Shown one piece after another: positions 1 to 64,000 of a DNA stretch of 64,000 bases (the stretch's first letter is position 1; each line of letters opens with the position of its first letter). The stretch is from Thermococcus thermotolerans (GTDB lineage Archaea > Methanobacteriota_B > Thermococci > Thermococcales > Thermococcaceae). The stretch spans positions 868,001 to 932,000 of the forward strand of contig NZ_CP102602.1 in the NCBI RefSeq assembly GCF_024707485.1, in the 5' to 3' direction. Position numbers and translations under genes: made by a program. The notes beneath the pieces are model-generated. The model was not told where the DNA came from and made no database searches. It saw only the letters and a program-made list of their open reading frames with translations.

Positions 1-119
1 ACGCAATAGAGGTCAAGGCCACCAAGGGAAGGGCGGAGATCAAGGACGGGCTCATTGTGTGGGAGATAGAGCACCTTGAGCCCGAGGAGGAGGCCTACCT
101 GCAGGTCATCCTGGGCTGA
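1..119 (+). CDS. 3' end of an unidentified protein (truncated by window edge)
   Basis: An open frame enters from the left edge and stops with TGA. The visible tail is 38 residues, ending AYLQVILG. Its alternating hydrophobic pattern (GLIVWEIEHL, then a run of Glu) suggests a beta-rich C-terminal domain, such as the repeat domains of surface proteins. Nothing identifies the family. A T-rich tract (tttttctttc) after the stop may serve as an archaeal terminator. Confidence 0.6.
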   Translation, partial: AIEVKATKGRAEIKDGLIVWEIEHLEPEEEAYLQVILG

Positions 120-199
120 GTCCCCCTATCTTTTTCTTTCGCAAACCTTATTAACACGGGCAAACACATTCAGATGGTAATCTAAAGGAGGCGAAAGCC

Positions 200-1237
200 A
201 TGGTGGACATGGAACTGCTTAAGAAGGTCGTCGAAGCCCCCGGAGTTTCTGGGTATGAGTTCCTTGGAATAAGGGACGTCGTCATCGAGGCCCTGAAGGA
301 TTACGTCGACGAGATTTACGTCGACAGGCTCGGCAACGTCATCGCCCACAAAAAGGGAAACGGTCCGAAAGTTATGGTAGCGGCGCACATGGACAAGATA
401 GGCGTTATGGTGAACCACATCGATAAGGAGGGCTACCTCCACATTGTCCGCGTCGGCGGTGTTGACCCGAGAACCCTGGTTGCCCAGAGGATAAGGTTCT
501 TCACCGAGAAGGGCGAGCGTTATGGGGTGGTAGGCCACATACCGCCGCACCTCCAGAAGCCGGAGGACAGGAAGAAGGCCGCTGACTGGGACACCATCGT
601 TGTGGACGTTGGAGCCGACAGCAAAGAGGAAGCCGAGGAGATGGGATTCAGGGTTGGAACCATCGGCGAGTTTGCGCCTGCATTCGTTCGGCTCAATGAG
701 AACAGGATTGCTACGCCGTATCTCGACGACCGTGTCTGCCTTTACGCTATGATAGAGACGGCCAGGGCCGTCGAGAACCATGAGGCCGACATATACTTCG
801 TCGCTTCCGTCCAGGAGGAAGTTGGACTGAGAGGGGCGCGCGTTGCCAGCTATGCGATCAACCCGGAAATAGGCATAGCAATGGACGTCACCTTCGCCAA
901 GCAGGTTGGGGACAAGGGCAAAATAGTTCCGAAGCTTGGCGGCGGGCCGGTGATGGACGTTGGCCCGAACATAAACCCGAAGGTTCGTGCCTTTGCCGAC
1001 GAGGTCGCCAAGAAGTACGAGATTCCACTCCAGGTTGAGGCCTCCCCGAGGCCGACGGGGACCGACGCCAACATCATGCAGATCAACCGCGAGGGTGTCG
1101 CCACCGCAGTTCTCAGCATTCCCATACGCTACATGCACAGCCAGGTCGAGACGGCCGACCTCAGGGACATCGACATGACGATTAGGCTTGCCAAGCACTT
1201 CCTTGAGGAGCTCCGGGAGATGGATCTCACCCCGTGA
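200..1237 (+). CDS. M42 family metallopeptidase (TET/deblocking aminopeptidase)
   Basis: A 345-residue M42 peptidase: a cytosolic co-catalytic metal aminopeptidase that in Pyrococcus and Thermococcus forms dodecameric tetrahedral particles and trims peptides left by the proteasome. Family metal-ligand motifs are visible: AAHMDKIG (His), TPYLDDRVC (Asp), QEEVGLRGA (Glu-Glu), AMDVTFA (Asp) and YMHSQVET (His). The start ATG follows an AAAGGAGG ribosome site at a good distance. Length is normal for the family. It appears monocistronic. The exact specificity (aspartyl, lysyl or leucyl type) cannot be read from motifs. Confidence 0.93.
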
Positions 1238-1315
1238 GCGACCTCACCCCGTAAGATTTTTCCTTCTCTTTCTTCCCGGGAAAGGTTTATCTCCTCTGCC
1301 ACGAATTAGATACTG

Positions 1316-1921
1316 ATGTGGGGCGTGAACACCGGACTGAAAGGAGACTTCCCACCACATACTCGGACGATACTTCTGGTGCCCGTAGGGGCCGTTGAGG
1401 AATACATTCTGCGGGCAGTCACCAGGTTTGTTGATTCATACTACTCAAGGTTCGGTTTTTCCATCGAGAGGGCAGACGTCCTTCCTGAAGAAGAATTTCT
1501 GGGAGCGTATAACCCCCTGAGACGCCAGTACATTGGAAGGGCTTTCCTTCCGGTGCTCCATGATATCGGTAAAAAGGAAGGGGCGCGTGCCGTGCTGGGG
1601 ATAACCCGGCTTGACCTGTATGAAGAGGGCCTGAACTTCATCTTCGGCCTTGCCCACACAGGACTCAGGACTGCCATCGTCTCGACGTTCAGACTGAGGC
1701 CGGAGTTCTATGGGGAGGAACCCAACGAGGAACTCTACATAGAGCGGGCTGTCAAGGAATCGATGCACGAGCTGGGTCACGTCTTTGGCCTACCCCACTG
1801 CCCGAACAAGAGGTGCGTAATGCACTTCTCAAACTCCATCATTGACACCGACATTAAAGACGCCCTTTACTGCCCCACCTGTCTGAAACGGATTGAAAAA
1901 AGTCTGGGGGCGAAACCATGA
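1316..1921 (+). CDS. amzA: Archaemetzincin-type zinc metalloprotease
   Basis: About 201 residues with the extended zinc motif HELGHVFGLPHC, followed by CPNKRCVMHFSNS and CPTC. This is the archaemetzincin arrangement: three His ligands, a catalytic Glu, a Met after the zinc site and four Cys for a structural zinc. The N-terminus before ILLVPVG is about 20 residues longer than I expect, so the real start could be the GTG near 1379, but no better ribosome site was found. Its ATGA stop overlaps the next gene, so the two are probably cotranscribed. The physiological substrate is unknown for the family. Confidence 0.9.
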   Translation: MWGVNTGLKGDFPPHTRTILLVPVGAVEEYILRAVTRFVDSYYSRFGFSIERADVLPEEEFLGAYNPLRRQYIGRAFLPVLHDIGKKEGARAVLGITRLDLYEEGLNFIFGLAHTGLRTAIVSTFRLRPEFYGEEPNEELYIERAVKESMHELGHVFGLPHCPNKRCVMHFSNSIIDTDIKDALYCPTCLKRIEKSLGAKP

Positions 1922-2472
1922 TAGAGATCGAGGTTAAGGGATACGCAGACGACGGGGTCTTTGAAAGGGTTCGGGAAAGATTTAAGCTGATAAGAACCGA
2001 GTACCATGAGGACACGTACTTCCGCCACCCCTGTCGGGACTTCGCCGAAACGGACGAGGCGCTGAGGATAAGGATAAGGCGCTTCAACGGACATTTTGAG
2101 GCCTTTCTAACGTACAAGGGGCCAAAAATAGACAGGAACTCAAAGACTAGGAAGGAGATAGAGGTTCAAATAAGTGACCCGGATAAGCACCTTGAAATTC
2201 TGGAGAGCCTGGGCTTTGAGGAGGTTCTCACAATAGAGAAGACCCGGGAAAAGTACTACGTGGACAAGGGCATCATAATAGACCTTGATGAAGTCAACGG
2301 CCTGGGCAAGTTCATAGAAATCGAGGCACTGGCCGAGGGAGAGGAGGTAGTGGAAGAGACCGTGAGGATACTCAGGGAGATTTTGGAGTCCCTGGGGGTT
2401 AAAAAGTTCGAGAGGCGCTCGTATCTGGAGCTGATGCTCCAAAAGGAGGTGGATCATGGGGAAGCTGGATGA
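1918..2472 (+). CDS. CYTH-domain protein (class IV adenylate cyclase/triphosphatase family)
   Basis: 184 residues starting MIEIEVKGY, which matches the ExExK signature of the CYTH tunnel fold. Further paired basic and acidic strands follow (RIRIRR, YKGPK, KEIEVQI, IIIDLDEVNGLG, FIEIEA). These residues coordinate metal and a triphosphate. Archaeal members are often annotated CyaB, but organic or inorganic triphosphatase activity is equally possible. The start overlaps the archaemetzincin stop by 4 nt, and the next gene begins inside this one's 3' end, so a translationally coupled trio is likely. Confidence 0.88.
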   Translation: MIEIEVKGYADDGVFERVRERFKLIRTEYHEDTYFRHPCRDFAETDEALRIRIRRFNGHFEAFLTYKGPKIDRNSKTRKEIEVQISDPDKHLEILESLGFEEVLTIEKTREKYYVDKGIIIDLDEVNGLGKFIEIEALAEGEEVVEETVRILREILESLGVKKFERRSYLELMLQKEVDHGEAG

Positions 2473-3277
2473 GTTCTTCAAGTCCCTGAGTGAAAGGAGG
2501 AAAAAATCGGAGCTTGAGGTGCTTGAGGAGATTGAAGATGCCCTCAGAATGGGTGAGATAGATAGGGCTATTGAACTCACAGGAGAACTTGAGAGCGAAT
2601 CCAACCTCTTCCTCGCCCTGAGGATGCTCCTGCGCTCAATACTTGAGAGACTCAGGGAAGCCAGGGAAAAGGGAGAACTGGACGATATGGGGCGGATGAC
2701 TGAGAGGGTAAAGGAACTTATACCAACTGTTAACTCCCTCCTCAATCCACGTTACAGGGCGCTACTCCTGGGCGATCTGGCTGTTCTGTTCTATCTTCTC
2801 AACGATGAGCTTAATGGGGATATCGCCCTGAGAACCGCAATAAACCTCGCCAGAGACAGCGCCGACATAGTCAGGGACATCCTGATGGGGCTCATAAACT
2901 CCGGTCTCCTCAGAAAAGCCGGCTACGCCATGAAGATGGTCCGCGAACCTGAAAAGCTGGACGTTGTGCTGGTTCATCTGGCCGAGATGTTCTACCGTGC
3001 GGGAGACGTTGAAAAGGCCAGGCTCATAATCGAACACATCTCAAGCGCGTTCCACAGGGCGATGGCTCTATACTATCTGGCCGAGATTGAGGGAGATAGA
3101 AACAGGGAGGAAGCCCTCAGAATACTGGAGGCGGCATTCAAGATCGCGGAGGATATAGAGGATCCTGAGGCAAGGTTTGAAGTCATGCTTAAACTCTACG
3201 ACCTCAAACACTCCCTACTCGGGCAGTCGCTCAATCTCAAGGATGTCCTGTCCAAGAGAGAAGCTCCTCCTCAGTAA
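2456..3277 (+). CDS. Alpha-helical repeat (TPR-like) protein, unknown function
   Basis: 273 residues, almost entirely predicted helix. Helical pairs repeat with an Ala/Leu rhythm (for example DVVLVHLAEMFYRAGDVEKA and ALYYLAEIEGDRNREEALRI), as in TPR or similar solenoids. There is no signal peptide and no catalytic motif. It overlaps the CYTH gene by 17 nt and converges on the ABC ATPase gene, with the two 3' ends overlapping by 41 nt. The solenoid suggests a protein-binding or scaffolding role, possibly for its two cotranscribed neighbours; this is inference. Confidence 0.75.
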   Translation: MGKLDEFFKSLSERRKKSELEVLEEIEDALRMGEIDRAIELTGELESESNLFLALRMLLRSILERLREAREKGELDDMGRMTERVKELIPTVNSLLNPRYRALLLGDLAVLFYLLNDELNGDIALRTAINLARDSADIVRDILMGLINSGLLRKAGYAMKMVREPEKLDVVLVHLAEMFYRAGDVEKARLIIEHISSAFHRAMALYYLAEIEGDRNREEALRILEAAFKIAEDIEDPEARFEVMLKLYDLKHSLLGQSLNLKDVLSKREAPPQ

Positions 3278-4091
3278 GGGCAGGAGCTTTGATAACTCCC
3301 CTCTTCCTAAGCTCGTGGGAGATCTCAAGGCTTGGGGGCAGTTTTATCCCGAGTTTCTTCAGAGTTTCGACCTCCTCCGCAAGCTCCCTTGGGGTGCCCT
3401 CCATTATCACATGCCCACCGTCCATAACGAGAACCCTGTCGGCAAAGCGGAGTATGTAGTCCGTGTGATGCTCGACCAGAATCACTGTCATGCCGTGCTC
3501 TTTCCGGAGAAGGGATATCAATCCCAGAACCTCTCTTCTCCCAACGGGGTCCAGCTGGGACGTCGGCTCATCAAGAACCAGAACCGCAGGCTCCATGGCC
3601 AGAACGGAAGCTATGGCAAGCCTCTGCTGCTGGCCGCCGCTGAGGTTGGGCGGAAATTCTCGCTCAAGACCACTCAGTCCGGTTACCTCCAGCACCCAGC
3701 GGAGACGCCTCAGTATCTCGTTCCTTTCCAACCCGAGGTTTTCGAGCCCAAAGGCTATCTCCTCCTCGACCGTCATGTTGAAGAGCTGGCTCTCTGGATT
3801 CTGAAGAACAAGGCCAATCACCGTGGAGAGTCTTGAGACGGGTGTTTCCTTCGTGTTGTACTCCTCACCCGTCCTTGGATCCCTTATCACCACATCACCC
3901 GAGAACTCCCCCTTTATAGATTGGGGGATGATGCCGTTGAGGGTCAGACAGAGGGTCGATTTTCCACTTCCGCTCGGTCCGATTATCCCCAACATCTCTC
4001 CTTTCCTGACCTCAAAGCTGACATCCTTCAGTGAGTATTCAGCGGCCCTTCTGTACCTGAAGCTGAGGTTCTCCACGGTGATGACGTTCAT
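3237..4091 (-). CDS. ECF/CbiO-type ABC transporter ATP-binding protein
   Basis: 284 residues from ATG at 4091, which overlaps the trkH stop as ATGA; upstream in-frame starts lie inside trkH and are unlikely. Walker A is GPSGSGKSTL, the signature is LSGGQQQRLAIA, Walker B is VLVLDEPTSQLDP, and the H-loop is VEHHTD. The N-terminal VENLSFRYRRAAEYSLKDVSFEV is typical of energy-coupling-factor ATPases for vitamins or metals. No transmembrane T or S component is encoded next to it, so it is an orphan ATPase in an operon with a potassium channel subunit. The substrate cannot be inferred. Confidence 0.88.
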   Translation of the reverse strand: MNVITVENLSFRYRRAAEYSLKDVSFEVRKGEMLGIIGPSGSGKSTLCLTLNGIIPQSIKGEFSGDVVIRDPRTGEEYNTKETPVSRLSTVIGLVLQNPESQLFNMTVEEEIAFGLENLGLERNEILRRLRWVLEVTGLSGLEREFPPNLSGGQQQRLAIASVLAMEPAVLVLDEPTSQLDPVGRREVLGLISLLRKEHGMTVILVEHHTDYILRFADRVLVMDGGHVIMEGTPRELAEEVETLKKLGIKLPPSLEISHELRKRGVIKAPALTEEELLSWTGHP

Positions 4092-5569
4092 CTCCTGCTC
4101 ACCATCCTCGGGGCCAGGAAGAACACGCTTATTATGAAGACGAGGGTCGAGAATATCTCCAGCCTCCCTATCCACATGTGGAGTATCAGAAGTATCTTCA
4201 TGTCAACTGGTAGTGCCGGGGAGGTTATGCCTACGCTGAGTCCAACGTTGCCCTGGGCAGATGCGACCTCAAAGAAAGAATCCGTGAGGCTTGTCCCAAT
4301 GCGGAGCATCGTGTAGACGGTTCCTATGAGCAGGAACGCAAAGTATGTCATGGTGAAGCTCATGACCTCCTGGATGTCCTCCTCGCTGAATATATAGTTA
4401 CCCACCTTCCTCTTGATAACGGCACCCTTTGGCAGTATGGCGCTCTGGAGGGTCCATTTCAAGCTCTCGTACATCAGTATGACACGTATGAGCTTTATAC
4501 CACCCGCGGTACTTCCTGCACCGCCGCCTATCACCATGAGAATTCCTAGGATGAACTTGCCCAGCTCCGGGTACTTGCTCAGGTCTGCGATTCCAAATCC
4601 GGTACATGTTATAGCCGAAACCGAGTGGAAAACCGCCTGTCTCAGGGCATCACCTATGGTATCTCCAACCTGGGTGAGACTGAGGGCTATAACCGCTATC
4701 GCCGGGAGCAGAAAGATGAACATGTACTTAACCTGGACGTCCTCGAAGAAGGGCTTGAGATGCCTGTCCTTGAAGAGACGGTAGTGAACAGTGAAGTTTA
4801 CGGCACCCATTATCATGAGGAATATCGTAACTGCCTCTATCGATGTGCTGTTGAAGAATCCAATGCTCAGGTCGTGACTGCTCATACCACCAGTGCCAAG
4901 ACCTGTCATGGAGTGTATAACAGCATCGAATAAGGGCATGCCATTTATGTAGTAGAGGTACACACCCACAAGGGTGAGGACAAGGTATATCTGGAAGATG
5001 ACCTTCGATGTGTTGACCAGGTTGGGAACTATCCTCTCGCTCCGTGCCTCGGCGCGGTAGAGCCTTGCGGCGGCAACACCAGGGCGGATGAGAACCGTCA
5101 ACGCGACGAGCACAATGCCTATACCACCGAGCCACTGCATCCAGGAACGCCAGAAGAGGATTATATGGGGGTAGCTCTCCAGGTTGCTCATCATAGTAAG
5201 GCCAGTTCCTGTCCAGGCGCTCATGCTCTCGAAGTACGAGTCAACAAAGGACATATTGGCTATGTAGATGAAGGGTATAACGCTTATGAAGGAGGCAAAG
5301 AGCCACGTAAAGGCCGCAGAAACCATAGCCTGCCTCAGATTAACATCCTCCACCTTCCCCATATGCCTAGCCAGCCATGCCCCAAGGAGTATCGAGAAGA
5401 CTCCGGGGAGGGCAAAGTAAACGACGTACCTTATTTCATCGGGGTAGAACCATGCGAGCAACACCGGAAAGAGGTATGCCAGCCCCACACCCTGAAGGAT
5501 CGCCCCGATGAGATTTTTAACCACGAAGATGTCATCCGAGATGTTAATGTACTTCCTGAGCTCTAGCAT
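4088..5569 (-). CDS. trkH: TrkH-family potassium uptake protein
   Basis: 493 residues, polytopic, with the repeated pore motifs of TrkH/KtrB: SAWTGTGLTMM, HSMTGLGTGGMSS, SAITCTGFGIADLS and VASAQGNVGLSVG. The single glycines in each selectivity filter are retained, and GGGAGSTAGGIKLIR is the family motif after the third repeat. It is a membrane subunit for K+ uptake. No TrkA regulatory gene is beside it. The divergent map gene lies about 100 bp upstream. The ABC ATPase is translated from an overlapping start, so the pair is one transcript. Confidence 0.93.
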   Translation of the reverse strand: MLELRKYINISDDIFVVKNLIGAILQGVGLAYLFPVLLAWFYPDEIRYVVYFALPGVFSILLGAWLARHMGKVEDVNLRQAMVSAAFTWLFASFISVIPFIYIANMSFVDSYFESMSAWTGTGLTMMSNLESYPHIILFWRSWMQWLGGIGIVLVALTVLIRPGVAAARLYRAEARSERIVPNLVNTSKVIFQIYLVLTLVGVYLYYINGMPLFDAVIHSMTGLGTGGMSSHDLSIGFFNSTSIEAVTIFLMIMGAVNFTVHYRLFKDRHLKPFFEDVQVKYMFIFLLPAIAVIALSLTQVGDTIGDALRQAVFHSVSAITCTGFGIADLSKYPELGKFILGILMVIGGGAGSTAGGIKLIRVILMYESLKWTLQSAILPKGAVIKRKVGNYIFSEEDIQEVMSFTMTYFAFLLIGTVYTMLRIGTSLTDSFFEVASAQGNVGLSVGITSPALPVDMKILLILHMWIGRLEIFSTLVFIISVFFLAPRMVSRR

Positions 5570-5665
5570 GGGCCCACCGTAGAGGTAGGGTCTGCATTAA
5601 ATAAAAGGTTTTTCCCGGAGTGGAAAGGTTTAAGGGGATATGTGGCCTTTTTATCCCGGTGATAG

Positions 5666-6556
<891 letters not shown>

Positions 6557-6670
6557 ACCCCTTTCTTCTTTTGTAGATTTGCTGAAAACAGGCTCCGGGA
6601 TCTCAAGTCCATGCTTTTGAGTGAGGTTCAAGAATATGAAGGAGGTTAGAACCCTCTCGGGCTCGGCAGT

Positions 6671-6757
6671 TGGCGCCGGGGCAGGGATTTGAACCCTGGT
6701 GGGCGGACGCCCACGGGATCTCGAGTCCCGCGCCTTCCCAGGCTAGGCTACCCCGGC
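6671..6757 (-). tRNA. tRNA-Ser (anticodon CGA)
   Basis: The reverse complement folds as a class II tRNA. The acceptor pairs GCCGGGG with CCCCGGC, the discriminator is G as expected for archaeal Ser, and CCA is encoded. The anticodon stem CGGGA/TCCCG encloses the seven-base loop CTCGAGA, giving CGA. A long variable arm pairs TGGGCG with CGCCCA, and the T-loop is GTTCAAAT. No intron is visible. Confidence 0.96.
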
Positions 6758-6893
6758 GCGATGGTGAGTTCTCACGGGAATTTTATAAATCTTTCCGCGA
6801 AAAATTTATTAACCCAAATTAACTAAAAATCTCCCGGTTGCAAAGGTTTAAATTCTCGGCCGCCCTAATAATAAGTGAAAGGAGGTGGCAGAA

Positions 6894-8069
6894 ATGGTCG
6901 GTATTCTTGTGCAGGAGGTTATGACCGACAGGTTCCAGAAAATAGACATCGACGCCCCGCTTTCTGAGGCGATCGGAATCTTTGAGAAGGAAGACCCCGA
7001 CCTTATTCTGGTCTTCGACGGAAACCTGTACAAAGGAGTCCTGACCCAGGACCTTATAGTACGCTCCCACCTCAAGTGGGACCCAACCAAGGCCAAAGTT
7101 AAAGATGTCTACAAGACCGCCCCGGTGATCAAGCCGGATGAGGACCTTAGCAAGGCCGCCAAGCTCATGATTGAGGTTGACCTGCGCTCCCTCCCGGTTG
7201 GGGAAAGCAAGGCTGAAATCATCGGAGTTATAAGCGATATAGAACTGCTCAAGAGGGTAGCAGAGGGTGAGTTCGGAAAGAGGAAGGTCGAAGAGGTCAT
7301 GACCAAGGACGTCATAACCCTCAGGCCCGACGATACCGTAGCAAAGGCACTCGCAACGATGCGCGACCACGCGATATCAAGGATACCGATAGTCAACGAG
7401 GAGGGCAAACTTGAAGGTCTCGTTACGCTCCACGACCTCATCATAAGGTTCATCAAACCCCGCTTCAGGGCCCAGTACGGCGAGGTTGCGGGCGAGAAGA
7501 TACCCCCGTTCAGCATGCAGCTGCGCGACGTCATGATAAGGGGGGTCATAACAATATCCCCTGACGCCAAGCTCAGAGAGGCCATCGCCACGATGATAGA
7601 GAACGACATTGACGGCCTGATAATCGTCGACGAGAACAACAGGGTCAAGGGTGTTCTCACGGTCAAGGATATGTTGTTGCCCATCTCAAGAATGGTCGAG
7701 AAGGAGGTTCGCTTCTACCTCCAGCTGGGCGGTGATGCCTCAGTACTCAGCGACTTTACCAGGGAAAGAATAATAGAGGACGTAAGGCGCTTCGTTGACG
7801 GATACGAAGACCTCCTCGGACAGGAGGGCATAATCTACCTCTACATCAGGCGCTTCAACGAGCGCTTCAGGGGAGTTCACCTCTACCAGGCCAGGATGCG
7901 CGTTGTCACCGATAGGGGAGTGTTCATAGCGACGGGTGAAACCTGGGGTGCAATACAGGCCGTCCATGACGCCCTCAGGGCGATCGAGAGACAGCTCCTT
8001 CAGAAGGCCGAGCTTGAGAAGGACACCCACTACTACAAGCGCTTCCTGGAAAAGATGGGACTGGAGTGA
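6894..8069 (+). CDS. Four-CBS-domain protein with a C-terminal HPF/RaiA-like domain
   Basis: 391 residues from ATG 6894, preceded by GGAGGT at 6881; an in-frame GTG at 6885 overlaps that site and is rejected. Four CBS motifs can be counted, starting near residues 6, 70, 133 and 211 (VMTD, VYKTAPVIKPD, VMTKDVITLRPDD, VMIRGVITISPDA). They probably bind adenine nucleotides. From about residue 273 the sequence resembles ribosome hibernation factors: KEVRFYL, a long helix, IIYLYIRR, MRVVTDRGVFIATGE and a final helix AIQAVHDALRAIERQL. I recall a reported Pyrococcus ribosome-dimerizing protein with CBS domains and suspect this is its orthologue; I could not verify that. It may tie ribosome inactivation to energy charge. 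Confidence 0.85.
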   Translation: MVGILVQEVMTDRFQKIDIDAPLSEAIGIFEKEDPDLILVFDGNLYKGVLTQDLIVRSHLKWDPTKAKVKDVYKTAPVIKPDEDLSKAAKLMIEVDLRSLPVGESKAEIIGVISDIELLKRVAEGEFGKRKVEEVMTKDVITLRPDDTVAKALATMRDHAISRIPIVNEEGKLEGLVTLHDLIIRFIKPRFRAQYGEVAGEKIPPFSMQLRDVMIRGVITISPDAKLREAIATMIENDIDGLIIVDENNRVKGVLTVKDMLLPISRMVEKEVRFYLQLGGDASVLSDFTRERIIEDVRRFVDGYEDLLGQEGIIYLYIRRFNERFRGVHLYQARMRVVTDRGVFIATGETWGAIQAVHDALRAIERQLLQKAELEKDTHYYKRFLEKMGLE

Positions 8070-8074
8070 GGGGA

Positions 8075-9190
8075 TTACTTCCCCGGAAATTCTCTTTCTA
8101 AAATTCTTCTCTGCAGGGGATCCAGAGCCTCTGGATCCACCACCAGTATTATAGTACCGTTCGCCACCAGCAGGTGATCCTTTACATTTAGAAGGAACTT
8201 CAGAGTGTTTTCAAAGCCGTTTTCTATTATCAGGTACTCCACGGCGTCTATGTACAGAACGCGGTAGCCGCTTTCCACAGCTTTGGCTATCAGGTCGGTC
8301 AGTATATCGATTTTGGTTGGACTTATCGCGTATATTTCGGGGAACTTATGTATCTCCCCCTCAATCACCCTCGTAACCCAGAACACCAAAGCGCTCGGAT
8401 GAAGTTTCCCCCTGATACTGTCAAGCTCCTCCCTGGTTATCACAATCAGGTTTGAGAGTTCTTTGATATTTCCAAACTTCTCTGAGACCTTCTCTTTGGA
8501 GGGGTATACAAAAGCCCCCGGATGAGTTGTCTTGGAAGATGGAGGTTGGGTTTCTGCTGGGGGAAACGGTATGAAGACGAACTTAAACGCGCCAACCGCG
8601 GCAACCAGTCTGAAAACAGCACCAAGGAAAAAGGCGCTCGGGGCCAGCCACTCAACGTTCCTAACTACCGGATATGTAAAGTTGAGGAGACCCAGAAGTA
8701 TCAGTCCCCACGGGAAAAGCGAATCTATACTGCGGGTTGATATCTCCTTCTCAATCAAAATCCTGCTGAAGTATATGAGGGCAAAGCTATAGGCAAAAGC
8801 TGGAAATACCGTTTCCACCACAAAGTTGTCATTGAAAACGTTGGCCGCCAGCAGGAACAGCCATACGTACGAAGCGGCCAGAAACACCGAGATTAAGACG
8901 ACATGCTTGAGCTTGCTCGTAGCGTATTTGAGGTGGATGGCCCCCCAGAGGAGAAGGGTCGCTATAAAGAAGTTCGGTATCTGCGAGGCAACCCTGTACG
9001 CCTCATGAGCCATATGGATCCCAAGGGGCCTGAATATATAGCTCTCAACGTCCAGAGCGTTTATGAAGAACGCCGTGCTCAGAAGAACCCAGCCCTTGTC
9101 GCGGGTCTGGTAAGCCTTGTACGCAACGGCGATGAACAGAACCCACCGGGAGAAAAAATTAACGTAGGGAACAGCGGCTTCCAGATTCAT
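8075..9190 (-). CDS. Multi-pass membrane protein with C-terminal DUF835 domain
   Basis: 371 residues. The first 210 or so hold about seven hydrophobic helices (WVLFIAVAYKAYQT, HVVLISVFLAASYVWLFLLAA, LIYFSRILIEKE, GLILLGLLNFTYPVVR and others). The cytosolic remainder (LIVITREELDSI through EALDPLQRRILEREF) matches the DUF835 pattern: a predicted RecA/KaiC-like fold without a clear Walker A. Its start overlaps the nucleotidylyltransferase stop by 4 nt, making it the last gene of a three-gene operon. The function is unknown; DUF835 proteins may relay signals. Confidence 0.8.
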   Translation of the reverse strand: MNLEAAVPYVNFFSRWVLFIAVAYKAYQTRDKGWVLLSTAFFINALDVESYIFRPLGIHMAHEAYRVASQIPNFFIATLLLWGAIHLKYATSKLKHVVLISVFLAASYVWLFLLAANVFNDNFVVETVFPAFAYSFALIYFSRILIEKEISTRSIDSLFPWGLILLGLLNFTYPVVRNVEWLAPSAFFLGAVFRLVAAVGAFKFVFIPFPPAETQPPSSKTTHPGAFVYPSKEKVSEKFGNIKELSNLIVITREELDSIRGKLHPSALVFWVTRVIEGEIHKFPEIYAISPTKIDILTDLIAKAVESGYRVLYIDAVEYLIIENGFENTLKFLLNVKDHLLVANGTIILVVDPEALDPLQRRILEREFPGK

Positions 9191-10446
9191 CTCTTCATCA
9201 CCGCCTTCTCCTGTTTCACAACCACGAGACTCCCGCTGGGAACGTTTCTATCGACTATCACCCCAGGCCCAACAAACGAGTTGCTTCCTATCTTCCTTCC
9301 GGGATATATGCTCACGTTTATACCTACCTTGACGTTGTGGCCGATTATGGCTCCGAGCTTTCTCCTCCCGGAGTCCTCAAGTTTCCCTTTAACCTCGACC
9401 TTTATGGTGCCCTTGTCGTGTCTCAGGTTTGCCGTGATGGTGCCGGCACCGAGGTTTGTGTTCTCGCCGATTATTGAGTCTCCAACATAGTTTAGGTGGG
9501 GAGCGTTGCTGTTGTCCATTATTATCGAGTTCTTGACCTCCACAGCGTTGCCTATATGGCAGTTGTCGCCGATGCTTGTGTATGGCCTTATGAAGCAGTT
9601 CGGCCCGATGCGGGAGTTTCTTCCTATTTTCACCGGCCCGACTATGTATGCCCCGCTCCTTACAACCGTCCCTTCCCCTATCTCCACAGGAGGAACTACC
9701 GTGGCGCCTTCCTCAACTATACCCCTGATGCTGTGCTTCAGCTTGTTCTTCAGGAGATATTCGTTGAGCTCCAGAAGATTCCACGGCCTGCCAACGTCGT
9801 TCCAGTAGCCGGAATAAACCGCGTAGGCAACCCGTTTTCCGTCCCCTATCATGAGGTTTATTGTGTCGGTTATCTCATACTCCCCGCGTTTGCTGAGGGG
9901 GGTCTTTTGAAGGAACTCAAAGACGACGGGTTTGAAGATATAGACGCCGAGGTTTGCATAGCCGGAAACACTGCCCGGCTTCTCCCTCACCCTGGAGACG
10001 AGGTTTTCCCTGACCTCAACCTTACCGAAATGACTCAGATCGTCGAACTCCTTCACCAGAAGCGTGGCGTCTGCCTTTTCCCTTTTGAACGCCCCAACGA
10101 GCTCCTTCACTCCCTCTATCTCGAAGTATATATCGCCGTTGGCGACTATAAACTCCTCATCGCCAATCTGCTCCCGGGCGGATTCTATGGCCTTGGCGGT
10201 GCCTTCGCCGGGGAGCTGGTCAACATATGTTATAGGCTTCCCATTGAACTCGTCCCCGAGGCCATCGATCAGCTTTTCCTTTTCATAGCGAACGATTATT
10301 ATGAACTCATCCACAAAGGGATCCAGATTCTCAAGCACGTACTCAATTATCGGTCTGTTTGCGACTTTGAGCATAACCTTTGGCCTATCATCCGTCAGAG
10401 GACGAAGCCTTTCACCCTTTCCCGCGGCGAGGATAACCCCCTTCAC
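9187..10446 (-). CDS. Bifunctional sugar-1-phosphate nucleotidylyltransferase/acetyltransferase (GlmU-like)
   Basis: 419 residues in two domains. Residues 1-230 form a Rossmann-type NTP transferase with GVILAAGKGERLRPLT, RPKVMLKVANRP and VANGDIYFE. The remainder is a left-handed beta-helix of hexapeptide repeats (IGEGTVVRSGAYIVG, IGRNSRIGP, LGAGTITANLRHD). This matches the archaeal enzymes that make UDP-GlcNAc from GlcN-1-P and also use other sugar phosphates. Its product could feed protein or lipid glycosylation. It is translationally coupled to the genes on both sides (4-nt overlaps). Confidence 0.9.
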   Translation of the reverse strand: MKGVILAAGKGERLRPLTDDRPKVMLKVANRPIIEYVLENLDPFVDEFIIIVRYEKEKLIDGLGDEFNGKPITYVDQLPGEGTAKAIESAREQIGDEEFIVANGDIYFEIEGVKELVGAFKREKADATLLVKEFDDLSHFGKVEVRENLVSRVREKPGSVSGYANLGVYIFKPVVFEFLQKTPLSKRGEYEITDTINLMIGDGKRVAYAVYSGYWNDVGRPWNLLELNEYLLKNKLKHSIRGIVEEGATVVPPVEIGEGTVVRSGAYIVGPVKIGRNSRIGPNCFIRPYTSIGDNCHIGNAVEVKNSIIMDNSNAPHLNYVGDSIIGENTNLGAGTITANLRHDKGTIKVEVKGKLEDSGRRKLGAIIGHNVKVGINVSIYPGRKIGSNSFVGPGVIVDRNVPSGSLVVVKQEKAVMKR

Positions 10447-11255
10447 AGAATCACCCCCACTAAATAGACGAACACAGGTATCAGACCAAAGACAGCGATG
10501 AAACCTCTTTCTCCGAAAACTTCAACGGCCTTAAGGAGGCCTTTCATCGTGACTATGCTTGTCACGAATGCCGATAGGAAAGCCGCAAAGAGCAGTGGAA
10601 CAGGAAGCTCCGGATCCCATCCACCCACGAAGGCGAGCTTCAGTATGAAATAGACCGGGGCTATAAGAAAGCTCAGTTCAAGGGCCTTCTTGGCAGTAAC
10701 CCCTGTAACGACTAGGCCGAAGAACACGAACCCGCTCCTTGAAAAGCCGCCCATCAGCGTCCCTCCCTGCAGCAGGCCGGAGACTATGGAGTCCAAAAGG
10801 GTCGCCCCGTCCTTTTCCTCGCTGATTTTCTCCTTAGTCCCACCCAGGAGAGGGCGGAAGCGGCCCATGAAGAGAGCGAACAGAAAGATCGCAAATCCAA
10901 GGAGGGCGTTGATGAAGTCGGAAACCTTGGGATCGATAACCACCCGCAGGCCAACCAGCAGGGGATAACCGATCAGGAGTGTGAAGAGGGTAGCGTAGAG
11001 AAGGTATTTCACGTCCGAGTCAAGACTCCTGCGCAGGGCCCTCTGAGACCCAAGCGCAATTTTCTCCTTAAAGTAAAATAGCACGGCAAACGTCACGCCG
11101 AGATACGCGGGAACAAGGTAGTCCACATAGGCCGGCGTTACACCTTCCAGAAACCCCATGATTGAATAACCCTCCGGACTGGTGGGAAGCCAGGATGAGA
11201 GCGCCACGACAACGCCCGAAACCAGGGGAGCTATGTATTCACCGATGTTAACCAT
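10443..11255 (-). CDS. UppP/BacA-like polyprenyl-diphosphate phosphatase
   Basis: 270 residues from the ATG at 11255; the longer frame adds 12 residues without a better ribosome site. Polytopic membrane protein with the two UppP signatures in modified form: ALSSWLPTSPEGYSIMG for the usual SSSGHL motif, and GGTLMGGFSRSGFVFFG for PGxSRSG. The bacterial enzyme recycles undecaprenyl diphosphate. In archaea the likely substrate is a dolichyl or other polyprenyl diphosphate carrier used in glycosylation. It is first in an operon with a nucleotide-sugar enzyme, which supports that reading. Confidence 0.85.
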   Translation of the reverse strand: MVNIGEYIAPLVSGVVVALSSWLPTSPEGYSIMGFLEGVTPAYVDYLVPAYLGVTFAVLFYFKEKIALGSQRALRRSLDSDVKYLLYATLFTLLIGYPLLVGLRVVIDPKVSDFINALLGFAIFLFALFMGRFRPLLGGTKEKISEEKDGATLLDSIVSGLLQGGTLMGGFSRSGFVFFGLVVTGVTAKKALELSFLIAPVYFILKLAFVGGWDPELPVPLLFAAFLSAFVTSIVTMKGLLKAVEVFGERGFIAVFGLIPVFVYLVGVIL

Positions 11256-11311
11256 GGCAACCACACCAAGGGTTTTAACTCCCAAGAACATAAACTTTTC
11301 GAGGGGGTGTG

Positions 11312-12118
11312 ATGAAACTCACGGTAATATATGAAAACCATTCGGGGTTCAAAAAGGGTCTCCTTGGTGCGCATGGCTTTTCCGCCCTCGTCGAACATGA
11401 AGGGGTCAAAGTTCTCGTCGATACCGGCGCCGATGGGAGCGTTCTAATAAACAACATGATGAGGCTCGGAGTCCATCCCAATGAAATCGACTATCTCTTC
11501 ATAACCCACGGGCACTACGACCACACTGGCGGGCTGAAGGCCTTCCTTGTGGAAAGGGAACGGCCGATAAAGGTCATCGCCCATCCCGGGGTGTTCACAA
11601 GAAGAGTCTCCATGAAGCCAAGGCGGAGGGAGATAGGCATACCTTTCAGCAGGGACGAGCTGGAGGAACTCGGGGCGGAGTTCGTTCTCAAGGAAAAGCC
11701 TTTCGAGTTCGCACCGGGATTCTGGAGTTCTGGAGAAATACCCAGACGCACGTGGGACAGGACGGTGGGCTACATCGAGGAAAGAGGGAAGCCGCAAAAG
11801 GACTCGATTCCGGACGACGTCGCCCTTATAGTGGACCTGGGTGAGAGTGTGGCTGTGATAACGGGCTGCGGCCACTCCGGAGTTCTTAACATAGCGTGGC
11901 ATGCGGAAGACATCAGCGGGAAACCGGTTAAAGCCCTCATCGGGGGGTTTCACCTTAAGGGGGCCAAAAAGGAGGTCCTCGATGAAGTCGCCGAGGGGAC
12001 AGATGCCGAAAAGCTCTACGCCGGCCACTGCACGGGCATCGATTCATACGCATACCTGAAGAGCAGGCTCGGTGATAGGATGGAGCCGCTGCACGTAGGC
12101 AAGACCATCGAGCTTTAG
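11312..12118 (+). CDS. Metallo-beta-lactamase-fold hydrolase (MptA/RFA-P synthase-like family)
   Basis: 268 residues from ATG 11312 (GTG at 11309 is an alternative) after GGGGGTG. The zinc motifs are ITHGHYDHTGG, TGCGHSGV, GGFHLKG and AGHCTG. The domain insert and the ENHSGF N-terminus match the family often named 7,8-dihydropterin-6-yl-methyl-4-(beta-D-ribofuranosyl)aminobenzene 5'-phosphate synthase, a pterin-linked activity. In Thermococcales that name is inherited by similarity, and the true substrate is uncertain. It is divergent from uppP with about 55 bp between. Confidence 0.88.
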   Translation: MKLTVIYENHSGFKKGLLGAHGFSALVEHEGVKVLVDTGADGSVLINNMMRLGVHPNEIDYLFITHGHYDHTGGLKAFLVERERPIKVIAHPGVFTRRVSMKPRRREIGIPFSRDELEELGAEFVLKEKPFEFAPGFWSSGEIPRRTWDRTVGYIEERGKPQKDSIPDDVALIVDLGESVAVITGCGHSGVLNIAWHAEDISGKPVKALIGGFHLKGAKKEVLDEVAEGTDAEKLYAGHCTGIDSYAYLKSRLGDRMEPLHVGKTIEL

Positions 12119-12180
12119 CGAACCTTTAAATACCCAGCCGAAAAGCTAAGCACCGCGAGAGAAAAGGAGAGGTGGGAGAG

Positions 12181-13260
12181 ATGAAGAACCCGTTCGAAAA
12201 AATGCCGACCGTGCTTACCGCTGACGAGCTCATCGATAAGGCGTTCAGAAGGGCCGAAAAGGCCGCCTCAGCCTTCACTCCGAAAGGCGGCCCGAGGGCA
12301 AAGGCGAGGCAGAGGGAGGAGCTGAGGGTAAGGACGGTCTCAAACGTGATAAGGGACAACCTCAGAAAGCTCCTGGACAGAACGCCGGGCGTTTCGGAGC
12401 TGCCAGCGTTCTACAGGGAGCTGGTTGACACGCTCGTTGACAGGGACCAGTTCCACCGCTCGCTGGCCCACGTCAACTGGGCGATAAAGACGATAAGGAA
12501 CCTGGAGCAGAGGCACGTGGAGAAGATACGCTACTCCAGAGACCCTGACGAGATGGCCAGGCTCAGGAGGAGCTTCTACGGTCGTGTTGCGGACGTTCTC
12601 AGGGACATAGCGGACGACCTTGAGTACCTTAACCGGGCAAGAAACGTGCTGAAAGACCTTCCGGTCGTTGACCTTGAGCTTCCCACCGTTGTCATCGCCG
12701 GCCACCCCAACGTGGGCAAGAGCACCCTGCTAAGGGCCCTAACCAACGCAAAGCCTGAAGTAGCGAGCTATCCCTTCACCACAAAGGGCATAAACGTCGG
12801 CCAGTTCGAGGAGCACTACCTGAAATACCAGGTCATAGACACACCCGGCCTTCTCGACAGGCCGCTGAGCGAGAGGAACGAGGTCGAGAGGCAGGCTATC
12901 TTAGCGCTCAAGCACCTCGGAAGGGTCATCGTCTACATCTTCGACCCGAGCGAGTACTGCGGATACCCAATAGAGGAGCAGATGCATCTGTTTGAGGAAA
13001 TATACAGTGAGTTCGGCGAGTTTCCGTTCATAGTCGTCCTCAACAAGGTGGACATAGCGGACGAGGAAAAGATAAGGAAGGTGGAGGAGTTCGTCAGGGC
13101 CAAAGGTCTTGAACCGCTCAGAATCTCGGCCCTGAACGGTGAAGGTCTGGATGAGCTGAAGGGACGCGTCATAGAGCTGGTCAAACCAATGGTTGAGGAG
13201 CAGGCGAAGAGGATCATGGAAAAGGAACTTAGAAAGTACCGGGAAGAGCTTGAGCTCTGA
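12181..13260 (+). CDS. NOG1/OBG-type GTPase
   Basis: 359 residues from ATG 12181, about 8 nt after GGAGAGGTG; the GTG at 12172 is less likely. G1 is GHPNVGKSTL, the G2/switch region has SYPFTTKGI, G3 is DTPGLLDRP, G4 is NKVD and G5 is ISALNGEGL. The N-terminal helical region (MPTVLTADELIDKAFRRAEKA) is the NOG1 N-domain, placing it with the archaeal/eukaryal large-subunit assembly GTPases. It probably acts in 60S/50S ribosome maturation. A TATA-like AACCTTTAAATA lies just upstream. Confidence 0.92.
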   Translation: MKNPFEKMPTVLTADELIDKAFRRAEKAASAFTPKGGPRAKARQREELRVRTVSNVIRDNLRKLLDRTPGVSELPAFYRELVDTLVDRDQFHRSLAHVNWAIKTIRNLEQRHVEKIRYSRDPDEMARLRRSFYGRVADVLRDIADDLEYLNRARNVLKDLPVVDLELPTVVIAGHPNVGKSTLLRALTNAKPEVASYPFTTKGINVGQFEEHYLKYQVIDTPGLLDRPLSERNEVERQAILALKHLGRVIVYIFDPSEYCGYPIEEQMHLFEEIYSEFGEFPFIVVLNKVDIADEEKIRKVEEFVRAKGLEPLRISALNGEGLDELKGRVIELVKPMVEEQAKRIMEKELRKYREELEL

Positions 13261-13361
13261 CCTTTTCTCTCCAATCGTCGGCTCCATATCCCAGAAGTCG
13301 GACGTTAAAATACCCACCACTGACAGATTCGAGAGAAAAGCTCAAATTGAAGAAAAAGAAT

Positions 13362-13754
13362 TCAGGCGCTCTCTTCCTTGATGAGAACCGCGTTGACAAC
13401 GCCGTCCTGGCCGGGCCTGCTGGTGACAATGGCCTTTCCGGCCTCGGTCTCTATGATGGCACCCCTGGTGATTATGTTTCTCCTGACGTACTGCCTGTTG
13501 GCGGGGTTCTCAATAACCCTGATGATTTTGACCTTCTTGCCCTTGCCGTTCTCGAAAACGTTGGCGTAAAGGGCCTCGATAAGCCTGACCTTCCGGTTTC
13601 CACCGTAGGTTCTGATTATCTTCCTCTTCTCCCTCTCCTCAGCAACCTTGGTGAAAGCCGGCTCCCTTCCGAGTTCCCTCTTCCTCTTCTTCCTAGCGAG
13701 GATAATCCTTCCGCCTGAAGGCTTCTTGAGTGACCTTCCCTGCCAGATAGCCAT
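13362..13754 (-). CDS. rps8e: 30S ribosomal protein S8e
   Basis: 130 residues beginning [16 protein letters not shown] and containing the basic [11 protein letters not shown] tract, typical of archaeal S8e. It is a small-subunit protein shared with eukaryotes and absent from bacteria. Length is normal. The start codon follows TGAGGTG (antisense of cacctca). It is divergent from the membrane protein gene at 13870. Confidence 0.97.
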
Positions 13755-13869
13755 TTATCTCACCTCATGAGCTTAATACTCAACCTATCGCCACTTTGGG
13801 GGGTTCGTTTATAAGCTTTTCTGGAAGAATTTTTAAATCCTTGTCCCCATTACTTCATCAGGTGGTGGT

Positions 13870-16448
<2,579 letters not shown>

Positions 16449-16471
16449 TTATACTATTTAACGATGTAACC

Positions 16472-17383
16472 ATGAAAACTGTGAAATTGAATATGGCAAC
16501 CACCCTTAAAAATAGGAAATTTCTGGCCCTGCTCCTCACGGCGCTCCTAGTTACTTACGTTCTCCCATTCCCCCTCATAAACGGATTCCTTCAGGACTAT
16601 TCGAGGCTCAAACAGATCAGGGAGCGAATGCTCAGGGAAAACGAAGCCATAGTCTGCCACAACGTCTTTGATGTCAACCCAGACTTCTTTGGCTCCCATG
16701 GAATGGAATGCAACGACGAGTACTACCGGCCCGATGAGCGAACGGCAACGGTGGATGGGCTGACCGTTTATCAGGACACCTATTACGAGTATCTGAAGGC
16801 GAAGAGGAATCTCCAGCGGGAACTGCGCGCTTTCGTGCTCTTCGTGATATTCGCCTTCCTTACGCTCCTGGGGTTCAGTTACGCAATGGTGGATCTTGCC
16901 GTTGGATTGTCGGAAGGAAACGAAAAGAGACCCCTCGAATCGATACTATCCGGGCTCCGTTCAATTCCGGCGCTTGTAGCTTCGGAGATACTGGTTTTTA
17001 TTGTAATGATTTTGGTGTTGATGCTTCTGGCCATACCAATAGCAGTTTTGGGGCCCTTTGGAGGTTTCGTAGCCGGTCTTATTGCTTCCCCCGCCTTTGC
17101 ACTTGTAGTCCCGGCATATTACTTCACAAAGAAAATAGGCCCCGTTGGGGAGATATGGGGTGTAGTAAAGGGCAATCCGGGAGGATATTTCACTCTGGGA
17201 CTCGGGCTCGCGGTTCTTGAGACCCTGACTGTCTTGGGATACGGCACCTATTTCGGCATTGGGACACTGCTCCTCATGCTTATGGTGGGGGGACTGAGAT
17301 ACCTACTCGGTAGTCTCGGTGCACTCTGGGTCTATCTCGACACCCCACTAAAGGAAAATCAAGAAAAAAGGCCGTCAGTCTAA
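16472..17383 (+). CDS. Polytopic membrane protein, unknown function
   Basis: 303 residues if translation begins at ATG 16472; ATG 16493 is an alternative. The longer frame would run into pyrG and is unlikely. A TATA-like AAATTTAAAAG about 40 nt before suggests a very short or absent leader. There is an N-terminal hydrophobic helix (FLALLLTALLVTYVLPFPLI), a soluble segment with two Cys (IVCHNVFDV and GMECNDEYY) that faces outside if the helix is a simple anchor, then four or five helices rich in Gly, Leu and Val. No family was assigned. The 3' end overlaps the DUF555 gene tail to tail. Confidence 0.72.
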   Translation: MKTVKLNMATTLKNRKFLALLLTALLVTYVLPFPLINGFLQDYSRLKQIRERMLRENEAIVCHNVFDVNPDFFGSHGMECNDEYYRPDERTATVDGLTVYQDTYYEYLKAKRNLQRELRAFVLFVIFAFLTLLGFSYAMVDLAVGLSEGNEKRPLESILSGLRSIPALVASEILVFIVMILVLMLLAIPIAVLGPFGGFVAGLIASPAFALVVPAYYFTKKIGPVGEIWGVVKGNPGGYFTLGLGLAVLETLTVLGYGTYFGIGTLLLMLMVGGLRYLLGSLGALWVYLDTPLKENQEKRPSV

Positions 17384-17752
17384 TTCGACCCCGTCGCCCT
17401 CTTCCTCCTCCGTAAGCTCCCTTATCTCGTAGACCTTGAGCGGAACCTTCTTGAGGGCCTTTCCAATGACGGCCTTGGCTATTCTCTCAGCGTGCTCGAT
17501 GGTTTGAGCGTTGTAAACCTTGATCGTGAGATACATTCCAACCAGGCCCACCGAGCCTATCACAAAGGCGCTCTCAAAGTGGGCACCGCAAACCGGACAC
17601 TGGGAGTAACCTATTTCAACCCTCACGAAGTCGAGCTTCTCCTTATTGAGCGCCTTTGCGACCTTGCTCACGGCAACGTTTATTGCGTCCTCGCTTGTCT
17701 CGACGTCCCTCACTATAATGGGTGCCTCCAAAACAACAACATAGTCTCCCAT
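17375..17752 (-). CDS. DUF555 family protein
   Basis: 125 residues from ATG 17752 behind GAGGTGGGAG. It begins MGDYVVVLEAPIIVRDVET, contains a CPVCGAHFESAF pair of Cys and ends in an acidic tail. This matches the archaeal DUF555 (COG1885) family of small cytosolic proteins of unknown function. The start lies 11 nt after the stop of the DUF357 gene, so the two are cotranscribed. The lone CxxC could bind metal but does not form a full zinc ribbon. Confidence 0.88.
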   Translation of the reverse strand: MGDYVVVLEAPIIVRDVETSEDAINVAVSKVAKALNKEKLDFVRVEIGYSQCPVCGAHFESAFVIGSVGLVGMYLTIKVYNAQTIEHAERIAKAVIGKALKKVPLKVYEIRELTEEEEGDGVELD

Positions 17753-17762
17753 AGCTCCCACC

Positions 17763-18050
17763 TCAGCCAAAGGCAAACAGCCTGTCGTCCTCTCCCTTAA
17801 AGACTCCCAGCCTTACACCCGCATCTATAAAACCGTGGGCATAGTTGAGCGCGGCAAAAGCCGTCACATAGTCGCCTTTCTGGTAGTAGTATCTGGCGTC
17901 CTCAAAATAGCTCTTCGCCATGGTGAGGAAGTCCTCCGCAACGCTTCTTAAAAGACTCTTCTCATGAACCGCTATTTCAAGGGTCTCCAGCGCTTCAGCG
18001 GTGATTTTAAAGTACTTCTGAAGCTTTTCCTCGGTTATCTCCCGCTCCAC
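17763..18050 (-). CDS. DUF357 family protein
   Basis: 95 residues, wholly helical, with the family motif [25 protein letters not shown], which resembles a single TPR-like or four-helix-bundle unit. DUF357 is an archaeal family without a known role. It is upstream of, and cotranscribed with, DUF555. A TATA-like CTTATAAAC lies about 35 nt before the start on this strand. Confidence 0.88.
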
Positions 18051-18212
18051 CGGTCTCGCCTCACGGTTGGTTAGGGGAGAGTCTTATAAACCTTATCCTA
18101 TGATTCGATAAGCTCCAGTTGACCAACGTTCACAAGATCCACCGTCAGTTGGGCGCTCCTACCTTCAAAACGCTCAGAAGGGAACATAAAGGCAAAGGAG
18201 CAAAGCGTAAAG

Positions 18213-18220
18213 TTTATAAA
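18213..18220 (+). promoter_or_regulatory. TATA box for the tRNA-Ala/tRNA-Val transcription unit
   Basis: TTTATAAA in an AT-rich setting. Archaeal start sites lie about 25 nt downstream, which puts initiation near 18241-18243. That is exactly where a GC-rich hairpin begins, before the tRNA genes. Confidence 0.6.
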
Positions 18221-18242
18221 GCCCACTCAATGATAGGTAAAT

Positions 18243-18297
18243 GCCCGCACGGGTAGGGCCCGGAGAGAGATGAGAGCCGGGTTTTAGGGCCGTGCGG
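18243..18297 (+). ncRNA. Candidate structured RNA / tRNA leader hairpin
   Basis: An 8-bp stem pairs CCGCACGG (18245-18252) with CCGTGCGG (18290-18297). Inside it a second stem pairs CCCGG (18259-18263) with CCGGG (18277-18281), closed by a purine loop containing GATGA. An asymmetric internal loop separates them. The shape resembles an archaeal H/ACA guide hairpin with a pocket and a K-loop, but no ACA follows the lower stem, so that identity is unproven. It may instead be a structured leader removed from the tRNA-Ala precursor by RNase P. Confidence 0.4.
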
Positions 18298-18310
18298 AGC
18301 TGTTGGGTGT

Positions 18311-18388
<78 letters not shown>

Positions 18389-18398
18389 TCCCTGGGTT

Positions 18399-18476
18399 GG
18401 GCCCGTGGTCTAGACTGGTTATGACGCCACCCTGACAAGGTGGAGGTCCGGGGTTCGAATCCCCGCGGGCCCACCA
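18399..18476 (+). tRNA. tRNA-Val (anticodon GAC)
   Basis: The acceptor pairs GGGCCCG with CGGGCCC; the anticodon stem CCACC/GGTGG encloses CTGACAA, giving GAC. The T-loop is GTTCGAAT, the discriminator is A, and CCA is encoded. It lies 10 nt after tRNA-Ala and is followed by the noncoding repeat block. Confidence 0.97.
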
Positions 18477-18478
18477 TA

Positions 18479-19245
18479 AGAAACTCTTTTCTGGCGAAAA
18501 GTTTCATCAAAGTTTGTAGCTCCTTTTCAATGGTCAAAAATTCTGGGGATTTTCTGGTAGAATGACAATTTTAAGTGTGAGAACTTTTCAAGTTGCTCCT
18601 CTGGTGGAGGTTTAACTTTAAATCGACGCCCAAAGGACATCACGAGAAGAGTAAAACCCCTTTTTGGGGTTTATTCTCAACGTGTTCTCACTGGAGAATG
18701 AACACTTGGTGGTAAAAATCCCTTCATCTGGGCATTCTACGAAGAGCTACGAACTTTTGGTGAAGCTTTTCCCAAAAGCTTCCTTCGCAAGCGCTGGCGG
18801 AAAGATTGTATGCGATTTTGAAAATGCTTGTTTTTCAGGTGGTTTGCCGTTCAACTGCAAGCTTACAGGGTTTCACTTTCCACAAGGCGTTCGAAGAACG
18901 CCAGAATAAAAGTAAAACCTTTTAAAGGACTGGTTTTTAGCGTTAAACCAACACTTTAAGTGTAATTTTTAAAGAGTGCATGTCTGATTTTATCCATTTT
19001 AAACGACAAGGGGGCTCTTTTGGTCAAGCTTTTTCCAAAAGCTTGTTTGCCGAGCGAAAGTTTCATCAAAGGCTAGCGATTCCTCTTAAGGAGATTCTTT
19101 GAGAGAGTTCACCTTTTTGAGTGTACGGTTTTTAGTGAAGGCTTCAGCACCTGCCGAAAGAGGCAACGTTTTTAGAAGTCGTGAAGTCCATTAAGATAAG
19201 CATCGAAAAGTTAATATGGGGGTTTTACGATTTTCAGTCCAGGTG
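18479..19245. repeat. Noncoding repeat-rich block 1 downstream of tRNA-Val
   Basis: No credible gene in about 770 bp; an 81-codon open frame at 18664 has no ribosome site and low-complexity codons. The block holds stem-loop words that recur: GAAAAGTTTCATCAAAG (18497) and GAAAGTTTCATCAAAGG (19056), and perfect inverted repeats GAAGCTTTT-CCC-AAAAGCTTC (18762) and CAAGCTTTT-TCC-AAAAGCTTG (19025). A hairpin AAACCCC-TTTTT-GGGGTTT lies near 18655. Three segments are collinear with the block after tRNA-Pro at 60741. Confidence 0.7.
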
Positions 19246-19250
19246 AGACC

Positions 19251-20396
19251 ATGAACCCGCTCGAAGAAGCCCTGGAGATTAGGGAGGAGATAATAGCTTG
19301 GAGAAGGGACTTCCACATGCACCCGGAGCTCAAGTACGAGGAGGAGAGAACCTCGGGAATCGTGGAGGAGCACCTCCGCGAATGGGGATACAGAATCAAG
19401 CGCGTCGGAACCGGGATAATAGCGGACATCGGAGGGGGTAAGAAGACGATAGCCCTAAGAGCTGACATGGACGCCTTGCCCGTCCAGGAGGAGAACGACG
19501 TCCCATACAAGTCCCGCGTTCCCGGAAAAATGCACGCCTGCGGACACGATGCCCACACGGCCATGCTCCTCGGAGCTGCAAAGATAATCTCGGAGCACGT
19601 CGATGAGCTCAACGGCAGGGTGAGGCTCATCTTTCAGCCGGCCGAGGAGGGTGGCAACGGAGCGGTGAAGATGATCGAGGATGGGGCACTTGAAGGAGTG
19701 GATGCGGTGTTCGGCCTCCACGTGTGGATCGACATGCCGAGCGGGGTGATAGGGATAAGGGAAGGCCCGTTCATGGCCGGTGCGGGCATATTCAAGGCAC
19801 GGATAATCGGTAAGGGCGGTCACGGGGCATCTCCACACCAGACCGTCGATCCAATTCCCATAGCGGCGGAAGCAATACTAGCACTCCAGACCATAGCGAG
19901 CAGAAACGTCCCTCCGATTGAGACTGGCGTTGTAAGCGTCACCGCTGTACAGGCGGGGACGGCCTTCAACGTGATTCCCGAGAAAGTCCAGATGAAGGGA
20001 ACGATAAGATTCTTCAAGCACGAGATAGGTGAGCTGATTCAGAGGCGTATGAGGGAGATATTCGAAGGCGTCACCAGGGCACACGGGGCTTCCTACGAAC
20101 TGTCGATAGAGGAGCTCGTCCCACCGACCGTTAACGATAAGGGTATGGCGGCTTTTGCCAGAAACGTGGCCGAAAAGTACGGGCTGAGGCATGGCGATGT
20201 CGAGCCGACCATGGGCGCCGAAGACTTCGCCTTCTATCTCCAGAAGGTTCCCGGAGCGTTCCTGACTCTCGGAATCTACAACGAAGAAAAGGGGATAATC
20301 TACCCGCACCACCACCCCAGGTTCGACGTTGATGAAGAGGTTCTCCACCTCGGCACGGCGATGGAAGTCGCCCTTGCCATGGAGTTCCTCAGGTGA
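19251..20396 (+). CDS. M20-family metallo-carboxypeptidase/amidohydrolase
   Basis: 381 residues. The family motifs are ALRADMDALPVQE, MHACGHDAHTAMLLGAA, FQPAEEGGNGA and a C-terminal PTMGAEDFAFY, covering the two-zinc site of the M20D (IAA-amino acid hydrolase/aminoacylase/CpsA-type carboxypeptidase) subfamily. The lid domain is in the middle (IIGKGGHGASPHQTVDP). It hydrolyses N-acylated or small peptides in the cytosol; the exact substrate is open. A GGTGAG ribosome site precedes the ATG. Its 3' end overlaps the GNAT gene tail to tail by 8 nt. Confidence 0.93.
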   Translation: MNPLEEALEIREEIIAWRRDFHMHPELKYEEERTSGIVEEHLREWGYRIKRVGTGIIADIGGGKKTIALRADMDALPVQEENDVPYKSRVPGKMHACGHDAHTAMLLGAAKIISEHVDELNGRVRLIFQPAEEGGNGAVKMIEDGALEGVDAVFGLHVWIDMPSGVIGIREGPFMAGAGIFKARIIGKGGHGASPHQTVDPIPIAAEAILALQTIASRNVPPIETGVVSVTAVQAGTAFNVIPEKVQMKGTIRFFKHEIGELIQRRMREIFEGVTRAHGASYELSIEELVPPTVNDKGMAAFARNVAEKYGLRHGDVEPTMGAEDFAFYLQKVPGAFLTLGIYNEEKGIIYPHHHPRFDVDEEVLHLGTAMEVALAMEFLR

Positions 20397-21222
20397 GCTC
20401 CTTCGCGAGGATCTTAATTTTTCCCACCCTTTCAGCGCCAAAACTCTCAACGTCGCCCGGCAGGAGTGTCAGAACCCTCTCAAACCCGAGAACCCTTGCC
20501 CTGCCGAGAACAGCCTTCAAGTCCTCAACCCTGCCCCAGAGGAGGAGTGCAACGCCCTCCCTCCCGGGAAGACTCTTTAGGACATAGTACGAGCCGCCAC
20601 TCCTTCCGGATTCGACGGTGTAGTGGATTCCAGCGATGTTGTCCTTGAAGGCCGAGAAGAACATGCTGTAGGAGCTCTGGAATCGGCCGACAACCAGGTC
20701 GAGGTTTTTAACGTCCACCCAGTCGAACGCCGAAGGCTCCACGGTTCCTCCGCCCCTCGCCGGAACCCATACGGTCGTTCCGGTGAAAAGCTCAGCATCA
20801 AAGCCGAGCTTTCTGTAGAACCCCTCCGCATCCTCATCGGGCTGAACCGTCAGCATCTCTACCTTCCGCTCCTTAGCAACTTCCTCAACGAACTCCATCA
20901 GGAGCCTTCCAATCCCCCTGCCCCTGTAGTCCGGGTGAACCTCGATAACGTCCACGTGCCCTATCTCCCTGAGCCCCCCACCAACGGGCTCCTCAGAGAA
21001 CAGAACCTCAACTTCACCAACGATTTTTCCGCTAAGCTCGGCAACGGCCACGAGTTGATTATCAAGGAGGAGGTTGTTCAGATGGATCGCGCAGGTCTCA
21101 ACGCTCATCCAGGGGCCGCCCTTGGTGTAGCGTTCGTAGAGGCTGCCGTTGGGCCTCTCGTTGGCAGTGTGGAGTGCAACTATTCCCCCAACGTCATCAA
21201 GGGTCGCCAAGCGGATCCGCAT
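20389..21222 (-). CDS. GNAT-family N-acetyltransferase
   Basis: 277 residues from ATG 21222, behind GGGTGAG. The N-terminal half is a GNAT domain with the acetyl-CoA loop [21 protein letters not shown] and [11 protein letters not shown]. The C-terminal 110 residues ([19 protein letters not shown] onward) look like a second, degenerate GNAT-like half, as in tandem archaeal acetyltransferases. The substrate is unknown. It overlaps the phosphoglycolate phosphatase 3' end by 26 nt and is cotranscribed. Confidence 0.85.
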
Positions 21223-21934
21223 CACTCTCACCCAGGTAACCGGACTTCCTCAGCACGTGAAGGATTCCCTCGGCTCCGCCGGCCCCGTAGGTCTTTTTCG
21301 TCACGTAGTCTGCTTCTTTTTTCAGGCTCTCCGGCGCCTGGCCAACGGCGACGCGGTAGCCGACTACATGGAACGCGTCGAGGTCGTTCTCGCCGTCACC
21401 TATGTGGGCAACCTCCCCTGGCTCTATCCCGAGCACCTCGCAGGCCTTTTCAAGCCCGGTACCCTTGTTTATCCAGGGCTTCTTGACGTGTATCGCGAAG
21501 CCGGAATCAACGGCAACGAGGTTAAGACCGAGCTCCTCTATTATGTCCCTCACTGCCTCGACGGGGATGGTTCGCAGAATTACGAGGCCGGCCTTTCGTT
21601 CCGGCATCGAAAAACTCATGACTGCCTCGGGATAGCGTCTCTTCACCTCGCTCCAGAGAATCCACTCCTCGTCCATCTTCGTCAGGTAAACCCTCTTCCT
21701 CAGCCGTCCGTCCTTTATGGACAGGGCCCCACCGTCCTCAGCTACAACCGGCCCGCTGGTGCCTATCATTATCGCCATCGCCTCTGCAAAGGGAACGGAG
21801 TTGCCCGTGACAAGCATGACGGGAACGCCCAGGCTCTCGGCGAGCCTTATCGCCCTCAGGGCATCTTCATGGAGTCGCCTGTCCGGGTAAGTGATGGTAC
21901 CATCTATGTCAAGGGAAATCGCCTTTATCCTCAT
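21197..21934 (-). CDS. pgp: Phosphoglycolate phosphatase (HAD, Cof-type)
   Basis: 245 residues. HAD motif I is [12 protein letters not shown], motif II is VTGNSVP, and motif IV is [12 protein letters not shown]. The C2-type cap lies between them. This matches the archaeal phosphoglycolate phosphatase group (TA0175-like), which clears 2-phosphoglycolate; a related sugar phosphate is possible. It is upstream of and overlapping the GNAT gene. Confidence 0.9.
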
Positions 21935-22011
21935 AATTCCTCACCACTGGAGTGCCAGCAAAAAGGTAGAGCACAGGCGAATAAAAAGCTTTTTTAACAT
22001 ATACATGGCAA

Positions 22012-23262
22012 TCAGTGGTCCTTCATTATCTCCCTGAGCACGCTGGTCGCATAAACACCTTTCGGAAGGAAGAACCTAAAGCACATGCCCCTTTCCGAGA
22101 TGTAGCCGTAGGTCATCCCGAGGGGCCTAATCAAAAGCTCTCTCCTTCCGCCGGGCTCAGCCATCGGTTTCGGAAGCTTTCTGAAGACTTCGAGGGATAT
22201 CCCCTCAGCTTCAAGGATTTCCTCCTCCAGCCTTCCGGGAGCACCACTGGCCCTCCTCATTGCGAAGCCAAAGAGGGGCCCACTGACCGCGGCCTCGCCG
22301 CGCCGTATCTTCTCGTTTACAAAGCCGATATTAGTCCCGGTGACGCGGTACGTTCTGTCGCGGTAGGGGATTCCTCCCTTCACCTGGACGACGATATCGC
22401 CGACGAGGGCCTCGTTCAGGGGGATGCATCTCTCAATCCTCCGGGAGAGATATAGGTTGAAGAGGTAGCTCTGGTAGGCGTGGATGAAGATGCGCATTAT
22501 GGGAAGTGGGAGGCCTAGAAAAGCCCTCTTCCAGCTCCCGGTCTCTTTGTAGCGGTGGAGCATGGCCCTCTCATAGCGCAGGAAGTTTGGAAATTCCTCC
22601 AGAGCTTTCTCGACGTCGCCAGTCTCCCAGAAGTGCCTCCTGGCTTCGTCGCCCTCCATACCACCTTCGTGCGCTCCGAGGAAGAGCCTCGCGGCACCCT
22701 CGAAGTCTCCCTGGAGGAGGAGCTTTCCGATCAGGTGGTTAGTGACGCGTCTTTCCCCGAAACGCTGGTAGCCAAAGTAGTTGGGAAAGCCGCCCTTTTT
22801 CTTCAGTTCTCTCACTATCTCTTTGGCCCTCTCAAAGGCTTTTTCATCAACGTCGCGGACGATTATTCTGAATCTGTTTCCACGGAGGTGGCCGAGTTTG
22901 ATAAAGCGGCCGTAGGAAACGAACCTCAGCTCGATGTCTCTGATCCGAACGCTCTCAACGGCGTTCCTCGCTCCGGCCGGCACGCTTATGTATTGATACG
23001 TCACTGCGTGCCTGTCCTTCGTTCCGGCAAAGCCGATGTCCCTGTAGTTAATCCCGGCACGCTTTGCTATCTCCTTCACCGCGCTCATCGTGTCCCAGTT
23101 CCTCTTTTTGAGAAGAAAGATGGCATGCTTCCTGCCCTCGAATATCTGGAGCAAGGGGTCTTCGATGACGACGAAGTCCTCAGGTTGAGCTTTGATCCTC
23201 CCGCCAATGCCGGGCCTCTCGCTCAGATACCTGAACTGGGAGAAGAACTCGCGGTAGTCCAT
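22012..23262 (-). CDS. truD: tRNA pseudouridine(13) synthase TruD
   Basis: 416 residues. The TruD signature [19 protein letters not shown] carries the catalytic Asp. [21 protein letters not shown] is the second conserved block, and the TRUD insertion domain lies between them. It modifies U13 in tRNA. It starts 3 nt after the pth2 stop and follows that gene, giving a tRNA-linked operon. Confidence 0.95.
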
Positions 23263-23265
23263 GGC

Positions 23266-23622
23266 TCACACCAGCTTCAGATGGCCGGTAACTTTGTCAA
23301 CGAGCTCTTCCGGGGCCGGACCGATCGCCAGAACCGTTATCGTCCCCGGCGGAATCTCGGTTAAGCCAGCGTCCCTGATGAGCGCCGTGGGGATGCCGAG
23401 CTTCTCTGCCTGAGCCTTCAGCTCGAAGAGTTCTCTCTCGTTTTCGGCCTTGACAACGACCTTCTTCTGTCCCTCATGGAACCAGGCCTTGAACCACTCG
23501 GGCTTCTCCTTCTGGGCCTTGAGGGCGGCGGTAACGGCCCCGTGGGCCACCTGGACAGCGAACTTGCCCTTGCTGAGCTTGAGATCCTTCCGCGAGACTA
23601 TGACCTGCTTGTACCTGAACAT
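23266..23622 (-). CDS. pth2: Peptidyl-tRNA hydrolase, archaeal type 2
   Basis: 118 residues: [33 protein letters not shown] (written here only to mark the site, residues 2-34), with the catalytic Lys-Gln-His set, then [19 protein letters not shown]. It releases peptides from peptidyl-tRNA dropped by ribosomes. Normal size for Pth2. It is the first gene of the pth2-truD operon, with a GGGAGATG start. Confidence 0.96.
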
Positions 23623-23677
23623 CTCCCATCCCGAAGGTAGTGAGAAAAGGGGCTTATAAATTTAAGGAAAAGAAAGG

Positions 23678-25720
23678 TCAGAGTTCGACTATCTCCGTGC
23701 TTTCCTTTTCCTCTTCTTCGGCCTTTTTGGGAAGTCCTCCTGGGCGCCTGCTCTTCTTCCTCTCCAGCTTCTCCCTGAGCTTCTCGGACTCGTCCCAGTA
23801 CTTGTAGGCGACTCCAGCGAGCACAAAGGCCACTATGATGAAGAGTATCGCAAGCGGCTTCCACGGGTTGCCGGTTGGGCTGTATGCCTCCGCTATACCT
23901 TTGAGCTCCTCCGCAAGGGGAGTGGGGTCGCTCATCTTGGCGAGCGTCTGGTTGATGTAGCCCGGAAGCTCCTCCGCGGTCGGCCAGACCTTGACCTTCT
24001 CGACGACGACCCTAGGCGGGATGCTGTTGATCGTGACGAGGTTGCCGAGCTCAAGCCTGTGCTCGTTTCCGAGCGGATCGAGGTAGACGAGCGTCGCCCT
24101 TATGTTGGTTAGGTTCTCCCTGAGCACGGTCAGGTCTATCTGAACCGTCTTGGTTTCCCCGGCCTTGATGGTTCCTATCTTGACCGAAGAGGGCCCATCG
24201 AGGCTGGCCGGGAGGTCGAGGAGAAGCGTGGCGTTCGTTACAAACTCGTAGTCGGGGTTCCCATCGCCGGCGGAGAGAGTGAACTTGACCTTGACGGTAT
24301 CGCCGACCTTTGCGCCCACATAGTTGCCCCAGGTGCCGTTGTAAGCCTGGGCAGTGACGTCTATGGCCGGTATGTTGTAAACCTTGATGCCGCCGAGAAT
24401 CGGGGAGTATATCGTCCTCTTCTTCCCTGTCTCAAGGCTCTTGTCATCGTAGAAGGTAACGATGGCCTTTCCAATCTCGAACTCGCCGACCTTGGTTGGC
24501 TTGAGAACGTAGATGAGCGCTGGCATGCTGGTGAAGGCCGGGAATGTCTTGAGGGTCCAGGTCTTGGTCATGCTCACGAGCTCAAAGTCGTTGGGTATCG
24601 GCGCGGCAACGCTCACGTCGTAGGCGTCACCCCTTCCGAGGTTCTGGACGTTTATCGTGACCACGAGGTTGTCTCCAAGGAGCATCGCCTTTGGAATGGC
24701 ATCGATTTTGGCGATAACGTTGGCCTGTCTGAGAATCGGGGTCACCTGTGCACCGGCAGGGCCGTAAACCCTGATGATGGCCCTCTTGTAGTCCGGCTCG
24801 ACGTTCTGGACCGAGAGTTTGAGAGGCGCGTTGGGAACGTTCTTCGGCTCGTCACCCACTTCAAGGAGCATCGTACCGAGGCTGTTGCTTCCCCTGAGAA
24901 CCTCAACCTTAACAACGTCGGGAATAGTGGAAACGAGCTTGACGTAGTAGGTGGTGTTATCAACGGTCACGGGGAGCTTCTCGTTAACGTAGAGGAGGTC
25001 GTTGTAGAGGAGAACCGTCTCAACCTGCTCCGGAGGGTTGACCTCACCGCCCTTCTTGACGATCTGGAAGTTCGTGGACGCGATTTTTGGAACGTAGACG
25101 TTTATCGTTGCCCCGTTGTTAACGGTGTTCGTGACCTCTATGGAGAGGTAGTTTGCATAGGAATGCGTTGAATCGAGCTTGTACCTCACGCTCCCGGCCG
25201 AGCCCTTGTCTATGGTGAGCGTGTACACGTCCCCGTAAGGCATGGTAACCTTAAAGGATGCCGTGTCACCGGAAACCGCGGTCAGCTTTATTTTTATCTG
25301 CGGGAATCCTTCGGGCAGAGTGATTTCATCCCCGACTACCAGGTTTTTGCCTGAAAGAACTTTCTGGAGCGGAGACTTAAGCTCCAGAAGTATGGACTTG
25401 GTATCATACCTAATCCACACCAGGCTCACATTGAGGTAAACGTTCGCGCTCGACGGGTAGAGGAGGTATCCGTCCTGACTGACGACGTACCTCAGAGGTC
25501 CCTGGGGACCGTCGACCTGGAGATAAATCTTGCTCCAGTTGGGGTTAACGTCGGCAAACTGAACCTCGAAGGGGCCCAGAACTGCCTTATCGCCAAGACC
25601 GAGGGAAACACCGGATATGCTGGCGGATTCTGGCACACTTGCGGATTTTACTAGGTGCACCATGGGTGTCAGGGAGAAAATCATCAGGCCCAGCAGGATT
25701 AAAGCGGCTACCTTTTTCAT
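23678..25720 (-). CDS. Secreted/anchored surface protein with COG1361-like repeats
   Basis: 680 residues from ATG 25720, behind GGAGG and CTGGAG; an upstream TTG is rejected. An N-terminal signal sequence (KKVAALILLGLMIFSLTPMV) is followed by a long beta-rich ectodomain. This includes NEW3/CARDB-like segments such as LLGDNLVVTINVQNLGRGDAYDVSV, typical of S-layer-associated archaeal proteins. Near the end lie a transmembrane helix (LAILFIIVAFVLAGVAYKYW) and a basic then acidic cytosolic tail. It is probably anchored in the membrane and faces outside. No enzyme motif was seen. Confidence 0.82.
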   Translation of the reverse strand: MKKVAALILLGLMIFSLTPMVHLVKSASVPESASISGVSLGLGDKAVLGPFEVQFADVNPNWSKIYLQVDGPQGPLRYVVSQDGYLLYPSSANVYLNVSLVWIRYDTKSILLELKSPLQKVLSGKNLVVGDEITLPEGFPQIKIKLTAVSGDTASFKVTMPYGDVYTLTIDKGSAGSVRYKLDSTHSYANYLSIEVTNTVNNGATINVYVPKIASTNFQIVKKGGEVNPPEQVETVLLYNDLLYVNEKLPVTVDNTTYYVKLVSTIPDVVKVEVLRGSNSLGTMLLEVGDEPKNVPNAPLKLSVQNVEPDYKRAIIRVYGPAGAQVTPILRQANVIAKIDAIPKAMLLGDNLVVTINVQNLGRGDAYDVSVAAPIPNDFELVSMTKTWTLKTFPAFTSMPALIYVLKPTKVGEFEIGKAIVTFYDDKSLETGKKRTIYSPILGGIKVYNIPAIDVTAQAYNGTWGNYVGAKVGDTVKVKFTLSAGDGNPDYEFVTNATLLLDLPASLDGPSSVKIGTIKAGETKTVQIDLTVLRENLTNIRATLVYLDPLGNEHRLELGNLVTINSIPPRVVVEKVKVWPTAEELPGYINQTLAKMSDPTPLAEELKGIAEAYSPTGNPWKPLAILFIIVAFVLAGVAYKYWDESEKLREKLERKKSRRPGGLPKKAEEEEKESTEIVEL

Positions 25721-25780
25721 ATCTCCAGCCTCCAAAGAGTAGTTAACTAATCACCAAAAGGAAAAGGTGATATAAAGATG

Positions 25781-27097
25781 TTACGGTGTTAGTCTTCTCC
25801 TGTCCCTTGGGAACAGGATGACTTCCCTGATGTTGTTGATGTCGAGCATCTGTTTTATCAGCCTCTCCGCACCGAGACCGAAGCCGCCGTGCGGAGGCAT
25901 TCCGTAGCGGAAGGCCTTGAGGTAGAACTCAAAGCTCTCTGGATTGAGTCCCTTCTCCCTGATCTGCTCGATGAGGACGTCAACCCTGTGTTCCCTCTGG
26001 CCGCCGGAGGTTATCTCTATTCCCCTGTATTCAAGGTCGAAGGAGCGGCTGATCTCCGGCTTGTTATCATATTTCATTATATAGAACGGCTTTGCCTCAC
26101 TGGGATACTGGTATATGAAATAGAGGGGCGCGTTTTCGTTTTCGAGCATGTACTTTCCGAGGAGCTTCTCCCCCTCGGTGTCTATGTCCTCGCCCCACTC
26201 TATAGTTTTGCCGAGGTCGGCGAGTATCTCAAGGGCCCTGTCATAGGTAACGCGCGGGAAGGGTAGCCTCGGCTCCTCAAGTTCAAATCCAAGGACCTCA
26301 AGCTCCTTCGCGTTGTGCTCGCGGACGTATTCGATGGCATGGGCGACGAGCCTTTCAAGGAGGCCCATTACCTCCTCCTCGTTTTCTATGAACGCCATCT
26401 CCGCATCTATGCTCCATGCCTCGTTGAGGTGCCTGGTGGTGTTGTGCTCCTCGGCGCGGAATATCGGCGCTATCTCGTAGACCCTGTCCAGGCCCGTGGC
26501 CATCATTATCTGCTTGTAGAGCTGCGGGCTCTGGGCGAGGAAAGCATCTTTCTCAAAGTATTTCATCGGGAAGAGTTCGGTTCCACCCTCGGTGGCGGTT
26601 GCGATTATCTTCGGGGTGTGAACTTCAACGAAGCCCTCGCTGTGGAAGAAATCCCTGACAGCCTTAAAGACGCTGGAGCGTATCTTGAAAATCGCCATTA
26701 CTTCAGGCCTTCTGACGTCTATGAACCTGTTGTCGAGCCTCGTGTCGAGCTCCGCCTTGACCTTTCCGGTCGGGTCGAGCGGGAGCGGGCTCTCTGCCCT
26801 ACTGAGCACTTCAAGCCTCTCCGGAAGGATTTCGAAGCCCAGCTTCGCCTTCGGAGTAAAGTTCACGATTCCTTCAACGGCTATAACGTCCTCAGCGTTC
26901 AGCTTGGGTATTAGCTTGAACAGCTCGGGATCGACCTTCTTCTTGGGAGCGGTGACCTGAACTATGCCCTCCCTGTCCCGTATCCAGAGGAACTTTATCC
27001 CACCCAGGTCCTTGATCTCCCAGACCCATCCGGCGACCTTAACCTTCTGGCCGTTCAGCTCTTCAGTAATCTGGCTTGAGTAGTGTGTCCGGTACAT
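25781..27097 (-). CDS. aspS: Aspartyl-tRNA synthetase
   Basis: 438 residues, archaeal type: an OB-fold anticodon domain, then a class II catalytic core with motif 2 [14 protein letters not shown] and motif 3 [11 protein letters not shown]. Trp26 and Lys85, which I recall as marking the discriminating (Asp-only) T. kodakarensis enzyme, are both present when counted from this start. It should therefore charge only tRNA-Asp. Preceded by a GGAGGTAG ribosome site. Confidence 0.96.
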
Positions 27098-27140
27098 ACC
27101 ATCTACCTCCGGTTAATAACGGTGAGAAAGAAAAGGAAGT

Positions 27141-27653
27141 TTAAATAAAGTTTATCCTGACCTCTTCCCCTGCTATCTGGGAAAGTATGCTCTCAAGCAC
27201 ATCTCCCTTCTCCGGGAGCTTCCTTCTGTCCCTGCTGAGCACGAGAACCTTGTAGTAAGTCCCACCGCCGGGCTTGTAGACGATGTTGACCCCAAAGACT
27301 CCGGCAGGGTAGAGGAGGTCGGTGGCGAGCTTCTTGACATCGTCGGTCCCCTTGACCTCAACAGCCTCAATGACACGTATCCTCTTTCCAAGCTCCCTCA
27401 TGAGGGCCTTTATGTTCTTACCGCCCTTCCCGATTGTTATCGGAACGTCGCCTTGTCCGACCATAATGACTATCAGGTCACCGGCCTCGACGGCCCTCTT
27501 AAACTCCACATCAGCGTCACCGATAAGCTGGTACAGAAGTCTCGCGACCTTAACATCCAGCTCGGATATAATCCCCTCTTGGAGTTTTTTCTCGTCGGCC
27601 GGACACAGAATGTCGTCGGTCTTCAAACACACCTCACAGATTGGCGCCTTCAT
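27141..27653 (-). CDS. NusA-like KH-domain protein
   Basis: 170 residues. An N-terminal Cys cluster (ICEVCLKTDDILC) precedes two KH-like units. The first carries the GxxG-type loop TIGKGGKNIKALMREL; the second is shorter (KLATDLLYPAGVFGVNIVYKPGG). It matches the archaeal NusA-like group found near rpo genes or alone. It probably binds RNA during transcription or translation. AGGTGAGGAG precedes the ATG. Confidence 0.86.
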   Translation of the reverse strand: MKAPICEVCLKTDDILCPADEKKLQEGIISELDVKVARLLYQLIGDADVEFKRAVEAGDLIVIMVGQGDVPITIGKGGKNIKALMRELGKRIRVIEAVEVKGTDDVKKLATDLLYPAGVFGVNIVYKPGGGTYYKVLVLSRDRRKLPEKGDVLESILSQIAGEEVRINFI

Positions 27654-27753
27654 CTCCTCACCTCCCTTGCCTGAAGAATGAACTTAAAGGGCTAACCCTT
27701 AATTCTGAAAGTCATTTAAAAACCTTATTATAGGGAAAGGACGGGGAGGAAGT

Positions 27754-28374
27754 TCAGATTTCGCCCTCTATTTCACGCCTTATGCGCTCGATGAATTGGA
27801 CGGTAAAGGCGTGTCTTTCCTCGGCGATCCTTCTGGCGGTTTCGGTGTACATCAGGTCTTTGAGCTTCAGTATCTTTTCCTCGAAGTGCCTCAGGGAAGC
27901 CTCAATGTCCCTGCCGTGTTCGCCCGAATACATGAAAACCCTCGCAACGCCTATCGCACCTATGGCGTCAAGCTTGTCGGCGTCGCTGAGGATCTTGGCC
28001 TCCAGGGTTCTCGGCTCGGGACCACGGGAAAAGCGGTGGGCCTCTATAGCATGAGCAACTGCCTCGATTTTATCATTATTATAGCCGAGACTCCTGAGGT
28101 ACTGCCTCGCTATCCTCGCCCCCTCAATGGCATGGTCTTTGACCCTCCCGGCACTCTCCAGGGGTCTGGCAACGTCATGGAGGAGCGCCGCTAGGGCAAG
28201 GACTTCAAGGTCTGCACCTTCCTCCTTCCCAATGTGCATGCAGAGGTTGAACACCCTCTCGACGTGGCTGAAGCCGTGGGTGCCTTCCCTCTCGAAGAAG
28301 TGCTTGGCATACTCACGGGTTCTCTCTATCAGCCTGAGACTATTTCCATCGGTTATGAACTCACCGGGCCTCAT
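27754..28374 (-). CDS. HD-domain phosphohydrolase
   Basis: 206 residues with the HD metal motif: HGFSHVERVFNLC, LAALLHDVARPLE, HAIEGARIARQYL and SDADKLDAIGAIG. This is the archaeal HD group (COG1418-like) thought to hydrolyse nucleotides or phosphoesters. It begins 4 nt after the DUF4392 gene and is probably the last gene of the six-gene operon that starts with hps-phi. Confidence 0.88.
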   Translation of the reverse strand: MRPGEFITDGNSLRLIERTREYAKHFFEREGTHGFSHVERVFNLCMHIGKEEGADLEVLALAALLHDVARPLESAGRVKDHAIEGARIARQYLRSLGYNNDKIEAVAHAIEAHRFSRGPEPRTLEAKILSDADKLDAIGAIGVARVFMYSGEHGRDIEASLRHFEEKILKLKDLMYTETARRIAEERHAFTVQFIERIRREIEGEI

Positions 28375-28378
28375 TCTA

Positions 28379-29194
28379 TCACCTTAGCGCTTCATACACC
28401 AGGGCGTTTAAAAGTTCAACGATTCCCTCGTGGACGTCGAGGCTTATTCCATCGACCGTTGGCGTTTGGGCTTTTGAGACGCCATCTATGAGCCCGAGCT
28501 TTGAGATAATCCGAACTATCGTCCTCTCGTCCCAGTCGGGAAGGAGTTTCCGGCCGAGTTCTATGGACGCCTGGGCGACGAGGCCATAGGCCCCCCAGTT
28601 GGAGACGGCTGATAGGATGAGCTCGTCAGTTTCAACGACGCTCGCTATCCTCTCTCCATGGGGAACGTGTTTGGAGACCATGTCAATGATTTTTCCCATT
28701 CCTGCCTCGTTTCCACCGTCGCCTATTCCTATCGTGGGCACTCCAAGCTCCTTCGCCTTCAGGACTGCCCAGTCAAAGGTCTCCCTGGTTATCTCAAGGC
28801 CGCTCATAGAGTAGTATTTTCCGTCCCTGGCCCTCCCTGGAGTCTCCACCGCCATAATGAGGGAGTAGTTCCCTATCTCCGGCTCGTCTGTAAAGCTGAG
28901 GCGGAACGGTTCCAAAGCTTCTTTCACCTCAGGATACGTGAGTATTTCCGCCCGCCCCCCAAGGGTTTCCACAGCCTTCGCTATGGCAATCGTCCCCGGC
29001 GGACCGTCGGTTTCCGCCCTCATCATAGGGGGTATAGGGAAGCCGGTTATCAGAAGAACGCGCTCATAATTGTCCAAAAACATTCTTGCAGAATTATGTA
29101 AAAAATTGGGGTTCTCCCTGCGGTAGTCGAGGTACATCCGGAGAACTCCCCTGTTGCCAACGTCGGTGTTAATCACATGGGCTATCATGCTCAT
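28379..29194 (-). CDS. DUF4392 (glutamate cyclase-like) protein
   Basis: 271 residues. The family pattern is visible in LLITGFPIPPMMRAETDGPPG, GGRAEILTYPEV, SLIMAVETPGRARDGKYYSM and GIGDGGNEAGMGKI, the last a likely phosphate or substrate loop. It resembles the DUF4392 domain of mammalian D-glutamate cyclase. The archaeal activity is not established. ATGA overlap with the upstream 60-residue gene. Confidence 0.82.
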   Translation of the reverse strand: MSMIAHVINTDVGNRGVLRMYLDYRRENPNFLHNSARMFLDNYERVLLITGFPIPPMMRAETDGPPGTIAIAKAVETLGGRAEILTYPEVKEALEPFRLSFTDEPEIGNYSLIMAVETPGRARDGKYYSMSGLEITRETFDWAVLKAKELGVPTIGIGDGGNEAGMGKIIDMVSKHVPHGERIASVVETDELILSAVSNWGAYGLVAQASIELGRKLLPDWDERTIVRIISKLGLIDGVSKAQTPTVDGISLDVHEGIVELLNALVYEALR

Positions 29195-29373
29195 TCAACC
29201 TCGTAGACAACTATTCTAACCCGTTTGCCTTTTATTGCCTCCTTGAGCTTCCACCACAGTTCCGTTGGCTCTTCGCCCCTGTGGGTCAGCTCATGGCCGT
29301 TTTCAAGCTCAACCTTTTCCTCCCTATATCTAACAAATACGCCCTCCATGTCGAATATTTCCCTCATTCCCAA
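29191..29373 (-). CDS. Small conserved-looking protein, 60 residues
   Basis: 60 residues: FDMEGVFVRYREEKVEL, then HRGEEPTELWWKLKEAIK, and a beta strand VRIVVYEVE. It starts inside the HAD gene's 3' end (10-nt overlap) and stops in the ATGA that starts the DUF4392 gene, so coupling supports it as real. No family recognised. A beta-alpha-beta mini-domain is plausible. Confidence 0.65.
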   Translation of the reverse strand: MGMREIFDMEGVFVRYREEKVELENGHELTHRGEEPTELWWKLKEAIKGKRVRIVVYEVE

Positions 29374-30008
29374 CCCCCCAGTATCTTTCTCAGCTCATGA
29401 AGGGTTCTAATCTCGTAATCTGCCATGTTGTATCCCTTTTCACCCTCTCGGTTTATCCACACGGCGGTCATCCCGACGTTTTTGGCGCCGTAAACATCTT
29501 GGCTGAGGGAATCCCCCACCATAACTGCCTCGGAGGGCTCGACGCCGAGGCTCTCAACGGCGTAGAGGAATATCCTGGGCTCGGGCTTTATGGCGTTAAC
29601 GTCGTCCCTGGTAACGACAACGTCAAAGTAGTCCAGCAGTCCAACCAGCCTGAGCTTCAGCCGCTGGTATTCAGGGCCGCTCGTTACGATACCTAGCTTG
29701 TATCCGGCCTCCCTAAGCCATTTTAGGGTCGGCAGGGTGTCGGGGTAAACATGGAGCCTGTGGGGATATGCCCTCAACAGTTCCTCATACCTTAGATCGA
29801 GGTCAAAGAGTTTAAAGAAAAAGTTCCAGTCGTGCCAGTCGTAGGTGTCCTTCCTCCCAAAGATTTCGCTCAGAAACTGTGCCCTAGCCTCGTCCCTGCT
29901 GATCCCAAACTTTTTGGAAAGTTTGTCATAAACCTGCGGAAGGAAGAGTTGAATAAGCGGCATTTCCGTTAGTATCGTCCCGTCTATATCGAAGAGAACC
30001 GCCTTCAT
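29364..30008 (-). CDS. HAD-superfamily hydrolase
   Basis: 214 residues with HAD motif I FDIDGTIL, motif II VTSGPEYQR, motif III Lys in IKPEPRIF and motif IV MVGDSLSQDVYGAKNVGM. A helical C1 cap lies between I and II. It is a phosphatase of the TIGR02253-like archaeal group (pyrophosphatase or sugar-phosphatase candidates). It begins right at the stop of the FtsZ-like gene (TAAAATG) and is cotranscribed with it. Confidence 0.88.
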   Translation of the reverse strand: MKAVLFDIDGTILTEMPLIQLFLPQVYDKLSKKFGISRDEARAQFLSEIFGRKDTYDWHDWNFFFKLFDLDLRYEELLRAYPHRLHVYPDTLPTLKWLREAGYKLGIVTSGPEYQRLKLRLVGLLDYFDVVVTRDDVNAIKPEPRIFLYAVESLGVEPSEAVMVGDSLSQDVYGAKNVGMTAVWINREGEKGYNMADYEIRTLHELRKILGGWE

Positions 30009-30009
30009 T

Positions 30010-30765
30010 TTACCACCTCTTGACCAGGAGCGCCAGTATTTCGACCTCCCTGGTGAGGTTCTCGTCCATCACGACTCCCCAGATAACGTCCTTCTCCGCC
30101 AGTATTTCCTGGAAGTTGGCCAGTATCCCGTGGGCGTCCCTGAGGGGGAACTCCTTCCCGACGAGTATGCCTATAAGCCCCCTATCCCAGATGCCCCAGT
30201 GCCATCCAAAGTCAACCTCCCTTAGGAGGCGGAGGATTCCGACGTTGCCGCCGCGGATTATGTTGAACAGGTCGGCGTAGTCTATGTTGACGAGCATCTG
30301 GGTCTCAAGGTAGTAGTAGAGCCTGGAAAACATGGCGGCGATGTTTTTCGATGCCTCCTGAAACGCCGTTGACAGGGAGACGCTCTCGTCCGCGAAAAAG
30401 TCCCAGAGGGAATCATAGAACACAGTCTCAAAGTCGTCGGCCCAAGGAGGTCTCTTCCCGACGACGAGTTCTTTCCGGGGTGTCAGAACGTATGCGAGCT
30501 TTATCGTGTCCTTGGGGACGCTGTCGATTATTATTTCCCTGAGCTCGTGGTTTATGTCCTTATCATCGAAGACCAGCCAGAGGAATGTGTTTTCCGGTAT
30601 CCTTGAAAAGAAGCTCCTAAGGCGCTCCTCATACTCATTCGAACGGGGGAGGAGATAATAGGCAGGGTTTACCGTTACCTTGACCGCACCGTCGGCCGTT
30701 ATGCTGTTAACTATCCGTGCCCCCGTGTTCCCTATTCCAACAAAAAGGTGGGTAAAAGACACCAT
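30010..30765 (-). CDS. Divergent FtsZ/tubulin-superfamily protein lacking the GTP-binding glycine loop
   Basis: 251 residues. The C-terminal half follows FtsZ closely: VNIDYADLFNIIRGGNVGI (residues 159-177) against the FtsZ pattern VNxDFADV..VMxxGG.A.IGIG, then GLIGILVG (196-203) and KDVIWGVVMDENL (225-237) against DIKWGARIDEEM. The N-terminus keeps the first nucleotide loop (FVGIGNTGARIVN). The tubulin signature GGGTGTG is absent, however: FLWLVFDDKDINHE stands in its place, and the GTPase domain is shortened. A normal FtsZ is about 370 residues. It probably does not hydrolyse GTP and may bind or cap other filaments. It lies 9 nt downstream of hps-phi. Confidence 0.75.
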   Translation of the reverse strand: MVSFTHLFVGIGNTGARIVNSITADGAVKVTVNPAYYLLPRSNEYEERLRSFFSRIPENTFLWLVFDDKDINHELREIIIDSVPKDTIKLAYVLTPRKELVVGKRPPWADDFETVFYDSLWDFFADESVSLSTAFQEASKNIAAMFSRLYYYLETQMLVNIDYADLFNIIRGGNVGILRLLREVDFGWHWGIWDRGLIGILVGKEFPLRDAHGILANFQEILAEKDVIWGVVMDENLTREVEILALLVKRW

Positions 30766-30774
30766 GGCGACCCC

Positions 30775-31995
30775 TTACTCTAGGGTCGCGTGCTTCCGCT
30801 TCATATCCTTTTCGGTCTTCTGGAAGGTGGCCATCAAGAGTGCTATGATGCCGTCCAGGAATATCATCGTGGAGTCCTCAAAGAGCGTTCCCATCGGCGC
30901 TATCCACTTGTATTTGGTTAGCATTTGTCTGGCTATGTAGTCCGTGGGTATGTCAGTCTTGGCCCTCCCGGGTATCTCAACGACGACATCGGCGAGCTTT
31001 CCAAGGGTTGAGCTGGCATAGGAGGTTATCGCAACGACTTTGCCACCCTGTTTCCGGGCTATTTCCGCCGCATCAACGATGCTGTTGGTCTCACCGGAAC
31101 CGCTGATGGCTATGAGTAAATCACCAGGCTCAAAGGCCGGCGTTATCGTCTCGCCGACGACGTAGACGTTAAAGTCAAGGTGCATGAGGCGCATCGCAAA
31201 CGCTTTGCCGACGAGGCCGCTCCTTCCGGCACCGTAGATGAATATCTTGTTCGCTCCGATCATGGCATCGACGAAGCCGCGAACCTGCTCTATCTTGAGC
31301 TTCTCCGCGACACTGCCTATGTGGTCGACTATGTCGACCATGGCCTTCCTTATCGTCATCATGTACTCTCCCCAGAAGAGGTCTATTATCTTCCGGGTGA
31401 CTTCTTCGGGGTCATCAGCCTTGGTTATGGCACCGCCGACTATGATAATTGTGGCGCCCAGCTCGATGACCTTCGGAATTGTCTCAAGGTTCAGTCCGCC
31501 AGCGACGGCAACGGGAACGCTGACGGCTTTGACGACCTTTTCGAGATCTTCCAATGGACTCTTACCCTGAACCTGTTCGTCTATGCCCGTGTGGACGAGG
31601 ATGTAGTGAACGCCCATCTTTTCAAGCTCTTTGGCCCTTTTGACCTTGTCCTTAACGCCGATTAGATCAACCATGACCCTGATTCCATAGCGCCGTGCAA
31701 CCTCAACGGCGTCCTTTATCGTCTTGTCATCGGCAACACCGAGGATAGAAACGACATCGGCGCCGTGTCTTGCCGCCATTTCGACCTCCAGAGCTCCGGT
31801 GTCCATGGTTTTAAGGTCGGCAACGATCTTCCTGTCCGGGAAGCGCCTTTTGAGAAGTTCAACCGCGCGCATGCCCTCCTTCTTGATGAGCGGTGTTCCA
31901 ACCTCCAGCCAGTGAGCGCCGCCACGGGCGGCCTTCTCAGCAATAGAAATGGCCCCTTCAATGTCAGTCAAGTCAAGAGCGACCTGAAGTATCAT
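30775..31995 (-). CDS. hps-phi: Fused hexulose-6-phosphate synthase / 6-phospho-3-hexuloisomerase
   Basis: 406 residues. Residues 1-210 are an OMP-decarboxylase-like barrel (VADLKTMDTGALE, VHTGIDEQ, AGGLNLETIP) for HPS. Residues from about 220 are a SIS domain (IYGAGRSGLVGKAFAMRL, AISGSGETNSIVD) for PHI. Run in reverse, the fusion turns fructose-6-P into ribulose-5-P plus formaldehyde, which supplies pentoses in archaea without an oxidative pentose-phosphate pathway. It is first in a six-gene operon. A TATA-like TTTAAAAAG lies upstream near 32040. Confidence 0.95.
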   Translation of the reverse strand: MILQVALDLTDIEGAISIAEKAARGGAHWLEVGTPLIKKEGMRAVELLKRRFPDRKIVADLKTMDTGALEVEMAARHGADVVSILGVADDKTIKDAVEVARRYGIRVMVDLIGVKDKVKRAKELEKMGVHYILVHTGIDEQVQGKSPLEDLEKVVKAVSVPVAVAGGLNLETIPKVIELGATIIIVGGAITKADDPEEVTRKIIDLFWGEYMMTIRKAMVDIVDHIGSVAEKLKIEQVRGFVDAMIGANKIFIYGAGRSGLVGKAFAMRLMHLDFNVYVVGETITPAFEPGDLLIAISGSGETNSIVDAAEIARKQGGKVVAITSYASSTLGKLADVVVEIPGRAKTDIPTDYIARQMLTKYKWIAPMGTLFEDSTMIFLDGIIALLMATFQKTEKDMKRKHATLE

Positions 31996-32134
31996 CCCCT
32001 CGCCTCCAAGGAGTTTTCGTTTTAATCTTATGGGGCTACTTTTTAAACTTTGGCGTCAAAATTTAACAAAATCATGTCAAGCATTTCCACCAAGGTTTAA
32101 AAAGTGAAGGGGCAATTCCCGATGGGTGGAATCA

Positions 32135-32860
32135 ATGGTAACGTTCATTCCCTTCGGCGAGAGACCCAACAGGGACGGCGTTCTCTACGTTCTGCAACTT
32201 CTCAAGAGGAACAAGCTTCTTGAAGACTATATGATAGTCGAGTCCAGTCGGGTTGAGCTCCTCTCCGAGCGAATACCCCTGGACAGCGCCTACATAGTTG
32301 GGGAACACCTTGCGACTTATGGGATAATCGAAAAGCTCCGGCCGGCCTCCCTGCTGAGCGTCGATGCCCATACAGATTTGATGCACGACTACCTCGACCA
32401 CGGCTCGTGGCTGGCTTACGCTCTGGAGGAGCGCAGGATAAATCGGGCCGCAGTTCTCGCACCAGTTCTCATGATACCGACCACCGAAAGAACCCAGCTC
32501 TGGACAAGGAGGGTTAAGATATTCCCCGCCCTGCTGAGAAGCAGGAAAGTCAGGGGAAAATGGAGGGCCTACCCCAACCTCCAGACCAGCCCCCTCGATG
32601 AGGTAATCGCGGAGGCGAAGAAGTATCTGGGAGAGGAGATATACCTGACCGTGGACCTTGACGTTCTCCGCCCCGAGTACAGGATAGCCCGCTTCCAGCA
32701 CGGTGAACTTACACTAGACGAGCTCCTTGAGATTCTTGAGGCTATAAAGAAGAACTTCCGGATAATATCCTTTGACATAGCCGAGGTTTCAGACAAGATC
32801 CGCCGCTCACGGCTGGGCAAAAAGGCCTTTGTCGAGGTGTTTCAGCTCCTGACGGGGTGA
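32135..32860 (+). CDS. Arginase/ureohydrolase-fold protein
   Basis: 241 residues from ATG 32135, behind GGGTGG; GTG 32126 is an alternative. The metal motifs SVDAHTDLMHDY and TVDLDVLRPEY match the DAHxD and DxDxxxP motifs of ureohydrolases, and SFDIAEVSD stands near the usual final motif. The early GGDH motif is weak (GEHLATYG). It may be an agmatinase-like or formimidoylglutamase-like hydrolase, or a diverged member with another substrate. It is divergent from hps-phi and starts a short operon. Confidence 0.8.
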   Translation: MVTFIPFGERPNRDGVLYVLQLLKRNKLLEDYMIVESSRVELLSERIPLDSAYIVGEHLATYGIIEKLRPASLLSVDAHTDLMHDYLDHGSWLAYALEERRINRAAVLAPVLMIPTTERTQLWTRRVKIFPALLRSRKVRGKWRAYPNLQTSPLDEVIAEAKKYLGEEIYLTVDLDVLRPEYRIARFQHGELTLDELLEILEAIKKNFRIISFDIAEVSDKIRRSRLGKKAFVEVFQLLTG

Positions 32861-32864
32861 TTCG

Positions 32865-33194
32865 ATGGCGCTCAAGGGCCCAACTGAGGAGGAGATGAGA
32901 ACCGTCCTCATGCCACTCATGCTCTCCGGGGCAAAGATGCTTGACAAACACTGCCCCAAATGTGGCTCACCTCTCTTCGAGAAGGACGGCAGGGTTTTCT
33001 GTCCGATATGCGAGCACAGGAAGAAACAGAGACAGGCTGAGATGAAGGGTGTTGAGGAGCGACTCCTGGAGAAGCTGAACGAACTGGCAAACTCCCTTCC
33101 GGATGAGATAGACGAGCTTGAGAAACACTTAAGGGCAATGGAGAAGATAATAGAACTGTTGGAAAGATACCGGAAACTGGAGGGAGGAGGATGA
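32865..33194 (+). CDS. Zinc-ribbon protein of the Sjogren's/scleroderma autoantigen 1 family
   Basis: 109 residues. A four-Cys zinc ribbon (CPKCGSPLFEKDGRVFCPIC) is preceded by a helical segment (MRTVLMPLMLSGAKMLDK) and followed by a long coiled helix. This matches the archaeal UPF0148/COG1645 family. The role is unknown; a nucleic acid or protein adaptor is possible. It lies 4 nt after the ureohydrolase and overlaps the next gene by 4 nt (ATGA). Confidence 0.87.
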   Translation: MALKGPTEEEMRTVLMPLMLSGAKMLDKHCPKCGSPLFEKDGRVFCPICEHRKKQRQAEMKGVEERLLEKLNELANSLPDEIDELEKHLRAMEKIIELLERYRKLEGGG

Positions 33195-33403
33195 AGAACG
33201 TCAGAGTTTTTAAGGCTCTGGAGGATGGTCCCAAGACCATCGAAGAGATAGTTGAAATCACTGGGCTTCCTGCGATGGAGGTGCGGCGCTACCTTCTCCG
33301 TTTCGTCGAGCAGGGCAAGGTTGAGAGCTACCAGAAGGAAGGGAAGCTTTTCTGGAAGATCAAAGAAGTCAGCGAGGCCGAGGAAGAGTTCAAGTACGTC
33401 TGA
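33191..33403 (+). CDS. Small winged-helix DNA-binding protein
   Basis: 70 residues forming one winged helix: KTIEEIVEITGLPAMEVRRYLLRFVEQGKVESYQKEGKLFWKI (residues 16-58; only the outline matters). The helix-turn-helix is followed by a beta wing. A lone domain of this size could act as a transcription factor or as a subunit. ATGA overlap with the zinc-ribbon gene couples them. Confidence 0.8.
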   Translation: MKNVRVFKALEDGPKTIEEIVEITGLPAMEVRRYLLRFVEQGKVESYQKEGKLFWKIKEVSEAEEEFKYV

Positions 33404-33468
33404 ATCCTTTCTTTTCTCCACGCATCAAAGAAACACCGAACTATTAAACGAAAGGAAAGAAAAGGACA

Positions 33469-34263
33469 TCAGGCCTTCTTGGCCTCCTCCCAGTACTCGT
33501 TGAACTTGCCCTCGAAGAGTGCCTTAACGCGGAAGTCCTTGATCCATATCTGGGTCTCATAGTTGAAGTAGCGGGCCGCCATATCCTCAAGGGCGAAGAA
33601 GACCTCATCGTCGCAGATGAGCATCGGAAGCTCAAGCTTGTCTATGACCTTGAGCTCAAGCTTGCCGGCCTTGTAGTAGTCAAGTATCTTGGAAGTACTG
33701 AGCCTGTGGTAGACGTTCTCGGTGACTATTATCTTGGCCTTGGCGCCGTTGTCGATGGCCTTTATGATGTCGCTTTCGAGGTTTATGGCGATGTAGCCGT
33801 CGTCGGCGAGGAGAATCTGCTCCTTGACCTCCTCAAACATCTCCTTGGTCTTGAGGGTGGCGTTCCTGATTCCCCTGACCACCCAGACCTTCTCGACACC
33901 GTACTTCGGAATCTCGGTCTCTATTAGCGGGCTCATGAGCTCAAGGAGCTCCTCTTTGGCCTTCTTCTTGGCCTCAAGCTCCTCAGCGACGCGCTCCTGC
34001 CACTCTTCGATGAACTTCTCAAGGATGTTCTGCGGGTGAACCGGCCTGTACTTGTTGACCTTACCCGGCTGGCTGATGGCGAAGCCTTTCTTCTCAAGGC
34101 TCCTGAGGACGTCGTAGGTTCTCGGCGCGGGAACTTCGGAAACGCTTGCCAGCTCTGCCGGGGTGAGGACACCAAACCCGACCAGTGCCACGTACGCCCT
34201 TGCTTCGTAGAGGTTCAACTCAAAGTGCTCCTGAAGGAGCTCAACCATTCTGTCCTTAACCAT
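33469..34263 (-). CDS. trmBL2: TrmB-family chromatin regulator TrmBL2
   Basis: 264 residues from ATG 34263, behind GGTGGTGG. The N-terminal winged helix (LNLYEARAYVALVGFGVLTPAELA, PAPRTYDVLRSLEKKGFA) is followed by a coiled linker and an effector-like domain with no clear sugar site. Length and sequence match T. kodakarensis TrmBL2, an abundant protein that coats DNA as thick filaments and represses genes. It sits directly after reverse gyrase in orientation, as I recall for that species. A TATA-like TTTATATG lies near 34310. Confidence 0.92.
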   Translation of the reverse strand: MVKDRMVELLQEHFELNLYEARAYVALVGFGVLTPAELASVSEVPAPRTYDVLRSLEKKGFAISQPGKVNKYRPVHPQNILEKFIEEWQERVAEELEAKKKAKEELLELMSPLIETEIPKYGVEKVWVVRGIRNATLKTKEMFEEVKEQILLADDGYIAINLESDIIKAIDNGAKAKIIVTENVYHRLSTSKILDYYKAGKLELKVIDKLELPMLICDDEVFFALEDMAARYFNYETQIWIKDFRVKALFEGKFNEYWEEAKKA

Positions 34264-34628
34264 TCTTACCACCACCAGATTTTCTATTTTTTGTTTGGAG
34301 TTTATCCCATATAAATTTTTTCCACAGATTGTTAGTGTCTCTGGTTATGTTCTAAAGATTACTTAAAGATGACTTTGCTGGATATTATTGCCGTTGCATG
34401 GGTATACAAAGGCATTACTACTTAATAAATTTTAAAATTTTTGGTTTTACTGGGAAGCAAAATTTATAGGGCGCATTAAGGCCCCACACAGAAAGCAAAT
34501 AATAGATAAATGGAACTGATTGTAATATTGCTGGTAAATTTTCACAAATTTAAGTATTTCTCAGTCTCACAAATCGACATAATTTAAAGTCAGCACCCAG
34601 CCGGGGAAAATGGTATGAAAAGTGAACC
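34264..34628. other. AT-rich intergenic region between reverse gyrase and trmBL2
   Basis: About 365 bp with no open frame of note. It is markedly more AT-rich than its surroundings (runs such as AATTTTAAAATTTTTGG near 34428). It must hold the trmBL2 promoter at its left end. TATA-like words also occur on the plus strand near 34460 (AATTTATAGG) with no gene downstream in that direction. No hairpin terminator was found. Confidence 0.5.
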
Positions 34629-37600
34629 TCAAGCAAGGTACTTCCGTATCTCCTCGTGGAGATTCCTGAGAACATCCTGATAGTCAATCTTGTTCTCCTC
34701 AATCCTGTCCATCATCTCCTCAAGCTCCCTTGTCTTCTCTTCACTGACCAGTTCTTTATACTTACTTATGAGATAGTGGTAGACCTTGATGCCCTGTTCC
34801 GTCGGGACGAGCTTCTTCCTTCCGCGGGTCTCAATGACGTAGTAGCGCCTTATCAGGGTTTCAACTATCTTTGCGTATGTTGAAGGCCTTCCTATCTTGC
34901 GCTCCTTCATCAGGGCGATTATGTCTCCCTGGGTGTAGAGGGAAACCTTCGGCGCCTTCCACTTCTTGGCCTCCACGACCTTCAGCTTTGCCCCCTTCTC
35001 AAGCCTTGGGAGCTGTCTGAACGGTGGAGAGCGAAGCCTTGTCCAGCCGTCCTCGATTACTTCAACGTAGCCCTCTATCTCTGCCTTTCCAACGCCCACA
35101 TTAATAACTGCTTTCTCATGGAGTATCTTGGCGGCCTTCATCTGGCTAGTCATGAAGCGCCTGAATATCATGTCGTAGAGCCTGTAGTGGTTCCGGGTGA
35201 GGTTTTTGGGGAGCTGAATTATGCCATCGCGGACGAGCTGCATCAGCCTGCCTGTGTCTATCGGCCTGGTCGGCCTTATGGCTTCATGCGTTCCCTCCTC
35301 GCCCCAGGGGCGCGGTTTGAAGTACTCCTCTCCGACCTCCTGGGTTATGTATTCCTTAGCTATCTCTATTCCTGTGTTGCTGACGTGCGTTGAGTCAGTG
35401 CGGTGATAAGAGATTAGACCCATTTCAAACAGGTCCTGGGCGATGCGCATCGTTTCCGGTGCTGACAGCTTGAGGAAGGTTGAAGCGTCCTTCAGCATGG
35501 CGTCGGTCGTGTAAGGCGGCATCGGATTAAGCTCGCGTTCTTCAAGCTGGACGTCCTCGACGGTGACGTATTCGGGAGGTTCAACGTTTTTACCGTCCTT
35601 TCCGAGTTCCACCGTGATCTGGAGGTCGTTCTCAAGCCTCAGACCCATGAAGTAGGTCTCGCTCTCGGTGAACTCCTTGTAACGCTCAATCACCCAGCCC
35701 AGAACCGGCGTCTGAACCCTTCCGGCGGAGAGGTTGCGGTTCTCAAAGACGCGCTGGAGTTCCTGGCTCAGCTCAAAGCCTATCCACCTGTCCTCTATGC
35801 GCCTGACGAGCTGAGCGTTGACGCGGCCCTCGTTGACGTCCCTCGCTTCCTCAATGGCACGCATTATGGCCGGTCTCGTCACCTCGTGGAACTCTATGCG
35901 TTTTATGTTTGGCGTGTACGGGCTGAGCACGTTCCTTATGTCCCAGGCTATCTTCTCACCCTCCGTATCGGGATCGGTCGCTATGAGTATCTCGTCAACC
36001 TCTTGGGCTATCTCGCGCATCGCCTTGACGTTCTGGAGTGCGTCACGGACGTTGGTCGAGCCGCAGCGCGGGCAGACGCCTTTCTCTTCCCAGTCAACGA
36101 ACTGATGACCGCAGTCGCGACAGCGCTTTATGGTGTCGTACACCGGGATGAAACTCAGCATGCCGTCTTTTTCATCAACAAGAACACCGTGGTAGCCCTC
36201 GTTGGTAACAAGGTCGAACATGTGCCCGCCGCTCGCTAGAATGGTCAGCATCATGTTTCCTATGCTCACCTCGTAGGCGACCAGGTCACCTATTCTGGTC
36301 TTGCTCGGCTGGCCGAAGAAGCTGGCTATTGTGCGCGCCTTGTTAGGGCTCTCCACTATCATGAGGGCGGATTTAACGAGGTCCTTGACCTTGGCGCTTA
36401 TCTTGCCCTCCATAACGAGGCGAACCTTCTCTCTGTCCTCGTCTATCTGCCTCAGAACCTCGTCGATGTCGAGCTCCTCGAAGGGCACCATCTTGAACTC
36501 GGTGAAGCGCCAGCGCATCTGCCTCAACAAGCCGTTGAAGACCTTCTCGTTGTCAACTATGAGCACGCTCAGTCCCTTGGTGATTCCGCCGGCGAACAGC
36601 CTGCTCGTCCTCCCCGTGGCCTGGATGTACGTCCTGACGTCCGGGATCTCGATGTACCACCTGCCTCCTTCTTCCTTCAGGCTGATGAACGGATCCTCCG
36701 CGAGTCTCCTGAGAACCTCCTCGTCCCGGAGAACCCGCCTCAGGAACTCAACCAGCTCACGGAAAACACCAAGGACGTGGTTGTGGAAGCCGTTCTCTAT
36801 TGGCAGTCCCTCAGCCAGGGCCTCCTCAATCTTGAGGAGCTCAAACTGCGGTATATTTCGTATAAGCCTCCTGAGCCTCGCGTGCATCTTTTCAGCCTGC
36901 TTCCTGTCCTCATCGCTCAGGAACTCCATTATCTCACTGAGCAGGCCGAGGGCACGGTAGATGGTCGGCCTCTCAAGGTCTATTGAAAAGCGGAACTTGG
37001 GAACGCCGGTAAAGACCGCGTAGCGGATTAGGTGCGGTAGATCAAGCCCCCTGACTAGTGAGCCATAGTAGGTTGCCGAGCCTATGAGGTAGTCGGCCTC
37101 GCCGTTTTCGAACTTCTCGATGGACTTCCTGTTCTTCGAGCTGACGAGCTCTATCTTGAAGCCCCTCTCACGGAGGTAATTGGCCAGCTCCTCGGCGTAG
37201 CCCAAACCCTGGTCAATAGGCGTGAAGATTATGCCGCCCTTTCCAAGCCTCCCAAGGAGCTCCTCGACGTGCTCCTTTATGTCCTTGCTCGGCTTTAAAT
37301 AGCTGTCAACGACGTTCCTGAGGGCGCTCCTTCCGCTCCCAACCTCGAAGCCGAGCAGCTCGCGGTAGAGCTTTATCCTGTCGCCCCGGGCTGAACCTGT
37401 GGCTGAGGCGATTATCATTATCCCGACGCTGTTTTTGGCCTTGAACTCCTCGATTTCGCGCTGGAGCTCCGCTATCTGAGCGTTCAGCTCCTTAAGCCTC
37501 TCCTCCCTGTCCTGGGCGCGGCCGTTCAGGTACTTCGACATCTGCTTTTTCAGACGGATTATCTCCCACGCCTTCTCCATTATCTCCTCGTTAAATCCGA

Positions 37601-38294
37601 GGAGGAGAAGGGAGCGGTCTATGTTCTTGCTGGCCTTGAGGAACGCATCAACATCATCGACGAAGATAAAGTCAAAACGCCTGCCCTTCAGTACCTCATC
37701 AAACTTCCTGGCAAGCCACTGGGCGCTGGTAACCAGGATATCGTAGTCCTCATTTTGAATCTTGGCCAGCATCTCCTCCCTTTCCTTCTTCCGGAGATTA
37801 CCGTGGTAGTAGGCGAGGTTTATCTCAACGCCGGCCCTCTCGGCTATCGCCTGGAGCTTTCTGACGGTCTGAATCACCAGCGGGGTTGTGGGCACGACTA
37901 TGTAACTCTTCTTCTCCCTCGTGGCGTGCCACACGGCCATAAAGGCCCCGAAGGTGCTCTTGCCCATTCCGGTCGGAGCTATGATCGAGAAGCTCCTTCC
38001 CTTAAGGAGTCTCTTGACCCACGTTCTCTGGGCACTCCAGAAGGTGAAGCCGGTGGCCCTCTCAAAGAAGGCTTCAACTTCTCTAACTCCCTTTTCGAGG
38101 CCGTATATTCTCTCCCACTCCTTGAGGGTACCCCTAAGCTGGAGGGCGTTTCTAACCGCTGTGACGAGGTCAAAATAAGAGTCAGCGTGAGCGGTTTCAT
38201 CAAGGCACTCACTGCACGGGTTTTTGACGTACAGCCTTTCATCGGAGATTTTACCAAGGCAGTTCGGGCACATCTCGCGGTATATCGCCTTCAT
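34629..38294 (-). CDS. rgy: Reverse gyrase
   Basis: 1221 residues; introduces positive supercoils using ATP, the hallmark of hyperthermophiles. The N-terminal zinc finger is [12 protein letters not shown]. The helicase-like half has Walker [11 protein letters not shown] and the DEAD-box equivalent VDDVDAF. The Toprim domain is [14 protein letters not shown] with DPDTEGEK, and a second zinc finger ([14 protein letters not shown]) lies inside it. The catalytic Tyr is in [11 protein letters not shown]. Full length without an intein, unlike some Thermococcales homologues. It stands alone with its own upstream region. Confidence 0.98.
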
Positions 38295-38333
38295 TTTCTC
38301 ACCCTCTAAGTTCCTATTTGGTGTTAGGGGGAT

Positions 38334-38876
38334 TTATAAGGGTTTTTGGATTGCCGCCTCAAGCTCCCTGAGCTCGTCCTCAAGCTTCGCCGAAAGCTCG
38401 TAGTCGCTGAAGACGTGCCTGTATTCCGCAAGGGTTTCTTCGAGGACGTGAATGGCTTCTATTTTACCGGTCATCCTGACGAGCTTCAAAGCTCGCCTGA
38501 AGAGTCTGGCAACCTCGCTCCCGCTCTCGTCCGTACTGAGGGCAAAACGAAGCTCCTTAAGGGTAACGTCGAGCGCCAGCTCCGGAACCTCGGCCAAGAA
38601 CTCCATGGCGACTGCCTCAGGAAAGAGCCCTGCATGTTTATCGAAGCTCTCGAAGTAGAAGCCGGCCTCATGAGCCTTCATGACCGCTGCCACGTGCTTG
38701 CAGTCTCCTCCAAGTGGGCAGGTACAGCGGTTCTCGCCCGTCGAGAGGTCGAGCTCCACGTAGTAGGGGTAAGTGCCCAGAACCTTGGAGAAGAGTTTGC
38801 CCCCATGTTTGACTACCCAGAGGACCTTTCCAGCCTTGTAATAGCGCTCCCCCTTCCTGAGGGTTTTTTCGTCCAT
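38334..38876 (-). CDS. SWIM zinc-finger protein
   Basis: 180 residues from ATG 38876. The SWIM motif CTCPLGGDCKHVAAVM (CxC...CxH) is near residue 60, after a beta region (YYVELDLSTGENR). The remainder is helical. SWIM domains bind DNA or protein. Family members of this simple form have no defined role. It is divergent from the small gene at 38970. Confidence 0.85.
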   Translation of the reverse strand: MDEKTLRKGERYYKAGKVLWVVKHGGKLFSKVLGTYPYYVELDLSTGENRCTCPLGGDCKHVAAVMKAHEAGFYFESFDKHAGLFPEAVAMEFLAEVPELALDVTLKELRFALSTDESGSEVARLFRRALKLVRMTGKIEAIHVLEETLAEYRHVFSDYELSAKLEDELRELEAAIQKPL

Positions 38877-38969
38877 GGCACTCACTTTAGGGGCTTCGCC
38901 CAGGTTTGCTTTAAGCCTTTCGACCGCAACCGTTTTATCTCCCTGTGAGTACTATATCCGGTGGTGACC

Positions 38970-39203
38970 ATGGATGTTTTTGAGCTGGCCAGGCGCTATC
39001 ACGATGAGCTCGGCATAAAGGAGCCGAGCATGGCTACCATGGCGGCCGAATTTTTCGACGACCTCGGCCTCAAAGTGGCCGAATTCCTTCAAAGCGAGGG
39101 CTACGCGATACTGAATACAAAGTTCATAGACTACGACAAGAGCCTCGTGCTTGATGTAACAAAGGGAGAGAAGAGGTTCGAGGTAACGCTCCGGAAGAGC
39201 TAA
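38970..39203 (+). CDS. Small protein, 77 residues, unknown
   Basis: 77 residues from ATG 38970 (GGTGGTGACC before it). The sequence is DVFELARRYHDELGI, then MAAEFFDDLGLKVAEFL and a beta hairpin (YAILNTKFIDYDKSLVLDV). No family was recognised. Mixed alpha-beta composition and a good ribosome site argue for a real gene. It overlaps the DUF4139 gene tail to tail by 4 nt. Confidence 0.7.
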   Translation: MDVFELARRYHDELGIKEPSMATMAAEFFDDLGLKVAEFLQSEGYAILNTKFIDYDKSLVLDVTKGEKRFEVTLRKS

Positions 39204-40501
39204 TAGCGGTTCTCGTAGTCAAAGACTATCTCCTTCTTTTCTCCGGGGTCAACAGTAACCTTGAACTCCACGTAGTTCATGGTTTCGTCCATCGGCTCAA
39301 CGCTTGAACTGATAATTCTGCCCCACTTGTAGTGCCTGACTACCACCGTCTTGGAGTCCTTTCCGAAGTTCTCAAGGGTTATCCTGATCCTGTAGTAGGC
39401 GTAGCCCTCACCGTTCTTCTGCTCAAGCACTGTTGTTGTGCCCTTAAGGTCATAGTCCCTGCCGACGCCTATTCTGAGGGTATCTCCTTTGGGCGTGTGT
39501 TCTATGGCCCTCTCACCTATAAGCAGTGTCCCGTCGTCGGTTTCCCTGTATATCTCAACTATCCCGGCCGGAAGAACCTTCTCGGTCTTGAAGGATATCG
39601 ACTCGTAGACAGGCCCCTCGCCGGAATAAGGCCAGCTCTCGTAGAGGTACTCCCTCTCGAAGGGAACCTCGAAGCTTATGTAGGGATACATCATCGTGCT
39701 GGCCGGGTTGATGTCTGCCACACCGAGCTTGTAGAGATAGAACGCCTCTATCTTCTCCGGCTCGCCGACGCTGACCTGGTCGGTTCCCTTCTCTGCCATC
39801 GTGTAGAGAACTCTCGGTTGGGGTAGAGCCTGATACAGCTGGACGTCGCCGGCAACCAGGAGAACCTTTGCATCCCTGAACTCCTGGGCCGTCGGGTTGT
39901 TGAGGACTATGTAGCCGTAGAGCCTCGCATTGTCGCCGATGTAGAGCTTGTACCTGCTCTCCCAGCTCATGTTGGAGACGCGGTAGATGATGCTCACGTT
40001 GTACTTCCCGGCTTTTTCGGCCTGGAGGACCGCATAAACGCTCGCTTCCCCCTCAAGGTTCTTAGCTTTAAAGTAGGCCACCTCGTTCGGGTTTATGAGG
40101 TAGTATCCGTCCCCCTCGATGGCTATCTTCCCGTTCCTGAAGCCGAGGAACTTTCCGGCTATGGTCTCTCCGCCCCTCAGCCTGACCTCGACCTCGCTTC
40201 CGACGTTGGCGCTGTAAACGTCTTTAGAGCCTCTGCTGAAGACCCCGAGGACGTGAACGCCCTCGTCGAGCGGCCTTATCGTGACCTCGGCTATGTTCAG
40301 CCCCGCCAGCTCATCAAGGGGAACATCGTTCATGCCCTCCTTCAGCTCAATCTCAAGCGTTTTCTCAACGACGCCTATCTTGGCCGAATTGTACAGCACA
40401 ACGGTCGTATCTACCTGAGATGCCTTGCCGCCCTGGAAGGAAAAAATCGCCAGAATTATCACCAAAATTCCTCCAATCCCCGCGATAATTTTTCTCTTCA
40501 T
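39200..40501 (-). CDS. DUF4139-type exported protein
   Basis: 433 residues from ATG 40501, behind TGATAGGG. An N-terminal hydrophobic segment (IIAGIGGILVIILAIFSF) may be a signal anchor. The ectodomain pattern VYAVLQAEKAGKYNVSIIYRVSNMSWESRYKL is the DUF4139 core, followed by VLNNPTAQEFRDAKVLLVAGD and many beta strands. It probably acts outside the membrane. No enzyme motif was found. Confidence 0.82.
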   Translation of the reverse strand: MKRKIIAGIGGILVIILAIFSFQGGKASQVDTTVVLYNSAKIGVVEKTLEIELKEGMNDVPLDELAGLNIAEVTIRPLDEGVHVLGVFSRGSKDVYSANVGSEVEVRLRGGETIAGKFLGFRNGKIAIEGDGYYLINPNEVAYFKAKNLEGEASVYAVLQAEKAGKYNVSIIYRVSNMSWESRYKLYIGDNARLYGYIVLNNPTAQEFRDAKVLLVAGDVQLYQALPQPRVLYTMAEKGTDQVSVGEPEKIEAFYLYKLGVADINPASTMMYPYISFEVPFEREYLYESWPYSGEGPVYESISFKTEKVLPAGIVEIYRETDDGTLLIGERAIEHTPKGDTLRIGVGRDYDLKGTTTVLEQKNGEGYAYYRIRITLENFGKDSKTVVVRHYKWGRIISSSVEPMDETMNYVEFKVTVDPGEKKEIVFDYENRY

Positions 40502-40655
40502 CCCTATCACCAATAACACCTTGGACTTTGGAGTATTTATACCCCAGACATCGCTTCAAAGCCGTTAGAAACGAAAGAAACGATAGGTTGACGAATGGAA
40601 ACCCTTTTAACCCCCCGGCCGGATTGAGAACTGTCAGGCTTATGAGGTGATTGGT

Positions 40656-41354
40656 ATGGACAGGATTGAGAAGGCTAGGGCAATCATCGAGAAGGCCAAG
40701 GCCGAAAACAGGCCGCTCGTCGAGCCTGAGGCGAAGGAGATACTCAAGCTCTACGGCGTCCCGGTTCCGGACTTCAAAGTTGCAACCAACGAGGACGAAG
40801 CTGTTCAGTTCGCCCGTGAAATCGGCTACCCGGTCGTCATGAAGATCGTTTCTCCGCAGATCATCCACAAGAGCGACGCCGGCGGTGTCAAGGTCAACAT
40901 CAAGAACGACGAAGAAGCTAGAGAGGCCTTCAAGACCATCATGGAGAACGCCAGGAACTACAAGCCCGATGCAGACCTCTGGGGCGTCATCGTCTACAAG
41001 ATGCTCCCGCTCGGCAAAGAGGTCATCGTCGGTATGATCCGCGACCCACAGTTCGGCCCGGCGATAATGTTCGGTCTCGGTGGAATCTTCGTCGAGATCC
41101 TCAAGGACGTCAGCTTCCGCGTCGCCCCGATAACCAGGGAGGAAGCCCTCGACATGATCAAGGAGATCAAGGCCTACCCGATCCTCGCCGGAGCCCGTGG
41201 TGAGAAGCCGGTGAACATCGAGGCCCTCGCCGAGATAATCACCAAGGTCGGCCAGCTCGCCCTTGAGCTCCCGGAGATCAAGGAGCTCGACATCAACCCC
41301 ATCTTCGCCTACGAGGACAGCGCGGTTGCCGTCGACGCCAGGATGCTTCTCTGA
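40656..41354 (+). CDS. acdB: ADP-forming acyl-CoA synthetase, beta subunit
   Basis: 232 residues from ATG 40656, after GAGGTGA. An ATP-grasp domain: YGVPVPDFKVATNEDEAV, YPVVMKIVSPQIIHKSDAGGVKV, MIRDPQFGPAIMFGLGGIFVE and LDINPIFAYEDSAVAVDARM. The His in IIHKSD belongs to the phosphoryl-transfer set of the family. It makes ATP from acyl-CoA, ADP and phosphate at the end of peptide or sugar fermentation. The alpha subunit is not in this window. The paralogue (ACS I, II or other) cannot be told. Confidence 0.93.
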   Translation: MDRIEKARAIIEKAKAENRPLVEPEAKEILKLYGVPVPDFKVATNEDEAVQFAREIGYPVVMKIVSPQIIHKSDAGGVKVNIKNDEEAREAFKTIMENARNYKPDADLWGVIVYKMLPLGKEVIVGMIRDPQFGPAIMFGLGGIFVEILKDVSFRVAPITREEALDMIKEIKAYPILAGARGEKPVNIEALAEIITKVGQLALELPEIKELDINPIFAYEDSAVAVDARMLL

Positions 41355-44957
<3,603 letters not shown>

Positions 44958-44961
44958 GCCC

Positions 44962-45579
44962 ATGATACGGGTTAAACTGAGGGCCTGGACTGCCTCTTTC
45001 CGTTATCCCACCTTTCAGTCGGGCTACCAGCCAACCCTACCGGTCCCACCGCCTTCAACCATACAGGGGATTCTTTCAGCTGCCAAAGGCGAGCCAGTCT
45101 ACCTGACCGAGCTCCCCTACGTTGGCTACGTCTTCAGGAGCGGGGGAAAGGGCCTTGACCTCGAAAAAATCTACGCCCTTGGAAAGGTCGAGACGGACAT
45201 AATGAGGCGCGAGTTCCTCTACAATGCTGAACTATACCTCTACCTGCCCGATGAGTGGAAGGAACACTTCAGAAGGCCGAGATACCAGCTTCTCCTCGGT
45301 CGTTCGAGCGACGTGGCAACGGTCGAGGAGATAAAGGAGGTTAGCCTTGAGGAGAAGGAAGCACCCGTCGGTGGGACGGTCCTCCCTGTGAACCTTGGAG
45401 TTCCCGGCGTCGTTCACGCCCTCGTTGTCGAGTACGACTACTCGGTAACGCCGAGGAAGGCGAGGCTCGTTAGGCCCTTCGTCGTCCTTCCGTTCCCAAG
45501 GGGCAAGGCACCGAGGCTGAAGTTTCCCTACGATAAAGAACTCGGTGTCGGGGTCTACCTCCACAGGTGGCACGAATGA
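44962..45579 (+). CDS. cas5: Cas5 subunit (Cas5t)
   Basis: 205 residues beginning with the Cas5 ferredoxin-like strand IRVKLRAWTASFRYPTFQSG and LPVPPPSTIQGILSAAKG. It caps the 5' tag end of crRNA in Cascade. The family is often confused with Cas7 and Cas6 by fold, but the N-terminal pattern and the position fit Cas5. It overlaps cas3 by 4 nt. Confidence 0.92.
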   Translation: MIRVKLRAWTASFRYPTFQSGYQPTLPVPPPSTIQGILSAAKGEPVYLTELPYVGYVFRSGGKGLDLEKIYALGKVETDIMRREFLYNAELYLYLPDEWKEHFRRPRYQLLLGRSSDVATVEEIKEVSLEEKEAPVGGTVLPVNLGVPGVVHALVVEYDYSVTPRKARLVRPFVVLPFPRGKAPRLKFPYDKELGVGVYLHRWHE

Positions 45580-47753
45580 GGGTCTGCTACGCCAAGTTCC
45601 TCCCGCACGATTTCCTTGAGTGCCACACAAACGACGCTATAAACGTGCTGAAGAGCATGAGAAGAGCCTTTAAGTGGCTTGAAGAGTTCTTCCCACGCAT
45701 TTGGGAGCTTTCTTTTTATTCCGTCCTTCTCCACGACCTCGGTAAGTGTGCGAGCGGGTTCCAGAGGGACCCGAGAAAGTGGGGCTACCGCCACGAGATA
45801 CTCTCGACACCGTTTACCTCCTTCCTTAGCCTTCCTGATGATGAGAGAAACCTCGTGGCTCTCGCAATCCTCACTCATCACCGAACCCTCGACGAGATTG
45901 AGGAGGTACTGCCAGGTGGGGAACACCGGGGGGAGTTTGAGGAGAAGGTTGGGGAGCTCCTTCAGAACAGGGACTACATTGAGGGAATTTTCTTCGAGCG
46001 GGTTCCCTACTGGGAGCTGTACTTCTTCGGAAGGAGAAAAGGAATTTTCAATCCTCCAGCGGACTGGATCGAAGGGATTAGGGACTACGACTTCGACTCC
46101 CTGCTCGGCTGGTACGAGCGGAATGCTGGGAAGTACTGGAACGAGCTCCTTTTCCTCCGTGGAATTCTCAACGCTTCAGACCACCTTGCTTCAGCCGGTG
46201 AGCTTGCCGTTCGCTTGCTGTCCGACATAAGAACCGCCGTTGAGTCCCATCTTCCCCCGGAGCACTGGAGGCCCCTCCAAAAAGAGGCGAGTGAAACGGA
46301 GGGCAACTTAATCCTACGCGCGCCGACGGGTTACGGCAAGACCGAGGCTTCTCTCCTCTGGGCCAACCGGAATGCGTTCCAAACCAGGAAAGGAATAGCC
46401 AGCAGGATATTCTACGTCCTCCCATACAAGGCCAGCATAAACGCCATGCACTCGCGCCTTTTGACTCTCTTCCGCGAGCCAGAACTCGTGGGCGTTCTTC
46501 ACAGCTCTGCAGCCTTTTACCTTTACTCCTCCAAGCTGGAATACAAACGCCTCTCCTCGCTCTACAGGAAGATTTATACGCCCCTCAAGGTCACGACGCC
46601 GTTTCAGCTCATGAAACCTTTCTTCGGCGTTGGCTTTCCTGAGATGGGTCTGACGGAGCTGACTGGCTCGCTCCTCATCTTCGACGAGATTCACGCCTAC
46701 GAACCAAACGTCCTTGGGATAATCCTCGCCATGCTCGAACTGCTGAGGGAGAGAAAAACCAAGACCCTAGTGATGACGGCCACACTACCAAAATTCCTTG
46801 AGGAACTCTTGCGCGATATTCTTAAGCCCCGTTTGTTGAGTGTCGAGCCGGAGGAGGCCAACAGGTTTACGAGGCACCGCGTGAACGTCATAGACGGCTC
46901 GATGGACGAGGTTGGGGAGCTTCTCACTGAAGTCCGGGCGGAAGGCCCCGTTCTCATAGCTTGCAATACGGTATCAAGGGCGATTGATGTTTACTCGCAC
47001 CTGCGCGATGATTATAACACCATGCTCCTTCACAGCAGGTTCACCTACGGAGACAGGGAGGAGAAGGAGAGGAAGCTCCTTGTGAACCTAAACGACTACG
47101 ACGTCGTCGTTGCCACCCAAGTTGTGGAAGTTTCGCTCGACATAAGCTTCTCGACGATAATCACAGAACCTGCTCCCCTCGATGCCCTGATTCAGCGCTT
47201 CGGCAGAGTGAACAGGCGGGGATTTGGAGAACCGAGGGACGTTTATATCCTGACGAAGGGGGGCGATGGAGACAAAAAGGTGTATCCGATGGAAGTCGTG
47301 AGGGAGAGCCTCAAACTCCTTGCGGAACTCAACGGAAAGCCCCTTCTTGAATCGATGGTTCCGGAACTCGTTACCAGTGCGTACGAGCCGTTGGCAAACA
47401 AGCTTAGGACGGACGTCATGACTTATCGCGAGCAGGCCCTTGAGCTGTTTAGGAGTCGGAAGCCACTGAGGGGCAGGGAGAGCGAACAGAGGTTCTACGA
47501 GATGTTCCACGGCCTCGAAGCGGTTCCTAGTGTTTATCAGGACAGGGTCCTGGAACTGATTATCCATGGGAGGTCAATCGAGGTCCACCGATATCTCGTT
47601 CCCGTTCCATGGTGGCTCTTTATGAGCGAAAGCTACGCCTTCCATCGTCTTTCCGACAGGGGGCCTGGTAAATACGTTCTCGTTGCGGAGCTTGAGTACA
47701 GCCCCGAGCTTGGCCTTCTGAGAGAACCGTCAAGCGGGGGCGAGGCGCTGTGA
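45576..47753 (+). CDS. cas3: Cas3 HD nuclease-helicase
   Basis: 725 residues from ATG 45576 (overlapping the cas5 stop); a GTG at 45567 is rejected. HD nuclease part: VLLHDLGKCASGF and AILTHHRTLDE. Helicase part: Walker A RAPTGYGKTEASLLWA, DExH-type LLIFDEIHAYEP, motif III VMTATLP, and motif VI IQRFGRVNRRG. It degrades DNA marked by Cascade. HD and helicase are joined in one chain. Confidence 0.96.
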   Translation: MRVCYAKFLPHDFLECHTNDAINVLKSMRRAFKWLEEFFPRIWELSFYSVLLHDLGKCASGFQRDPRKWGYRHEILSTPFTSFLSLPDDERNLVALAILTHHRTLDEIEEVLPGGEHRGEFEEKVGELLQNRDYIEGIFFERVPYWELYFFGRRKGIFNPPADWIEGIRDYDFDSLLGWYERNAGKYWNELLFLRGILNASDHLASAGELAVRLLSDIRTAVESHLPPEHWRPLQKEASETEGNLILRAPTGYGKTEASLLWANRNAFQTRKGIASRIFYVLPYKASINAMHSRLLTLFREPELVGVLHSSAAFYLYSSKLEYKRLSSLYRKIYTPLKVTTPFQLMKPFFGVGFPEMGLTELTGSLLIFDEIHAYEPNVLGIILAMLELLRERKTKTLVMTATLPKFLEELLRDILKPRLLSVEPEEANRFTRHRVNVIDGSMDEVGELLTEVRAEGPVLIACNTVSRAIDVYSHLRDDYNTMLLHSRFTYGDREEKERKLLVNLNDYDVVVATQVVEVSLDISFSTIITEPAPLDALIQRFGRVNRRGFGEPRDVYILTKGGDGDKKVYPMEVVRESLKLLAELNGKPLLESMVPELVTSAYEPLANKLRTDVMTYREQALELFRSRKPLRGRESEQRFYEMFHGLEAVPSVYQDRVLELIIHGRSIEVHRYLVPVPWWLFMSESYAFHRLSDRGPGKYVLVAELEYSPELGLLREPSSGGEAL

Positions 47754-47763
47754 GCTACAACAA

Positions 47764-47780
47764 AAACTATAAAATTTATT
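47764..47780 (+). promoter_or_regulatory. Internal promoter before the ATPase gene
   Basis: AAACTATAAAATTTATT lies between cas3 and the ATPase gene in a sharply AT-rich 57-bp gap. Initiation would be near 47797, about 14 nt before the ATG, which has AGGTGAAGGTG before it. This separates the interference genes from the ATPase-cas4-cas1 unit. Confidence 0.55.
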
Positions 47781-47810
47781 ACATAAAATACTGTTACAGG
47801 TGAAGGTGTA

Positions 47811-48917
47811 ATGAAGGCACCCTTCGTCTATGGGAGAAAAGTGGGCAGGGAACACTTTGCAGACAGAGAGGAAGAGGTTGAGAGGCTCAAAATAGCCATG
47901 ATGAGCGGTCAGAACGTTATCATATACTCACCAAGGCGCTATGGAAAGAGTTCCCTCGTGGGCATTGCCCTGGAGGAACTTGGGAAAAAAGTGTATCCGA
48001 TAGAAGTCGACTGCTCGGGGGTCCTCACCAAGAAAGAGCTTGCCGAGAGAATAAGCTCGGCAGCGATAAGAACATGGAAAGGACGGATAGAGGAGTTCCT
48101 GAGGAAGCTGTTTAAAACAACAACGCCCAGAATCATCATAGGAAAAAGACTCAGCGTGGAGTTTGTTGTGGGAGAGGAAAACACCGCCCTCGAAGAAGCT
48201 CTAAAGTTGCCAAAGCGTCTCGCGGAGATCACAGGAAAGAGAGTTGTGGTCGTTTTTGATGAGTTCCAAGAGGTGAGCAACCTTGGAAAGGAAGTTCTCC
48301 CAAAAATGCGCGCCGAATTTCAGAAACATAAGGGCGTGACCTACGTCTTCGTGGGGAGCAAGCAGGGGATGATGCGTGAGATATTCCAGTCACCCAGCAG
48401 TCCCTTTTACAACTTCGGGATGCACATGATTCTCAAGAGAATCCCAGAGGGGAAGTTCAAGCCCTTCATTGAAAACAAATTCAAGGAGAGTGGGTTTGAG
48501 ATTGACGACGAGCTGATAGACTCCGTGCTGAGGATAACTAAAGGACATCCTCACTACACGCAGATGCTGTGCTACCGACTGTGGTTAAACGCCCTCCTTT
48601 CGAAGAGGGGCGGTATATCCGGGGAAGACCTGGAGAAAGCCCTTGAAGAGATACTCAACGAAACAGCGGAGTTCTTTGAGGAAATGTGGGACTCCCTGAC
48701 GATAAACCAGCGGAGGCTCCTCGTTGCGATAGCGCGGAACGAGAGCGACCTTTACTCAAGGGACTTCCTTAACCGATACGGCTTTGAAAGGGCTTCAACA
48801 GTCCAGGCGGCGTTGAGGGCCCTTAAAGAAAAGGAGCTGATAGTGCGGGAAAATGGAAAATACTTGATAGAAAATCCCCTCTTTGAGCTCTGGATACTCA
48901 AGGTAAGCGAGGGCTGA
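47811..48917 (+). CDS. Archaeal P-loop ATPase (COG1672-like) inside the cas operon
   Basis: 368 residues. It starts APFVYGRKVGREHFADREEEVERL, the usual opening of archaeal STAND-like ATPases. Walker A is YSPRRYGKSSLVG and Walker B is VVVFDEFQEVSN. A sensor-like GHPHYTQMLCYRLW and a C-terminal winged helix (ERASTVQAALRALKEKELIVREN) follow. Such ATPases are common in Thermococcales genomes, often solitary. Here it lies between cas3 and cas4, with its own TATA box and 3 nt before cas4. It is not a known Cas protein. Confidence 0.88.
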   Translation: MKAPFVYGRKVGREHFADREEEVERLKIAMMSGQNVIIYSPRRYGKSSLVGIALEELGKKVYPIEVDCSGVLTKKELAERISSAAIRTWKGRIEEFLRKLFKTTTPRIIIGKRLSVEFVVGEENTALEEALKLPKRLAEITGKRVVVVFDEFQEVSNLGKEVLPKMRAEFQKHKGVTYVFVGSKQGMMREIFQSPSSPFYNFGMHMILKRIPEGKFKPFIENKFKESGFEIDDELIDSVLRITKGHPHYTQMLCYRLWLNALLSKRGGISGEDLEKALEEILNETAEFFEEMWDSLTINQRRLLVAIARNESDLYSRDFLNRYGFERASTVQAALRALKEKELIVRENGKYLIENPLFELWILKVSEG

Positions 48918-51351
<2,434 letters not shown>

Positions 51352-51873
51352 GCCACCACCATAGAGAGTATCAAGGCAGGGCTTTTAGGGGTTGCGATTG
51401 TGTCATATCACGTTTAAATACCCAAAATATCCCTAAGATGGGTGTTTGAGGAGCATATTCAAAAACACCGCCCGCTCAGCGTTTGGGAAGTCTTAAATAA
51501 CCTGAAGTTATAATATACCAGATTGTTATTTATTCGTCCAATAAATGTAACTAAATTTTTTCAGAATAGATGGATAAGCCAGAAATACCCTCAAAATTTC
51601 CTATACCCCCATAGAAATAGACCTTTCAGAATTTAGTGCGAATTCCTGCTCTGTTCTTTCAAATAAAAGCACGACAAGATTCTGGAGACCACAAAGTAAC
51701 AACAAGCAGGTGACTAAAACGAAGGCCCCACGGTTAGTAGAAAGCCATAAAACCCAGGAGAGGGCCAAAATTGGAACCCCCAGCAAGCTCCACGAAACCC
51801 CCTCCGAAGAAAGATTTATAAAAACAAAGAGTGTTTATTCCTTTATAGGGCAAAAGAAGGTAAAAGCCGCCCT
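51352..51873 (+). promoter_or_regulatory. CRISPR leader and array promoter
   Basis: About 520 bp without a gene between cas2 and the first repeat; AT-rich at the cas2 side. The array promoter is the TATA box ATTTATAAAA (51814-51823). Initiation near 51848 would give a leader of about 25 nt before repeat 1. The first 70 bp also carry the cas2 promoter on the other strand. A 61-codon antisense frame here is not a gene. Confidence 0.75.
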
Positions 51874-53832
51874 GTTGTAATAAGACTCTAGGAGAATTGA
51901 AAGGAGAGCAGGATTGTCGGCAGAGCTTGCAAGAAGGATGTTGTAATAAGACTCTAGGAGAATTGAAAGCTCACTAGGGAGTTGACGAAAGATTTCAATC
52001 TGGAGTTGTAATAAGACTCTAGGAGAATTGAAAGGGCTTTCCCACATCCGGAACTCGCCGGCCTAAATAAAGTTGTAATAAGACTCTAGGAGAATTGAAA
52101 GGGAAAGGTTTATGTGATTGCTGTGGTGTTAGGAATGGTTGTAATAAGACTCTAGGAGAATTGAAAGACGGAGAGGTGGCTATGGGCTTTCCTCTCTCAT
52201 GGATGTTGTAATAAGACTCTAGGAGAATTGAAAGCAATCTCTTTATCAATGTAAAGATTCAACCGGACTTTACGTTGTAATAAGACTCTAGGAGAATTGA
52301 AAGTCACATAGCTGACAGCTCTCTGGTCGCGCTTGCGCCAGAAGTCGTTGTAATAAGACTCTAGGAGAATTGAAAGGATCTACTACTATGACCCAGATGG
52401 GCTCACCACAGACGTTGTAATAAGACTCTAGGAGAATTGAAAGCTTCACTGAGCTCGAAGACTACGACCTCGTCTGGCTCAGTTGTAATAAGACTCTAGG
52501 AGAATTGAAAGAGCATCGACGTCACCAACGTCCCCGCAATGGTTGTGTTGTAATAAGACTCTAGGAGAATTGAAAGGCCTAGACATCGTTGAGCTCGTGG
52601 AAGCGCTCAAGGTTGTAATAAGACTCTAGGAGAATTGAAAGTCCTCCGTGGTGATGGCAACAAAGTCCCCCGCCTCGAGTTGTAATAAGACTCTAGGAGA
52701 ATTGAAAGATGTTGTCGCTCAGCATGATGTTCTTCGTCCCGTCCCGTTGTAATAAGACTCTAGGAGAATTGAAAGTTCGGAGTCATGATGCCCTCGGGGA
52801 AGGGTATATGAGTTGTAATAAGACTCTAGGAGAATTGAAAGGAACCTCCCCTCTTAGGCCAGCGTCCGACTCACGCAGTTGTAATAAGACTCTAGGAGAA
52901 TTGAAAGACGAAGCCTCTCCTTAACCCACCACTTGGGCATGCCTTGTTGTAATAAGACTCTAGGAGAATTGAAAGAGCTCGGTGTATTGTGGCGAGTAGT
53001 TGCTCCAAAAGGTTGTAATAAGACTCTAGGAGAATTGAAAGAAATTCAGTATTGACATACACCCTAATCTCGCCAGCGGTTGTAATAAGACTCTAGGAGA
53101 ATTGAAAGCCGTGAGAAGCCCTTGTAGCGCTTGAGGAAGTGGGTGTTGTAATAAGACTCTAGGAGAATTGAAAGGTGTAGTTGAAGTCAATACCATATGT
53201 CGCCGAGTAGTTGTAATAAGACTCTAGGAGAATTGAAAGAGCTTGAGATGAGGAAGCACATGACTCTTGCAAACCGTTGTAATAAGACTCTAGGAGAATT
53301 GAAAGGCCCATCTCGGTCGAGAGGTAGTCAGCTATCGCACCGTTGTAATAAGACTCTAGGAGAATTGAAAGAAGACTTCAAAGGTTCCCTCTCCTAACCT
53401 AAGCCCGTTGTAATAAGACTCTAGGAGAATTGAAAGCCAAGAGCCTCTGCCTCTCAGTGAGCAAGATGTTCCTCGTTGTAATAAGACTCTAGGAGAATTG
53501 AAAGACGCAGGAATCGGTTGCGATTCGTTTCGAGGCATATCGTTGTAATAAGACTCTAGGAGAATTGAAAGGAGATAAAAGAGCGCCTTGAGGCGACCCT
53601 TGACTGGGTTGTAATAAGACTCTAGGAGAATTGAAAGCTATCACGTCGTCAGCCTCTTCCCTCTTCAAGGACTGGGTTGTAATAAGACTCTAGGAGAATT
53701 GAAAGGAAGGCATTGGAAGAGAGGAACCAGCGCATCAAGGAAGTTGCAATAAGACTCTAGGAGAATTGAAAGTGACTAAAGCCGTCAAGATTTACAAGAA
53801 CAAGTACATGTTGCAATAAGACTCTAGGAGAA
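51874..53832 (+). CRISPR. Type I-B CRISPR array, 30 repeats and 29 spacers
   Basis: The repeat is 30 nt, opening GTTGTAATAAGACTC and closing GAGAATTGAAAG. By reading, repeats 1-28 are identical. Repeat 29 (53743) has T-to-C at position 5, and repeat 30 (53810) has the same change and loses its last seven bases. Spacers are 35-39 nt, with one of 43 (52304-52346). The ATTGAAAG end and the leader on the left show transcription on the plus strand. The decayed right end is the older, leader-distal end. Confidence 0.99.
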
Positions 53833-53858
53833 CAAAACGATGAAAAACCCGGGAAGGG

Positions 53859-54782
53859 TCATCTAAGCAGCATCCCAAAGGAGCGCTCGAAGATCTCGCC
53901 GTGGCCGCCAAAGGCCTCGAACATCCGTTCCGAGTACGCGGATGAGGCGACCCTGAGAAACTCCCGCAGGTTCCTCTGTATCTCGTCGGTCATGGGGACG
54001 TGGAGGGGCATTGGCTCGTAGTAGTCCAGGCCCTTCATGAGCCCAGTTGAAAAGTACCAGAGCGTCTTCCTGACCTTTCTCCCCTTCACAACGGAAAAGC
54101 TTGCCCCGGAGCAGTAGAACGCCGCATGAAGCACGATTATTTTTTCTATCTCAACGCCCTTCCTGAGGAGCCTCTTCCGCTCCGAATCGCCCGAAAGGTC
54201 CGTTATCCTGTAGCCGCTCCTTGTCTGGGTGTCGTGAGGAATCCGCAGGTGGTGGACGTCCTCAACCTTTGGGTCATAGACAAGGACATCGGTCCCCCCA
54301 ACGACAAAGAGCTTTCCATCCCGAACCTCTATAACGGTGTTCTCTGTGCTGAGAACCGTGAGCCCCTTGGCGAGTGCGAGGGCAGACATGGTGCTCTTTC
54401 CGCTGTGGGGATAGCCGATGAAGAGAACCGCTCCTCCCTCGGGCCTTACAATGGACACAGAATCGGTGAGGAATATCCTGCCCTTTTTCATACCCGCCCT
54501 TGCCGCGGCCTGGAGCAGGAAGAAAATCGGCGCTTCGTTGCCGTAGGCGGAGGGCACCCCCGCCTCAAGCTTGTACCTGTCAACGCCGGAGACATCGTAA
54601 ATCGCCCCAAAGACCCTGAATCTGTCGCCCTTGAAGCGCTCGATTACAACCTCCGGGTCGCCGGAGCTTTCATCCACGTCGGGCAGGTAACGCCTTGCAA
54701 AAAGTCCCCTGAAGCCATCTTCAAAGCCATCATCAAGCTCTCCGGTGAAAAGAACGTTAACTCCGCCTATCCTGAGCGCCAT
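53859..54782 (-). CDS. HPr kinase/PEPCK-like P-loop protein
   Basis: 307 residues from ATG 54782, behind GGTGGGTGA; ATG 54797 is an alternative. The central P-loop FIGYPHSGKSTMSALALA is followed by LSTENTVIEVRDGKLFVVGG, the arrangement seen in HprK-like kinases and related archaeal proteins. The N-terminal third is alpha-beta and the C-terminus is helical. The target is unknown, since archaea here lack the PTS. The 3' end lies 27 nt from the CRISPR array and converges with it. Confidence 0.75.
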   Translation of the reverse strand: MALRIGGVNVLFTGELDDGFEDGFRGLFARRYLPDVDESSGDPEVVIERFKGDRFRVFGAIYDVSGVDRYKLEAGVPSAYGNEAPIFFLLQAAARAGMKKGRIFLTDSVSIVRPEGGAVLFIGYPHSGKSTMSALALAKGLTVLSTENTVIEVRDGKLFVVGGTDVLVYDPKVEDVHHLRIPHDTQTRSGYRITDLSGDSERKRLLRKGVEIEKIIVLHAAFYCSGASFSVVKGRKVRKTLWYFSTGLMKGLDYYEPMPLHVPMTDEIQRNLREFLRVASSAYSERMFEAFGGHGEIFERSFGMLLR

Positions 54783-54873
54783 CGCTTCACCCACCATAGG
54801 CTGGGCAGGGGGATTTATAACTTTTCCGTGAAACAGGAGAGGGGAAGGGGCCGTTTTGACATTTACATGTCCA

Positions 54874-55083
54874 TCAGTTTTCTGCCTTCCTCCGCGTGAG
54901 TCCCAGATGGGCCCACCATGCTAGGAAAAAGACGCCGAGGAACATCGCGGCATCTGTTATCATATCGCCCCAAAAAGTCCCGGGGTTGTAAAGCCTGACA
55001 ACGCCGCGCATCACATAGCCAAGTGCATAGAAACCAAAAGCTATGAGCAGAGATGTCGAAAACCTCAATCTCACGATGCCCAC
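54874..55083 (-). CDS. Small membrane protein, two transmembrane helices
   Basis: 69 residues. Helices LLIAFGFYALGYVMRGVV and TDAAMFLGVFFLAWWAHLGL are joined by a short loop, with a basic C-terminus (TRRKAEN). No family was recognised. It lies between the pdo gene and the HprK-like gene, on the same strand, with a 22-nt gap from the pdo stop. Confidence 0.65.
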   Translation of the reverse strand: MGIVRLRFSTSLLIAFGFYALGYVMRGVVRLYNPGTFWGDMITDAAMFLGVFFLAWWAHLGLTRRKAEN

Positions 55084-55105
55084 CGAGAAAAGGAATTAAG
55101 AGCCC

Positions 55106-55786
55106 TCAGCTGAGGGCCGCGAGGAGCTTCTCCAGGAACATCTTCTCCGGATAGGCGCCCTCAAACTGAACCCTGTCCTCCCCGTCCACCTGTATAACAA
55201 TCTTCGGGACGGCCATGACGCTGTACTGGTCGGCCCACTCAGGGTACTCGATGGCCTCGACCATGTCACCGAGTATCCTGCCCTTGCCGGCCTTGGCGTT
55301 CTCAAGGGCGAACTTGTGGGCCATCCTGACTGCCAGCGGGCAGTACGGGCAGGTTGGGGTGACGAAGACGAGTATCCTGACGTCCCTGTCGACCTTGGCA
55401 AGCTCCTCTTTGCTGTCGGGCATGAGGTCGGTGGTGGCGTTGCTGACGTCAACGATGTCCTCCAGGAACGCCCCGAACTCGTGGCCAGCCGGAAGGCCGA
55501 AGAACCTGACGCCCATGTCCCTGCCGTCCTGGGTTATGGTGACGGCCGGAGCGCGGTCGATCCTGTACTGCTCGGCGAGCTTCCTGCCTTCCTCACTGTC
55601 GAAGTCGTGGAACTCGTAGGTGAGCTTGTCGCTCAGCTCCGCGAGCTCCTGGACAAGCTGTTTGAGCTGGTCGCAGTACTGGCAGTGCTCTTTTCCTATA
55701 AATCCGATGATCTTGACCGGGTTCGTCATCTTGGAGAAGAACTCCTCCCTGATGACCTTCTTGTCCGCGTCGCTAATCAATCCCAT
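55106..55786 (-). CDS. pdo: Protein disulfide oxidoreductase
   Basis: 226 residues from ATG 55786, behind GGAGGTG. Two thioredoxin folds, each with an active CxxC: GKEHCQYCDQL and TPTCPYCPLA. It is the cytosolic oxidoreductase that forms and exchanges disulfides in hyperthermophiles, and takes electrons from a thioredoxin reductase-like partner. Divergent from surR, as in P. furiosus, where SurR controls it. Confidence 0.95.
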   Translation of the reverse strand: MGLISDADKKVIREEFFSKMTNPVKIIGFIGKEHCQYCDQLKQLVQELAELSDKLTYEFHDFDSEEGRKLAEQYRIDRAPAVTITQDGRDMGVRFFGLPAGHEFGAFLEDIVDVSNATTDLMPDSKEELAKVDRDVRILVFVTPTCPYCPLAVRMAHKFALENAKAGKGRILGDMVEAIEYPEWADQYSVMAVPKIVIQVDGEDRVQFEGAYPEKMFLEKLLAALS

Positions 55787-55806
55787 TCCAAACACCTCCA
55801 CATAAG

Positions 55807-55815
55807 GTTTATAAC
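55807..55815. promoter_or_regulatory. Candidate SurR site near the pdo start
   Basis: GTTTATAAC fits the SurR core GTTn3AAC. It also contains a TATA-like core on both strands, so SurR bound here could affect pdo transcription. The site is 20 nt from the pdo ATG. Its function is inferred from the motif. Confidence 0.5.
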
Positions 55816-55852
55816 GATTGGATTACAATCTCTCCGTAGGATTCAAACTCCG

Positions 55853-55861
55853 GTTTGCAAC
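55853..55861. promoter_or_regulatory. Candidate SurR site between pdo and surR
   Basis: GTTTGCAAC, an exact GTTn3AAC, within the near-palindrome GGTTTGCAACC. It lies 66 nt from the pdo ATG and 57 nt from the surR ATG, upstream of the surR TATA-like ACTATATAAG (55878). Confidence 0.6.
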
Positions 55862-55918
55862 CTAAGGTTGAATGTTCACTATATAAGCTTTGCGTCACAG
55901 ATTTGGGTGGTGTAGGTC

Positions 55919-56641
55919 ATGAGTGAACCCGACATCTTTTACATACTGGGGAACAAGGTGAGGCGCGACCTGCTCAGCCACCTCACCTGCACCGAGTGCT
56001 ACTTTAGCTTCCTCAGCAGCAAGGTTAGCGTGTCCTCAACGGCGGTGGCAAAACACCTTAAAATCATGGAGCGCGAGGGAATACTCAAATCCTACGAGAG
56101 AGAAGGGCCGTTCATAGGGCCGGCCAGGAAGTACTACAACATAGCGATCTCCAGGACTTACGTCACAACGGTGACGCCGAACCTCTTCTGGTACAGGGGG
56201 CTTGACCTCGGGGACTTCTCCTTCGAGAAGGCAGAGATTGACCTGACTCGCATACCCATAGAGCACGAGAGCCTTCTCGGGATGGTAAACTCCTTCCTTG
56301 ATCTCCAGAAAGAACTTGAAAAGATACTCCAGGCGCTTCAGGCGGTGGAAAGCAGGCGCGACAGGCTTATGAAGGAGATCAAAGAGCGCTATCTCCAGGA
56401 GATAGGCGATATGACCCAGCTCGCAATACTCCACTACCTCCTGCTGGCCGGCGAAGCCACTATCGAGGACTTGAGCGACAGGCTTAACCTCAAGGAGCGG
56501 GAGGTTCTTGTGAAGGCCCAGGAACTGGACAGATTCATACCGTTAATAATAAAAGACGGAACGATCAAAATCGACGAGAAAAAGCTGAAACAAAAGCTCG
56601 GCGGTGTCGAATATGCCGGAGAAAATAAGGGTCGTGGTTAA
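55919..56641 (+). CDS. surR: Redox-responsive regulator SurR
   Basis: 240 residues. The N-terminal ArsR-type winged helix (ILGNKVRRDLLSHLTCTECYF) carries the CxxC redox switch at Cys24 and Cys27, matching the P. furiosus CxxC. VSVSSTAVAKHLKIMEREGIL is the recognition region. A second helical domain follows. Reduced SurR binds GTTn3AAC and switches the cell between hydrogen and sulfur metabolism. It is divergent from pdo, and its 3' end overlaps the ferredoxin gene by 29 nt. Confidence 0.94.
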   Translation: MSEPDIFYILGNKVRRDLLSHLTCTECYFSFLSSKVSVSSTAVAKHLKIMEREGILKSYEREGPFIGPARKYYNIAISRTYVTTVTPNLFWYRGLDLGDFSFEKAEIDLTRIPIEHESLLGMVNSFLDLQKELEKILQALQAVESRRDRLMKEIKERYLQEIGDMTQLAILHYLLLAGEATIEDLSDRLNLKEREVLVKAQELDRFIPLIIKDGTIKIDEKKLKQKLGGVEYAGENKGRG

Positions 56642-56816
56642 CGAGGACAAGTGCTACCTCTGCGGCGGCTGTGCTGGGGTCTGCCCCACCCTTGCAATAA
56701 ACGTAAGCGCCTCAAGGTGGGAGTTCTTCCAGGAAAAGTGCATCTCCTGCAGGATATGCATCAGTGCCTGTCCAGTGGGTGCTCTCAGCGGTGAACCCCT
56801 GGAGGTGGGAGAGTGA
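56613..56816 (+). CDS. Two-cluster 4Fe-4S ferredoxin
   Basis: 67 residues from ATG 56613. Two full cluster motifs are present: [13 protein letters not shown] and [14 protein letters not shown]. The start lies inside surR, and the stop overlaps or adjoins the reductase start, so the three genes are coupled. It is probably the electron donor for the reductase that follows; ferredoxin use by archaeal geranylgeranyl reductase is known from other species. Confidence 0.9.
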
Positions 56817-56821
56817 ACGAG

Positions 56822-58003
56822 ATGAAATACGACGTTGTGGTGGTCGGAGCAGGGATAGCCGGACCAATTGTTGCCAGAAACGTTGCCAAAGCCGGGTTCT
56901 CTGTCCTGCTAATCGATAAGAAGCCCGCCATCGGCACGCCCAAGCAGTGTGCCGAAGGAATAAGCATGACCGTGTTCAAAAAGTACGACATCCCCTACGA
57001 CAGGCGTTACATCAACCGCGAGATCTACGGTGCCAAGCTCTACTCTCCCAGCGGATACGAGCTTGAGCTCCGCTACAAGGAAGCCAGCGGCGTTATCCTC
57101 GAAAGGAAGGTCTTCGACAAGATGCTCGCCTACTATGCGGCAAAGGCTGGGGCAGATGTTCTCGCCAGAACCGAGGCGGTGGATGTCATTAAGAAGGACG
57201 GCAGAGTGGCTGGAATAAAGGCCAAGCACGAGGACGAGCCGGTCGAGATTTATGCGGACGTCATAGTCGCCGCCGACGGCGTCGAGAGCAAGATAGCCAG
57301 AAAAGCCGGCATAAACACCTACGCCCCTCCCCACGAGTTTGACTCCTCATACGAGTACGAGATGCTCATAGAGGGCTTTGACCCGGACTTGATTCACCTC
57401 TGGTTCGGCAACGAGATAGCGCCGAGGGGCTACGTCTGGGTCTTCCCGAAGGACGAGGATAGGGCCAACGTCGGCATAGGAATAAACTCCGACAATCCGC
57501 AGACCGCCAAGTACTACCTTGACAAGTGGCTAAAGGAGAACAACATACCTGCCAAGAAGCTCCTTGAGATAAACGTCGGTGTCGTCCCGGTTGGAGGCTT
57601 CGTGAAGGAGCTCGCCAAGGACAACGTGGTTGTAGTCGGTGACGCTGCCAGACAGGTCAACCCGATGCACGGTGGCGGAATGGCCGAGGCCATGGAGGCT
57701 GGAACCATAGCGAGCAAATGGATAGTGAAGGCTCTCGAAGAGGAGAACATTTCGCTCCTCCAGAACTACACGAAGGAGTGGTGGGAGACCGACGGAAAAA
57801 GGCTTGAGAAGGTCCTCAAGGTCAGGAAGGTCACGGAGAAGCTCACCGATGAAGACCTCGACCTCTTCATCCAGGTACTTGGTAGCACTGACGCGGAGAA
57901 GATAGCAAGCGGCAATTACGGAGAGGTCATAAAAGCCCTCCTGAAGCATCCAAAGGTCATCCTGAGCCCCAGGAGGATAAAGCTTCTTAGGGAGTTGCTA
58001 TAA
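56822..58003 (+). CDS. Geranylgeranyl reductase (digeranylgeranylglycerophospholipid reductase family)
   Basis: 393 residues from ATG 56822; a GTG at 56813 overlaps the ferredoxin stop and is an alternative. FAD motif [20 protein letters not shown], then QCAEGISM, a GD motif [17 protein letters not shown], and a lipid cavity helix. It saturates isoprenoid chains of ether lipids, which affects membrane stiffness. Its position after surR and a ferredoxin suggests redox control of lipid saturation. The stop abuts the topA stop. Confidence 0.92.
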
Positions 58004-60160
58004 TCATCTCTTACTCTTCTTCCAATCCCTGCAGTTCATGTCAACGCATATCTCGTACTCGCGGCCCTTTTCACGTATTTTGACCACCGGAGCACCGTCG
58101 CAGCAGGTCTTGTCCGTGGGAATTATCTCGCCGCGCTGGAGGAGCGGGTAGGTGACGTTGCACTTCGGCCAGTTGGAACAGCCGACGAAGCGCTTGCCGG
58201 TCTTCCTGTTGTATCTCACCACGAGGTCACCGCCGCACCTGGGGCACTTGCCTACCACGAGCGGGCTTTTTCTCCTCTCCCCCTCTACCGACTTTTTAAC
58301 CTCGTTCTCCTCTTCCTCGCTGAGCTCCTTCACCGCGCTGGCCTTTCTGGCGGCAGTTTTTGAGGTAGTTACTCCAGTTCCAGTGGTCTCCATGAGCATC
58401 TTTCCGATGTCGAGCTCCCTCTCCTTGAAGACCTTCAGGATTTTGATGAGCTGATCCTTGCTCTCTTCGATTACACCTTCTCTGTCGGCCTTTCCGGCCA
58501 TGATGTCCTCCATCTTCTCCTCAAAGGTCCTTGTAAGCTCCACGCTCACTATATCGGGCACGTTTTTTTCCAGAGCCTCAACGACGCGCATGCCGAGCGG
58601 GGTGACCTTTATCTTCCTCTTGCCCTCTATGTAGCCCCTGCTGTAGAGGGTCTCAAGGATTTGGGCGCGCGTGGCTTTGGTGCCTATTCCAAGGTCCTCC
58701 ATCTTTTTGATGACTGCCGCGGGGGAGTAGCGAGCCGGGGGCTTCGTCTTCTTCTTCTCGCGCTTTATCTGGATGACCTTTACCGGCTCGCCCTCCTTGA
58801 AGGCTGGAAGAATCACCTCGTCGAACTTGACGTACTTGCCGTAGACCTTCAGCCAGCCCTCTTTGACGGTTCTCGCCCCGCTCAGGATGAAGCGGTGGGA
58901 GTTGGAGTTTATTACAACCTTCATTATCTCCCTGACGGCAGGCTCCATGAAGAGCGCTAGAAAGCGTCTGACGATGAGGTCGTAGAGGTTGGCCTCGTCC
59001 TTGGTAAGCTCTCCGGGTTTCGGCAGTTCACCCGTCGGGTAGATTGCCGGGTGAGCGGGGTCATCCTTCTTGCCCTCGACGGGCTTGAGCCGCTCCTTAC
59101 CGAGAAGCTCGTGGGCGAAGGGCTTGTACTCAGGCAACTTGGCAAGGTTCTGGAGGATGGAGCGGAAGTTGAGGTTCTTCGGGAGCTTCTGTGAGCTTGT
59201 CCTTGGGTAGCTGGTGTGCCCCTTCTCATACAGCTTCTGCGCAATTTCCAGCGTCTTCTTAGGCGAGTACCCAAAGGCGGAGTATGCCTCCCTCTGAAGA
59301 GTTCCGAGGTCGAAGGGAACCGGCGGATACCTGTTCTGCCGCTTAACCTCAACCTCCTCAACGAAGGCAGGGCCCTTCTTTGCCTCCTCAACGATGCGCT
59401 TCGCCTCGTTTTCATCGAATATACGCTCCTTCTCATAGACGGCGGTGTACTGCTCTCCATTTTTCTCAAGGAGCATCTTTATGACCCAGTACGGTGTGGG
59501 CTTGAAGTTCTGGATCTCCTTTTCCCGGTCAACCAGAAACTTGAGCGTTGGCCCCTGAACTCGGCCGGTGGAGAGAACCTGCCACTTGCCGCTGGCACGC
59601 TTTATGGCCGAGGTGAGCGCCCTTGACAGGTTCACACCCCAGTACCAGTCGAGGACGTGGCGCGCTATTCCAGCATCGGCCATTCCGAAGTTTATCGTCG
59701 GTTCGAGGTTGTACCAGGCCCTGAGGAGGTCTTTCTTGGTGAGTGCGGAGAACTTCATGCGCTTTGCCTTTGACGGGTCAACGCCGCAGGCGTATTTTAG
59801 GGCGGTGTAGCCTATGACCTCTCCTTCGGTATCGTAGTCGCAGGCAACGACGAACTCGTCTGCCCTCTTGGCGAGCGTGGCCAGAGCTTTGATGTAGTCC
59901 TTGGCGTAGCTTTTGCCCTTCTCCGCGACGTAAACGGGGACCCATTCAATGTCAAAGACCGGATAACCATAGGTTCTGGTCTTCGGTGCGAGCGAGAAGA
60001 GGTGGCCGACGGCGGGAGCCACTATTATCCTCTTCCCGTCGCGGGTGAACTCATAGTATGGAACCTTGCCTATGGTCTTTCTTACCGGCCTGCCTTCTGC
60101 CAAGGCGTAGGCTATCTTCCTGGCTACGTTGGGCTTCTCAGCTATGATGAGTGTGACCAT
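58004..60160 (-). CDS. topA: DNA topoisomerase I (type IA)
   Basis: 718 residues. Toprim: [17 protein letters not shown] and [14 protein letters not shown]. Active-site Tyr in [12 protein letters not shown]-terminal zinc elements: [20 protein letters not shown], and a second set CCDGAP..CVDMNC. It relaxes negative supercoils, balancing reverse gyrase elsewhere in this window. A basic, Lys/Glu-rich linker precedes the zinc part. No intein was seen. Confidence 0.96.
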
Positions 60161-60240
60161 GACGACACCCTAGATGGTTGGGGAGCCCGCTATAAAAATC
60201 CTTTTATAATGCACCACCTAACATCTGAAGGTGAGTTCAG

Positions 60241-60561
60241 ATGTCCAAAATGTCCGAGGTTGAAAACCTGAAGGGCATGGTTGACTACCAAGAAGGCTCC
60301 ATAGTGAGCAGAACCCTGCTGGACAAGAAGACGGGGAGCGTAACCCTGTTCGCTTTTGACAAGGGGCAGAGACTGAGCGAACATACGGCGCCCTTCGATG
60401 CCATGGTCTACGTCCTTGAGGGAGAGGCGGAGATAACGATATCCGGAAGGCACTACAGGCTAAAGGAGGGAGAAATGATAATCATGCCGGCCAACGAACC
60501 CCATGCCGTCAACGCTCCCGAGAAATTTAAGATGCTCCTTGTAATGATAAAGTCGGAGTGA
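60241..60561 (+). CDS. Small cupin protein
   Basis: 106 residues. A single cupin barrel: motif 1 LSEHTAPFDAMVYVLEGEAEI and motif 2 MIIMPANEPHAVNAP, with His and Glu suitable for one metal. It may bind a small ligand or act as a dioxygenase-like enzyme; the substrate is unknown. GGTGAG precedes the ATG. A TATA-like TTTTATAAT lies near 60203. Confidence 0.88.
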   Translation: MSKMSEVENLKGMVDYQEGSIVSRTLLDKKTGSVTLFAFDKGQRLSEHTAPFDAMVYVLEGEAEITISGRHYRLKEGEMIIMPANEPHAVNAPEKFKMLLVMIKSE

Positions 60562-60662
60562 TAAGTTTCATTTTTATACTCGACCCCTGCCGTTTTTCGT
60601 GATGGTGCCACCCGACAACGAAAAGCTTAATAAGGAACCCTTCAATGCACTACCGCGGGCAT

Positions 60663-60740
60663 GGGGCCGTAGGGTAGCTTGGCCCATCCTGCGGGCTTTG
60701 GGAGCCCGTGACCCGGGTTCGAATCCCGGCGGCCCCACCA
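60663..60740 (+). tRNA. tRNA-Pro (anticodon TGG)
   Basis: The acceptor pairs GGGGCCG with CGGCCCC; the anticodon stem CGGGC/GCCCG encloses TTTGGGA, giving TGG. T-loop GTTCGAAT, discriminator A and encoded CCA. No intron. A TATA-like CTTAATAAG lies near 60627. Confidence 0.97.
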
Positions 60741-61510
60741 CAAGAAACTTTGCCTTCGCAAAGTTTCATCAAAAGTCCGTAGCTCTTTCTTGAATGTGAG
60801 TTTGAGGAAGTTTTCTAATTAAAATTTTCTAATTAAAACAATCCAATTATTTTGAGTGGGGACTCCTTTAGAGGCTCATCATAAAGGGGTTTAACTCCAA
60901 AAGACGCCCAAAGGGCGTCAGAGGAAAGTAAACCCTTGATAATCTGGGATTTTGTCCATCGTTCTCCACAAAAACAGGCCCCCAAGAGGAAGAAAACCAA
61001 GATTTTTCCAAACGTGGCAATGCAGAGAGCTACAAACTTTTGGTCAAGCTTTCCTAAAGCTTGCTCTGTACTCTCAAACCCCCGTAGTGGGGTTCCACCC
61101 CACAATCCCGCTTTTTCTCTAAAAACCTGGGAAACTACGTTTCCCCACCTTCCTTACCTCTTAACCCTCAGGGGGGCTAACGCCCCCACACCCCCCAGAA
61201 CTTTGCCTGCGCAAAGTTGCTGGGCAAAGTTCGTGATTGCTTTTATATGGCTCGTTTGGAGGATTTCTTCAGATATTGCCCTTACTGCTCAGTTGGATTC
61301 TGTTTCCGATAGTTCGTTTGAGAAGGGTTCAAGTTTTTAGCGCTCCAAAGGAGCGCGGGTTGAAGTTGAACCCGTTAAAAAGAGCCTTTTTGGCGATGAA
61401 TCCAACGTACAATCCAACCACCAAAACAAGAAAATCCACCAAAAATCTGCTTACTCAAGAAGAATCACAATCTTTTGATCAAACTTTTGCCCTGCAAAAG
61501 TTTGTTGGAG
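60741..61510. repeat. Noncoding repeat-rich block 2 downstream of tRNA-Pro
   Basis: About 770 bp without a credible gene. Stem-loops AACTTTG-CCTTCG-CAAAGTT (60747), AACTTTG-CCTGCG-CAAAGTT (61199) and AAACTTTTG-CCCTG-CAAAAGTTT (61481) recur. GCAAAGTTTCATCAAAAG, then GTAGCTC, opens the block, as in block 1. The words GACGCCCAAAGG (60904) and GAGCTACAAACTTTTGGTC (61027) recur in the same order as at 18625 and 18744. Confidence 0.7.
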
Positions 61511-61587
61511 TGGAGCCCCGGGCGGGGTTTGAACCCGCGACCTGCCGCTTACCAAGCGGCCGCTCCACCAGGCTGAGCCACCGGGGC
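61511..61587 (-). tRNA. tRNA-Thr (anticodon GGT)
   Basis: The reverse strand pairs GCCCCGG with CCGGGGC in the acceptor. The anticodon stem GCCGC/GCGGC encloses TTGGTAA, giving GGT. T-loop GTTCAAAC, discriminator T as expected for archaeal Thr, and encoded CCA. No intron. Confidence 0.96.
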
Positions 61588-61613
61588 GTCGATGATACCA
61601 TGCAGACCAGCGT

Positions 61614-62210
61614 TTATAAATTTTTCCCTCCCATCTTCTCGACGAGTCCTTCTAAAACTTCCCTGAAGTTGGCCGCGTCAATCCACTTGATGCCCATCTT
61701 CTGCGCCCAGGTGAGTATCCCAACGTCGGCGGAAACTATAGTTGCATCGAGCTCTTTGGCAAGCAGAATGAGCTCAAAGTCCTCCTTGCTGTCAACTATC
61801 CCCTCCCGCAGGGCCTTCCGGTAGTTCCTGCGCAACTTCTGAATTATCCTGTCCACGTTGTCCGTCTCGATGACGCTCTCGCGAACTGCCTTCTCGGCCA
61901 CACGAAGACCTTTGTCGATGCGCCGCCTTATGTCGTCTATAAGCTCATAGACCACAAAGGCAGGAATCTTGATGTCGTGGACGTTTGGGGGCTTTTTGAT
62001 TATGTACAGCTCTATATCGGGAAGAAGCTCCTCCTCGTCAACAAAATGCATAACCTCGCGGTAGATGCCCGGAGGCATGTAGAACTCGACCTTTCCAAAG
62101 AGCCTCTCGGCATAGCCCAGAAAAGTCCTCATAGCCTCGGTTGGGGAGCCACCGAACCTGTTCCGGATCTCCGGGTTGACGAAAATGCTCGTGTCAAGGA
62201 CGAACCGCAT
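61614..62210 (-). CDS. PIN-domain RNA-ligase partner (UPF0278-like)
   Basis: 198 residues from ATG 62210, behind GGTGGTAG; GTG 62216 is an alternative. PIN acidic residues: FVLDTSIFVN, the central EFYMPPGIYREV, and IVSADVGILTWAQ with Asp. It matches the RNA ligase partner family (MJ0950 type), a predicted ribonuclease found with archaeal RNA ligase. The ligase gene is not in this window, and no antitoxin lies beside it, so a VapC toxin is less likely. Confidence 0.85.
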   Translation of the reverse strand: MRFVLDTSIFVNPEIRNRFGGSPTEAMRTFLGYAERLFGKVEFYMPPGIYREVMHFVDEEELLPDIELYIIKKPPNVHDIKIPAFVVYELIDDIRRRIDKGLRVAEKAVRESVIETDNVDRIIQKLRRNYRKALREGIVDSKEDFELILLAKELDATIVSADVGILTWAQKMGIKWIDAANFREVLEGLVEKMGGKNL

Positions 62211-62270
62211 TGCCACGCTACCACCACAAGCTTATTTAAGTGCGGAAGTTTAAAACGGTTAGGTGAAAGC

Positions 62271-63479
62271 ATGAAGGTCGGAGTTGTTTTTGGAGTCAGC
62301 GAACTTGCAAACCCGAAGGCCTTTGAGAAAAAGGCCTCGGAGTTCATAACGACGCTTGCAAAGGAGTTTGAGGTCGTTGGGGGCTTTTTCATCTCGACAA
62401 AGAGGGACTTCAAGGAGGCGAAGGAGGAGGTCAACTTCAACGAGGTTGATGCAGTGGTTCTTTACCCGCTCACCGGCGGTACCGAAGGCCCTCTGAAGGA
62501 GTTTGCGGTTTACAGACGCCCGACGGTGATCTACGGTGACCCGTTCAACAATTCACTCGCAGCTGGGATAGAGTTGAGGGAGTACTTCAGGGAAAGGCTC
62601 GTCCCTTCGACCCTTGTCAAAGACTTCAACGAGCTGAAGGCGGCTCTTTTGGGCTACGAGGACATGAAGGAGACCCTCGATAAGTTCTTAAAAATGAGAA
62701 TCGGCATAATAGGTAGGGTCTCACCCTGGCTTATCAATGAGAAGTTTGAGCTTCCTTACACGAAGATAAGCCTCAAAAAGTTCTACGAGTACTACGAGGC
62801 CACCACCGAGGCGGAAGGATGGAAGGTTGTGGAGGAAATAGTCGGAAAGGCTGTCGAGATAAAGGAGCCCGGCAGGGAAGACCTCGTGAGGGCAGGCAGG
62901 ATATACCTTGCGATAAAGAAGATACTGGAGGACTACAGGCTGGATGGGTTTACAATTGGGTGCTTTGACATAGTCATGAAGTCCAAAATGACACCCTGCC
63001 TGGCGCTGGCCATGTTCAACGCGGAGGGAATTCCGGCCGCCTGCGAGGGGGAACTGAATGCCCTGCTGGGAATGATGATAGTGAGGCGCTTTTTCGACAA
63101 GCCAGCTTTCATGGGCAACATAGCCGACTACGGGGAAAGCCACATAATCCTCGCCCACTGCACAGCACCACTCATCGGAAAATACATCATCAGGTCGCAC
63201 TTCGAGAGCGGCACGGGGGTTGGAGTCGACGTCCAGCTGCCGAGGGGGAAGGCCAGCCTCCTGAAGATACGAGGAAGGAAGGCGGTCGTCGCAGGCGTTG
63301 AAGTTATCGGCCAGGAACACAGTGAATTCAGATGCAGAACCCAGATGAAGCTCCGCATAGAGGACGCGATGGACTTCATAGACGGAACCCTCGGGAACCA
63401 TCACCTCCTCGTCTATGTGGACAGTGAGGTCCTTGCCGATCTGCTCAGCGAGCTGGGCTTTGAAGTCATGCTTTACTAA
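62271..63479 (+). CDS. L-fucose/arabinose isomerase-fold protein
   Basis: 402 residues from ATG 62271, behind AGGTGA. Two alpha-beta domains (KVGVVFGVSELANPK, then RIGIIGRVSPWLINEKF) and a C-terminal beta domain with GIPAACEGELNALLGMM and AHCTAPL. This matches the fucose isomerase-like group. The family Glu and His metal ligands look present (CEGE and HC), but the substrate is not known in Thermococcales. It is divergent from the PIN gene. Confidence 0.82.
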   Translation: MKVGVVFGVSELANPKAFEKKASEFITTLAKEFEVVGGFFISTKRDFKEAKEEVNFNEVDAVVLYPLTGGTEGPLKEFAVYRRPTVIYGDPFNNSLAAGIELREYFRERLVPSTLVKDFNELKAALLGYEDMKETLDKFLKMRIGIIGRVSPWLINEKFELPYTKISLKKFYEYYEATTEAEGWKVVEEIVGKAVEIKEPGREDLVRAGRIYLAIKKILEDYRLDGFTIGCFDIVMKSKMTPCLALAMFNAEGIPAACEGELNALLGMMIVRRFFDKPAFMGNIADYGESHIILAHCTAPLIGKYIIRSHFESGTGVGVDVQLPRGKASLLKIRGRKAVVAGVEVIGQEHSEFRCRTQMKLRIEDAMDFIDGTLGNHHLLVYVDSEVLADLLSELGFEVMLY

Positions 63480-63576
63480 CCTCTTTCAACCTTTGTTCTA
63501 TATACCGGCCTATTCGATATTGCTCGGCGAAAATTTTATTAACCTTTAGTTATTAATATATGTCGGAGGTGATAGT

Positions 63577-63747
63577 GTGAAAAAGGCTCAAGCTGCCGTC
63601 GAGTACCTGATGATGATCGCAGTTGCCTTGATAGTGGCACTGCTTACTATAAAAGCTGTATTAAGGACTGCAAACTACGCCTCAGCACGGATAAGGGATA
63701 CCTCTCAAAAAATTGCAGAAACAATGAATGAAATGATAAAAAGCTGA
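63577..63747 (+). CDS. Class III signal peptide (type IV pilin-like) small protein
   Basis: 56 residues from GTG 63577, behind GGAGGTGA. It opens MKKAQAAVEYLMMIAVALIV: two basic residues, an Ala-Gln junction for prepilin peptidase, a Glu at +5 and a hydrophobic helix, then a short helix with TSQKIAETMNEM. This is the archaeal class III signal of flagellin and pilin-like subunits. It is too short for a mature archaellin, so it may be a minor subunit or a membrane adaptor. A TATA-like TTATTAATAT precedes it. Confidence 0.8.
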   Translation: MKKAQAAVEYLMMIAVALIVALLTIKAVLRTANYASARIRDTSQKIAETMNEMIKS

Positions 63748-63750
63748 AAA

Positions 63751-63990
63751 TTAGGCGCTCGCTTTTCTTGCTGAAACCCTTGCACCATAGATCCTCATAC
63801 CAATAAAGAGTGCAAGTTCCAGTGCCACTGGGATCATGTGGAGTGAAGCTGCCACAAGGCTGAGGCCGACTATAATTGCCCTCCCGACCGTTGGAACCTG
63901 CAGGTCCTTGAAGTGTCCCGTTATAGCTATTGCCAGCATGTACATTATCAGGATCGTTGCAGCAAAGTAATACAGTACCCTCAGTGCCAT
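63751..63990 (-). CDS. Small membrane protein at the window edge
   Basis: 79 residues if the ATG at 63990 is the start; the upstream frame stays open to the edge, so it could be longer. Two helices: YYFAATILIMYMLAIAI and AIIVGLSLVAASLHMIPVALELALFIG, then a basic tail (RIYGARVSARKASA). No family was recognised. It converges with the pilin-like gene, 3 nt apart. Confidence 0.65.
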   Translation of the reverse strand: MALRVLYYFAATILIMYMLAIAITGHFKDLQVPTVGRAIIVGLSLVAASLHMIPVALELALFIGMRIYGARVSARKASA

Positions 63991-64000
63991 CTCTGGGGTC

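Follow-up and report, generated by a model that had tools for sequence, protein, structure and literature searches.

A STAND-like ATPase gene at the head of the CRISPR adaptation operon of Thermococcus thermotolerans: a putative self-regulating switch with a predicted 18-bp operator

The window analysed here is a whole stretch of 64,000 nucleotides of the Thermococcus thermotolerans genome, and all coordinates refer to it. On its + strand the type I-B effector genes cas6, cas8b, cas7 and cas5 (41613..45579) and cas3 (45567..47753, stop codon at 47751-47753), the last effector gene ahead of the boundary, were recognized by profiles. They are followed on the same strand by a gene encoding an ATPase (47811..48917), by cas4 (48921..49430; PF01930, 1.2e-58) and by a type I-B cas1 (49440..50426; TIGR03641, 2.2e-128). 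The cas2 gene lies on the - strand (51094..51351; PF09827, 4.4e-23), and an array search found a CRISPR array of 30 repeats (51875..53840, no strand given). The ATPase gene is an intact ORF of 368 aa ending with TGA at 48915-48917, and the GTG start of cas4 at 48921 leaves the 3-nt gap already reported in the initial annotation of this DNA; the gene start at 47764 given there corresponds to the promoter. The same annotation described the gene as splitting the cas operon. Its position between cas3 and cas4 stands, but it is better read as the gene that opens the adaptation operon, since the effector module upstream varies among related loci while the order ATPase-cas4-cas1 is constant.

The ATPase matches the Pfam family PF01637 (ATPase_2; residues 16-251, 1.1e-13, 52 bits against a cut-off of 33.2); it is putatively STAND-like and carries a winged helix at its C-terminus. 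Walker A (YSPRRYGKS, residues 39-47, 47925..47951) and Walker B (VVVVFDE, residues 145-151, 48243..48263) are both kept in 21/21 aligned relatives, and in the GxP-type motif GHP (residues 245-247, 48543..48551) H246 and P247 are invariant in the alignment. The protein also carries an N-terminal GRExE-like motif, FADREEE, and its Pfam nSTAND1 match is below cut-off. The winged helix (residues about 296-356, 48696..48878) rests on a weak, sub-threshold MarR_2 match (residues 296-347, E=0.00089) and on the AlphaFold model (pLDDT 92.6), which ends in a helix-helix-helix-strand-strand fold at residues 298-353. Both the Walker pair and the winged helix had been noticed at the outset, and membership of a common archaeal ATPase family had been considered there. 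The genome encodes 14 PF01637 proteins above cut-off and the superfamily is therefore ordinary, unlike the subfamily to which this ATPase belongs and the context of the gene.

No Cas model in NCBIfam matches the protein, PADLOC gives only PDC-S01 (2e-5, 47 residues), and only 17 of 61 cas1 modules surveyed carry the gene, in agreement with the earlier view that it is not a recognised Cas protein. Neither TIGR01884 (Csa3) nor a CARF match was found with the Pfam and NCBIfam profiles; NCBIfam gives a weak match to TIGR03015, the XrtA-system ATPase. By sequence and by fold the closest PDB entries are 2qen (PABY2304, TMq 0.70) and 2fna (SSO1545, TMq 0.66), which share the ATPase core and the C-terminal winged helix with the window ATPase at about 22% identity. 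To our knowledge neither protein has an assigned function or a CRISPR link. Next in the fold search are the DNA-binding Orc1/Cdc6 proteins and RuvB, with TnsC further down. Selection on the gene is purifying, with dN/dS of 0.08-0.12, similar to cas1 and cas4.

The initial annotation had proposed that the ATPase has its own promoter, with cas4 and cas1 directly behind it, and this holds. A TATA-like element, CTATAAAAT (about 47767-47775), precedes the gene within a BRE/TATA-like core promoter, AAAAAC-TATAAAAT (47761..47776, + strand), and both are conserved in 17 loci. Moreover, the 57-bp block between cas3 and the ATPase contains phased 18-bp dyads of the form TTACA-N8-TGTAA lying over the TATA box and the start codon. 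The first operator-like dyad, read from the sequence as CTACA-N8-TATAA (O1, 47755..47772), covers the BRE/TATA and has equivalents at -56 in other loci. The dyad scan gave the second, TTACATAAAATACTGTTA, with one mismatch (O2, 47779..47796), and the third, TTACAGGTGAAGGTGTAA, which is exact (O3, 47794..47811) and covers the likely transcription start, the ribosome site and the first base of the ATPase start codon; all three are given on the + strand. The spacer of 8 alone is enriched: 35 such dyads occur in 16/17 ATPase loci, whereas any other spacer gives 0-1. Conservation of the dyad block also exceeds that of the ATPase coding sequence (96% vs 76-86% between loci L103 and L104, 86% vs 68-76% between L108 and L109). 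The genome-wide uniqueness of the exact dyad was discarded as evidence, the single copy at the ATPase start comparing with two copies of a reversed control pattern. A 17-codon frame (47750..47803, + strand), whose GTG overlaps the cas3 stop, runs across the dyad block and, as we read the sequence, matches an N-terminal extension of cas4 seen in loci that have no ATPase.

Among 94 Thermococcaceae genomes, with 61 cas1 modules, an intact ortholog (52-96% identity) is present in 17, always at the boundary between effector and adaptation genes and in one orientation. It lies immediately 5' of cas4 in 16 of these loci, the exception being L105, where another effector module intervenes. The effectors upstream differ: type I-B with a Cas3 of 728-747 aa, a I-B variant with a Cas3 of 932-977 aa in L100 and L110, no recognisable effector in L112, and a Csf2-containing type IV-like module directly 5' of ATPase-cas4-cas1 in a Thermococcaceae MAG (L114:11033-15055, G057). 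Restriction of the ortholog to a single effector type is thus ruled out, and the gene belongs with the adaptation side because what stands upstream of it varies. It is optional, being absent from 44 of the 61 cas1 modules, which are otherwise apparently intact; one more copy, in L116, is a pseudogene inside a decayed cas locus. Relatives of 41-43% identity in the same family, and some decayed fragments (L121, L124, L125), have no cas genes near them. The fragments in L121 and L125 come from two g3 genomes (G065, G071), and that in L125 is still preceded by a dyad, TTACAGGTAAAGGTGTAA. A survey of Thermococcales had been suggested in the initial annotation, which would have taken loci without the gene, together with similar ATPases at unrelated sites and normal acquisition, as contrary to its proposal. 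Run here on Thermococcaceae, the survey had a mixed outcome: it frequently found the first, as the 44 modules indicate, whereas no intact ortholog at or above 52% was found at an unrelated site.

A scan of genome contigs added about 70 relatives beyond the close orthologs, at 31-40% identity, 68 of them with enough upstream sequence. Dyads of the form TTA-N12-TAA, of exactly 18 bp and with perfect 5-bp arms, precede 29 of these 68 genes from outside Thermococcaceae but only 3 of 249 neighbouring promoters on the same contigs, and no comparable peak occurs at other widths; the Fisher value of 4e-19 overstates independence, because the relatives come from MAGs and share phylogeny. Perfect dyads with 7-bp arms were found in 35/68 relatives, against 6.2 from shuffles and 36/251 control promoters. 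The arms vary within the subfamily (TTATAC, TTACGA, TTATGT and TTACAC, with TTACAG in the window), and solo relatives in Thermococcaceae have dyads with TTACTT or TTATTT arms. No such dyad was seen at the promoters of 24 other PF01637 paralogs examined. The geometry travels with one subfamily through unrelated organisms while the arms change, a pattern expected of an autoregulator, which suggests that the protein subfamily itself is the binder of the 18-bp dyads. Covariation between recognition helix and operator arm was rejected as evidence, being inseparable from phylogeny. A single relative of the approximately 70 has clear cas neighbours: in a Methanophagales MAG (L190:108-5839) a 36%-identical ATPase is flanked by cas6 and by the gene of a cas3 helicase, possibly an independent CRISPR association.

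These observations are consistent with an ATPase switch that is portable, regulates itself and stands first in the CRISPR adaptation operon, placing cas4 and cas1 under its predicted operator; we find the balance for and against this reading even. A dimer or oligomer of the ATPase would bind the dyads through its winged helix and cover the TATA box, the transcription start and the start codon, so repressing its own gene and, as transcription reads through, cas4-cas1 as well. Repression is suggested here because the dyads overlap the TATA box and the start. Binding of a signal, of ATP or of a partner might then shift the nucleotide-bound state and release or reverse the control, which would raise the spacer-acquisition proteins at need. 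Outside Thermococcaceae the subfamily consists mostly of solo genes, which would be autoregulated; within Thermococcaceae one clade would have been set before cas4. The points that speak for the switch are the boundary position in 17/17 loci, the changing effectors ahead of a constant ATPase-cas4-cas1, the dyads, the conserved block, the tract shared between loci with unrelated effectors, which starts exactly at that block, the dN/dS, the Orc1/Cdc6-like folds and the lack of a Csa3 match above cut-off in the genome of the window; those against it are the dispensability of the gene, the existence of 18 ATPase-less loci that bear the dyads, and the lack of a link between ATPase presence and CRISPR repeat number (medians 71.5 vs 81, p=0.46). 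More broadly, and with somewhat less than even confidence, we suggest that in both archaea and bacteria this STAND-like family self-regulates through a conserved 18-bp operator geometry, and that in Thermococcaceae it was recruited as an interchangeable ATP-dependent cassette controlling the formation of CRISPR memory, whatever the effector type. The alternatives considered below do not all exclude the switch, and the confidence in each was estimated separately. The initial annotation had left a passenger on one side and a regulator or motor on the other; the regulator is now preferred because of the dyad operators, which were absent from that account.

The gene might instead be an autonomous, autoregulated and mobile ATPase gene, selfish or of stand-alone defence, parked at a recombination-prone junction between effector and adaptation genes, with incidental read-through into cas4-cas1. 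We consider this possible, if rather doubtful. The presence of the ATPase follows no pattern on the cas1 tree, requiring 15 changes where shuffled labels require 15.0 on average, and its distances are untied to those of cas4, cas1 and cas3 (rho 0.09, 0.04 and -0.08), whereas cas4 and cas1 correlate at 0.78; a fixed complex co-evolving with cas4 and cas1 is accordingly not supported by the distances. Between the window and L101 the dS is 0.37 for the ATPase but 0.96 for cas4 and 1.10 for cas1, with dN/dS about 0.1 for all three, and this is one of several pairs in which the ATPase has the lower dS. As its dS in such pairs is below that of its neighbours, the gene was probably exchanged separately from them. 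The exchanged tract starts at position -57, where the gene before it has its stop codon, even where the effectors are unrelated: the window and L100 are 43% identical just upstream and 96% identical across -57..0. In addition, the relatives elsewhere are chiefly solo genes (55/65), nearly all of them away from cas genes, which makes Thermococcaceae unusual in having cas4-cas1 directly behind the ATPase. Nevertheless, a mere passenger would be expected at other sites too, yet all 17 intact orthologs occupy one site in one orientation, 16 of them in tight operon order with cas4, and the purifying selection equals that on cas1 and cas4. Cargo of a transposon, virus or plasmid was rejected, as no relative was found among viral contigs and the listed plasmid matches reach just 24-29%, none of them close.

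It is unlikely, in our estimation, that the dyads are the operator of a trans-acting regulator of the adaptation genes, with the ATPase merely one of the genes controlled. In favour of such a regulator, 18 ATPase-less loci retain TTACA-N8-TGTAA dyads with at most one mismatch ahead of cas4, and Csa3-like CARF regulators adjoin cas1 in some related loci. The genomes of these 18 loci have no intact ortholog at or above 52% elsewhere, and their dyads are either relics of ATPase loss or the site of a different binder; rapid turnover of the ATPase fits the former. Against this regulator, the 18-bp TTA-N12-TAA dyads follow the ATPase subfamily far beyond CRISPR and beyond Thermococcaceae, and the only exact dyad of the genome is at the ATPase start, a count that by itself does not exceed chance. 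Csa3 itself was rejected as the dyad binder in the genome of the window, where no TIGR01884 match exceeds the cut-off (best 36 bits). A mechanical role, in which an AAA+-like ATPase aids Cas4-Cas1-Cas2 in selecting, processing or placing prespacers as TnsC/IstB-type ATPases do for integrases, is very improbable: the tie to the adaptation side whatever the effector type, the presence of TnsC and RuvB among the fold matches and the weak TIGR03015 match agree with it, but the gene is missing from the 44 seemingly intact modules and uncorrelated with repeat number, the subfamily is found mostly outside CRISPR and has the same promoter dyads there, and TnsC and RuvB come far behind 2qen, their TM-scores being low.

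For a self-regulating switch, the nearest functional analogue would be Csa3a of Sulfolobus islandicus, a CARF-wHTH regulator of the I-A adaptation genes that binds imperfect palindromes near or over the BRE/TATA and a start codon and controls cas1 and cas4 (PMC4333418). If the switch is real, both would be winged-helix proteins encoded beside adaptation genes with palindromes at the promoter. However, Csa3a activates, has a CARF sensor and is encoded on the opposite strand, whereas the ATPase is the first gene of its operon, and the dyads differ (TTCNTAACTAAANANGGNNNGAAA for Csa3a, TTACA-N8-TGTAA in the window). The ATPase would thus fill a similar role with another kind of protein. Orc1/Cdc6 initiators (fold matches 2v1u and 2qby) likewise combine an ATPase with a DNA-binding winged helix, but at a TM of about 0.5, in another genomic context and with no origin association seen for the ATPase. 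STAND regulators such as MalT work by an ATP-dependent switch logic, which the ATPase would share. It also resembles them in a DRExE-like N-terminal motif, Walker A/B and a GxP-type motif; it differs in having no long sensor repeats and a winged helix in place of the LuxR-type HTH.

The PF01637 family is already known. Our search of the open-access literature, which it covers incompletely, found no description of this ATPase gene in Thermococcales or in CRISPR adaptation loci. Little is understood of how spacer acquisition is controlled, and Csa3 was the one archaeal regulator of adaptation genes found in that search. The switch, if true, would be a second type, in which an ATPase with a predicted 18-bp operator leads the adaptation operon, and would give a testable handle on the timing of memory writing; Thermococcus kodakarensis, which is genetically tractable, is probably a species in which to use it. 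In addition, the operator rule provides a first clue to the function of a widespread ATPase subfamily, no assigned function having been found for it.

Other features of these loci were also observed. In some type I-B loci, among them L131, L137 and L138, and in L140, the dyad array, as we read the sequence, continues the Cas4 reading frame at its N-terminal end and encodes an extension (MNYTPNCN-like), the GTG of which overlaps the upstream cas3 stop. Divergent genes of ~214-228 aa adjoin cas1 in L107, L134, L141, L145 and L159, with Csa3-like (TIGR01884) matches, some of them just sub-threshold. Between cas1 and cas2 of the window (50386-51101) a PD-(D/E)XK (Cas4-like) gene is apparently frameshifted, giving ORFs of 158 and 79 aa where most relatives have one of ~220-270 aa. 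Finally, in nine loci (L109, at 1096-1896, L112, L101, L106, L159, L160, L162, L167 and L170) cas4 and cas1 are separated by a gene for an MBL-fold hydrolase whose N-terminus is hydrophobic; it weakly matches RNase Z, B3 lactamases and Avs1a, and gives the adaptation operon a second optional gene.
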